NCBI GenBank assembly: GCA_001798185.1
Contig: MGRM01000029.1
Location: 1 to 44,767, forward strand
Direction of reading: 5' to 3'
Origin: Deltaproteobacteria bacterium RIFCSPHIGHO2_02_FULL_44_16
GTDB taxonomy: Bacteria > UBA10199 > 2-02-FULL-44-16
Length of the DNA: 44,767 nucleotides
Part shown: positions 1-44,767 of the stretch, piece by piece
Layout of the letters: each line of letters starts with the position of its first letter
How positions within the stretch are numbered: position 1 is the first letter of the stretch
The notes under the pieces: generated by a model
What the model saw: the letters and a program-made list of their open reading frames with translations, nothing else
What the model was told of the DNA's origin: nothing
Databases searched by the model: none
Position numbers and translations under genes: made by a program

Positions 1-148
1 TTTTTATGCATCTCGTTCTATCAAGAAAGAAACAAATAGGTTTTTAGAGGTGCCCTTATCATAAAGGGACTACCACCACTAATAGGAATGAAACATGATC
101 CCATGAACACGCAATGCCCATACCAGTGGGAATTAGAAGATGAAGAGA

Positions 149-280
149 ATGTTAAAAAAAATGAAAAAATTCTATGAACGTTATACTTCTTATGAATGTT
201 ATCTCGGACTTAGTCTGGCATTAATCATAGTTGGGTTCCTTCTGCAGATACTTTCAAATCACATAAAATACTGCCTCTAG
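149..280 (+). CDS. possible small membrane protein (about 43 aa)
   Basis: This short reading frame has two in-frame ATGs (149 and 161) and ends at TAG 278-280. The product would have a basic N-terminus (MLKKMKKFYERY) followed by a hydrophobic stretch (LGLSLALIIVGFLLQIL) long enough for one membrane span. A purine-rich tract, GAAGATGAAGAG, lies just upstream. Another short frame, 88-177 (29 codons, acidic), overlaps its start, so the two could be a coupled pair or fragments of one frameshifted gene. I do not recognise either. The remaining bases of 1-402 hold only a weak imperfect hairpin near 52-70 (CCCTTAT/ATAAAGGG). Treat as a candidate only. Confidence 0.3.
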   Translation: MLKKMKKFYERYTSYECYLGLSLALIIVGFLLQILSNHIKYCL

Positions 281-402
281 AAAAGAACATGAAGCTTGTG
301 GGAATGTTTGGTTCTTCTTTCGCTAATTTCTCAAAGATGGTCACCATCGCCATGGCTTTGAGCATCAGCTCCATTCTTGATGTGGATTCACGTCGAAGGC
401 CC

Positions 403-1545
403 TTAAGAGATGCCAAAATCGAGGTCAAAAAAACCAGCGAGGTTGTCTCCAACTGCTCCTTGGGTTTGTTCTGCAGCTTGTCGTATCTGCGCTTCATCGA
501 GTTTCCCGCTCAATGCAACCCGTCGAAAATAGAAGCGCAATTTTTCAACTACTGTCCAAGGATACATCAGTCCCAACGTGATTGCGACAACCATGCCAAA
601 GAGCATCGCTTGACGAAAAAGTTGCCATCCCGTGACACTTGACTGGAAATGGACACCAGCGAAATGAATGTGCCCCCAATGATAGCGGTGTTTACGGGCA
701 CGAAATACAAAAACACATGCAATCACAATGCCGTACAAGATCAATATGAGGAGAAGAGAGAGTACAGGAGAAAGCCATTGCAGCTCTGATGGAAGTGCAG
801 ACGACATGCCGTCCAAGGTCGATATGAGGAGAGGAGAGAGTACAATAGAAACCCATCGCAGCTCCGATGGAACTCCAGACAACGACAGTGGAAGAAAAGT
901 AGGGCCCACCAACATCAAGAGAAGTACAAAAATAAGAATATAAAAAATTCTCACCTCGCGAAAGAACTCTCCTCCTTTTCCGTTATATTGAAAAGAGACA
1001 GAGCCGAGCTTAGTGTGATTGATCCAATATTCCTGCATCCGGACGGAGAAATAGGGTAGATAAAACCCAAGTGTCAGCACAGATAAAATCGCACCACAGA
1101 AAAATCGTTTATAACATTCCGCCAAACTCCCGGAGAAATGAAATCGAATCCCCCTCCACGAAGAACGGCTTAAGCGATAACGCTTAGAGCCAAAGAGTGC
1201 TAATGGCATCACAAATAAAATACTAAGATAAAAAACAAGAATGGCAATGATATTGAGCGCTATTATGTTCCAAATTAGGTTCCAATACAGTTCGGCATAA
1301 AAAAGGAGCGCCACAGATGGAAGGGCAATGACGACCAGCTTGAGAAATCCAATGAAGATCTCAATACCTCTGCCATGATATTCAAAGCGGTCGCCAGCAA
1401 GATCGGATTGACGATAAAGATATTTTCGAACCGCAACTTTTCCCCAAAATGTATATACCCCCAGTGTCAGAATCGAGAGGGCAATATTTTTGAGGTACAG
1501 TCCAAGAAGAGTACCTGCACGGCCATGGAATTGCAGATTAGTCAT
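403..1545 (-). CDS. DUF898 (YjgN-like) multi-pass inner-membrane protein
   Basis: The 380-residue product opens with FHGRAGTLLGLYLKN and contains LGVYTFWGKVAVRKYLY, both typical of the DUF898/YjgN family of inner-membrane proteins of unknown function. Several hydrophobic segments follow, and related blocks recur (YHGRG..IFIGFLKL; YNGKGGEFFREVRI), as usual in this family. The C-terminus (GDNLAGFFDLDFGIS) resembles the short acidic tail of family members, so the 3' end looks intact. The start is supported by AAAGGA five bases before ATG 1545. Residues of roughly 217-268 are a 26-residue tandem duplication (see 741-896), which may add an extra hydrophobic segment. The gene is divergent from coaD. 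Family is fairly sure; function is unknown. Confidence 0.8.
   Translation of the reverse strand: MTNLQFHGRAGTLLGLYLKNIALSILTLGVYTFWGKVAVRKYLYRQSDLAGDRFEYHGRGIEIFIGFLKLVVIALPSVALLFYAELYWNLIWNIIALNIIAILVFYLSILFVMPLALFGSKRYRLSRSSWRGIRFHFSGSLAECYKRFFCGAILSVLTLGFYLPYFSVRMQEYWINHTKLGSVSFQYNGKGGEFFREVRIFYILIFVLLLMLVGPTFLPLSLSGVPSELRWVSIVLSPLLISTLDGMSSALPSELQWLSPVLSLLLILILYGIVIACVFVFRARKHRYHWGHIHFAGVHFQSSVTGWQLFRQAMLFGMVVAITLGLMYPWTVVEKLRFYFRRVALSGKLDEAQIRQAAEQTQGAVGDNLAGFFDLDFGIS
741..896. repeat. 78-bp in-frame tandem duplication inside the DUF898 gene
   Basis: Two adjacent, diverged copies (about 741-818 and 819-896) share the TCRATATGAGGAGA start and the GCAGCTCYGATGGAA block at a constant 78-base offset. 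Because 78 is a multiple of three, the protein carries two 26-residue copies beginning PSELRWVSIVLSPLL and PSELQWLSPVLSLLL. The mismatches imply the duplication is not very recent. Confidence 0.8.
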
Positions 1546-1644
1546 TTCATTCCTTTACTTCAATACTTCAATTTCAAGATGCTGTCGATAATATTTATTC
1601 ACTCCTCGACAAAATGAAGTCACAGCGATAGAAACCAAACCACT

Positions 1645-2127
1645 ATGGAACGCATTGCAATCTGTACGGGAAGTTTTGATCCTCCAACGTATGGACACAT
1701 CAATATTATCGAGCGGGGGTTAAAACTTTTTGATCGCATTATTATTGCGGTTGCGACCAACACCACCAAAAAAACAACGTTTACTCCTGAAGAACGTGTA
1801 ACCCTGCTCAAAGAAATTTTTAAAGAGACGGATCGCGTTATCGTTGAATCCTTTCACGGGCTCTTAGCTGAATACGTTAAGCAGAAAAGGGTGACAACCC
1901 TGCTTCGCGGTATTCGCAATATGAGTGATTACGAATACGAATCCCAAATGGCGCTTGCAAATAAAACGCTCTCTCCCGAAATTGAAACGATCTTTATGAT
2001 GACCGAAGGAAAATATGCTCACTTAAGTTCTTCCATTATTAAAGAGATTATTGCCTTTGGTGGAAGTGGTGGAGAAATGATTCATCCTGTCGTCGAAAAA
2101 CGGCTGCGAGAAAAATTGTGTCGATGA
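1645..2127 (+). CDS. coaD: phosphopantetheine adenylyltransferase CoaD
   Basis: CoaD transfers AMP from ATP to 4'-phosphopantetheine, the penultimate step of coenzyme A synthesis, in the cytoplasm. The 160-residue length is normal for the family. The nucleotidyltransferase motif is visible as GSFDPPTYGH at residues 9-18, with H18 the catalytic histidine. RGIRNMSDYEYE and the C-terminal HLSSSIIKEI block (the ISSTxxKE-type motif) are also present. It is the first gene of a plus-strand run. Its TGA stop overlaps the ATG of the following aminotransferase (ATGA at 2124-2127), which suggests translational coupling. No strong ribosome-binding site is seen before ATG 1645. Confidence 0.95.
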   Translation: MERIAICTGSFDPPTYGHINIIERGLKLFDRIIIAVATNTTKKTTFTPEERVTLLKEIFKETDRVIVESFHGLLAEYVKQKRVTTLLRGIRNMSDYEYESQMALANKTLSPEIETIFMMTEGKYAHLSSSIIKEIIAFGGSGGEMIHPVVEKRLREKLCR

Positions 2128-3335
2128 AACCTTTTACGCCTTATCTCTCTGATCGCGTACGCCAACTTGCACCTTCGGCAACACTCGCAATGGCGGCACG
2201 TGCAAAAGCCTTGGCAGCGCAGGGACACCACATCATCTCTTTTTCAGTTGGTGAACCCGATTTTGACACTCCTTCTCATATTAAAGAAGCCGCCAAAAAA
2301 GCGCTCGATGAAGGAAAAACAAAATATACAGCGGTCAGTGGAATTCCAGAACTCAAACGCGCCATCATCACGACTCTCAAACAAAACCATCAGCTTGACT
2401 ATACACCTGAGGAAATTATCGTCACATGCGGCGCGAAACACGCTCTCTATAACGCGTTCATGACAACGCTCAATCCCGGAGACGAGGTAATCATCCCTGC
2501 TCCTTACTGGGTCTCTTATACAGAACAAATTCAATTGTGTGGCGCACATTCACGAATCGTGATGACAGAGGAAAAAAATCGCTTTCTTTTAACGGCGAGC
2601 CAATTGAAAAAAGCGATCACTTCAAAAACACGCATGCTGGTCCTCAACTCTCCCTGCAATCCGACGGGAAGCGTCTATCATCAAGAAGAGCTCCAACCTC
2701 TTGTCGATCTTATCCTTGAAAATAATCTCATGCTTGTCTCTGATGAAATTTATGAACATCTCGTTTACGGTCATGAGAAACATGTTTCTCCTCTTTCGCT
2801 GCATCCTGCGATGAAAGAGAGATCAATTCTCATTCATGGCGTTTCGAAAACGTATGCCATGACCGGATGGCGCATGGGATATGCTGCGGGACCAAAAAGT
2901 ATTATCGAAAAAATGGATGATCTTCAAAGTCAGCAAACCACTAATATTACCTCGTTTGTGCAGGTAGGATGCGTCGAAGCGCTTGTGGGTTCTCAGGAAT
3001 CGGTCAAAAAAATGCGGGACATTTTTGAACACCGAAGAAATGTGATGCTCGCGCATCTCAAACAAATACCTGAAATAACTTGTTTTTCTCCTGAAGGAGC
3101 TTTTTATCTTTTTCCGAATGTAACGGCGTACCTTCAGCAAAAAAATTCCAATGGAAACATTGACAGCGCTCACGACCTCGCAGAATATCTCCTTACAGAA
3201 GCGCATGTCGCCGTGATGCCTGGAGAAGCGTTTGGCACTCCGGGGTATCTCCGTTTTTCGTATGCGACCTCTGAAGAAAATATTGAAGAAGGAATGCAGC
3301 GTATCAAAAATGCTTTGGAAAAATTAAAAACATGA
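2124..3335 (+). CDS. class I aminotransferase, aspartate aminotransferase type Ib
   Basis: This PLP enzyme probably moves the amino group between aspartate and 2-oxoglutarate, though substrate range cannot be fixed from sequence. Family marks include FSVGEPDFDTP near the N-terminus, the NSPCNPTG loop, SDEIYEHLVY, and the PLP lysine in VSKTYAMTGWRMGY (K242 from this start). PGYLRFSYA near the C-terminus carries the arginine expected to bind the substrate carboxylate. I chose ATG 2124 because it makes an ATGA overlap with coaD; a GTG two codons earlier (2118) is also in frame. The next gene follows after 15 bases with its own good ribosome-binding site. Confidence 0.9.
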   Translation: MKPFTPYLSDRVRQLAPSATLAMAARAKALAAQGHHIISFSVGEPDFDTPSHIKEAAKKALDEGKTKYTAVSGIPELKRAIITTLKQNHQLDYTPEEIIVTCGAKHALYNAFMTTLNPGDEVIIPAPYWVSYTEQIQLCGAHSRIVMTEEKNRFLLTASQLKKAITSKTRMLVLNSPCNPTGSVYHQEELQPLVDLILENNLMLVSDEIYEHLVYGHEKHVSPLSLHPAMKERSILIHGVSKTYAMTGWRMGYAAGPKSIIEKMDDLQSQQTTNITSFVQVGCVEALVGSQESVKKMRDIFEHRRNVMLAHLKQIPEITCFSPEGAFYLFPNVTAYLQQKNSNGNIDSAHDLAEYLLTEAHVAVMPGEAFGTPGYLRFSYATSEENIEEGMQRIKNALEKLKT

Positions 3336-3350
3336 CCGAAGGAGAAAAAA

Positions 3351-4742
3351 ATGAATACCTGGAAAACACCTGAAGAGATAAAAACAGCGGGCGCTGGTCT
3401 TTTCACCATTCGCGATCAAAAATTTATCATCGAACATGAAACTCGTTTTCGAAATACCTTTGTCGATCAACTCATCTGGAATGTCGTCTTTGCCGAAAAT
3501 GAAAACGTCAAAGAACTAGCACGTTGGATCATCTGGGAAGCATCGCAGAGTCTTGGATCTCCTGCCTCCTCGATCCACGATTTTTATATTGCGCGCGCGA
3601 CCGATCATTGGACAGACCGAACTGTTCCCGCTATTAATATTCGCACTCTGACGTATGATACGGCTCGCACTCTTTTCCAAACCCTTCAAAAAATGAAGGG
3701 GGCTGCTTGTGTTTTTGAAATTGCTAAAAGTGAAATCACGTACACCATGCAAACCCCATCAGAATATGCGTCGTGTATTTTAGCCGCGGCTCTCAAGGAA
3801 AACTATAAAGGTCCTGTCTTTGTTCAAGGGGATCATTTTCAAGTCAACGCGAAAAAATATAAAGAGAGTCCTGAAAAAGAAATTGAAGGATTAAAGGCAG
3901 TGATACGCGACGCAATCAATGCCGGTTTTTATAATATTGATGTGGATGCCTCCACGACCGTGGATTTAAGCAGGCCAAGTCTTCTGGAACAACAACGAAC
4001 AAACTTCGAAATCACGGCACAGCTCACAAAATTTATTCGAACCGTTGAACCAGAAGGGATCACGGTTTCTGTCGGTGGTGAAATTGGAGAAGTAGGAACA
4101 AAAAATTCTACCGTCGAAGAACTCACTGCTTTTATGGAAGGTTATAATGGAGCTCTTTCGCTTGGTCGTGAACCGACAGGTATGAGCAAAGTTTCAGTCC
4201 AGAGCGGCACAACGCATGGTGGAGTCGTTCTTCCCGATGGATCAATTGCAAAAGTGAAAATTGATTTCGATACACTGGAAGAACTCGGAAAAGCCGCACG
4301 CGAACAATTTCGCGTAGGTGGTGTCGTCCAACACGGGGCTTCAACGCTTCCACAATCAGCGTTCGACAATTTCCCACGACGTCAAACTCTTGAAATTCAT
4401 CTGGCAACTGCATTTCAAAATCTTGTTTATGATTCAAGTGCATTTCCAGACATGCTCAAAAAGAATATCTATCAATGGCTTGAAAAAAATTGTGCGGATG
4501 AGCGAAAAACAGATTGGACGAACGAACAGTTTTATTACAAAACACGCAAAAAAGGCTTCGCCTCTTTCAAGAAAGAGTTGTGGTCACTTCCTGAAGCTAC
4601 AAAGGCCAAACTTAAAGGAGAGCTCGCAGAGATGTTTGAACAGATGTTTGAAAGCTTGGGGATTCCAGAGAGCCGCACACCTGTGGAAAAATTCACTCGT
4701 ATAACGAAGATGCATAAACCCTGCCCTGTTTCTCTCGAATGA
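3351..4742 (+). CDS. class II (zinc) aldolase-like protein, long form
   Basis: The product (463 residues) looks like a class II fructose/tagatose-bisphosphate aldolase relative, substantially longer than the usual 300-350 residues. Candidate metal and active-site blocks are present: GPVFVQGDHFQVN in place of the usual first-histidine motif, NIDVDAST, GGEIGEVGTKNST, SGTTHGGV and VQHGAST. If catalytic it would cleave or form a sugar bisphosphate using a divalent metal. The long N-terminal region and a C-terminal helical extension ending near PCPVSLE are extra. GAAGGAG lies about seven bases before ATG 3351. The stop overlaps the next gene (ATGA). The superfamily is likely; the true substrate is unknown. 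Confidence 0.65.
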   Translation: MNTWKTPEEIKTAGAGLFTIRDQKFIIEHETRFRNTFVDQLIWNVVFAENENVKELARWIIWEASQSLGSPASSIHDFYIARATDHWTDRTVPAINIRTLTYDTARTLFQTLQKMKGAACVFEIAKSEITYTMQTPSEYASCILAAALKENYKGPVFVQGDHFQVNAKKYKESPEKEIEGLKAVIRDAINAGFYNIDVDASTTVDLSRPSLLEQQRTNFEITAQLTKFIRTVEPEGITVSVGGEIGEVGTKNSTVEELTAFMEGYNGALSLGREPTGMSKVSVQSGTTHGGVVLPDGSIAKVKIDFDTLEELGKAAREQFRVGGVVQHGASTLPQSAFDNFPRRQTLEIHLATAFQNLVYDSSAFPDMLKKNIYQWLEKNCADERKTDWTNEQFYYKTRKKGFASFKKELWSLPEATKAKLKGELAEMFEQMFESLGIPESRTPVEKFTRITKMHKPCPVSLE

Positions 4743-5680
4743 ATTTTCTCTCTTTTCTTCTCGTCGGTACATTTTGGGGGCTCTCCTATCCTGCGATTAA
4801 AATTATTCTTGCCGATTTTCCCCCGTTTTTTGGAGCAGCACTTCGGGTGAGTCTGTCGTTTTTCTTTTTATTTTTAATAGCACGCGTACAGCATATTCCG
4901 CTAACACTTGCCAAAGAGAAGCGACGGAAAAACTGGATTGCTGGTCTCTTTCTGCAAGGCGTCCCCCTTCTTTTTCTTTTTTGGGGACAACGATTTGTCG
5001 CTCCGGGGCTTACGGCCATTATTAATAGTACAGCCCCTCTTTGGACCTTCTTTTTTGCCATGATGTTTTTACGACAGGATGAAGGTTTCACAATCCAAAA
5101 GGTCTTAGGTCTTATGTGCGGCATCAGCGGCATGTTTCTCATCTACGGCCCGCATGTCCGTTTTCAGGGAGATCATCAGGAACTTTTTGGCATTATGGCA
5201 ATTACCATAATGTCATTTTGCTACGGCATTGGGAATGTGATGAATCGACAACTCTTGCGAAATCAAACAGAAAAACATTTTCATGGAAGTATTTGTCATC
5301 AACAAGGAATCAGCGCGATCCTTCTTGTTTGCGTTTCTTTTCTTTATGAAGACTGGCCAAGCTTCTCGCATGTGATGACATCCTGGGAAGCAGTCCTTGC
5401 CATGCTCTATCTCTCTTTTTTCTCCACCGCTCTTGCCTGGATTCTTTATTTTCGTCTTCTCAAAAATTGGGGATCAGTTCGAGCCGCCGGCGTTACCTAT
5501 CTCTCACCACTTGTGTCGATTGCGGTCGACAAACTGATGTTTGGAAATAGTCTGCGTCCTACGGAAATCATCGGGGCTCTGACAATTTTCGCAGGAATTT
5601 TTCTGATTCAGAAAACTTCACTAAAATCCTTTCCCCTCTTCACTCGGAGATTATGGTCAAAGGCAGAAGTGGTGAAATAA
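4739..5680 (+). CDS. EamA/DMT-superfamily transporter
   Basis: The 313-residue product is hydrophobic throughout and shows the two-fold repeated EamA pattern, with about ten membrane spans. Typical blocks are LLVGTFWGLSYPAIKI at the N-terminus, TAIINSTAPLWTFFFA at the end of the first half, and AGVTYLSPLVSIAVDKLMFG in the second half. Members export or import amino acids, nucleobases and other small metabolites, and nothing here fixes the substrate. Translation probably couples to the upstream aldolase-like gene through the ATGA overlap at 4739-4742. It is the last gene of this operon; the accessory ATPase begins 45 bases downstream. Confidence 0.85.
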   Translation: MNFLSFLLVGTFWGLSYPAIKIILADFPPFFGAALRVSLSFFFLFLIARVQHIPLTLAKEKRRKNWIAGLFLQGVPLLFLFWGQRFVAPGLTAIINSTAPLWTFFFAMMFLRQDEGFTIQKVLGLMCGISGMFLIYGPHVRFQGDHQELFGIMAITIMSFCYGIGNVMNRQLLRNQTEKHFHGSICHQQGISAILLVCVSFLYEDWPSFSHVMTSWEAVLAMLYLSFFSTALAWILYFRLLKNWGSVRAAGVTYLSPLVSIAVDKLMFGNSLRPTEIIGALTIFAGIFLIQKTSLKSFPLFTRRLWSKAEVVK

Positions 5681-5693
5681 AAGAAAGTTATTG

Positions 5694-5736
5694 CTAACGT
5701 TCTAAACGTTAGATATGTTAACGTTATGGACGTTAA
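5694..5736 (+). promoter_or_regulatory. two tandem palindromic boxes over the start of the DUF4143 ATPase gene
   Basis: Box 1 (5694-5712) has perfect 8-base arms, CTAACGTT and AACGTTAG, separated by CTA. Box 2 (5718-5736) has perfect 7-base arms, TTAACGT and ACGTTAA, separated by TATGG, which contains the ATG start codon at 5726. The four ACGTT half-sites lie 9, 15 and 9 bases apart, so both boxes share one geometry with centres 24 bases apart. No Shine-Dalgarno sequence is seen before 5726. This looks like an operator for a dimeric regulator, possibly autoregulatory. That role is inferred. Confidence 0.55.
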
Positions 5737-7060
5737 GACACTGAACAGGCTTTTGGCAGAAGGTCAAGTCGACCGTGAAGACATGTGGCCGCGGATTGTA
5801 GAAATGGAATCCAAGGCTGCTCAATTTCGTTTTGAATTTGGACTCGATGAGTTGCCTTTAGAACCGGGGTTGATTCTCATTCGCGGCCCGCGTCAATATG
5901 GAAAAAGCACATGGCTTGACATGCAGCTTCGGTGGTCCATTCAAGATCATGGAAAGGCCTCAGCATTTTATTTAAATGGCGATGAGCTTGCATCTGCAGA
6001 AGACCTTGCCCAGGAAATGATCGCTCTTTCCCATGCGTATCATCCCCATGCAAAAATCAAACGTCTCTTTATCGATGAAATCACCGCAGTTCCGGCATGG
6101 GAAAAAATTGTGAAGCGACTCATCGATCAAGGACTCTTTCGAGACGTCCTTATTATTACGACAGGTTCCAAGGCAACAGATCTTCGCCGTGGATCAGAGC
6201 GTCTTCCTGGCAGAAAAGGAAAACTCAAACAAAGTGAATATATTTTTCTTCCGATTTCCTATCGAGAGTTTAAGCATGTCACCGGAAAAGAATTGGGAGA
6301 AAAAACATGGATCGCCTATCTTTTGGCCGGGGGCTCGCCTATTGCGTGTAATGACATCTTTCAATTTGAAAGGTTACCCGAATATTTTATTCAGCTTATG
6401 CGTGATTGGATTTTAGGCGAAATAGTTGCTTCGGGCCGAAGTCGTTTAGCTCTTACACAGCTTCTGCATGTCATCATGCGCTATGGAGGAAAATCCGTTG
6501 GCTATGCGAAGCTTGCACGCGAAGGGGGACTTGCGAATAACACGGTTGCAAGCGGCTATATTGAGCAACTCTCGGATCTTCTCACCGTGCTGCCATCGTG
6601 GCCGTGGGATCACAATACAAAAACCCTTTCACTCAGAAAACCGTGCAAGTTTCATTTTGTGAATCTGGCTGCTGTTTCGGCCCTTCATCCTGCGGGGCTT
6701 CGACACATTCACGAATATGAAGCGCTCTCTCCGGACCTCCAAGGGATATTTCTTGAGTGGCTTGTTGCACAGGAACTCTGGCGGCGCGCTATTTTAGCGA
6801 ACGTTGAAAATCCGGAAGCACTCGGATTTTGGGCTTCCAAAGAACATGAAATCGATTTTGTAACGCCGGACCATCACTTGATTGAAGTAAAGCGAGGGAG
6901 AGCTGGTCCACTTGATTTTTCCTGGTTTTCAAAAATATTTCCAAAATCAAAACTGATGGTCATTTGTGATACGCCATTTCAAACACAGAACATCACGGGC
7001 ATGACGATAGAAGACTTTCTCTTAACAGCACCAACAACACTGAAGTACTCTGATGAATAA
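5726..7060 (+). CDS. AAA ATPase with C-terminal DUF4143 nuclease-like domain
   Basis: The 444-residue product has a Walker A motif GPRQYGKST (residues 54-62, K60) and a Walker B-like LFIDEITAV, followed by the ITTGSKA sensor stretch seen in AAA_14 proteins. The C-terminal half ends in EIDFVTPDHHLIEVKRG, the E-VDF...EVK arrangement of DUF4143, which resembles a PD-(D/E)xK nuclease core. These proteins are common, scattered and of uncertain function; some are suspected to belong to toxin or mobile contexts. It stands alone between the coaD operon and a minus-strand accessory block. Paired palindromes overlap its start codon. A second family member lies at 43022-44176, but the two sequences are clearly diverged. 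Confidence 0.85.
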   Translation: MDVKTLNRLLAEGQVDREDMWPRIVEMESKAAQFRFEFGLDELPLEPGLILIRGPRQYGKSTWLDMQLRWSIQDHGKASAFYLNGDELASAEDLAQEMIALSHAYHPHAKIKRLFIDEITAVPAWEKIVKRLIDQGLFRDVLIITTGSKATDLRRGSERLPGRKGKLKQSEYIFLPISYREFKHVTGKELGEKTWIAYLLAGGSPIACNDIFQFERLPEYFIQLMRDWILGEIVASGRSRLALTQLLHVIMRYGGKSVGYAKLAREGGLANNTVASGYIEQLSDLLTVLPSWPWDHNTKTLSLRKPCKFHFVNLAAVSALHPAGLRHIHEYEALSPDLQGIFLEWLVAQELWRRAILANVENPEALGFWASKEHEIDFVTPDHHLIEVKRGRAGPLDFSWFSKIFPKSKLMVICDTPFQTQNITGMTIEDFLLTAPTTLKYSDE

Positions 7061-7079
7061 AATTTTTTCTGAATGACTG

Positions 7080-7163
7080 ATGGAAAAAATGAGAGAAGAA
7101 CGACTTGAATTTTCTGACCGCTTTGATGCTACTCGCAAAGCATTTGAGTTGATTCGTAACTGA
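7080..7163 (+). pseudogene. short coding remnant or small ORF (27 aa)
   Basis: In the 130 bases after the ATPase gene, one short frame runs from ATG 7080 to TGA 7161-7163. The peptide MEKMREERLEFSDRFDATRKAFELIRN is charged and helical in character. It could be a tiny gene, or the broken tail of a lost gene in this accessory stretch. I cannot assign a family. The rest of 7061-7190 shows nothing recognisable. Confidence 0.2.
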
Positions 7164-7190
7164 ACGTTGAGAAAGTATTAAATGGGTCTT

Positions 7191-7657
7191 TTATTGATAC
7201 GGATAACATTCGCCATAAAATACATTTGTTCTGTTATAAAATGGATTCACGTGTTGGGTTGAGTAAACAAAAGAGCCATTTTCGGGATCAATCGTAATAA
7301 CTTCAGGTGATACACCCGCGTTACGCAATGATACTAAAAGTAGTCCATCTTTAATTGGAGTTTTTTCTAATTGAAAAACTTGAGGATCCTCGATCGTTTG
7401 AGAAGCTCCTGAATATCTTGTGATATGAGCCAAATCATCTTTAATTTTAATCCTCCAAGTTGTCGTTTGCGATTCTGTATTTGTGTAACCTTTTTGCTCT
7501 ATTTTCTTAGATGTTATATCATTCCAAAAACCTCCACTCACTAACTTGTTTGATTTACAGAGAAAATCATTCCCAGTAAGTTTGGTGCCGACATAAATTG
7601 TTTTTTCAGTGCACGCTGATGACAAAAAATCCCCCATATCAACAATAAATTCTTCAT
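7191..7657 (-). CDS. putative lipoprotein of unknown function with a frameshift in its signal peptide
   Basis: The main frame gives an unrecognised protein of about 150 residues rich in Thr and Lys, ending NVFYGECYPYQ. Taken literally, its only start is inside rhuM. An ATG at 7657, however, makes an ATGA overlap with the rhuM stop and starts MKNLLLIWGIF. One extra T in the T6 run (A6 on the plus strand, 7624-7629) would join this to LSSACTEK, giving a textbook lipoprotein signal with an LSSAC lipobox. I therefore take 7657 as the original start, with a one-base loss in a homopolymer. It may be a sequencing error, a true mutation or slippage. The downstream frame is intact, so the mature part is probably under selection. 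Confidence 0.6.
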
Positions 7658-8712
7658 ATTTTTTTACCTTTCTTTTTCGCAAGTACTTTTATTCTCTGTC
7701 GCTCAATTTTACTGACGGCCTTTTCAAAATCTTTTTCTACCGGACTCGGTTCATTCAGTGCTTTCTTGCGATAGCTTTCAAATTCCGTTTCTGCTTTAGC
7801 AACCGCGACTTCATGACTGATTTTTCCAGCATGGTTCAAAATGTCATGCTCTCCTATACGTAAGAAGTCATCGAGCTTTACAATCCAATCTCTCATATAC
7901 ATGGCTTTTTGCCGAACAGCCTGAAGTTCAGCAAATTCAAGATAGGCAGTGACAATCCTGTTAAGAAGCGTCAACTCCTTTTCGTGAAGATAATTTTTAG
8001 CAATAGAAACATCTGACTTTCGAGGTTTTGTTCCGGTCCAACTCGTGAGTCCCATATAAGGCTTTGAAGCATCAGCACGTTCTGAAATAATTTCTGCAGC
8101 TGTCTGTCCATGCACTGCCCAATGCATTTTGTTTTGAATCGTGGCAAAAAACTTTTGTGAAATTTCGGTATCAGGGTCGTAATCAATACTCGTAGCATAG
8201 ATATCTAAAACTTTTCGCCAGAAGACTTTTTCCGATGAACGGATATCGCGAATTCGTTCCAATAATTCATCAAAGTAGTTGCCACCTCCGGATTGTTTCA
8301 GACGCTCATCATCCAGAGTAAAACCTTTAATCATGTATTCGCGTAATCGCTGCGTAGCCCAGATGCGAAACTGGGTACCTCGGTGAGAGTGGACTCTGTA
8401 ACCCACGGATATAATGACATCGAGATTATAGGCCTCGATATCGCGCATGACTTGCCGATTTCCTTCATTTTGAACTGTTGCAAAATTTGCAACAGTTGAA
8501 TCCGGAGAGAGTTCACTTTCTTCAAATATATTTTTGATGTGCTTAGAGATTACCGATTTATCTCTTTGAAAGAGATCAGCTATTTGATTGAGTGAGAGCC
8601 AAACGGTATCTTTTTGGAGCCGTACCTCAAGCCGAGTTTCCCCATCTTCTGTTTGATACAAAAGGATTTGTGATTCCGGTGATATCAATTGTGAACTTTT
8701 CTTCTTCATCAT
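7654..8712 (-). CDS. rhuM: RhuM-family protein
   Basis: The 352-residue product matches the RhuM family named after a Salmonella SPI-3 gene. Diagnostic blocks are VWLSLNQIADLFQRDKSVIS, HIKNIFEESEL, and NLDVIISVGYRVHS followed by RGTQFRIWATQRLREY. The N-terminal part resembles a small DNA-binding module; the biochemical role of the family is not settled. The C-terminus is very basic (KRQRIKVLAKKKGKK in outline). It starts only three bases after the RND pump stop, so it may be read from the efflux operon, and its own stop overlaps the ATG of the lipoprotein-like gene. RhuM genes occur patchily in islands, which fits this accessory stretch. Confidence 0.85.
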   Translation of the reverse strand: MMKKKSSQLISPESQILLYQTEDGETRLEVRLQKDTVWLSLNQIADLFQRDKSVISKHIKNIFEESELSPDSTVANFATVQNEGNRQVMRDIEAYNLDVIISVGYRVHSHRGTQFRIWATQRLREYMIKGFTLDDERLKQSGGGNYFDELLERIRDIRSSEKVFWRKVLDIYATSIDYDPDTEISQKFFATIQNKMHWAVHGQTAAEIISERADASKPYMGLTSWTGTKPRKSDVSIAKNYLHEKELTLLNRIVTAYLEFAELQAVRQKAMYMRDWIVKLDDFLRIGEHDILNHAGKISHEVAVAKAETEFESYRKKALNEPSPVEKDFEKAVSKIERQRIKVLAKKKGKKI

Positions 8713-8715
8713 CTT

Positions 8716-11700
8716 TTATCTTTTCCCATTCAACTTCCACGGGAGTTTGGCTCTCATCTTTACGGTTACTTTATCCGCAACATAATAGAGACACGGGAGT
8801 GTATAGAGCGTAAAAAAGATCGAGACACCGATGCCCCAGTTGAGGGCCAGTGCCATCGGTTGAATGAAGGGATCGCTTCCGCCGATGCCATACGCAGCCG
8901 GGATGACACCAAACACAGTTGTCATCGTGGTCAGAAGGACAGAGCGAAATCGGACTTCACATCCTTTGATGATCATCTCTTTGAGATCGCCCCCCTCTTT
9001 TCTGAGGCGATTGATGAAAAGAAAAATGAGGGTCCCACCATCCACCACAATTCCCGTTAACCCTATGATCCCTAAGAAAGCGAGAAAGCCGATCGGCTCA
9101 CCTGCAAGTCCAAAACCGATGACAACTCCCACAAGACCAAAGGGAACCGCGAGCATAATGATAAAGGTCTGCAAAAAGTTTCCGAAAGTCACAAGGAGCA
9201 CAATAAAAATCATGAGCATCGCCGCAAACAAAGCGCGGAAAAGACTCTGCATCGATTCCTGCGTATCTTCATCCTCTCCACCATACGTAAAAGTGACGCC
9301 CTGATGTTCATGGGATATCGTTCCAAATTTCTTTTTCAATTGCCGATTCACTTCTTGTGAGGTGATTTTTTCGTCGTCAATATTCGCTGTTACCGTCACC
9401 ACACGTTTGCGATCAAAATGTTTGATGAGACTTACGCCAGCCACTTTCTCAAGTTTCGCCACATCTGAGAGATGAATCAGATCTCCAGTTTTATTCAGAA
9501 TTAAAAGAGACTCAATGGCTGCAAGATCGTGGCGTTTTTCTTCAGGGAGTTTTACCACCACATCGATTTCGTCATCTGTTTTTCGGATGGTCGTGGCTGT
9601 CATCCCTTGAAATGCTTGGCGTACGGTGGAAGCAATGTCTTGATACGAAAGCCCTGCTTGCAGCGCACGTTTTTCATCGACCACAATACGGAGTTCTCCC
9701 TTCCCTGGTTCGTAGTCATCTCGAATATCGTGCACCCCATCGATGGTCGTCAGTTCCTTTTTGAAAAGTTCCGCATGCGGCTCAAGTGACGTGAAATCAT
9801 CTCCGCGGATCCTCACCGCAACAGGTTTTCCCACAGGTGGACCTGGTGGTACCGCATCAAAATTGACGCGCTCAAATCCAAGTGCACTCGGGTTTTGCAC
9901 CTTTTCTCGGAGTGCTTGCATAATTTGGTCTGCATCCCGATCTCTTTTGGTTTCAGGCATCAGATAAACGCCTAACTGTCCAAGATGTGATCCTCGTTCC
10001 GTGAAGGGATCACCTGGTTCAAATTGAGTAATGCCAATCTTTGTGACCACATGATCGAGTTCATTTTTGGCAAGACTCATCGCGAGCTCTTCTAAAGGTC
10101 GCATGAGATCTTCCATTCTTTCAAGAGAGGTTCCCATGGGAGCAGCAGCGCGGATAAAAAAGGCTTCAATTCCTTTGGCGGGAAAGAGAACAAACTTCAG
10201 ACCAAAAACTGCCACCAGAATCGCGCCAATGATGGTCCCGAACGAAATACCGGTGGTCCAGATCGGGTGTTTGAGAGAAAACTGGAGAGATTTTATGTAA
10301 GCGTTGCGCAGCCGGTCAAAGTAGTGATGCTGCCTCTTTTTTTCGAACGATGACACCCGTCCCCTTTTCGTGGGGCGACTCAAATCAGAAATGTGTGAGG
10401 GAAGAATAATGAACGCTTCCACAAGAGAAGCGAGAAGCGTGATGATGACGACTTTTGGAATATCACTGATAAATTTTCCAAAAATCCCACTCATGAAAAG
10501 AAGCGGCACAAATGCAATAATCGTCGTGAGCACCGTGGAGAGAATACCGCTCATGACTTCAGAGGTTCCGAGAATTGCGGCGTCGATATGCGACTTCCCC
10601 TCTTCTAAGTAACGCGAGATGTTATCCGCAACAACGAGATCTTCATCGACAAGCATGCCGATAACCATGATGAGTCCAAACATGGAAATAAGATTGATAC
10701 TGATCCCAAAGAAGTTCATGGCGGCGATCGCTGAAAGAAGCGCTACAGCCATACCAGCGAGCGCACCAATCGCAATTCTTCCGGAAAGAAAAAGGACCAT
10801 GGGAATCATGACGAAAATGAGTCCAATCCATCCATTTGAAACAAGCACATTTAATCGACGCTTGATGTAATACGAGATGTCATCAATAAAGGAGATTTCA
10901 AGTTCTGGATTATTTCGCTCCTTGAAATTTTCAACGAGTGTTGTGAGTTCTTCTTTGAGTCGAATCGCATCGGCCTTGTCTTTCTTGATGATCATGAGAT
11001 TGATCGAACGCTCGCCATCGGTTTTCTGGATGATGCGTTCTTCTTCAAAGCTCTCTTTGACATTGGCAACATCATTCACTGTCACGCCATATCCTTCTTC
11101 ATTCACGCGAAGAATGACATGCCGAATTTCTTCAGCGGTTTCGAGTTCGCCCGATGTGCGGAGGATCAATTCCCCCTCTTCTCCCTTATAAAGTCCTCCT
11201 GCGATATTGATGTTACGATTGGCGAGAACCTGCATCACCTGAGAAAGGGCAATGTGATGTGACGCCATTTTTTGAGGATTGAGTTCAACCCAAATTTCAC
11301 GATCGCGCATACCATCGCGATAAACCGTCGATACACCTGAAAGATCGAGCATTTCAGTTTCAAGATTCCTGGCGATTTCACGAAGTGTCGTCTCAGGAAG
11401 ATCACCAGAAAGAGATACCGAAACCAGTGGCGTATCGCGTGTTTTGAGTTCTAAAACTTTTGGATCTGCATCCAGATCAACCGGAAGGTCGTCTGCGGCA
11501 TCGACTGCCTTTTGAATATCATTATAAACTTTGGTTTTATCGGGAGCGTCAGGTTCAATTTCCAAAATAATTTCGGAAAGTCCTTCCACCGAAACTGAAT
11601 AGAGCTTTTTAATGTCATCAACTTCTTTGAGTTCCTTCTCAAGAGGAATCGTGATCCTTTTCTCGATCACTTCAGGAGGAGCTCCTTTATAGGGAGTGCT

Positions 11701-11841
11701 GACAATAATAATGTCAAAGGAGAAGTTGGGAAACGCTTCCCGTTCAATGCGAAAGAGGGCAAGCAGTCCACTCACCACGAGAAAAACAGAGATGGAATTG
11801 ACCAGCAACGAATTTCGTACCGAAAATTCAGCAAGTTTCAC
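8716..11841 (-). CDS. RND-family efflux transporter, HAE1/AcrB-like
   Basis: This is a full-length (1041-residue) inner-membrane RND pump with twelve expected spans and two large periplasmic loops. It opens MKLAEFSVRNSLLVN and includes FPNFSFDIIIVSTPYKGAPPEVIE, the standard first-loop block. In TM4 the proton-relay pair reads D399-E400 (GMLVDEDLVVADNI) rather than Asp-Asp. In TM10 the position of the AcrB lysine is Asp (GIVVDGGTLI). Substrates could be drugs, lipids or metals; none can be assigned. The start is GTG 11841, overlapping the stop of the TolC-like gene as GTGA. No membrane-fusion adaptor gene lies in the operon, which is unusual for a tripartite pump. Confidence 0.92.
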   Translation of the reverse strand: MKLAEFSVRNSLLVNSISVFLVVSGLLALFRIEREAFPNFSFDIIIVSTPYKGAPPEVIEKRITIPLEKELKEVDDIKKLYSVSVEGLSEIILEIEPDAPDKTKVYNDIQKAVDAADDLPVDLDADPKVLELKTRDTPLVSVSLSGDLPETTLREIARNLETEMLDLSGVSTVYRDGMRDREIWVELNPQKMASHHIALSQVMQVLANRNINIAGGLYKGEEGELILRTSGELETAEEIRHVILRVNEEGYGVTVNDVANVKESFEEERIIQKTDGERSINLMIIKKDKADAIRLKEELTTLVENFKERNNPELEISFIDDISYYIKRRLNVLVSNGWIGLIFVMIPMVLFLSGRIAIGALAGMAVALLSAIAAMNFFGISINLISMFGLIMVIGMLVDEDLVVADNISRYLEEGKSHIDAAILGTSEVMSGILSTVLTTIIAFVPLLFMSGIFGKFISDIPKVVIITLLASLVEAFIILPSHISDLSRPTKRGRVSSFEKKRQHHYFDRLRNAYIKSLQFSLKHPIWTTGISFGTIIGAILVAVFGLKFVLFPAKGIEAFFIRAAAPMGTSLERMEDLMRPLEELAMSLAKNELDHVVTKIGITQFEPGDPFTERGSHLGQLGVYLMPETKRDRDADQIMQALREKVQNPSALGFERVNFDAVPPGPPVGKPVAVRIRGDDFTSLEPHAELFKKELTTIDGVHDIRDDYEPGKGELRIVVDEKRALQAGLSYQDIASTVRQAFQGMTATTIRKTDDEIDVVVKLPEEKRHDLAAIESLLILNKTGDLIHLSDVAKLEKVAGVSLIKHFDRKRVVTVTANIDDEKITSQEVNRQLKKKFGTISHEHQGVTFTYGGEDEDTQESMQSLFRALFAAMLMIFIVLLVTFGNFLQTFIIMLAVPFGLVGVVIGFGLAGEPIGFLAFLGIIGLTGIVVDGGTLIFLFINRLRKEGGDLKEMIIKGCEVRFRSVLLTTMTTVFGVIPAAYGIGGSDPFIQPMALALNWGIGVSIFFTLYTLPCLYYVADKVTVKMRAKLPWKLNGKR

Positions 11842-13277
11842 GGGAATGTTCCTTCTGCAAGTTGAAGCGTATAGACCGATTCGATATAACGACGCCTCGC
11901 TTCAATGGCTCGTCGCTCCGCTTCAAGGAGATCATCTTGAAAACGAATGATCATCTCCGCAGAGGATCGACCTTGAGTATATTTATGAAACTCCGCGCGA
12001 AGTTTTGCACGCTCCAGTTCTTGCGCACGCGTGAGCTTCATGACTACCTCTTGATGGGAGCTGACGTCCTTATAAGCACGCGTTACACCATTTTCAATGC
12101 CGAGTTCCAAATCTTTCATCGCAAAAAGAGCTCTGGCGACTTCCGCCTTTGCGCGTCTTGCTCCTGCTCGTGCTGCACGGTTTTCAAGAGGGAGCTGTAG
12201 GCTTACGCCTACGGTCCAATTCGTATGATCCATACTCTGCACTGCAGAAGAGTAAGAGGGATCGATTTCATTGAGCGCGAGGGTTCCTGTGAGATCAAGT
12301 CTTGGCCATCGACTTAAGTTTTCCATTTTGAGCTTCACTTCAGAGTGTTCCAAATCTTTTCTAGCAGCGAGATAATCATTTCGATGCTCAAACGCATCTT
12401 TCAGAAGATCATTGAACTCTTTGTCGGGCGGTAAGAGCTTTTGAGGACCATCTTGAAGATGAAGCACGACATCAGGACCAATCTCGAGATCAGCACGAAG
12501 TGCTTCTTCAAAACGGGCTCTTTCACGTTCGGCAGAAAGAAGTTCCCCTTCACGTCGGAGAAAGATTGCCTCAGATGAGAGAACATCTGTTGACTGCGCT
12601 GTTCCAAGCTTTCGCTTTTCTCGTGTGGTGGAAAAAAAAGAACTCGAAGCTTTTACCGATTCTGCGAGCGCGTCATAATGTTGCTGTGCAAAAAAAAGAT
12701 TCCAGAAATTGACAAGCGATCGAAAGATCACCTGCTGCACCGCATGTTTGGTGTGGAAATCAGCCGATTCATACGCTCGCTTTGCCATTTCCACCTGGCG
12801 ACGATCATCGAGCCCAAGGGCATTTTGCACCAGCGACTGTGTCACGGAAAAAGAGAGAGTCGGTTCATAAAGAGGAGTAGTGGAAATAATAGGAACTCCA
12901 CCAATCGCTGCCGCACCAAAAGTTTTTTGACGTTGATTGGTGAAGGAGAGTTCTGTTGTCGTGCCCGTAGGAATCTTTCGTGTGAGACTCACATCCCATG
13001 CTGTTGTGTCTGTTCGATCTCCAAAAAAAGTCGAAGCGCGCGCAGATGTATCGACATTGTGAAATGCTTCTGCTGAAAGATTTGTATCAAAAAGACTTTT
13101 TGTCTCGCGCAGATTTTCTTCTGCGATCTTTGTCTGAAGTTCTGTACGCTTAATCGCAAAATTCTTTTCGAGAACGAGTCGAACTACTTCATCAGTATTT
13201 AAAGTAAGCGATTCCGAAGCAAAAAGTGGAACTGAAAAGCAGAGCAGGAGACTGAGGCAGAAAAGGGAGCGAAACAT
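11838..13277 (-). CDS. TolC-like outer-membrane efflux protein
   Basis: The product (479 residues) has a clear signal peptide (MFRSLFCLSLLLCFSVPLFA) and two long helical repeats typical of OEP/TolC channels. Examples are VEMAKRAYESADFHTKHAV in the first repeat and ARRAKAEVARALFAMKDLELG in the second. It would form a trimeric outer-membrane and periplasmic duct working with the RND pump encoded immediately downstream. GGGAG lies about seven bases before ATG 13277, but that site and the start codon are buried in a near-perfect hairpin (13265-13289). The upstream neighbour is a decayed region, so this is probably the first gene of the efflux operon. Confidence 0.9.
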   Translation of the reverse strand: MFRSLFCLSLLLCFSVPLFASESLTLNTDEVVRLVLEKNFAIKRTELQTKIAEENLRETKSLFDTNLSAEAFHNVDTSARASTFFGDRTDTTAWDVSLTRKIPTGTTTELSFTNQRQKTFGAAAIGGVPIISTTPLYEPTLSFSVTQSLVQNALGLDDRRQVEMAKRAYESADFHTKHAVQQVIFRSLVNFWNLFFAQQHYDALAESVKASSSFFSTTREKRKLGTAQSTDVLSSEAIFLRREGELLSAERERARFEEALRADLEIGPDVVLHLQDGPQKLLPPDKEFNDLLKDAFEHRNDYLAARKDLEHSEVKLKMENLSRWPRLDLTGTLALNEIDPSYSSAVQSMDHTNWTVGVSLQLPLENRAARAGARRAKAEVARALFAMKDLELGIENGVTRAYKDVSSHQEVVMKLTRAQELERAKLRAEFHKYTQGRSSAEMIIRFQDDLLEAERRAIEARRRYIESVYTLQLAEGTFP

Positions 13278-13289
13278 GTTTCAGCTCCC
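13265..13289 (-). promoter_or_regulatory. hairpin enclosing the ribosome-binding site and start codon of the TolC-like gene
   Basis: Read on the minus strand, GGGAGC (13289-13284) pairs with GCTCCC (13270-13265). Inside it GAAACATGTTTC (13282-13271) is itself palindromic, leaving one unpaired T. The outer left arm holds the Shine-Dalgarno GGGAG and the loop holds the ATG. Such a fold could limit translation until melted. The same bases could be a DNA-level operator. Confidence 0.45.
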
Positions 13290-13342
13290 TACCAACCTGG
13301 AAGAAGCATTGCAAGAATGCGTTCCATTTAACTGCGTTTCTG

Positions 13343-13630
13343 TTAAGTTTTTGCCTTCTTCTTTTTCTTTGCTTGGAGAGCTTCAACATCACGTCTTTGC
13401 TTCGGTGTGAGGCCACAATTTTTAAGCTGTTTCTGAAGATGCGATCCTGTAATTCCAAAACCATCGAAAAAATCTTGTACGCGTTGTGGAGAAAAAGAGT
13501 TCTTCGGACTTCCTTCTAATGTGGGGAAAATTCCGAGCCGAGAAACGGGATCCGCATAACACGATTCATCTGATTCTCGTGGAGTAAAACCGATATCCCG
13601 AACAAATCGACCCGTATCAATGTCGTTCAT
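13343..13630 (-). CDS. small hypothetical protein with Lys-rich tail
   Basis: From ATG 13630 the frame gives about 95 residues: a polar protein with the blocks TGRFVRDIGFTPRES, DFFDGFGITGSHLQKQL and CGLTPKQRRDVEALQ, ending in AKKKKKAKT. I do not recognise it. The same frame stays open upstream to 13675, where it encodes what looks like the last membrane span of a lost NRAMP protein. The gene could therefore be the rewritten tail of that pseudogene rather than an independent gene. No ribosome-binding site is evident. Support for real expression is weak. Confidence 0.4.
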   Translation of the reverse strand: MNDIDTGRFVRDIGFTPRESDESCYADPVSRLGIFPTLEGSPKNSFSPQRVQDFFDGFGITGSHLQKQLKNCGLTPKQRRDVEALQAKKKKKAKT

Positions 13631-13631
13631 T

Positions 13632-13745
13632 TGAGTTAATCGTACAAACATCAGGATGGTCAGAACAATCGGCAAAATGGCAGTGAACCAGGAGGCGATG
13701 TCCCAATCCGTCCATTGGTAAACTCACCCATGATTTTTTCGATTG
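13632..13745 (-). pseudogene. decayed C-terminal fragment of an NRAMP-like transporter
   Basis: Two adjacent frames contain pieces matching the end of the intact NRAMP gene 1.7 kb away. IMGEFTNGRIG (ATG at 13731) parallels IMGEFTNSRLG, and DIASWFTAILPIVLTILMF parallels NFICWFTVIALIVLTVVML. A one-base frameshift around the GGG near 13709 separates them. DNA similarity is visible but far from identical, so this is an old or diverged copy rather than a fresh duplication. No N-terminal part of the transporter is seen before the next gene begins at 13792. Confidence 0.7.
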
Positions 13746-13791
13746 TTGAAGATGCACTATAAGAAGTTGGATGATGGTCAAAGCGCTACAC

Positions 13792-15315
13792 TTACCATCC
13801 AAAAGCTTTCACAATCCGTTTTCGTTTTGGGCTATCAGGTATTTTTTGCATAACGAGTTTTTGGACCAGCGCAGAAAATGTTTCTACGGGTATAGTGATT
13901 GTTTCGGCTTTGTGATCAATATTAGTAATGCTTCTCGCACGAATTATCTTTGCCACATCGACTAAATCTGACTCAATGAGCCCTGCAGGAAGTGTTAAGA
14001 CTTGATTTAACCATACTTCACTACATGCAAGAAATTCTTTTTCATTTTTCCATGCACGAATCAATATTCCGTATTGAATTTTCTTGAGGAAAGGACGTCG
14101 TTGTATCAAACGATTTGAATCTCCAAACTGTCGATTAATCCATGAAAGTCCATAACGAAAAAGTTCAAAAGCTTGAACATCACTTATAGGAGAACGGGCA
14201 ATGCTTTTTACCGCATAATCAAATAAAAGAGCTTGGTCGTTGCTATCGGAGACCTTTCCGCTTTCTTCAATCGCCGCTTGATATATTCGTGTCGCCTGGT
14301 CAAAAAAACCTGTTTCTTCAAAGTGATAGGCTGACCATCGAAGCACATCTCCACGATATCTTTCCGGATCATCTTCGTGCTTATACTTCCACTTCTTTTC
14401 AATCGTAGCATCCAAAAGTGCTCTTGCAGCTTCCAATCTCTTCTGTGGATTGGAAATCCCCCGAATACTAATAACAGCATGCTTGTGGATGCTTATCCCA
14501 TGTAGTGCACCGGCATAATCCAAAAGGGTCACAGATACAGCACTTAAAACTGTAGCTCGATCTTCTGGTGTTAGAAAAAGATCGTTTGCAACGATTCCTA
14601 TGTATCTCAAAAAATCAATGTAAACATCGTAAAGAGCCTTAGGAAGCAATGTATGTGGATAACGACCCGAAATTGATCTTATAAAAGAGAGAGTTCTCTC
14701 TTTTGGATCTGATGAATTTTGAAGATGGCCAAGCCATTCTCTTGCTACTTCTTCATTTTCCTCCCTCTCCATCCGACAAACAAAATAGAGAAAGGGGTCA
14801 TGAAAATAAGATTCAGCACGTTCGATGAGCGTACGAACATATTCATAACCACTCAACTCACCCGTATCTTCACCATTTTGAGTTCCATCGCCGTTGTGAT
14901 CAACCAGACGTCCACTGTCTGTTTGTGGCCAAAACATTGTCTGACCACTCCTATAAATAGTAACGCTTTTACTTAACCCAAGCTCTTTGATTTCTATTCC
15001 AGTTTCTCCATGGAAACTAATGTGTATCTGCTCTCTACAGAGGTGTGTCAGTGGTGTTCCAACATAAGTATGATTCCCAAGCTTGCTTCCTCCTGTGAAA
15101 AAAAGTTTCCGAGCCAATGTAGGAGGAAAAAAGGTCGACGGAACTTTCAAAATGTAATCGCGAACTGCTGTGACACATTCTTGTTCCGAAAAAGTCCGTT
15201 CTGGATTCCCGCACGCTTTTGCATCTTCTTCACATCGAGCGATGAGAGTTCGATCGCTAAGAGAAGCGCAGATTCGAGATCTTAATCGAGTACCTGTATC
15301 ACCTGCTGAATTCAT
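13792..15315 (-). CDS. hypothetical helical protein with an EF-hand-like loop
   Basis: The 507-residue product is not one I recognise. Residues 139-150 (DHNGDGTQNGED) fit the DxNxDGxxxxxD calcium-binding loop seen in EF-hands and dockerins. The C-terminal two thirds is mostly helical, with TPR-like stretches such as AYHFEETGFFDQATRIYQAAI and LLFDYAVKSIARSP. There is no obvious signal peptide or membrane span. It separates the intact NRAMP gene from the decayed NRAMP fragment, so it may have been inserted into, or rearranged with, that locus. Long single-copy hypotheticals of this kind recur in the window (see 32804-34153). Confidence 0.65.
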   Translation of the reverse strand: MNSAGDTGTRLRSRICASLSDRTLIARCEEDAKACGNPERTFSEQECVTAVRDYILKVPSTFFPPTLARKLFFTGGSKLGNHTYVGTPLTHLCREQIHISFHGETGIEIKELGLSKSVTIYRSGQTMFWPQTDSGRLVDHNGDGTQNGEDTGELSGYEYVRTLIERAESYFHDPFLYFVCRMEREENEEVAREWLGHLQNSSDPKERTLSFIRSISGRYPHTLLPKALYDVYIDFLRYIGIVANDLFLTPEDRATVLSAVSVTLLDYAGALHGISIHKHAVISIRGISNPQKRLEAARALLDATIEKKWKYKHEDDPERYRGDVLRWSAYHFEETGFFDQATRIYQAAIEESGKVSDSNDQALLFDYAVKSIARSPISDVQAFELFRYGLSWINRQFGDSNRLIQRRPFLKKIQYGILIRAWKNEKEFLACSEVWLNQVLTLPAGLIESDLVDVAKIIRARSITNIDHKAETITIPVETFSALVQKLVMQKIPDSPKRKRIVKAFGW

Positions 15316-15387
15316 CTCGTTTCACCTTTTCTCTTTATACTTCGTCGAAAGTGAAAAATAGTTGCGTAAACTTTTTTACCGAATATT

Positions 15388-16611
15388 TTAGAAAAGCATG
15401 AAGAGCATCACTACCGTCAGAACGATAAGAGCGATGACGGTAAACCAGCAGATAAAATTTCCCAAACGACTGTTGGTGAATTCTCCCATAATCTCTTTTC
15501 GATTAATGAGAATGAGCATGAAGATGAGAATGAACGGAAGAAGAATACCGTTGAGCACTTGAGAGAAAACCATGATGAAAAAAAGTGGGAAGTTTGGAAT
15601 GAGAACCACAAGCGCGCCGATGACGAGGATCGCCGTGAAAAGGCCGTAGAAGTGCGGAGCTTCACGAAATGTTTTGTTGATCCCTGCTTCAAACCCTAAC
15701 CCTTCACACACATAATAAGCTGTCGTGAGCGGCAACACCGATGCTGCAAAGAGAGAAGCATTGAAAAGCCCAAAGGCAAAAAGCCACGAACAATATTTTC
15801 CTGCAAGTGGTTCTAAAGCAAGTGCAGCATCAGATGCAGTTTCGACTCGTATCCCTGCTGGATAAAGAACAGCGCCGCAGACCACCATAATAAAAAAGAC
15901 AACAAGTCCTGCCATAATGCATCCGACCCAAATATCCCACCGACAGAGTCGATAGGTCTGCACATCGATCCCTTTTTCCACCACAGAAGCCTGCATATAA
16001 AATTGCATCCACGGAGCAATCGTCGTTCCGACCACACCAATGAGCATATAAAGATAGGAAAAGTTAAATTGGAGATGTGGTTGTAAAGCTGCCTGTCCAA
16101 CCTCTTGCCAATCAGGAGCTGCCATAAAACCAGAAATAATATACGTCCCATAAAAGAGACAGGCAATGAGAAAAACTTTTTCAACCGAATGATAATTTCC
16201 TTTGACGACAAGCAACCAGACAAAGAGAGCTGAAAGAGGAACAGAAATAAACGCGGGAACATGAAAAAGTTGAAGCGCGGCAGCAACACCTGCAAATTCC
16301 GCCATGGTGTTTGCAATGTTCGTCACCAAAAGCGCAAGCATCACGTAAAACGTAATCTTCACTCCGAAATGTTCACGTATGAGATCAGCGAGTCCCTTGC
16401 CGGTCACTGCTCCCATCCGAGCGCTCATTTCTTGAATAACGACTAGGAGCACAATAATCGGGACCACCGACCAGAGAAACGCATAGCCAAAATGAGCGCC
16501 CGCAATCGAATAGGTCGCAATACCACCAGCATCATTATCGACATTCGCCGTGATAATTCCCGGACCCAGGACCGCAAAAAAAAGGGCGAGATTTTTCCAG
16601 ATGCGCTTCAT
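15388..16611 (-). CDS. NRAMP-family divalent metal transporter, non-canonical motifs
   Basis: The product (407 residues from ATG 16611) is a multi-span NRAMP-type protein. The TM1 region reads GPGIITANVDNDAGGIATYS where classical NRAMPs have DPGN, and the TM6 region reads TTIAPWMQFYMQAS where they have MPH. Both metal-site signatures therefore differ, so manganese, iron or magnesium specificity cannot be assumed. The start is fixed by an ATGA overlap (16608-16611) with the upstream MgtE_N/CBS gene, so the two are probably made together. The membrane protein likely forms the pore and the soluble partner senses ions or nucleotides. That division of labour is inferred. Confidence 0.8.
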   Translation of the reverse strand: MKRIWKNLALFFAVLGPGIITANVDNDAGGIATYSIAGAHFGYAFLWSVVPIIVLLVVIQEMSARMGAVTGKGLADLIREHFGVKITFYVMLALLVTNIANTMAEFAGVAAALQLFHVPAFISVPLSALFVWLLVVKGNYHSVEKVFLIACLFYGTYIISGFMAAPDWQEVGQAALQPHLQFNFSYLYMLIGVVGTTIAPWMQFYMQASVVEKGIDVQTYRLCRWDIWVGCIMAGLVVFFIMVVCGAVLYPAGIRVETASDAALALEPLAGKYCSWLFAFGLFNASLFAASVLPLTTAYYVCEGLGFEAGINKTFREAPHFYGLFTAILVIGALVVLIPNFPLFFIMVFSQVLNGILLPFILIFMLILINRKEIMGEFTNSRLGNFICWFTVIALIVLTVVMLFMLF

Positions 16612-17888
16612 GAAATCGATGACCTCTCTCCCCATAACTCTTCAATAACGATCGAAAAAACGTCGTCGACGGTAATAATCCCTTCAAGAATTTCTTGATC
16701 GTTAATAACAGGAGCTACAAAAAGATTATATTTATCAAATGTTTGCGCAACATCCTTCATGGTGTCGTTGATGCGAAGCGCTGGAGGGGAACGAAGCATC
16801 AAGTCTTCGATATTCATTTCAAGGGGAGCCAAAAGAAGCATGCGCATCGTCACAACCCCCACCAGTTTTTTCCCTTCATCGACAACATAAGTGCTTTGAA
16901 TCGTTTCAACCTGTTTTCCTCCTTGACGCATCAATTCAATGGCCTCCCCTACTTTCATGGAAGGGGTAAGAACAAAATATTCTGTTGTCATGAGTCCACC
17001 TGCTGAATCAGTTTCATGCTTCAGAAGCCCCGAAATCTCCCTCGCTTTTCGGATCGAAAGTTCACCCATAATACGAGCGACATCCCGTTTTGAAAGAGCC
17101 TGGAGAAGATCGGTCGCTTCATCAGCAGGCATGCGTTCAAAAAGTGCAACGGCTGCCTTGGTATCAAAATCTTCGATCAGATCGCGTTGCCATTTCAAGT
17201 CGAGCTCTGTCAAAATATCGACCTGACGCGCAACATCGAGCGTGCGGAGCAGAGCTGATCGCTGATGAGGATCAAGCTCCATGAGCATCTCAGAAATATC
17301 CGAAGGGGGAATATGACGAAGTGACTCCTGATCCACATTGAGTTTGACCCTTCCTGCAGCATCACGAATGGAAAGAGGCTGAACATATTTCCAGGCAATA
17401 AATCCGTTGAGAATCAAATAGGAGGCATGACGATTGAAAAGACGAACGATGGCATCGATGGTTTTCTCCCACCCCAGTCTTCTCACCAGTCCCCGCATGC
17501 CAACATCGACGTGAGCAAGTCGAAGCTCACCTCCTACAGACAATAAATGAATATCATTCACGCGCACAACTTTTCGGTTATACGTATCGACAACTTGTTG
17601 ATCGAGAATACTTTGACGAAGTGTCGGAACCCCTTCTTGCTGATATTTTTTCTGCGCACCAAAAGAATCTAAAGCGCCTTTGAGACGAAATTGTTCTTCA
17701 GAAAAAGTGAATTGACTCCAAGGGATCGTAAAAAAATTTTTTTGTACGATCCCCACAGTAACGACTAAAGCTGTAAGTTTGGGATAAGACCCACTTAGAT
17801 CTGCAAAGAAGTCATAAGGATGACCGAGAAAACGGCCATATCGATCAACGACATCTTTTTTCAGAAGTTCTGTAAAAAATGTGAACAT
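16608..17888 (-). CDS. soluble MgtE N-terminal domain plus CBS-pair protein
   Basis: The 426-residue product has three recognisable parts. The N-terminal part resembles a PRC-barrel (DRYGRFLGHPYDFFADLSGSY and a second half near RKVVRVNDIHLL). It is followed by MgtE_N superhelix repeats (MLMELDPHQRSALLRTLD, LFERMPADEATDLLQALS) and by two CBS motifs ending IIEELWGE. The MgtE magnesium-channel membrane domain is absent. In MgtE these cytosolic domains gate the pore in response to magnesium. Here the coupled downstream gene supplies an NRAMP-type membrane protein instead. AAGGAAA seven bases before ATG 17888 supports this start; the longer frame from 17930 begins in a repeat and is unlikely to be used. 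Confidence 0.8.
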   Translation of the reverse strand: MFTFFTELLKKDVVDRYGRFLGHPYDFFADLSGSYPKLTALVVTVGIVQKNFFTIPWSQFTFSEEQFRLKGALDSFGAQKKYQQEGVPTLRQSILDQQVVDTYNRKVVRVNDIHLLSVGGELRLAHVDVGMRGLVRRLGWEKTIDAIVRLFNRHASYLILNGFIAWKYVQPLSIRDAAGRVKLNVDQESLRHIPPSDISEMLMELDPHQRSALLRTLDVARQVDILTELDLKWQRDLIEDFDTKAAVALFERMPADEATDLLQALSKRDVARIMGELSIRKAREISGLLKHETDSAGGLMTTEYFVLTPSMKVGEAIELMRQGGKQVETIQSTYVVDEGKKLVGVVTMRMLLLAPLEMNIEDLMLRSPPALRINDTMKDVAQTFDKYNLFVAPVINDQEILEGIITVDDVFSIVIEELWGERSSIS

Positions 17889-17925
17889 GAGTTTCCTTAC
17901 GAGAGACTTTTCAAAACAATGCAAC

Positions 17926-17988
17926 GTCATCCCTGCGAAAGCAGGGATCTCATGGAATCACTGGGATTCCCGCTTTCACGGGAATGAC
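17926..17988. repeat. GTCATTCCC-type intergenic palindromic repeat, copy 1
   Basis: The inverted arms GTCATCCCTGC...GCAGGGATC and GGATTCCCGC...CGGGAATGAC bound the element. Each arm can also form its own small hairpin (CCCTGC/GCAGGG; TCCCG/CGGGA). Similar repeats lie at 32330-32397 and 39864-39944. This repeat type is widespread in environmental bacterial genomes. Confidence 0.8.
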
Positions 17989-17997
17989 ATCACTTTG

Positions 17998-18909
17998 TTA
18001 AAGAACATCAATCACATCGGGTAAAGGCTCTTCTGGAGCAAAGAGTTGTTTCTCCAGTCGCTCACGACAAAGTCCCACAAGTGTTTCAGCTTGCTCTGTC
18101 GTCAGAATCCCTCGATCGAGCATGCCACGAATTCGGTGACGTAAATTTTTTGCATAGGCAAGGCGCTTCAGTCCCGCTGGATCCACCTGCAAACAAGGGG
18201 CATGCTCAGGGTCAGACAAAAATCCTCTGACACTGTTCCATGTGAGATCCAGATATCGTTGACGGTTTTCCTCTTCAAGCTCCCATTGTGATTGCATGGC
18301 GTAAAGTTTTAACGTCTCACGAGTGCTTCTCATCTTTTGAATGATGAGAATCGTATTAAAAATACGCTTGTTCGTGGAAAAAGAAAAAAGCGTCTTCCGA
18401 AGAACTCGCTCCAGAAGCTGATCAAATTCGTCAATAGAATGGACTGGAATTTTTGCAAGTTGTGCCCAGGCTTCATCTGGAACTTTCAGATCAAAGCGCA
18501 TTTCCCAATAGGTGTGGGAGAGAAGTCGTGTGGGATAACTGCGCACTATTTTGAAAGGGACATAGTAATTGTGCGCAACCACATCCATCGCAAGGTGAAC
18601 CAGATAACCATAACTCGCCGCGCGTTGCCGATCGGTTTGTGCTTCAGAGAGAATGAGTTTTCCCATCCGCCAGTTGTGACAGTGGTGATGATATCCAGCA
18701 TATTTTTTGCCGACAATAATATCAGGACTGGTCACACCATAAATAAAATCCTCAGGAAATTGTTGAATCAACCTTGCAATAAAGGGAACGACGAACGTCG
18801 CATCCGCAAGAATGCGCATGGCCATTTCGACGTGTGTTCCTGGACCCCACGCATAGGCCTCTGAAGGGGAAAAAAGAAGAAACCAAAGAATCATCATGAC
18901 AAAAAACAT
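17998..18909 (-). CDS. zinc-dependent phospholipase C-like secreted protein
   Basis: The 303-residue product has a signal peptide (MFFVMMILWFLLFSPSEAYA) followed directly by WGPGTHVEMA. In zinc-dependent phospholipase C and S1/P1-like enzymes, the N-terminal Trp and nearby His bind zinc after signal cleavage. Further likely metal ligands are in SPDIIVGKKYAGYHHHCHNW and YGYLVHLAMDVVAHNYYVP. This would hydrolyse phospholipids or a related phosphoester outside the cytoplasm; the substrate is not established. I chose ATG 18909 because GAGAAG precedes it and the signal peptide starts there; a longer frame begins at 18945. It is divergent from the uracil-DNA glycosylase gene. Confidence 0.75.
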   Translation of the reverse strand: MFFVMMILWFLLFSPSEAYAWGPGTHVEMAMRILADATFVVPFIARLIQQFPEDFIYGVTSPDIIVGKKYAGYHHHCHNWRMGKLILSEAQTDRQRAASYGYLVHLAMDVVAHNYYVPFKIVRSYPTRLLSHTYWEMRFDLKVPDEAWAQLAKIPVHSIDEFDQLLERVLRKTLFSFSTNKRIFNTILIIQKMRSTRETLKLYAMQSQWELEEENRQRYLDLTWNSVRGFLSDPEHAPCLQVDPAGLKRLAYAKNLRHRIRGMLDRGILTTEQAETLVGLCRERLEKQLFAPEEPLPDVIDVL

Positions 18910-18956
18910 AACTTCTCTATATAAGTGAACAACGAGTAAAGGCAAGCAAAGCCGCC

Positions 18957-19634
18957 ATGTCCAAAGAAAAAATATTACATGAAGTTCATTCCTACCTTGA
19001 ACATCAGCGAGCCATGGGAATTACTGAAATTCCGATCATGAAAAAAATAGCTCAAAAAAAAGAATCTCTTTCATCAACAGAAAAACAAAGTCTTCTGGAA
19101 AGCTTTTCTCAGGAAATAAGCGCCTGCGCCAAATGCAGACTCTGCAAAGGACGAAGCCGAGTTGTTTTTGGAGTTGGGAACCCAGACGCTGAGCTCATGT
19201 TTGTCGGTGAAGCTCCGGGGTATGATGAAGACCGACAGGGCGAACCTTTTGTCGGAAGAGCAGGGAAACTTCTCAACAAAATTATTGAAGCGATGGGTTT
19301 TGAGCGTAAGAATGTCTTTATTGCGAATGTGGCAAAATGTAGACCTCCCAACAATCGCACTCCCAGCGATGATGAAATGCAGGACTGCCTTCCCCATCTC
19401 CGACGTCAAATTGAAATCATTGATCCCAAAGTGATTGTCTGCCTTGGCAGTGTGGCGGCACGCGGTCTTTTGCAAACCGAGCAAAAAATAAGTCAGATTC
19501 GAGGTCAGTGGCAGACATGGGATGGAATCAAAGTGATGCCGACCTACCATCCAGCCTTTCTTCTGCGAAATCCCGACATGAAAAAATTTGTGTGGGAAGA
19601 TATGAAAAAAGTAATGACGTTACTGAATCGTTGA
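18957..19634 (+). CDS. uracil-DNA glycosylase family 4 (Fe-S)
   Basis: This enzyme removes uracil arising from cytosine deamination and begins base-excision repair. The iron-sulphur cysteines of family 4 are visible as C57xxC60 (ACAKCRLC) and C128...C144, sixteen residues apart ([19 protein letters not shown]). The active-site motif [20 protein letters not shown] lies at residues 84-103, and the conserved C-terminal motif reads [12 protein letters not shown]. The first 50 residues are a helical extension common in bacterial members. The 3' end overlaps the convergent GGDEF gene by 15 bases. Confidence 0.92.
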
Positions 19635-21098
19635 AAGAAATTTTTTCTTCTCTCGTTTCTCTCCTGAGGGCGAAATCACAGGTTCTGCTTCTGAGGCAAT
19701 CGTCGGTTTCGGGAGCGCATAACAGACAACTCGGTTACGTCCTTCTTCCTTGGCTCGATAGAGAGCAATATCTGCATGATCAATGAGATCATCAATTTCT
19801 GCGACATCATCGGGAAAAGTCGCAATCCCGACCGAAATGGAAATGGATCCTTGAAAGAGCGTCCGATCGCCTCGCGACTGTTCTTCAATCAATCGTCGCA
19901 TCTTTTCTCCGACCACAATGGCGCCTCGTTTATCGGTATCCGGCAACAACAAAATAAATTCTTCTCCTCCAAAACGTGCGGCCGTATCCACTTCGCGTAA
20001 ATTATTTCGAAAGACCGCTCCCAGCGCACGAAGCAGTTTATCTCCTTCGAGATGACCATGAGTATCATTATATTTTTTAAAGTAATCGACATCAATCATC
20101 AGAACAGAGAGGTCACGACGGAAACGCACTGCCCGCTTCCATTCCACTTGAATCATCTGTTGAAAATATCGGCGATTCGCAAGACCCGTTAACTCATCCT
20201 TGATCGAAAGCTCTCTGGTTTTGGTGTAAAGCTGTGCATTCGCAAGAGCAAGCGCAACTTGATTCGCCACAAGTGAAAGCATTTTGACATCCGCAGCGGT
20301 GAATGCGCTCGTTTGCGCACGACCAAAATTGATGACACCCAAAACATTTTTCTTATAGATGAGAGGAAGAGAAAGAAATGAAAGACTGCGAGAGAGTTGC
20401 TTTCCCTTATAATGAAGAAATCGCGTCTCTTCTCGAGTATCCCGAATATAAATTTTTCTCCCTGATTTTGCAGCAAGACCTGAAATACCTTCATCTTCAT
20501 GAAAAATAGTTCGAAGCACGGCTTCATCATCGGTAAAGCCATACGCAGCGCGAACATGCAGCTCCTCTTTCTTTTCATCAAAGACCATGACCGCAAATTC
20601 TTCGATTTCCAAAGATTGTTTCAGAGTTTGCGTAATCATGGTGTAGAGATCATCCAGATCCACAACACTATTCACCTGCTGGCCGATCGCATAGAGCATA
20701 GCCATATCTTTAATGACGTTCTCTAAATGCGCATTCGTATGAGAAAGGACATGTTCTTTATGCTGCAACAGAGATTGCAGCTCTCGGTGTAGCTCAGTGA
20801 ACTCTTCTTCTGCAGAAAAAGAATCGGAAGATTCTCCTTTTTCCAAGCGAATGGTTTCGAAAAGTTGACGAACAGGACGATCAAAAAAGAAATAACTTCC
20901 AGATGTGGTGGCAATCGCCACTGCCAACAGTGAAGCAATTCCAAACCAAATGTGCAGCTCAAACCCCAAGAACGTTTGCGTGAGATCGGCGCCAAAAAGA
21001 ACAACCAGAAGGCGCAGACACCATACCGCTGCATACGCAGCCCCGGCAAAGAAGAGAACCTTGACCGGAACCGAAAGGCGCAGTAAGTTTTTCTTCAT
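19620..21098 (-). CDS. membrane GAF-GGDEF diguanylate cyclase
   Basis: The 492-residue product has two N-terminal hydrophobic segments (VLFFAGAAYAAVWCLRLLVVL; WFGIASLLAVAIATT). A coiled linker follows, then a GAF domain containing MLYAIGQQVNSVVDLDDLY and LSLVANQVALALANAQLY, and then a GGDEF domain. The signature reads GGEEF at residues 377-381, an active form, with a product-inhibition site R368xxD371. It should make cyclic di-GMP from two GTP in response to a ligand or signal at the GAF domain. No EAL domain is present. ATG 21098 is preferred over an in-frame upstream start at 21116. It is divergent from the SpoIID-like gene. Confidence 0.92.
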   Translation of the reverse strand: MKKNLLRLSVPVKVLFFAGAAYAAVWCLRLLVVLFGADLTQTFLGFELHIWFGIASLLAVAIATTSGSYFFFDRPVRQLFETIRLEKGESSDSFSAEEEFTELHRELQSLLQHKEHVLSHTNAHLENVIKDMAMLYAIGQQVNSVVDLDDLYTMITQTLKQSLEIEEFAVMVFDEKKEELHVRAAYGFTDDEAVLRTIFHEDEGISGLAAKSGRKIYIRDTREETRFLHYKGKQLSRSLSFLSLPLIYKKNVLGVINFGRAQTSAFTAADVKMLSLVANQVALALANAQLYTKTRELSIKDELTGLANRRYFQQMIQVEWKRAVRFRRDLSVLMIDVDYFKKYNDTHGHLEGDKLLRALGAVFRNNLREVDTAARFGGEEFILLLPDTDKRGAIVVGEKMRRLIEEQSRGDRTLFQGSISISVGIATFPDDVAEIDDLIDHADIALYRAKEEGRNRVVCYALPKPTIASEAEPVISPSGEKREKKKFLSTIQ

Positions 21099-21187
21099 TG
21101 TTCCCAAAGTTATCATCGTCCTTTTCTATAACGGGGTTATCGGTCACCGCAAGAGAGAGTTGTCAAATCTTTCGACGAAAAAAAGAA

Positions 21188-22336
21188 ATGCGATTTCAAC
21201 TCCTTAAAACTGTTATGTTTTCCGCTCTTTTGGCTAGCGGGTTGACCTTTTTCTCCTCTGACGTTTTTCCCTCCACCCCTCCTTCAATTCGAGTCCAAGT
21301 GTTGGATCAGATGACAGAGATCATCCTGCAAAGCTCAAGTCCTGGTTTTGTGGTCACAGATGACAAGGAAAAAACACGCACGTTCAAAAAAACTCAACTT
21401 CACCTTATTGCAGAGGGACAAAATCGTTTTCGGCTTGATTCGAAACTCCTGACATCAGGATTTCTGAAGATCACCCATCCCCTCTCCACCTTTACGATTG
21501 CACATCGCACCTTTCATGGAACGCTTTTGATTGCTTCTGCATCGGAAAAAACATTCATGGTCATCAATGAACTTCCTTTGGAGTCTTATCTCGTCGGCAT
21601 TATCAATAGTGAAATCTCTTCGAGCTGGCCTTTAGAATCGATCAAAGCGCAAGCGGTTGCAGCACGAACATACGCATCTGCAACGCTCGATCGGACCAAA
21701 CAGAGTTCTCGCCTTTTTGATATTCGAGGGACGGTGGATGATCAAGTCTATCACGGCACACATCTCGATGATGCACGATCTGCAAACGCCGTGAAAGCAA
21801 CGGCAGGAGAAGTTCTCGTGAAAGCAAAAAAACCTCTCATGGCGTATTATCACAGTTGCTGCGGTGGACAAACTGAGCACGCACATAATGCTTGGGAACA
21901 CAGTCATGGACCTCCAACGGTCATTGATCATTTTTGTGAAAAAAGTCCGAAGCTCACTTGGGAATATCGAATTCCATTACATGCTTTTGAACAACTCCTT
22001 CGAAAAAATGGACATGCGATGAAAGGGCTCCTCGATATTTCGACAACACAACTCCCAGATTCACCGCGAAATAGTTTGGTTTTAATAACGGATCAAGATC
22101 GGCTTCACACAATTTCAGCAACTGAGATTCGAAAAATATTTGGGTATCAAAACATTCGAAGCACATGGTTCAATGTTGGCATAGAAAACGGCGCAGCCGT
22201 TTTTGCAGGACGCGGGTATGGACACGGCGTCGGCATGTGCCAGTGGGGAGCGAAGGGGATGGCTGAAGCAGGACATAACTATCGTGATATTTTGAAATTT
22301 TATTATTCTGATGCTGAATTGATGAAAACTTATTAA
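21188..22336 (+). CDS. SpoIID/LytB-domain lytic transglycosylase
   Basis: The product, about 382 residues, has a signal peptide (MRFQLLKTVMFSALLASGL) and a SpoIID domain. Markers are NELPLESYLVGIINSEISSSW with the catalytic Glu expected in this segment, AQAVAARTYASA, YHSCCGGQTEHA, and the C-terminal GRGYGHGVGMCQWGAKGMA. SpoIID cleaves denuded peptidoglycan glycans. In non-spore-formers such homologues act in cell-wall turnover or division. The open frame extends back to 21098, but ATG 21188 fits the signal peptide. Its stop lies inside the left arm of the palindromic element 22335-22472. Confidence 0.88.
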   Translation: MRFQLLKTVMFSALLASGLTFFSSDVFPSTPPSIRVQVLDQMTEIILQSSSPGFVVTDDKEKTRTFKKTQLHLIAEGQNRFRLDSKLLTSGFLKITHPLSTFTIAHRTFHGTLLIASASEKTFMVINELPLESYLVGIINSEISSSWPLESIKAQAVAARTYASATLDRTKQSSRLFDIRGTVDDQVYHGTHLDDARSANAVKATAGEVLVKAKKPLMAYYHSCCGGQTEHAHNAWEHSHGPPTVIDHFCEKSPKLTWEYRIPLHAFEQLLRKNGHAMKGLLDISTTQLPDSPRNSLVLITDQDRLHTISATEIRKIFGYQNIRSTWFNVGIENGAAVFAGRGYGHGVGMCQWGAKGMAEAGHNYRDILKFYYSDAELMKTY

Positions 22337-22472
22337 AAACCCATTTCAAAATGTTACTTATTTGTTACGGGTCCTGCCACCTGCGGTGTTCCGGCCCTCC
22401 GCTAAAGACGGAGACCTCCCGGAACACGCTCCGGTGTCACCCGAATCTTGATCTATTTTGAAATGGGTTTTT
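22335..22472. repeat. palindromic element A, copy 1, within an 18-bp inverted repeat before queA
   Basis: Outer arms AAAAACCCATTTCAAAAT (22335-22352) and its exact reverse complement (22455-22472) enclose a 76-bp core from CGGGT (22368) to ACCCG (22443). Core stems include CACC/GGTG, GTGTTCCGG/CCGGAACAC and CTCCG/CGGAG. A related core lies inside a gene at 41144-41273 between entirely different arms. The right outer arm ends exactly before the queA ATG, so transcripts would fold the start into a long stem. The arm and T-run also look terminator-like for the SpoIID gene. Confidence 0.8.
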
Positions 22473-23507
22473 ATGAAATTGTCTGACTTCAATTATACAT
22501 ATCCAAAAGAGCTGATCGCGCAGCGTCCGCTGAAAGAACGCGATGCCAGTCGCATGATGGTCATTGATCGCACAAAAAAAAACTGGGAACATTCAACGAT
22601 AAAAAAACTTCCTGATTTTCTTCAGCCACAAGAGCTTCTTGTAATCAACAACTCCAAAGTTCTCCCCTCTCGTCTCTTTGGAGAAATTCGAAAGAAGAAA
22701 ATGGAAGTATTACTTGTGGAACAGGATTGTAGGGGCGCACAAGAAATTTGGCGATGTCTCACTAAAAAAGCCAAACGTATTCGTCCTGGAGAGAAAATAT
22801 TTTTTGGGATGACCGCTCACGCAACGGTCATCGGCCATGAAGATATCTATTTGCTCCTCGCATTTGAACCAGGCCATCGGCTTCGCGCAATAGAACGACG
22901 AGGAGTTCCTCCTCTTCCTCCTTATATTGAACGTGAAGGGATTGAATCTTATTCCGATGAGGATCGAGAACGGTATCAAACGATCTACGCCAAAGAAGAG
23001 GGCTCAGCCGCAGTTCCTACCGCAGGTTTACATTTTTCAGATACTCTTTTGGAGAGCTTGCACACAAAAGGAATAGAGATCGTTCCTGTCACCTTGCATG
23101 TTGGAATTGATACTTTCCGGCCTGTGCAGACGGAACAGATCGAAGAACATCGCATGCATGGCGAGGAAGTTTTTATCTCTGAAGACGCAGCGCAAAAAAT
23201 AAACACGGCAAAACAGATGAACCGTCGCATCATCGCATGTGGAACCACAACGGTACGAGCGTTGGAATCCGCTTGGGATGGAGAAAAAATCGTCGCGGGA
23301 TCAAAGCGTACTGAGCTTTTTATCACACCTGGTTTTCAATTTCAGGTCATTGATGGACTGATCACCAATTTCCATCAACCCAAATCGACACTTCTGATGA
23401 TGGTTTCTGCTTTTGTGGAACGTGAATTCTTACTCGAATGTTATGAAGAAGCCATCAAGGAACGATATCGCTTATTTTCTTACGGCGATTGTATGCTGAT
23501 TCTATGA
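22473..23507 (+). CDS. queA: S-adenosylmethionine:tRNA ribosyltransferase-isomerase QueA
   Basis: QueA transfers and isomerises the ribosyl group of SAM onto preQ1 in tRNA to give epoxyqueuosine. The 344-residue product has the family start MKLSDFNYTYPKELIAQRPL, then LLVINNSKVLPSRLFG, PLPPYIER, EGSAAVPTAGLHFS and THVGIDTFRPV-like blocks (LHVGIDTFRPVQTE), and ITNFHQPKSTLLMMVSAF near the end. I chose ATG 22473 because it gives the standard N-terminus. A TTG at 22458 in the same frame lies inside the repeat arm. The usual neighbour tgt is displaced 2.4 kb by an ABC transporter flanked by hairpins. Confidence 0.95.
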   Translation: MKLSDFNYTYPKELIAQRPLKERDASRMMVIDRTKKNWEHSTIKKLPDFLQPQELLVINNSKVLPSRLFGEIRKKKMEVLLVEQDCRGAQEIWRCLTKKAKRIRPGEKIFFGMTAHATVIGHEDIYLLLAFEPGHRLRAIERRGVPPLPPYIEREGIESYSDEDRERYQTIYAKEEGSAAVPTAGLHFSDTLLESLHTKGIEIVPVTLHVGIDTFRPVQTEQIEEHRMHGEEVFISEDAAQKINTAKQMNRRIIACGTTTVRALESAWDGEKIVAGSKRTELFITPGFQFQVIDGLITNFHQPKSTLLMMVSAFVEREFLLECYEEAIKERYRLFSYGDCMLIL

Positions 23508-23540
23508 TTTACCAATAACTAACTGGCAGTTATTGGTAAA
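23508..23540. repeat. hairpin repeat C, copy 1, between queA and the ABC transporter
   Basis: A perfect 13-base inverted repeat, TTTACCAATAACT and AGTTATTGGTAAA, has a 7-base loop AACTGGC and begins one base after the queA stop. The inner 27 bases recur at 25794-25820 with one difference in the loop. No T-run follows, so it is not a standard intrinsic terminator. Confidence 0.8.
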
Positions 23541-23558
23541 GGTAACGGTACATCTCTC

Positions 23559-24290
23559 ATGGTTGATATTTCTTTTTCTCATGTAACGAAACACTATGAA
23601 CGTTCGGCCTTCCCAGCGCTTGACGATATCCACATCTTTTTTGCGGATCATGAAACAACAGCAATTATCGGCGCGAGTGGAAGTGGGAAATCAACGCTTT
23701 TACAACTCATCAACGGACTGCTTCGTCCTTCATCGGGAGCAGTACATCTTTTCGGAACTCCCATCGATTATCAACATATCACCTTACTTCGTCGGAGCAT
23801 CGGCTATGTTGTCCAGGGAACCGGGCTCTTTCCTCACTTGACGGTAAAAGAAAATATCAGCCTGCTTGGGAAAATCACGCAATGGGACAAAAGAACACTC
23901 CATGGAAGAATCGAAGAGCTTATGACACTGGTAGAACTCCCATCCCATTTTGTGACACGTTATCCTCACGAACTCTCCGGAGGAGAACAACAGCGAGTTG
24001 GTTTTTGTCGCGCCCTCTTTTTAAATCCACGCATTCTTCTTTTAGACGAAGCCTTTGGAGCCCTTGACGCCATTACCAAACAAGAAGTGCATAAAGAATT
24101 TCTGCGACTCAAACCCTTGAAGACCACAACGATTCTCGTCACCCATGATGTACGTGAAGCATTGAAACTTGCGGAACATATTATCGTGTTACACGAAGGA
24201 CGTATTATTCAACACGGAACCGTAGAAGAAGTGCGGAAAAATCCTGAAAGCAGCATCACCAAAAAATTATTTGAGGCACAACTTTCATGA
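23559..24290 (+). CDS. osmoprotectant-type ABC transporter ATP-binding protein
   Basis: The 243-residue ATPase has Walker A GASGSGKST, the Q-loop in VVQGTGLFPHLTV, signature LSGGEQQR and Walker B ILLLDEAFGALD, followed by the H-loop in LVTHDVREAL. These fit the OpuCA/ProV-like class that powers uptake of glycine betaine, choline or related compounds. There is no C-terminal CBS pair, unlike many OpuA-type ATPases. The stop overlaps the start of the fused permease gene (ATGA, 24287-24290). Both genes form a two-gene cassette placed between queA and tgt. Substrate is inferred from family. Confidence 0.88.
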   Translation: MVDISFSHVTKHYERSAFPALDDIHIFFADHETTAIIGASGSGKSTLLQLINGLLRPSSGAVHLFGTPIDYQHITLLRRSIGYVVQGTGLFPHLTVKENISLLGKITQWDKRTLHGRIEELMTLVELPSHFVTRYPHELSGGEQQRVGFCRALFLNPRILLLDEAFGALDAITKQEVHKEFLRLKPLKTTTILVTHDVREALKLAEHIIVLHEGRIIQHGTVEEVRKNPESSITKKLFEAQLS

Positions 24291-25777
24291 AGATCATTCT
24301 CTTCATATTCTTCTTTCTCTTTGCTCCACATACGATGGCTCAAACTGAGCGCCCTCTTGTCATCGGCTCTTTCATCGATGTCGAAGGTCGCATCTTAGGC
24401 GAGATGTTCGCGCAACTACTCGAAGATCGTGGCGTTGAAGTGAAGCGACAACTTGGACTGGGCGGTCCAACGGTCTGTTTTGAAGCCCTCAAAGCAGGGG
24501 AGATCGATCTCTATCCGGAATATTCAGGAAATATTCAGGCACAGATGAATAGGCCGCATGCACTCCCCTATCGTGCATTACAACAGGTGACGAAAGAAAC
24601 ATTTGGGTTCGAGTTGTTAGACCCACTTGGATTTAACAATACCTATGCTTTTGTTGTGCGCACTGAAACGGCCAAAAAATTTCATTTGAAACGCATCAGC
24701 GATCTCGTCTCGATTCCAGGTCTTCGATATGGTCTCAGTCATGACTTCCTCCGCCGTTTTGACGGTTGGCCAGGTCTTGCGAAACTTTATGGCATCAAAG
24801 CAACGCCCCTTGGCATTGATCATGGCCTCTCTTATCAAGCACTGGCACAAAAAAAAGTTGATCTCATTGATGCCTATTCCACAGATGGAAAACTGAAAAA
24901 ATTTGACCTTGTTTTTCTGGAAGATGATCGTCACTTTTTTCCACTTTACCTTGCTGGCCCTCTCATTCGACCCAATATTGATAAACGTGCGAAAGAAATT
25001 TTAGGTGAACTGACAGGAAAACTTTCAGATGAAAAAATGCAAAGCATTAATGCTCTTGTTGAACTTGATGGAAAAAGTTTTGCGGAAGCTGCCGAACATT
25101 TCTTGCGTGAAGCAGATCTTCTTGAGCAACAAAGAACACTGCTTGTCCCGAGAAAATGGCAGGAACTCCTTCAAAGAACTTTCACCCATATTTGGCTGAG
25201 CGCTGCTGCCCTCTTTCTTGCCATGGTGATTGCGATTCCGCTTGGCATTCTCGTGTATCGATTTCGTTTCCTGGCGCAACCGCTTCTCACCTTCACCAGT
25301 ATTTTGCAGACGATTCCTTCGATCGCACTTCTCGCATTTATGATCCCACTGTTTGGAATTGGGGTGAAGCCCGCCATCATTGCACTTTTTCTCTATGCGC
25401 TTCTTCCGATTGCTCGCAACACCACAACTGCGCTTCTCTCCATTGATCCTGTTTTGAAAAAAGTTTCACTCGGAATGGGACTGAGTTCATGGCAACAACT
25501 TCGTTATATTGAATTTCCCCTTTCGATGCCGCACATCCTCGCAGGGATTCGCACTGCAGCCGTGATGACGATTGGAACGGCGACCCTCGCTGCTTTCATT
25601 GGCGCTGGAGGGCTTGGAGAGCCGATTGTCGCGGGACTGAATTTAAATAATCCCGCAATGGTGATGGAAGGAGCAATTCCATCTGCTTTGCTTGCAATCC
25701 TGACTGAATACGGTTTTGAACTTTTAGAACGATGCCTGATTCCCAAACATCTCACCCAAAAAGTGTCGGAGAGATAA
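24287..25777 (+). CDS. fused substrate-binding protein and permease of an osmoprotectant-type ABC transporter
   Basis: The 496-residue product starts with a signal peptide (MKIILFIFFFLFAPHTMAQ). A periplasmic binding domain of the OpuAC type follows (GSFIDVEGRILGEMFAQLLE, GEIDLYPEYSGNIQ). From about residue 300 there is a ProW-like permease with roughly five to six spans (LSAAALFLAMVIAIPLGIL, GIGVKPAIIALFLYALLPI). The coupling loop reads GMGLSSWQQLRYIEFPLSMPHILAGIR. Binding domain first and permease second is the reverse of some better-known fusions. It should import a compatible solute or amino acid derivative with the ATPase upstream. Confidence 0.87.
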   Translation: MKIILFIFFFLFAPHTMAQTERPLVIGSFIDVEGRILGEMFAQLLEDRGVEVKRQLGLGGPTVCFEALKAGEIDLYPEYSGNIQAQMNRPHALPYRALQQVTKETFGFELLDPLGFNNTYAFVVRTETAKKFHLKRISDLVSIPGLRYGLSHDFLRRFDGWPGLAKLYGIKATPLGIDHGLSYQALAQKKVDLIDAYSTDGKLKKFDLVFLEDDRHFFPLYLAGPLIRPNIDKRAKEILGELTGKLSDEKMQSINALVELDGKSFAEAAEHFLREADLLEQQRTLLVPRKWQELLQRTFTHIWLSAAALFLAMVIAIPLGILVYRFRFLAQPLLTFTSILQTIPSIALLAFMIPLFGIGVKPAIIALFLYALLPIARNTTTALLSIDPVLKKVSLGMGLSSWQQLRYIEFPLSMPHILAGIRTAAVMTIGTATLAAFIGAGGLGEPIVAGLNLNNPAMVMEGAIPSALLAILTEYGFELLERCLIPKHLTQKVSER

Positions 25778-25787
25778 ATCTTGCTCT

Positions 25788-27401
<1,614 letters not shown>

Positions 27402-27407
27402 GACACC

Positions 27408-29096
27408 ATGATGCCCACAACCTGGAAATGGAAAGTTGCTCTTCTCGGATTTTTAACCCTTCTCTCTCTCTCTGTTGTGCTTCCTTCTTTTTTGGGAGAA
27501 AAAACACCTTCATGGATGCCTCAAAAAACGATTCATCTTGGCCTCGATCTGCAAGGTGGCATCTACGTTGAATTTGAAGTCGAGGTGGACGAAGCCATTC
27601 AGAACAAAGTGGAACTACTTGTTGACGAACTGAAAAAAACAGTCGCCGAAAAAAATATCTCTCTGACGGAAATAACTCAGCAAACCTCTCCAAAACATAC
27701 CATCCTCATACGAGGAAATACCGAAGCGATTCAAGCGACGGTGGATGTCATCGAACAAAACTATCAAGAGACTTTGGTTTTTGAGGGATCAGAAAACGGC
27801 ACCGCAATTTTTCGGCTTGATGAGAAATATCATAAATATCTTTATGACCAAATGATCAAACAAGCGCTTGAAAAAATTCGAAATCGTGTCGATCGTTATG
27901 GAGTTGCTGAACCCTCGATTCAACGCTTAGGTTCTCATCGCATTGCCGTTGAACTTCCTGGCATTGATGATCCTGATCGCGCCATTGAAATTGTAAAAAA
28001 AGCAGGCGTGCTTGAATTTAAAATGGTGGATGAACGACTTTCTCAAGCGGAGCTTATCAGACTGATCGATGAAGCGCGCAAAGAGCATTCAATCGCTCAA
28101 GATAATTTTTCCATTGAAACGGCAAAAAAATTAACAGAGCTTCTTCAGTCTCAACTTCCCGAAGGAACTGAAATTGCTTTTGAAGTGACGTACGATCCGA
28201 TTGCTCGAAAAATAACGGGGGGAACTCCTTATCTTCTCTCCAAAAAAATTGAAGTCAGCGGTGAAATGCTTCGTAATGCTCAGGTGAATGTTCAAAACAA
28301 TGAACCTTATGTCGGCATTGCTTTTGACGCTCAAGGGACCGAACGTTTTGCGGATACCACAAAAAATAATGTTCAGAAACGTCTCGCCATTCTTCTTGAT
28401 GGCGTCGTGACCTCTGCTCCTGTCATTCAAGAACCAATCCTCGGCGGACAAGCTTCCATTAGTCTTGGATATGGAGCGTATCCTGATCTTCTCAAAGAAG
28501 CAGAAGATCTTGCTCTGGTCCTCCAAGAAGGAGCGCTTCCAGCACGACTTACCGAAGCAACAAAAACAGTTGTCGGTCCAAGTCTCGGCGCTGATTCCAT
28601 TCGAGATGGAGTGACAGCAACCGTCATCGGCGCCATTGCCATCTTTATTTTTATGCTTCTTTATTACAAAGGTTCTGGACTCATCGCAAATGTCACTCTT
28701 GTTCTCAATCTTCTGTTCATTCTCTCGGCTCTCGCTTTGTTGAAAGCGACGCTCACCCTCCCTGGAATTGCCGGTATTGTCCTCACGCTCGGCATGGCGG
28801 TTGATGCCAACATTCTTATCTTTGAACGCATTCGTGAAGAATTGCGACTTGGAAAATCTGCGCGAGCTGCAGTTGAAGCGGGATATCACAATGCCATGCG
28901 CACGATTATTGATGCGAACGTCACGACCGTTATTTCGGGCATTGTGCTGTATCAATTTGGCACCGGCCCTATTAAAGGCTTTGCTGTGACTCTTATCCTT
29001 GGTCTTGTCATTAGCATGTATACTGCCTGCCTCTGTTCGCGAATGGTCTACGATTACTTCCTGACCGTCAAACGTGTTGAAAGGATTTCCGTATGA
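27408..29096 (+). CDS. secD: protein translocase subunit SecD
   Basis: SecD uses the proton gradient to help complete protein export through SecYEG. The 562-residue product has the N-terminal span (KVALLGFLTLLSLSVVLPSF), then LGLDLQGGIYVEFEVEVDEA in the first periplasmic domain. The RNRVDRYGVAEPSIQRLGSH block follows, then the C-terminal RND-like span set with VDANILIFERIREELRLG. FDAQGTERFADTTKNNV and GEASISLG-like sequence (GGQASISLGYG) mark the remaining periplasmic head. The secF start overlaps its stop as ATGA. Length and motifs look complete. Confidence 0.96.
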   Translation: MMPTTWKWKVALLGFLTLLSLSVVLPSFLGEKTPSWMPQKTIHLGLDLQGGIYVEFEVEVDEAIQNKVELLVDELKKTVAEKNISLTEITQQTSPKHTILIRGNTEAIQATVDVIEQNYQETLVFEGSENGTAIFRLDEKYHKYLYDQMIKQALEKIRNRVDRYGVAEPSIQRLGSHRIAVELPGIDDPDRAIEIVKKAGVLEFKMVDERLSQAELIRLIDEARKEHSIAQDNFSIETAKKLTELLQSQLPEGTEIAFEVTYDPIARKITGGTPYLLSKKIEVSGEMLRNAQVNVQNNEPYVGIAFDAQGTERFADTTKNNVQKRLAILLDGVVTSAPVIQEPILGGQASISLGYGAYPDLLKEAEDLALVLQEGALPARLTEATKTVVGPSLGADSIRDGVTATVIGAIAIFIFMLLYYKGSGLIANVTLVLNLLFILSALALLKATLTLPGIAGIVLTLGMAVDANILIFERIREELRLGKSARAAVEAGYHNAMRTIIDANVTTVISGIVLYQFGTGPIKGFAVTLILGLVISMYTACLCSRMVYDYFLTVKRVERISV

Positions 29097-29983
29097 AGTT
29101 TCAGATTCCTTTTTCGAAAATCGAACCTCTCTCTCTTGGCATTTCAATTCTTGCCGTGATTGCTTCTGTGGTCATCATTCTCGTTCGAGGATTTAACTAC
29201 GGCATCGATTTTCAAGGAGGAGCAAAGTTGGAATATCAATTTGCAGAAACCGTCAATGAAGAAAAAATCCGCCAACTTCTGAAACCTCTCAAGTTAGGAG
29301 ATGTCAGTGTTGTGCGCTTTGGAAAAGCTGAAGATAATCGCATGAGCATTAAAGTGGAACTTCCCGAAGAACATACAGCCATTGGACCTATGATTACCAC
29401 AGAGTTGGAAAAATCTTTTGGACAGGGAAACGTGAAACTCGAACAAGAAGAGACGGTTGGTCCACGAGTAGGAAAAGAACTGCGAAAAAAAGCATGGCTT
29501 ACGATTCTTTTTTCCTGGCTCCTGATGTTGATTTATATCGGATACCGATTCGATTTTCTTTTTGCGCCAGGCGGCATTATTGCTCTTATTCACGATGTTG
29601 TGATCACGCTCGGTTTTTTCTCTCTTTTGGGAAAAGAAATTAATCTGACCATTCTCGCTGCTATCTTAACCCTGATCGGTTATTCCATTAACGATACGAT
29701 TGTTATTTTTGATCGTATTCGTGAAAATAAACATCGCATCTCTCTCTCCACGCTTACTGCTGTTGTTGATGAAAGCTTGAATGCAACGCTTTCGCGAACG
29801 ATCATTACTTCTTTAACGGTCTTCTTTGTCGTGGTGGTGCTCTTCCTCAAGGGTGGCGGAACTCTGCATGATTTTGCCTTTGCGCTCATCATTGGTGTCA
29901 TTGTTGGAAGTTATTCCACTCTTTTTGTCGCAACGCCGGTGTATAAAGCTCTTTATCGTTCTCAAGCTCGGTCAAAAAAATGA
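29093..29983 (+). CDS. secF: protein translocase subunit SecF
   Basis: SecF pairs with SecD in the inner membrane. The 296-residue product shows GFNYGIDFQGGAKLEYQF after the first span, TVGPRVGKELRKKAW before the second, and YSINDTIVIFDRIRENKHR in the fourth-span region. SLNATLSRTIITSLTVFFVV follows. Six spans are expected. The gene overlaps both secD and recJ by four bases, so the run tgt-yajC-secD-secF-recJ is likely one operon. Confidence 0.96.
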   Translation: MKFQIPFSKIEPLSLGISILAVIASVVIILVRGFNYGIDFQGGAKLEYQFAETVNEEKIRQLLKPLKLGDVSVVRFGKAEDNRMSIKVELPEEHTAIGPMITTELEKSFGQGNVKLEQEETVGPRVGKELRKKAWLTILFSWLLMLIYIGYRFDFLFAPGGIIALIHDVVITLGFFSLLGKEINLTILAAILTLIGYSINDTIVIFDRIRENKHRISLSTLTAVVDESLNATLSRTIITSLTVFFVVVVLFLKGGGTLHDFAFALIIGVIVGSYSTLFVATPVYKALYRSQARSKK

Positions 29984-31668
29984 GCTGGAAGATTTTGCCC
30001 GAAAACACTCTTGTTCAAAAACATCTCGCCAAAGAACTTTCTCTTCACCCCATCACGGCACAACTATTAGTGAATCGCGGTATTTTCGATATTGAAAGCG
30101 CGCAGCGCTTTTTGAGTCCGCGGCTGGCTGATCTTCCTGATCCCTTTTCTCTTATCGATATGGCCCCTGCGGTGACTCGGATTCTGCACGCTCTTCAAGA
30201 ACATGAACAAATCGCCATTTATGGTGATTACGATGTCGACGGCATCACCGCCACAGCGCTTCTCGCCCGCTTTTTTCACAGCATCGGCACTTCCGTGCTC
30301 ACCTATATTCCGCATCGAATCGAAGAAGGTTATGGACTGAGCCAAAAAGGAATTGAATACTTGAAACAAAAAGGAGCGCAGCTCCTGATTACGGTGGATA
30401 ACGGAATTGCTGCAAAAGAAGAAATTGCGTTTGCAAAAACGCTCGGCATGGAAGTGATTGTCACAGATCATCATACTGTGGGGCTTTTGCCCTCTTCTGC
30501 GATCGCCGTCGTGAATCCGCAACGATGTGAAGAAGGAAATCCATTTCGAGTTTTAAGTGGATGCGGCATTGCTTTTTATCTTGCCTGTGCGCTTCGAAAA
30601 CGAATGCGCGAAGAGAATTTGCTTCCGCAAGATTCGTTCGATGTCAAAGAACTCTTAGACCTCGTTGCCCTTGGCACGATCGCTGATGTGGTCCCTCTGA
30701 CAGGAATCAATCGTATTTTGGTTTCAACAGGACTCAAGCAATTGCAAACCACGAAATATCCCGGCATTCGCGCACTCATGGATATCGCTTCATTAGAGCC
30801 TACTTCCCTTTCAACTCGCTCCGTAGCATTTGCGCTTGCACCCCGACTCAATGCTGCGGGACGTCTGGCACATGCTGACGAAGCCTTGGCGCTTTTGATG
30901 ACACAGGATGAAATGAAAGCAACGCAGTTGGCTCAAAGACTTGATCATTTAAATCGTGATCGACGAGGACTTGAAGCGACCATGTTTGAAGAAGCGCTCT
31001 TTCAGATACAAGGAAGAGAAGATGGTGGCGCACTTATCGTCTCTGCTCCTCATTGGCACCCGGGAGTCACGGGCATTGTGGCATCCAAACTTGTGGAACA
31101 GTTTGATCGCCCTGCTGTGGTGATTGGCGGTTATCCCATCTGTCGTGGTTCTGTTCGTTCAACGAAAAATCTCAACATCATAAACTGTCTCACGGAAACA
31201 GCGCAGATGCTGGAACGCTATGGTGGTCATGCCGTCGCTGCGGGGCTTACGATCCTTCCTGAAAAAATTGAGGCATTTCGCGAAATGTTTTCACAGATCT
31301 GCAAGGAACATCTCGCCAATGCTTCTCCCATGTTTACTTCTGTGGACGGCTCTCTCTCGTTTAACGTGTTGAGTCCCCAATTGCTCGATGAAATAAAATT
31401 ATTTTCTCCCTTTGGAGCGGGAAACCCTGAACCTCTTTTCTGTTGCGATGATATTGCAATTCGCAATCATCGTATTGTCGGTGAAAAGCATTTAAAATTT
31501 GAAGCCTTTCATGAAGGAATTTCTCTCGATGCCATCGGTTTTTCTCTCGGCAAGACACGGCTTCACTCGATGCAAAACATTTCCATAACCTTTTGTCCGG
31601 AATGGAATGAGTGGAATGGTTCGCGTAAAATTCAGTTGAAGGTGAAAGAATTGAGACAAAGACTATAA
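29980..31668 (+). CDS. recJ: single-stranded-DNA exonuclease RecJ
   Basis: RecJ degrades single-stranded DNA 5' to 3' in recombination and mismatch or base-excision repair. The 562-residue product has the DHH phosphoesterase motifs IYGDYDVDGITATALL, TVDNGIAA and VTDHHTVG, and the DHHA1 block ERYGGHAVAAGLTI with CRGSVRSTKNLNI-type sequence. The C-terminal OB-like domain is present (SPFGAGNPEPLF onward). The start overlaps secF as ATGA. It ends the operon; a 222-base gap with a palindromic repeat follows. Confidence 0.95.
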   Translation: MSWKILPENTLVQKHLAKELSLHPITAQLLVNRGIFDIESAQRFLSPRLADLPDPFSLIDMAPAVTRILHALQEHEQIAIYGDYDVDGITATALLARFFHSIGTSVLTYIPHRIEEGYGLSQKGIEYLKQKGAQLLITVDNGIAAKEEIAFAKTLGMEVIVTDHHTVGLLPSSAIAVVNPQRCEEGNPFRVLSGCGIAFYLACALRKRMREENLLPQDSFDVKELLDLVALGTIADVVPLTGINRILVSTGLKQLQTTKYPGIRALMDIASLEPTSLSTRSVAFALAPRLNAAGRLAHADEALALLMTQDEMKATQLAQRLDHLNRDRRGLEATMFEEALFQIQGREDGGALIVSAPHWHPGVTGIVASKLVEQFDRPAVVIGGYPICRGSVRSTKNLNIINCLTETAQMLERYGGHAVAAGLTILPEKIEAFREMFSQICKEHLANASPMFTSVDGSLSFNVLSPQLLDEIKLFSPFGAGNPEPLFCCDDIAIRNHRIVGEKHLKFEAFHEGISLDAIGFSLGKTRLHSMQNISITFCPEWNEWNGSRKIQLKVKELRQRL

Positions 31669-31702
31669 ACTATGGACCAACTATGGTCTGTTTTCAAAGG
31701 GT

Positions 31703-31803
31703 GTCATCGCGAGCCCGAAGGGCGTGGCGATCTCCTGAAATCAATGTATACGAGAGATTGCTTCGTCACCCGCCATAAAACATGACGGGATCCTCGCAAT
31801 GAC
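31703..31803. repeat. TGTCATTGCGAG-type intergenic palindromic repeat
   Basis: The element starts GTCATCGCGAG (31703-31713) and ends CTCGCAATGAC (31793-31803), with interior GGCGATCTC and GAGATTGCTTCGTCACC. This repeat type is common between genes of environmental bacteria. It fills most of the gap after recJ. Just before it, ACTATGG occurs twice, 11 bases apart (31670s-31680s). Confidence 0.75.
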
Positions 31804-31890
31804 ATACTTTTGCAAGCAGGACATAAATTGAACACAACTTTTTGAACTCTCTACCGAAGAACACCATAACAGACAACAAAAGGAGAATGT

Positions 31891-32292
31891 ATGTCAGAGG
31901 CATTTGATTTCGAGATCAGCATACCCAAACCAATACCCCAAGAAGCTGAAGAATTACGTTCTCGTCTTATTTCCTTTCGTCGTGTTATCGATGCATGTGA
32001 ACAAGGACAGCAAAGTGCCTGCAAAGAAGCTCAGCTCGACCTTAATTTCTCCCGCTTGGCTTATGAACAATTAGTTTCTTTGCAAGGTGGTCGGCGTGCA
32101 ACTAGAAACGACCGCTGTCAAGTGCAGCAAATTTCTTATGACACAGGAAAACAAGTTACGAGTAAGAAAGTTGTGGCCGGAGGAATACATTTCTGCGTGC
32201 CATCAGAGGGTTATTGGTTAACATATTATGCAGAAAACATTCAAAATGCACAGGATGGACTTGCTTCCGTGTATGCACAACGCCGAAGATAA
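31891..32292 (+). CDS. hypothetical protein (133 aa)
   Basis: AAAGGAG stands seven bases before ATG 31891, so this is probably a real gene. The product is soluble, with an N-terminal helical half (EAEELRSRLISFRRVIDAC, QSACKEAQLDLNFSRLAYEQL) and a C-terminal part containing CQVQQISYDTGKQVTSKK and GIHFCVPSEGYWLTYY. Four cysteines are present. I do not recognise a family. It is flanked by two different intergenic repeats and is not tightly linked to recJ or to the PTPS gene. Confidence 0.6.
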   Translation: MSEAFDFEISIPKPIPQEAEELRSRLISFRRVIDACEQGQQSACKEAQLDLNFSRLAYEQLVSLQGGRRATRNDRCQVQQISYDTGKQVTSKKVVAGGIHFCVPSEGYWLTYYAENIQNAQDGLASVYAQRRR

Positions 32293-32329
32293 AAGTCCGT
32301 TTTAACAAGTGCTCGAGGTGAATTAGTAT

Positions 32330-32397
32330 GTCATCCCTGCGTAGACAGGGATCTAGTATTTTCGATGGTTCTGGATTCCCGCTTTCGCGAGAATGAC
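32330..32397. repeat. GTCATTCCC-type intergenic palindromic repeat, copy 2
   Basis: Arms GTCATCCCTGC and GCGAGAATGAC enclose GGATC...GGATTCCCGC, matching the copy at 17926-17988 closely. It lies in the leader of the PTPS/QueD-like gene. No other signal is seen in 32293-32438. Confidence 0.78.
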
Positions 32398-32438
32398 ATA
32401 CAAAAGTAATTTATGAGATAGCTTCTATAGAGTTCATC

Positions 32439-32807
32439 ATGTTCGAAATAAAAGTCATTAAATATTTTAAAGCCAGTCACGGTCTCTATAATTTTCAAGG
32501 AGAAGATGAACCGATCCACGAGCACCACTGGCGCATGGAAGTCGTCGTCACATCTGAAGAGGTCGATGTTTCCGGGTGTGCGATCGATTTTCATGAAGTC
32601 GATCAAGCGATTGCAGAAGTCATTCGTCCCTATGAAGGAAAAGCCTTTAATGACGTGGAACCTTTTATTGAAATCAGCCCCTCAGCAGAACTGATCGCCA
32701 AACATTTCTACAACCGGCTCGCGCCGGCTTTCAATAAACAACACACCGCACTGTTATCGGTAACAATATGTGAAGATGATTATCATCGAGCAACCTATTT
32801 CACTTAA
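32439..32807 (+). CDS. 6-pyruvoyltetrahydropterin synthase / QueD-family protein lacking the catalytic Cys
   Basis: The 122-residue product belongs to the PTPS/QueD fold family. The zinc histidines are H14 (KASHG), H27 and H29 (EPIHEHHW). Canonical QueD has a catalytic Cys four residues before the second histidine (CxxxHGH). Here that position is D23, and E24 gives ExxHxH, the pattern I recall for PTPS-III enzymes that can replace FolB in folate synthesis. Next to queC, DUF366 and queE the natural role would be QueD (7,8-dihydroneopterin triphosphate to carboxytetrahydropterin), so its reaction is uncertain. It overlaps the convergent 32804-34153 gene by four bases. Confidence 0.75.
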   Translation: MFEIKVIKYFKASHGLYNFQGEDEPIHEHHWRMEVVVTSEEVDVSGCAIDFHEVDQAIAEVIRPYEGKAFNDVEPFIEISPSAELIAKHFYNRLAPAFNKQHTALLSVTICEDDYHRATYFT

Positions 32808-34153
32808 GGAATTCCCGGTAGAGGCATTGATGGAAAACCAGTATTTTCTGCAAGCGGTATTTCACGATGGATCGGCATTATTTCCCAATTACCTTGATTG
32901 CGTAAAACTGCAAGAAGACCATAGACAATAAGAGGATTGTCTGTTTCCAATTCTTCTAAAACAAAGACAAGCTGTTCTGTTGGAAAATATTGGAGAGCCG
33001 CGCGCGCAGTCTCATTATAGTTTGTCAGTGTTGCGAGGAGAACAAGCGCTGTTAAAGCCGTGTCATCATCGTGTAGTGCCATAACAATATGTCTGCCAAC
33101 GCGAAGAGATTCCGCTACTGGAAGAGCCGGAGAATATCCTAATCGCGCAAGACGTGCGAGAGCGATTGCTGCTGAAGGGTGATCTTCTGCATATCGCATG
33201 ATTAATTCAAAAGAACTGAAAGGGAAAATGCCTTCATCCACAAATATGCGAAAAGTATCTTCTGGCAATTGACCCAAAATAACAATTTTCTGATGTTCAC
33301 GAAGATGTGGCGTCTGCAGAAACCATTGAAGCGCTTCAAGTGAACCAGCTTGCAGATATTCATGAAGTCGGGCAATTGCCCTATAGCGTTCTGTTTTCAA
33401 AGTATTTTGATCATCAGCAATGTCGATCAATGTTTGAATTTCAACCGTGCTTACTTCCATTCTATTGTGTCTTTGTTGCACTGCGTCTGGTTCTTTTTGC
33501 TGATCTTCCACAGGAATATTTTCATTTTCCACAAGAGGAACATCCGCTTCACCGGGAAGTACAATGCGTTGTCTTCTTAACCTCGGCTCTTGTATCACTT
33601 CTCCGGGAAGACCTGGAGCTTGTCGTCGTTCGCGGTCACGAAGTTCAATGAGTCTCCCCGTGAGCCGTCGAAAATCTCCCCACTGCATCGCCTCAACATA
33701 CAGCATCGGAATTTCCAAATTATCCTGCATTTTTTGTTGCATCAGCGCGTACAGTTCTGGATCGAGTTCTGCACGAAGTTTGCGACCATTGATGTCATAC
33801 CGATAATCAAGTGGTGGTTCATGCAGATCCAGCAATGCAGCTCCTGGAGCTGCGATTGCAGAAATGACAACAGCACCCAGAAATATCCATGCTCCCGCAA
33901 AATAAAATCCAGAACTCACCGTCAACCGAGCTGCTTGCGGAACAGCTTGCCTTGCCGCTGGTGATCGAAAAAGCTGACGAAGAAATGAGTCCGGTAATCG
34001 AACATAGCCTGGACGTGACGATGGGATCGGCACCTCGGGAGGGGGCAACGGCATAGGCGTTACAGGTGGTAATGGAACTGGAATCATTCCAGGCACGTGA
34101 GCGCTGAGAATTCCCGATAATTGGGTTGAAAATGTACTTCCAAAAATGGTCAT
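32804..34153 (-). CDS. hypothetical membrane-anchored protein with Pro-rich N-terminus and helical repeats
   Basis: The 449-residue product has a proline-rich stretch (PGMIPVPLPPVTPMPLPPPE) and then a hydrophobic segment near residues 82-105 (FYFAGAWIFLGAVVISAIAAP). A charged linker and a C-terminal array of short helices resembling HEAT repeats follow (YRAIARLHEYLQAGSLEALQ; ALARLARLGYSPALPVAESL). I do not recognise it. It sits on the opposite strand between the PTPS and queC genes, breaking the queuosine block. It may be a lineage-specific envelope protein. Confidence 0.6.
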   Translation of the reverse strand: MTIFGSTFSTQLSGILSAHVPGMIPVPLPPVTPMPLPPPEVPIPSSRPGYVRLPDSFLRQLFRSPAARQAVPQAARLTVSSGFYFAGAWIFLGAVVISAIAAPGAALLDLHEPPLDYRYDINGRKLRAELDPELYALMQQKMQDNLEIPMLYVEAMQWGDFRRLTGRLIELRDRERRQAPGLPGEVIQEPRLRRQRIVLPGEADVPLVENENIPVEDQQKEPDAVQQRHNRMEVSTVEIQTLIDIADDQNTLKTERYRAIARLHEYLQAGSLEALQWFLQTPHLREHQKIVILGQLPEDTFRIFVDEGIFPFSSFELIMRYAEDHPSAAIALARLARLGYSPALPVAESLRVGRHIVMALHDDDTALTALVLLATLTNYNETARAALQYFPTEQLVFVLEELETDNPLIVYGLLAVLRNQGNWEIMPIHREIPLAENTGFPSMPLPGIP

Positions 34154-34240
34154 TAAAGCGATTTCCTTTTCATTCGCAATTTTATCGCCCGCTTCAAAAA
34201 AAGGTTGCGTTGAAGGAAAAACTTCACGAGGATGCCGCCC

Positions 34241-34942
34241 ATGAAGGAAACATCAGCCATAGCGGTCCTTTCAGGGGGTCTTGATAGCACGGTGGCAATG
34301 AAACTCGCAAGGAAGAGTTCCCGCATTGTTCTCGCTCTCACCTTTGATTATGGCCAGCGCGCAGCCAAAAAAGAGATTGCTGCTGCGCAGGGCAGCTGTC
34401 AAAAATGGGATATTCCACATAATGTTATTGAGCTTCCGTGGCTCGCAAAAATCACACATACAGCGCTTGTACAGAAAGAGCGCAAGCTCCCAAAATTCAA
34501 CGCCACAGAGCTTGGACAAAGCAAGGATCGGGAACAGAAATCGGCGATAGCCGTGTGGGTACCGAATCGGAATTCGGTTTTCTTAGCTATTGCTGCAGCG
34601 CATGCTGAAGCGCTGGCGGCTGACGCGATTGTGGTCGGATTTAATGCTGAAGAGGCGGCAGCATTTCCAGATAACAGCATCGACTTCATAAAGACATTGA
34701 ACCAAACTCTTACTTTCTCAACACAAAATAAAGTGAAAATTATCTGCCCAACTGCGGAGATGAACAAAATCGATATCCTCAAAAAAGCAGTGGAACTTGA
34801 CATTGATCTTGAGAAGCTTTGGTCCTGCTATGAAGGTGGAGAAAAACCTTGTGGTGTTTGCGAATCATGTGCGAGAACAAAGAGAGCGATGCAGGTCATA
34901 ACACCCCATACCCCCTCTCACCTTAAGAGGGGGAAACAATAA
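34241..34942 (+). CDS. queC: 7-cyano-7-deazaguanine synthase QueC
   Basis: QueC converts 7-carboxy-7-deazaguanine, ammonia and ATP to preQ0. The PP-loop ATPase motif AVLSGGLDSTVAM is at the N-terminus. LTFDYGQRAAKKEI, VPNRNSVFLAIAAAHAEAL and FPDNSIDFI follow, then the zinc cluster WSCYEGGEKPCGVCESCARTKRA. GAGG nine bases upstream favours ATG 34241; an ATG at 34232 is also in frame. The last dozen residues (HTPSHLKRGKQ) come from a CCCCCTCT/AGAGGGGG hairpin rather than from the conserved family tail. The stop overlaps the DUF366 start (TAATG). Confidence 0.95.
   Translation: MKETSAIAVLSGGLDSTVAMKLARKSSRIVLALTFDYGQRAAKKEIAAAQGSCQKWDIPHNVIELPWLAKITHTALVQKERKLPKFNATELGQSKDREQKSAIAVWVPNRNSVFLAIAAAHAEALAADAIVVGFNAEEAAAFPDNSIDFIKTLNQTLTFSTQNKVKIICPTAEMNKIDILKKAVELDIDLEKLWSCYEGGEKPCGVCESCARTKRAMQVITPHTPSHLKRGKQ
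34911..34933. repeat. hairpin in the 3' end of queC covering the DUF366 ribosome-binding site
   Basis: Perfect 8-base arms CCCCCTCT (34911-34918) and AGAGGGGG (34926-34933) flank the loop CACCTTA. It lies within the last codons of queC. The right arm contains the GAGG-type ribosome-binding site for the next start at 34942, so ribosomes finishing queC could expose it. The sequence resembles a widespread intergenic repeat. Confidence 0.6.
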
Positions 34943-35589
34943 TGAAACAACATTTCCTCAAAAGAACACTTTGCTATGATGGGTCACAACTTCGCTCTCA
35001 CTGGATCTTCGAGCAAACAGATGAAGCCGGAGATGCGATTCTCTCCTTTATTGGTCCGGCTGATGTGCCGACCACAAATATGGTGGATCTGATAGATGTA
35101 CGAAATAATGCTCCGATTGCAAGTCGATCGATGCTGCATTTTTTGATCGAACATTTTGAAACCGATCTCGAAAAGACGATCCTGCGTCAACGATTGCTTG
35201 TCGCAAGTGCTTTAGAATTGTTATGCACACACATCTCAGTAATGCGCCTGTCTGCTCTGGTCTCGCGCGCGCCCGCTAAAAACCTTGCGGGTGCTGACGA
35301 GGCCCATCACAGCGGCGCAGATATATCGTGGTTGCAATTAAAAAGAATTGGAAATGATCTCTATGACGGTGACCGAAAACTGTCGGTCTGTATTGCAGCC
35401 CCATCAACAGTTTCCTGTTGTATCCATTTTGGCATCAACATCGACAGTGAAGGGACACCAGTACCAACGCGTGGACTTGCTGACTATCATATCGATCCAC
35501 AACCATTTGCTGATGAACTGATGAAACGTTATGTGGAAGAAGAAGCATCACTAAAAATTGCACGATGTAAAGTGAGAGCAATTGAATGA
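34942..35589 (+). CDS. DUF366-family protein with an in-frame palindromic insertion
   Basis: The 215-residue product fits DUF366, a mainly archaeal family of unknown function. Supporting blocks are LCYDGSQLRSHWIFEQ, GDAILSFIGPADVPTTNMVDL, LKRIGNDLYDGDRKLSVCIA and CCIHFGINIDSEGTPVPTRGLADY. Residues 101-126 (RLSALVSRAPAKNLAGADEA and following) are encoded by palindromic element B and interrupt the family pattern between LLCTHISVM and ISWLQLKRIGN. Its place between queC and queE, with one-base overlap to queC, suggests a 7-deazaguanine role. No queF is seen in the window, but I cannot say that DUF366 replaces it. Confidence 0.65.
   Translation: MKQHFLKRTLCYDGSQLRSHWIFEQTDEAGDAILSFIGPADVPTTNMVDLIDVRNNAPIASRSMLHFLIEHFETDLEKTILRQRLLVASALELLCTHISVMRLSALVSRAPAKNLAGADEAHHSGADISWLQLKRIGNDLYDGDRKLSVCIAAPSTVSCCIHFGINIDSEGTPVPTRGLADYHIDPQPFADELMKRYVEEEASLKIARCKVRAIE
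35243..35319. repeat. palindromic element B, copy 2, in frame inside the DUF366 gene
   Basis: Outer arms TGCGCC and GGCGCA, middle arms GGTCTCG and CGAGGCC (one mismatch) and inner arms CCCGC and GCGGG form a three-part stem. TGTCTGCTC and GGTGCTGAC are shared with the copy in tgt. The inner CCCGC/GCGGG stem-loop is longer here. The peptide is read in the same frame as in tgt. Confidence 0.8.
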
Positions 35590-35740
35590 TTAACCAAACT
35601 GGTCCACATTTTCTCTCAGGGTACGGACGCTGCGGTTACGCTCCGCGCGTCCTCTGTTTCCGTCGGCGCGATCTATCAGAAAGCATCGACGCGCCTCAGT
35701 CAAAGGCCCCCTGCGAAAAAATCTTCACCAGTTTGGTTAA
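35590..35740. mobile_element. MITE-like element between the DUF366 gene and queE
   Basis: Perfect 14-base terminal inverted repeats, TTAACCAAACTGGT (35590-35603) and ACCAGTTTGGTTAA (35727-35740), bound a 151-bp element that starts immediately after the DUF366 stop. The arms continue imperfectly inward (ATTTTCTCTCAGGG against CCCTGCGAAAAAAT). The interior holds a strong hairpin, GGACGC-GCGG/CCGC-GCGTCC (35625-35652), and a second one, GGCGCG/CGCGCC (35665-35695). TTAA is at both tips. There is no room for a transposase. Confidence 0.65.
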
Positions 35741-35775
35741 GAGTCCATTGTTTATAACATATGAGGAGATAGAGG

Positions 35776-36516
35776 ATGTCATCATCAGCACGACTCATTG
35801 AAATCTTTAGCTCCATCCAAGGTGAAGGGACACTTGTCGGAACGCCGATGACCTTTATTCGCTTTGAACAGTGCTCTTTTGGTTGCCACTACTGCGATAC
35901 GCCTGAGAGTTTCAAAAAACATGCAACTTTTCGTGTGGAGATTCCACCGCGATCAGCACAATTTCAAACTTTTCCAAATCCGGTTTCTGCTGAAACGCTC
36001 AATGAAATTCTCATCTCCTTCACAGATCCTTATATAGCAGTAACTGGCGGGGAACCCGTGGAACAAGGCGACTTCCTCGTCTCGTGGCTCCCAACAGTAA
36101 AGCACCGCAAGGTGCTGCTGGAGACAAATGGTGTTCATGCCGACGAACTCAAAAAAATTATTTACTTCATCGATATCATAAGCATGGATGTAAAACCTCC
36201 AACATCGACCGGCACAGGAAAATCATATTGGAAAGAACATGCCGCATTTCTGGATGTGGTACTTGAAGCAAAAAAGGAAATTTATTTAAAACTCGTCGTC
36301 ACAGAAAATCTCACAAATGAAGACATTGAAAATTGTATCTCTCTTATCCTAGAAAAGCGGCGAACGCCGCTGATTTTGCAGCCGGTGAGTCAAACGAAAA
36401 CTTTTCAGAAAACCGTTTCTGCACAGCGACTATATGAGATTGAGCAGAGGTGTCGCGCAAAACTTTCGGATGTTCGTGTGCTTCCGCAAATGCATAAAGT
36501 GTGGGGAGTGCTCTAA
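35776..36516 (+). CDS. queE: 7-carboxy-7-deazaguanine synthase QueE (radical SAM)
   Basis: QueE rearranges carboxytetrahydropterin to 7-carboxy-7-deazaguanine using SAM and a 4Fe-4S cluster. The cluster cysteines are C33, C37 and C40 (EQCSFGCHYCDT), the radical-SAM CxxxCxxC pattern. IFSSIQGEGTLVGTPMTFIRF precedes them and YIAVTGGEPVEQ follows; SMDVKPPTSTG is the usual later block. GAGGAG eight bases upstream supports ATG 35776. The stop overlaps the dgt start (TAATG). The 187-base gap before it is mostly the MITE-like element. Confidence 0.95.
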   Translation: MSSSARLIEIFSSIQGEGTLVGTPMTFIRFEQCSFGCHYCDTPESFKKHATFRVEIPPRSAQFQTFPNPVSAETLNEILISFTDPYIAVTGGEPVEQGDFLVSWLPTVKHRKVLLETNGVHADELKKIIYFIDIISMDVKPPTSTGTGKSYWKEHAAFLDVVLEAKKEIYLKLVVTENLTNEDIENCISLILEKRRTPLILQPVSQTKTFQKTVSAQRLYEIEQRCRAKLSDVRVLPQMHKVWGVL

Positions 36517-37661
36517 TGCGGCGCTTGCGCAAAACGTATGAAGATCATGAGCTGATAACACTCGCATCATATGCTCAGAAAAGCGGCGACAGCCGCGGAA
36601 GAAAACAACCAGAACCTGAGGATCCTTATCGCACCGCATTTCAACGCGATCGCGATCGAATTATTCATAGCCAGGCTTTTCGTCGGCTTGAATATAAGAC
36701 TCAAGTTTTCGTCAATCATGAAGGTGATTACTATCGCACGCGACTCACCCATACACTTGAAGTCGCACAAATTGCGCGAACCATTTGTCGAACACTTCAG
36801 CTCAATGAAGATTTGGCGGAAGCAATTGCCCTCGCCCACGATCTTGGTCACACTCCGTTTGGTCATCGCGGCGAAGAAGTGCTTCATCTTTTGATGAAAG
36901 ACTCTGGTGGTTTTGAACATAACCGACAAAGTTTTCGAGTTGTCACTTTTCTGGAACATCGTTACCCAGACTTCCGTGGCTTAAATCTCACGTATGAAGT
37001 CCTTGAAGGGATTGTGAAACACAGTGGAGAATTCGATAAATCAGAGATCCCCGAGTTTCCTGACAAAGGCTATCCTTCTCTCGAAGCTCAAGTGGTCGAT
37101 ATGGCCGACTCCATTGCGTATATGAATCACGATATTGATGACGGTGTAAAAGCTGGAATGATTACACTTCATCAACTGGAAAAAGTAGAGCTGTGGCAAC
37201 AATCCTTTGATGATATTGTTCGCCGTTTCCCGGACACTCCAAAAAAAGTTCAGATCAATCGTTCTATCAGTCATCTGACAACGCAACTCGTGAACGATCT
37301 CTATGATGAAACCGAAAAACGTTTAGAAAAACTTTCGTTGCAGACTCCAGAAGATATTCGGGAACGAGGAAAAGAAGTCGTTTCCGCAAGTAAGGAAATA
37401 GAAACTCAAACAGAAAATTTAATGCAATTTCTTCATGCGAATCTCTATCGTCATGAGCGCGTCGAACGTATGGCAAAAAAATCGGAAGAGGTGCTGACGC
37501 ACCTTTTCAGGAATTACGTCTCAACTCCAAGTTTACTCCCACCGTCACTTTGCAAGGTCGTAGAAAAGGGTGAAACCCCAAAGCGCGCCATCTGCGACTA
37601 TATCGCCGGCATGACCGACCGCTTTGCACTGGATGAACATGCGAAACTTATAAAGAACTAA
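36516..37661 (+). CDS. dgt: deoxyguanosinetriphosphate triphosphohydrolase-like protein (HD domain)
   Basis: This HD-domain enzyme should release tripolyphosphate from dGTP or other dNTPs. Markers are DPYRTAFQRDRDRIIHSQAF, RRLEYKTQVF, TRLTHTLEVAQIARTI, the HD pair in ALAHDLGHTPFGHRGEE, and MADSIAYMNHDIDDGV. At about 381 residues it is of the shorter type common outside enterobacteria. I chose ATG 36516 for its TAATG overlap with queE; GTG 36501 is also open. It converges on, and overlaps by four bases, the transglycosylase gene. Confidence 0.93.
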   Translation: MRRLRKTYEDHELITLASYAQKSGDSRGRKQPEPEDPYRTAFQRDRDRIIHSQAFRRLEYKTQVFVNHEGDYYRTRLTHTLEVAQIARTICRTLQLNEDLAEAIALAHDLGHTPFGHRGEEVLHLLMKDSGGFEHNRQSFRVVTFLEHRYPDFRGLNLTYEVLEGIVKHSGEFDKSEIPEFPDKGYPSLEAQVVDMADSIAYMNHDIDDGVKAGMITLHQLEKVELWQQSFDDIVRRFPDTPKKVQINRSISHLTTQLVNDLYDETEKRLEKLSLQTPEDIRERGKEVVSASKEIETQTENLMQFLHANLYRHERVERMAKKSEEVLTHLFRNYVSTPSLLPPSLCKVVEKGETPKRAICDYIAGMTDRFALDEHAKLIKN

Positions 37662-39868
37662 TCGAATTCAAAATTTTTATGAGATGAATACAAACTTTGA
37701 TGCATCCAGTAGGCGGAGAAAACTTTTTTCACGTAGAGATTGGTTTCACGATACGGAATTTCTTCTATAAATTCTTCAACTTCAAAGTTTTTCTGACGTT
37801 CAGAGCGTTTGAGCCAACGGCTTACCGCCTCTTCTCCAGCATTATAGGCAGCAATCCAGGCAACCGGTTTTTCCGGAAACATTTTCGCTAATTTCTCAAG
37901 ATAACGAACACCGTAATATATATTCGCTGAAGGTTTATACAGAAGTTCTCTATTAAAAACTTCTTCTGTTTCCTGCGGCTCTAATTTCTCCGCAGTCGTT
38001 GGCATCAACTGTAAAAGTCCAATCGCTCCGACATCGGAAAGAGCATCGGGACGAAACAGCGACTCGGCCCACATCACTGAGTAGACAAGCGCTGGATCAA
38101 GATCACTCTTTTGAAGAGCCTCAAGAACAAAAGAACGATAGGCTTGTGGATACATCTGCTGCCACACATAGATTTCAAAAGGATCTCCATTCGGGAATCG
38201 TTCTCGTATAGAACGAAAGCGATCAGACGCAATACGATAGGCATAATTATGAGCAAAATTTTCCGATGCAAGGAAGAGCACAAGAGGATCGAGCTTTGGA
38301 TGATATTCACGAAATGCATTGAGCTCGCGCGCAACTTCTTCACGCAGTCCAAGACGATGAAAAAGGAGAGCTTTTGCCAAATGAGGCGATGTAGACGCTA
38401 TTTCCTCTGGGCTTGGCAAATGGACCTGCCATACATTCGATGCCGTCATCACAGGAGTTTCAATTTTTTTATGAAGCGCTTGAAGACGATGGGACGCCAA
38501 ACCTCGATAATATCCGACCGGTTTTTCCTCCCAAAGTTCGCGATAAAGAAGTATCGCCTCTTCTCTTTTCTGAAGTTTTTCAAGCACCCGCCCTTTCCAA
38601 TAGCGGACACGATCAGAAATAGAATTTCTCTCTCCAAGAAGCTGGTCAAAAACTTCAATCGCTTCTTTATACTGACCGAGTTTATAAAGACACCATGCTC
38701 GATTCCAACGCGTGTTCATCGCCAAATCGCCATGAGGATGAAGGGTCAGCACATTCGTCAATGATCGAAGCGCATCTTCATATTTTCCCTGCACCAGTTC
38801 TAACGACGCTCGATAGTAAATTGTTTGACGTCGAGCAACAGGCGCATCTTTGTGACGTATGAGAATTTTCTGTAAAAATTGATCTGCTTTCTCGTATTGC
38901 GAATTTTTGGCATAGGTCCATACAAGCTGAGAAAGGATTTCATCCTGCAGCTCACTGTCATCTGATTCTTTTTCGATTGATTCTAAAAGCTCAAGAGCAC
39001 GCTGATACTGATGAAGACGAGCTTCACATTTGGCTAAAAGGAGCTGCGCTCTTCTTTTGAGTTTTGACGAAGAGATCGTTTCCATGAACCGAACCAAACG
39101 TTTTTTCGCTTCAACCCAAGCTCCATGTTCTTCAAAAGATTCCACAATGCGATATTGCAGCTCAGGCTCGGGAAACCACTTCTCCAGGAGCTTCGCTCTT
39201 TTCTGGGGAAAAAGAGAAAAAAGTTCATGCGCAGCAGAAAGTTCATTTTCATTTGTCGATGTCACGAGCAAGGCTTCCAGTATTTTTTTTGCGTCATCCC
39301 ACTTTCCCAAAGCAGTTACATTTTTGAAAAGAAGAACATTGATTTCTCGAAATTCAGATATCGTTTTGGCTTTTCCACGAACTTCCTCAAGGAGAAAAAA
39401 ACTTTTTTGATAGAGTCTTTGCTCAAAAAAAATTTTCGCCAAAAGTTTTTTTGCTTCATTATTCCAAACAGAATCGGGCTCTTGCTGCATAAGGAAATGG
39501 AGAATATTTCGGGCTTCTTGCCACTTTCCTTGTTGGAAAAGAAGACGTGCACGATAAAAGAAAAGATAATCTTGAAGAAGAGGAAGATTTGCTTCCTCAA
39601 GAGAAAAGAAAATATTTTCAGCTTCGACCCAGTTTCCCTGTTGATACGCGACAGAGCCAATAAGAAAAAGAAGTTCTTCTTTGCGTAACTCAGCTGTCTG
39701 TTGCAGGAGTTTTTGTGCATCCAGAAGCGCTGGGTGGAGAAATCCGGGAGAACGTAAGAGAAGATGAAGTTTTTGCTCAAGCGGCTTTTGAGGTTCGACG
39801 CGCTTGTTCATACTATGAGCAGAAGAGACAAAAAATAATAAAGAGAAAAAAATTGCAGCGAATGTCAT
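37658..39868 (-). CDS. soluble lytic murein transglycosylase with TPR-like superhelix
   Basis: The 736-residue product has a signal peptide (MTFAAIFFSLLFFVSSAHS). Many TPR-like helices follow (for example SVAYQQGNWVEAENIFFSLE and LVQGKYEDALRSLTNVL), then a C-terminal SLT domain. The catalytic Glu is E602 in YSVMWAESLFRPDALSD; GAIGLLQLMPTTAEKL and AWIAAYNAGEEAV complete the fold. It cleaves peptidoglycan glycan strands in the periplasm. The frame is open to 40027, but the extra N-terminus is translated repeat sequence, so ATG 39868 (or 39886) is preferred. Both candidate starts lie in repeat-derived DNA. Confidence 0.9.
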   Translation of the reverse strand: MTFAAIFFSLLFFVSSAHSMNKRVEPQKPLEQKLHLLLRSPGFLHPALLDAQKLLQQTAELRKEELLFLIGSVAYQQGNWVEAENIFFSLEEANLPLLQDYLFFYRARLLFQQGKWQEARNILHFLMQQEPDSVWNNEAKKLLAKIFFEQRLYQKSFFLLEEVRGKAKTISEFREINVLLFKNVTALGKWDDAKKILEALLVTSTNENELSAAHELFSLFPQKRAKLLEKWFPEPELQYRIVESFEEHGAWVEAKKRLVRFMETISSSKLKRRAQLLLAKCEARLHQYQRALELLESIEKESDDSELQDEILSQLVWTYAKNSQYEKADQFLQKILIRHKDAPVARRQTIYYRASLELVQGKYEDALRSLTNVLTLHPHGDLAMNTRWNRAWCLYKLGQYKEAIEVFDQLLGERNSISDRVRYWKGRVLEKLQKREEAILLYRELWEEKPVGYYRGLASHRLQALHKKIETPVMTASNVWQVHLPSPEEIASTSPHLAKALLFHRLGLREEVARELNAFREYHPKLDPLVLFLASENFAHNYAYRIASDRFRSIRERFPNGDPFEIYVWQQMYPQAYRSFVLEALQKSDLDPALVYSVMWAESLFRPDALSDVGAIGLLQLMPTTAEKLEPQETEEVFNRELLYKPSANIYYGVRYLEKLAKMFPEKPVAWIAAYNAGEEAVSRWLKRSERQKNFEVEEFIEEIPYRETNLYVKKVFSAYWMHQSLYSSHKNFEFD

Positions 39869-39944
39869 CCTGAACCCGAACGTCATTCCCGTAAAAGCTG
39901 GAATCTCATGAAATTCAGGAGATCCCTGCTTCCGCAGGGATGAC
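39864..39944. repeat. GTCATTCCC-type repeat, copy 3, at the start of the transglycosylase gene
   Basis: The full repeat runs from GTCATTCCCG (39882) to GGGATGAC (39944). A partial unit, GTCATCCTGAA, precedes it at 39864. The CAT inside each GTCAT is an ATG on the minus strand, so the repeat supplies both possible start codons for the transglycosylase. Confidence 0.75.
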
Positions 39945-39962
39945 CTGCTAGGCAAACAAAAT

Positions 39963-42900
39963 CTAAAACGATGTTCCGACTTGCAAGAGAAGGACGCCAT
40001 TTTTCGCACTTGTTCCAAGCGTATCATCTGTTAAATTTCCTAAACGATCTCGATTGAGAACGATAAGAGCATATCCCACTCGTCCCACAATGGGGAGTCC
40101 GTACCCAACAATAAAGTCAGCACGTAGTTCACTTCCTACTCCTAAGAAAAAATTATCAAAGAAGGTAGAAAATTTATCACTTCCCCCTTCATGCGCATTA
40201 AAAGCATTGCCATAATCAGCAAAGAAGGCACCATGCAAATTTTTAAGAAAAATGGGAGCGGTTCCAAGACCACGTTGGGGCGACGTCAGAGGAAAACGAT
40301 ATTCACTGGAAAAAAGCATGGCGCGCGTGCGAGAAAAAGAGGCTGTCGGCAAACCACGCAAAGGAAAATAAAAGAAGGAACCTCCACCTGCCATCGAACC
40401 CTCTCCGAGCGCGCCCCCGAGGCTAAAGGTTCCTTGAATCAATCGATCACCACGCGTCATGCCACCTGCGCCACGAAACGCAAGCACATGTCGGCGACCT
40501 AAATGAAGATATTCACGCCAATCGCCCACAAAAATAGTTTGTTCATTTCCACTGGCAGATCCAAGAGCTTTATCCGTTATCGACGTAAAGAAACGAACAG
40601 ATCTTCCCCCCTGTAAGCTTATGGAAGCGGGATATTCTTCTGCATCGCCATAGGCATAGACAAAACGAAATCCAGAAAAAATTCCCAAGTTTAAAAGAGC
40701 GCTTTCAGCCGCAGAAAGAGAGGTCTTCGGAAAACGATCTTCATAAAAAAAGGAGGTGGAAACTGCATGACGTCCAAAAGGAAAACTCAAAAAACCGTAA
40801 CCACTTCGTCTCTCTTCAAAATAGCGAACCGTACGTCGAACGAGATTATTATTTGAATCTTGTGTCAGAAACGTTAAGTTTCCGTAGTTCACAACTCCAT
40901 CGTTGACTCCCATTCCAACCGCCGGACGATAACGATTATAGACATAGGTACCGAAATATCCGAGATGTTGAGCATCTAAGCGATAAGAAACGCCTCCATT
41001 CCAACCATGAAACCGGAGAGCATCAGTGCCGCCCGTAAGAGCCGAAAAGATCGTCGTATCGCCGGTATAGAAAACATTGGGGGCAATAAAACGTGGGAGA
41101 AGAAGCGATTTTCCAAAAGCGTTATAGTCTTTAACGGTGTATCGACCAGTTTCGAAACCCTCCTTGGTAACGGGTCCTGCCGTCTGCGGTGTTCCGGCCC
41201 TCCCACTTATTGCGGGAGACCCTCCCGGAAGCACCTCCGACGTCACCCGATTTATGGAGTTTCGAAACTGGTCAAACGACCGGTTCTTTGTAAATCGTAT
41301 TTTTTTCAACTGATACCCTTTTGCCGTGTAGGCTTGGACAATAATTTCGCCATTGGGTTGAAGCGCCGGATGAAACACACCTGTCATCACATTGCTTATT
41401 TGTTCCACACGACCAGTCGCAACATTGAGACGATACAGATTAAAAATTCCTGTTTCGTCTGAAACATAAGAGAGATATTTTCCATCCGCAGACCAAATGG
41501 CATCTTCTTCGCGACCTTCGCGTTTCACCAAGCGTTTCAGTTGCTTTCCTTGTGCTGAAAAAAGAAAAAGCTTCCACAGTTCATTTTTCTGATGAAGGGT
41601 CACCACAAAAGTCTTTCCATTGGGAGACCATGCAGGATGAGAAAATCTGGTTTCAGAAAGATCCACCAGCGTTTTTATTTCTTTTTTATCGCGTTGATAT
41701 ATTTTCAACACATCTTTCTCTGCAGAGCCTGAGACATATAAAACCTGATTTCCGTCAGGATGAAGAGCGAGATCATGAGCGCGTTCGCCTTGAGTTAATC
41801 GAACCACTTTCTTTGTTGTGAGATTATATTCCCACAGATCATAGTACGAAGAATAACGTTTATGACTCGCCAACGCGGAAAAGATAAATCCCGATCCATC
41901 GTTAAGCCATGACAGGGCGACAGCTCCCTGCTTTTTTCGAAGCGCTTCGGTTTTTCCGGTTTCAAGATCAAGCAGATGAAGTTGAGATGCATGTTCAGGA
42001 GAAAAAACAGCATACACGAGTTTTTTTCCATCGGGGGAGAGTCGGGGAATTTTATATTGTTGATGACGCTTTGGAGTCAGAACATTTGAAAGCTCGGTTA
42101 ATTCTCCACGATTTTCTTTTTCTTGCGCATATTTTTGTTCAAGTGTTGCATGCCATTCTTTCCACAATTTGAGAAAAGATTTTCCATACACTCTTTTCGC
42201 TTGATGATTAACCATGGTCAGCAAAAGCGAATGCTGCGTGTAGTGATTGAACTGAAGAAATTTTGCTTCACCATAGGTATGAATAAGATATTGAATAAAC
42301 TTCGATCCGAAAAGATACGCCACATGATAACTGGGCCATTCCCAGCTCAGACCATCGGCTTGATTGATACCAGGGAAACGTCCTTCAACAACAGAGGTCC
42401 GAATAATCATTTCCGAAAGTGACGCGTATGTTCGTCCAAATCCGCTCTTGGAACTTTCTTCATAGGTTGCAAAACCCTCTTTCACCCATACGGGAGTAAT
42501 ACCAGCAGGAGCCACGACCTTGCCGAAGAGAAGTCGAAAGGGTTTCCAAATACCGCGGGCGGGATCGAGATGAAGAATATGCGTGTATTCATGTGTGATC
42601 AAAACACGAAGCCAATCATCATAATATGACAGACTCGATTCTGATCGTGGCGCTACCACATTGAGCGTGATCCAATTATACGGAAGAACCGTTGCAAAAC
42701 CGTTTGCTTCATCGGTGTTATCCAGCAAAACAACTTCTGTTTTCCCCCATGGCTTCCACCGAAGCTCGGGTGAAAACTTGGCATGCACCTCTTCAAAAAG
42801 GCCTGCGGCCTTTTCTGCGGTGACTTGCAGATGTAAGGGATAATTTATGTTGAAGTGTTCTGTGGTAATCGTCTTCCACTGAAGTTTCGGATCATAGCGA

Positions 42901-42968
42901 CCAGCAAAGGAAGGAAATGAAAAAAGGAGAAAAAATAAACTAAGTGTGAAGAGACGAATAAAATACAT
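39963..42968 (-). CDS. HExxH metallopeptidase-like, TolB-like propeller and outer-membrane beta-barrel fusion
   Basis: The 1001-residue product has a signal peptide (MYFIRLFTLSLFFLLFSFPSFA). A gluzincin-like domain follows with HEYTH at 126-130 and a downstream Glu at 164 (PVWVKEGFATYEES). A propeller of PD40/TolB repeats occupies roughly residues 300-560 (IPRLSPDGKKLVYAVF; DAIWSADGKYLSYVS). The C-terminal part looks like a BamA-like barrel ending in Phe (VLLLQVGTSF). It is probably an outer-membrane surface or periplasmic peptidase-like protein; substrate unknown. Residues 566-609 are encoded by palindromic element A, inserted in the linker between propeller and barrel. Confidence 0.8.
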   Translation of the reverse strand: MYFIRLFTLSLFFLLFSFPSFAGRYDPKLQWKTITTEHFNINYPLHLQVTAEKAAGLFEEVHAKFSPELRWKPWGKTEVVLLDNTDEANGFATVLPYNWITLNVVAPRSESSLSYYDDWLRVLITHEYTHILHLDPARGIWKPFRLLFGKVVAPAGITPVWVKEGFATYEESSKSGFGRTYASLSEMIIRTSVVEGRFPGINQADGLSWEWPSYHVAYLFGSKFIQYLIHTYGEAKFLQFNHYTQHSLLLTMVNHQAKRVYGKSFLKLWKEWHATLEQKYAQEKENRGELTELSNVLTPKRHQQYKIPRLSPDGKKLVYAVFSPEHASQLHLLDLETGKTEALRKKQGAVALSWLNDGSGFIFSALASHKRYSSYYDLWEYNLTTKKVVRLTQGERAHDLALHPDGNQVLYVSGSAEKDVLKIYQRDKKEIKTLVDLSETRFSHPAWSPNGKTFVVTLHQKNELWKLFLFSAQGKQLKRLVKREGREEDAIWSADGKYLSYVSDETGIFNLYRLNVATGRVEQISNVMTGVFHPALQPNGEIIVQAYTAKGYQLKKIRFTKNRSFDQFRNSINRVTSEVLPGGSPAISGRAGTPQTAGPVTKEGFETGRYTVKDYNAFGKSLLLPRFIAPNVFYTGDTTIFSALTGGTDALRFHGWNGGVSYRLDAQHLGYFGTYVYNRYRPAVGMGVNDGVVNYGNLTFLTQDSNNNLVRRTVRYFEERRSGYGFLSFPFGRHAVSTSFFYEDRFPKTSLSAAESALLNLGIFSGFRFVYAYGDAEEYPASISLQGGRSVRFFTSITDKALGSASGNEQTIFVGDWREYLHLGRRHVLAFRGAGGMTRGDRLIQGTFSLGGALGEGSMAGGGSFFYFPLRGLPTASFSRTRAMLFSSEYRFPLTSPQRGLGTAPIFLKNLHGAFFADYGNAFNAHEGGSDKFSTFFDNFFLGVGSELRADFIVGYGLPIVGRVGYALIVLNRDRLGNLTDDTLGTSAKNGVLLLQVGTSF
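41144..41273. repeat. palindromic element A, copy 2, in frame inside the fusion gene
   Basis: Outer arms GACCAGTTTCGAAAC (41144-41158) and its exact complement (41259-41273) enclose a 79-bp core from CGGGT (41171) to ACCCG (41249). Versus the copy before queA, CACC/GGTG is replaced by CGTC/GACG and CTCCG/CGGAG by CTCCC/GGGAG, preserving pairing. On the minus strand it encodes NRVTSEVLPGGSPAISGRAG and continues TPQTAGPVT without a stop. Confidence 0.85.
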
Positions 42969-43021
42969 TTGGTTGAGAATACTGATTTTTCCTTCACTCG
43001 AAAAGAAAAAATTTTATCCAA

Positions 43022-44176
43022 CTATGGCAGAGTGGAAAGCCAACTCGCAGCGCTTGCAATACGAATGTTTCCCACTCGTTTATCCACACCTGGACGCTGC
43101 ACAAGCTGCACAGCGGGGACCTGTAAACGTTCTGAAAAAGAAATCAACGAATCTTCAGGACGAACCTCGGCCAATTTTGCTTCAACCAGAAGCCACGGAC
43201 GTCGATCCTTGGTGAGACAAAAATCGACTTCTCTACGCTCACGATCGCGTAGAAACGAAAGATCAAAATCTCCATATCCTAAATCGCGCCAAAGCGAAAC
43301 CGCTTTGAAAAGATGACTCGCAACCATATTTTCAAAACGTGCGCCTTCATCTGTAACCTGCGACCAATCCCAAAGGTAAACTTTTTTCTCTTTATGAATA
43401 CTGCGGGAAATATTCGTAGTATAAGGCTTGAGCGTAAAAATGATATAAAGACGCTCCAGCACTTCAAGCCACTGTCGAACCGTGTTGTATGCAACTTGGA
43501 GATCTTCTTTAAGGCTATTGATGCTCAGGAGAGAACCGATTCGAGAAGGAAGCAGAAGCAATAAGTGCTCAACGAGCGTCAAGAGAGAAATATTGGTCAA
43601 ATCGCGAATCTCTTCTCGAACCAGCAATTCCCTTCTTTGGAGGGACCAGCGAGAATGAGCCTCTTTCGTCGCTGCAAAAAAAGGTTCAGGAAAACCTCCG
43701 AAAGTAAGTAATTGTTCAAAGCCGTCATAAGAATAGAGAGTTTCTTGTGCAATCAAGAGTTCTTCCGGTCGACCGATACGATCTGGCCGAAGGAGCTCAC
43801 CGCACGTAAAGGGATGGAGATGAAAGAGAAAATATCGGCCAACCAGACTATCACCACCTCGGCGGTAGACATCAAGCCGAGCGCTGCCAGTGACGAGCAT
43901 CTGTAAAGTGTCGCGGTATTTATCGTACGTTCCTTTAAGAAAATTTTTCCAGCGTTCATATTTATGGAGTTCATCGAGAACAACGCATTTATGGTGAATA
44001 AAGCTTTTTTTCAAAATCTCTTCACGGTCTTCGGCAAAATCCCAATTATAATATTGGCCGCCGACTCGTTGAAGGAGTTGTTTCGCAAGTGTTGTTTTTC
44101 CGACTTGGCGCGGGCCAGAAAGAAAGACCATCTTCTTCATGAGATCGCGTTCAATAAATGGGGAGAGGCTACGCAT
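43022..44176 (-). CDS. AAA ATPase with DUF4143 domain, second copy
   Basis: The 384-residue product starts MRSLSPFIERDLMKKM and has Walker A GPRQVGKTT at residues 21-29, Walker B-like CVVLDELHKYERW, and MLVTGSARLDVYRRGGDSLVGR. The C-terminal DUF4143 domain includes EIRDLTNISLL and the nuclease-like REVDFCLTKDRRPWLLVEAKL. Function is not established for the family. The ORF is open to 44206, but that ATG lies at the centre of a perfect palindrome. ATG 44176 matches the family N-terminus, and TATATAAGAAG lies just before it. The two large palindromes upstream may regulate it. Confidence 0.85.
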   Translation of the reverse strand: MRSLSPFIERDLMKKMVFLSGPRQVGKTTLAKQLLQRVGGQYYNWDFAEDREEILKKSFIHHKCVVLDELHKYERWKNFLKGTYDKYRDTLQMLVTGSARLDVYRRGGDSLVGRYFLFHLHPFTCGELLRPDRIGRPEELLIAQETLYSYDGFEQLLTFGGFPEPFFAATKEAHSRWSLQRRELLVREEIRDLTNISLLTLVEHLLLLLPSRIGSLLSINSLKEDLQVAYNTVRQWLEVLERLYIIFTLKPYTTNISRSIHKEKKVYLWDWSQVTDEGARFENMVASHLFKAVSLWRDLGYGDFDLSFLRDRERREVDFCLTKDRRPWLLVEAKLAEVRPEDSLISFSERLQVPAVQLVQRPGVDKRVGNIRIASAASWLSTLP

Positions 44177-44193
44177 GCTTCTTATATACCACT

Positions 44194-44236
44194 GAAAACT
44201 TGGCATGCCAAGTTTTCATTTAAGTATAAATGAAAA
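44194..44236 (-). promoter_or_regulatory. two overlapping palindromes upstream of the second DUF4143 gene
   Basis: 44194-44217 is a perfect 24-base palindrome centred on GGCATGCC. It overlaps a second inverted repeat, TTTTCATTTA (44213-44222) and TAAATGAAAA (44227-44236), with loop AGTA. They lie 18-60 bases before ATG 44176, next to a TATATA stretch that could serve as a -10 element. An operator role is inferred. The other DUF4143 gene also has palindromes at its start, with a different sequence. Confidence 0.5.
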
Positions 44237-44256
44237 TGAGCCACATGCAGGCACAC

Positions 44257-44767
44257 TTACTGACACGCCCCATTCATACACTGACCATTGGTGATGTTTC
44301 TGGTTCGATCAGAGCATTGAGTTCCATTTGGCTGTTGTCTGGTTCTCACAGTGTTGCCATCGCAGTAATGGGTGAGACACGGAGTGGGAGGAGCAGCCGA
44401 TGATTGCAGGAGGGCGAGCTGGACAAGACACGCGCGCGTTGGGGGTTGTGGTTGAGCTGGAGGTGGAGGAAGCGGAACGATCAACGACGGTCTTGGTTGC
44501 GTCGCACATCCGAGGATGGGAGCGCTTTGACACTGTCCTTGTTGGCACTTTCCCATGAGACACGTGGCTCTGTCCTCACACGGGTTTCCATTGGGACGAC
44601 GCCCGGTGGAGGTTATCTTCAGTCCATCAAGTTCACAACGATAGGTTTCGCAAGGATTGAGGAGATGACGTCCGAAGAGATCGTTGAGATAATCGAGGCA
44701 GCGTTGGTACGGTTTCCCCGCATCATCGGGATCGGGAAGACGAGCAATCTCTGGTCGTGGAGGTGGA
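44257..44767 (-). CDS. C-terminal part of a Cys-rich protein, truncated by the window edge
   Basis: The minus-strand frame is open from the window end to TAA 44257-44259, about 169 residues, so the start lies outside. Two similar Cys-rich blocks flank a proline-rich linker (SLIVPLPPPPAQPQPP). The first reads PNGNPCEDRATCLMGKCQQG and then QCQ. The second reads PNGTQCSDRTRNITNGQCMN and then GACQ. The shared pattern PNGxxCxDR...GxCxxGxCQ suggests small disulphide-bonded modules of a secreted or surface protein. The second copy lacks one Cys of the first. I do not recognise the family. Confidence 0.6.
   Translation of the reverse strand, partial: PPPRPEIARLPDPDDAGKPYQRCLDYLNDLFGRHLLNPCETYRCELDGLKITSTGRRPNGNPCEDRATCLMGKCQQGQCQSAPILGCATQPRPSLIVPLPPPPAQPQPPTRACLVQLALLQSSAAPPTPCLTHYCDGNTVRTRQQPNGTQCSDRTRNITNGQCMNGACQ

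Follow-up and report, generated by a model that had tools for sequence, protein, structure and literature searches.

The window analysed here is the 44,767-nt contig MGRM01000029.1 of Deltaproteobacteria bacterium RIFCSPHIGHO2_02_FULL_44_16. It carries two copies of a hairpin element, one nested in a protein gene of the opposite strand and one intergenic, with the following features:

39963..42968, minus strand: host gene, 1001-aa protein (HExxH/propeller/barrel according to a first-pass annotation), with an insert absent from homologues
41144..41273, plus strand: coding copy including both mirrored arms, nested in the gene of the opposite strand
41144..41158, plus strand: left arm GACCAGTTTCGAAAC, of which the GACCAG part is locus-specific and the TTTCGAAAC part is like other copies
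41170..41249, plus strand: core hairpin (80 bp), from ACGGGTCCTGCC to GTCACCCG
41172..41181, plus strand: fixed 5' end motif GGGTCCTGCC
41242..41249, plus strand: fixed 3' end motif GTCACCCG
41259..41273, plus strand: right arm GTTTCGAAACTGGTC, mirroring the left arm
22335..22472, plus strand: intergenic copy flanked by queA and by the ORF that ends at 22336; its separate arms lie at 22335-22352 and 22455-22472
22367..22443, plus strand: core hairpin of the intergenic copy

The first-pass annotation, made from the sequence alone, had described a palindromic element at 41144-41273, and we located arms and core exactly there. It had also matched the coding core to the sequence before queA. We observed the same kind of core at 22367-22443, and both proposed sets of compensatory stem changes (CACC/GGTG to CGTC/GACG and CTCCG/CGGAG to CTCCC/GGGAG) were present. 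The arms differed between the two copies: a 15-bp perfect inverted repeat brackets the coding core, and an unrelated 18-bp inverted repeat brackets the copy beside queA. Both copies folded far better than shuffled sequences (z = −5.9 for the coding copy and −7.1 for the intergenic copy; 0 of 200 shuffles as good for each). The host ORF (39963-42968, minus strand) runs uninterrupted across the element, in agreement with the claim that the gene stays open. Homologues of the host protein from the same family, order and class were without the residues, which bears out the earlier reading of the segment as an insert.

Other palindromes also occur in the window. Three head-to-head pairs of short palindromes, GTCATCCCTGCGAAAGCAGGGATCT / AGATTCCCGCTTTCACGGGAATGACAT (17926-17990, 32324-32399 and 39882-39950), look like CGTC-tagged REP dimers. 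Near-identical palindromes (TTACCAATAACTAACTGNCAGTTATTGGTAA) lie at 23507-23539 and 25774-25848; the latter has longer outer arms (TCAACTTACCAATA / TATTGGTAAGTTGA), possibly further locus-specific arms. An intergenic GC-rich hairpin region at 35590-35740, with arms TTAACCAAACTGGT / ACCAGTTTGGTTAA, has an element-like layout of long outer arms and GC-rich core and is without the end motifs.

We observed dispersed near-identical copies of the element throughout this 2-Mb genome (G000). A strict pattern, ACGGGTCCTGCC..CACCCG, recovered 28 copies, compared to none for a reversed-pattern control, and a looser pattern recovered 38. A covariance model trained on the 28 copies gave 67 matches at the cut-off of E ≤ 0.01, of which 61 had E < 1e-8. 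This kind of search had been suggested by the first-pass annotation. Many further copies with covarying stems exist in this genome and in others. The element is a long imperfect hairpin of ~110-111 bp with a core of 77-85 bp in this genome. Its consensus core is CGGGTCCTGC[C..stem..G]TCACCCG, in which the ends alone are invariant; the base preceding GTC varies among copies. Many copies sit between operon genes, and both orientations relative to genes occur. Autonomous, cargo-carrying copies were sought via exact left ends, and all were ordinary copies: each of the 42 exact left ends fell within a covariance-model match, so that no gene-bearing copy was seen. Composite transposons formed by direct pairs ~3.2 kb apart were rejected. 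Because only ordinary chromosomal genes lie between the members of such pairs, the spacing is a coincidence.

Of the 28 copies, eight fall within ORFs, namely mutL, a methyltransferase-like gene, livF, a lipoprotein leader, metH, pyrD, yggS and the host gene of the window; a further in-frame case is miaA. Gene names were taken from recognisable sequence, and comparison with homologues or solved structures confirmed metH, miaA and yggS. By alignment, the segment is an insert, absent from homologues in other genera for metH, livF, yggS and the window gene, and also for miaA. These alignments show in-frame copies in conserved genes whose homologues have none. The net insert was 37 aa, or 111 nt, in metH (54 residues between conserved flanks compared to a modal 17) and in yggS (57 residues, where the nearest homologues have 20), and 36 aa, or 108 nt, in miaA (42 residues compared to 6 in 2qgn, the closest solved MiaA). 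A length of 108-111 nt is that of the stretch from CRAAAC to GTTTY, between the TTT and the GAAA of the arms. Since the net inserts equal this stretch, both mirrored arms in metH, yggS and miaA lie on sequence of native length. pyrD was exceptional; ~18-20 aa are missing from it, and host length is thus not always conserved.

The nine coding copies use at least five readings (frames and orientations) of the core, and there is therefore no single conserved peptide. Selection for open frames in the core was also rejected, as the mean number of open frames was 3.68 compared to 3.63 in shuffles. The openness of the core is due to its high GC content and composition rather than to selection for a peptide.

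The outer arms are locus-specific in nearly all copies, a point absent from the first-pass annotation. The mirrored run in the flanks of a copy averaged 8.1 nt with its own partner and 1.37 nt with swapped partners (0 of 2000 permutations). Copies of this genome share ~9 bp, GTTTYGAAA, outside which the repeats are specific to the locus. The arms can be long, as in the perfect 29-bp case of locus L042 in a second genome, G026; 4 of the 28 copies showed little ungapped arm pairing, and L313 in G026 showed none past its conserved terminal repeat. Visual inspection of individual loci revealed no consistent direct duplication of the target.

The protein genes gave information on which arm is native. 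For metH, miaA and the lipoprotein leader, the flank on the left of the element suits the protein, unlike the flank on its right. The two outer arms of yggS both appear native and encode family-compatible residues. Length was equal in three genes, with the identity of the native arm judged from protein homologues. A native left flank with a misfitting right flank of equal length is what would be expected if the right flank had been rewritten as the complement of the left. From these few cases (three genes) we infer a polarity in which the left arm would be native and the right arm copied.

The same ends were found well beyond this genome. Among 60 genomes comprising this one and its relatives, 9 carry the ends, and the interiors are wholly different outside its own family. 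When public genomes were scanned and whole genomes recounted, 2-38 copies per genome were found among the matches listed; G000, G060, G063, G078-G080 and G083 each hold at least ten. Carriers among these matches include Saccharibacteria, Uhrbacteria, Gottesmanbacteria, Roizmanbacteria, Kerfeldbacteria, Blackburnbacteria and other Patescibacteria, Omnitrophota, MAGs labelled Deltaproteobacteria or Gammaproteobacteria, and others. At least 31 genomes have two or more copies. The element sequences of G017 and G040 were identical to those of Deltaproteobacteria bacterium RIFCSPHIGHO2_01_FULL_43_49 (L091) and NC_groundwater_1293 (L068), records of the same class as the genome of the window. Carriage by phage was rejected: 2.9 million viral contigs gave eighteen matches, and these are probably mostly due to chance.

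Covariation was assessed with 32 elements from 31 genomes, the kinship of some genomes being ignored. Inner pairs 2-7 and outer pairs 2-5 covaried (0-1 of 2000 shuffles), with at least three pair types at each of these positions (six inner and four outer pairs). The element belongs to a superfamily whose ends are fixed across bacterial phyla and whose interior is free to change while it keeps pairing. The interiors in G000, G026, G060 and other genomes often follow a pyrimidine-purine-pyrimidine order (e.g. CCCCC..GGGGG.CCCCC), which could permit two alternative pairings. At the end of one Saccharibacteria locus (L143), a copy lies near AGCCAGGATCAAACTCTCCAT, which resembles the 5' end of a 16S rRNA gene on the opposite strand.

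In Saccharibacteria we observed that the same ileS positions are occupied repeatedly across genomes. Locus L102 holds two elements within the isoleucyl-tRNA synthetase gene, whose identity was assigned on the homologous L331. Both positions are filled in G060, G170 and G193, and one position is filled in L334, L335 and L342 of the same genus. The two elements share 94% identity in G060 and do not differ at all in G170, and interiors differ between genomes. At the second site, L333 and L342 carry an element nested in an older, decayed one. This occupancy is most simply read as independent insertion at the same positions, and replacement of the interior at old sites is possible. The near-identity of the pair within a genome and its divergence between genomes would also fit ancient insertions inherited by descent, with interiors homogenised in each genome by gene conversion and no repeated insertion. 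We consider this history rather improbable, because the nearest relative (G113, 85% identical) has both positions empty with normal-length sequence, most other aligned genomes are empty too, and the filler bases adjoining the elements vary by species. In yggS, unlike subfamilies occupy approximately the same linker in different families of genomes (G026, L313 391-460; G000, L023).

Several explanations for the origin of these copies were weighed. Chance or assembly artefact can be set aside as already refuted by copy number and covariation: the assemblies are of metagenome type, and the lone matches in two Streptomyces-like, high-GC actinobacteria (G088 and G089, one each) are probably due to chance, but neither accounts for 28 exact copies compared to no reversed-pattern controls or for the 31 genomes with at least two copies. 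The strong covariation with a fixed internal-loop motif, together with the operon-internal intergenic location of many copies, would suit a structured non-coding RNA or cis-regulatory element kept for its RNA function, with the coding copies as accidental duplicates. We regard this as very unlikely, given that no copy reached an Rfam gathering score, that both gene-relative orientations and unrelated host genes are used, and that related genomes differ in the positions occupied. Another candidate is a unit of REP/REPIN type whose hairpin would serve as substrate for a single-strand transposase of the RAYT type (Y1, HUH), from a group with uncharacterised repeats. Y1_Tnp proteins are common in the class (four in this genome), a genome-specific hairpin with a fixed foot is what such an enzyme requires, and REPs are also found within genes (PMC3733652). 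However, the published description has every RAYT gene flanked by a pair of REPs (PMC2817692), whereas the nearest element is at least 1.6 kb from each of the four Y1_Tnp genes of this genome. One genome of 98% completeness (G019) has 6 copies and no Y1_Tnp protein, and most Y1_Tnp-bearing genomes are without the element. With neither adjacency nor co-occurrence among 60 relatives, compared at Pfam-family level only, a RAYT/Y1 transposase was rejected as the partner, and we consider this explanation unlikely overall.

The mirrored arms might also have existed beforehand, the element entering the centre of natural quasi-palindromes by recognising cruciform or hairpin DNA, with no copying at all. 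The arms on native-length sequence in metH, yggS and miaA would then follow directly, as would the two yggS arms that both encode residues suited to the family; the nested copies at L333 and L342 are insertions into existing hairpins. Against this, a 2-Mb genome would contain far too few arms of 11-18 bp, and one arm misfits the protein family in miaA and metH. Pre-existing palindromes were rejected as targets when the TTTGAAA-like centres tested, within 154 kb of the genome, yielded no unoccupied one of comparable quality. We view pre-existing arms as an improbable explanation.

We consider it probable that the element is a mobile imperfect hairpin of ~111 bp and that its arms become perfect through fold-back template switching. 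The hairpin would move by inserting itself, using sites like TTT^GAAA in this lineage. During or after insertion, the nascent strand would fold back on the hairpin and copy one flank into the other. Such copying would yield locus-specific mirrored arms with host length unchanged, as in quasipalindrome template switching. That process is established in E. coli and yeast; a stalled nascent strand templates on itself and then returns, leaving the length unchanged (PMC7202029, PMC8604942). Persistence in genes may be explained by the few stop codons of the GC-rich core and by survivors lying in tolerant linkers. No mobilising enzyme was found by Y1_Tnp adjacency and co-occurrence or among the genes between copy pairs.

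A bolder version of this reading can be put forward only tentatively. The superfamily might be phylum-spanning mobile DNA that travels in folded hairpin form, in which insertion itself fold-back-copies the target flank, so that a mirrored arm replaces the direct duplication. A conserved enzyme would recognise CGGGTCCTGC/TCACCCG, and the element would repeatedly add ~37-residue segments to essential proteins.

These data are relevant to the origin of new protein segments. In-frame palindromic inserts have so far been discussed mainly for Rickettsia; here they occur in several candidate phyla and in genes such as ileS, metH and miaA. The recurrent ileS positions allow species comparison to test directly whether mobile hairpins supply new protein segments. 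The mirrored arms would give many natural examples in which bacterial fold-back template switching can be studied, and the common ends point to a mobilising enzyme that may be findable via co-occurrence.

We compared the element to known systems. The first-pass annotation knew of no description in this kind of organism, and our searches by topic and end sequence likewise found none in the open literature (subscription papers and bioRxiv being outside the coverage); Rfam gave no match at or above the gathering score. The annotation's comparison with the palindromic elements of Rickettsia holds as an analogy. Those are ~100-150 bp, lie in frame in unrelated genes and add a few dozen residues (PMC10969869). 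The present element appears to act like them, the likeness being in the mode of insertion into unrelated protein genes. By description, it is set apart by the lack of a single frame or conserved peptide, by its genome-specific interior, by ends shared across phyla and by its locus-specific mirrored arms. REPs and REPINs are also palindromic repeats that differ from genome to genome, have a fixed end motif and are sometimes intragenic, and REPs at times occupy the same site in related species (PMC3733652). However, REPs measure 20-40 bp and carry an unpaired tag, GTAG or CGTC, whereas the core here is ~60-85 bp with CGGGTCCTGC/TCACCCG, and RAYT genes neither flank nor track the element. Like MITEs, the element is short, non-autonomous and multicopy with terminal inverted repeats, but beyond the ~9 bp common to copies of this genome its outer repeats are locus-specific, and consistent direct target duplications were not seen by eye in the loci inspected. 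Integron attC sites fold from single-stranded DNA into hairpins of comparable size, with constant ends and interiors that vary and covary; unlike them, the element has no GTTRRRY/RYYYAAC core sites at its ends and no cassette arrays in the loci inspected. Quasipalindrome template switching offers a likeness for the arms, in that one arm is rewritten as the complement of the other and length is kept (PMC7202029, PMC8604942). It is known as a mutation process of resident sequences, whereas in the present case it would operate at many loci, each time around a mobile hairpin.
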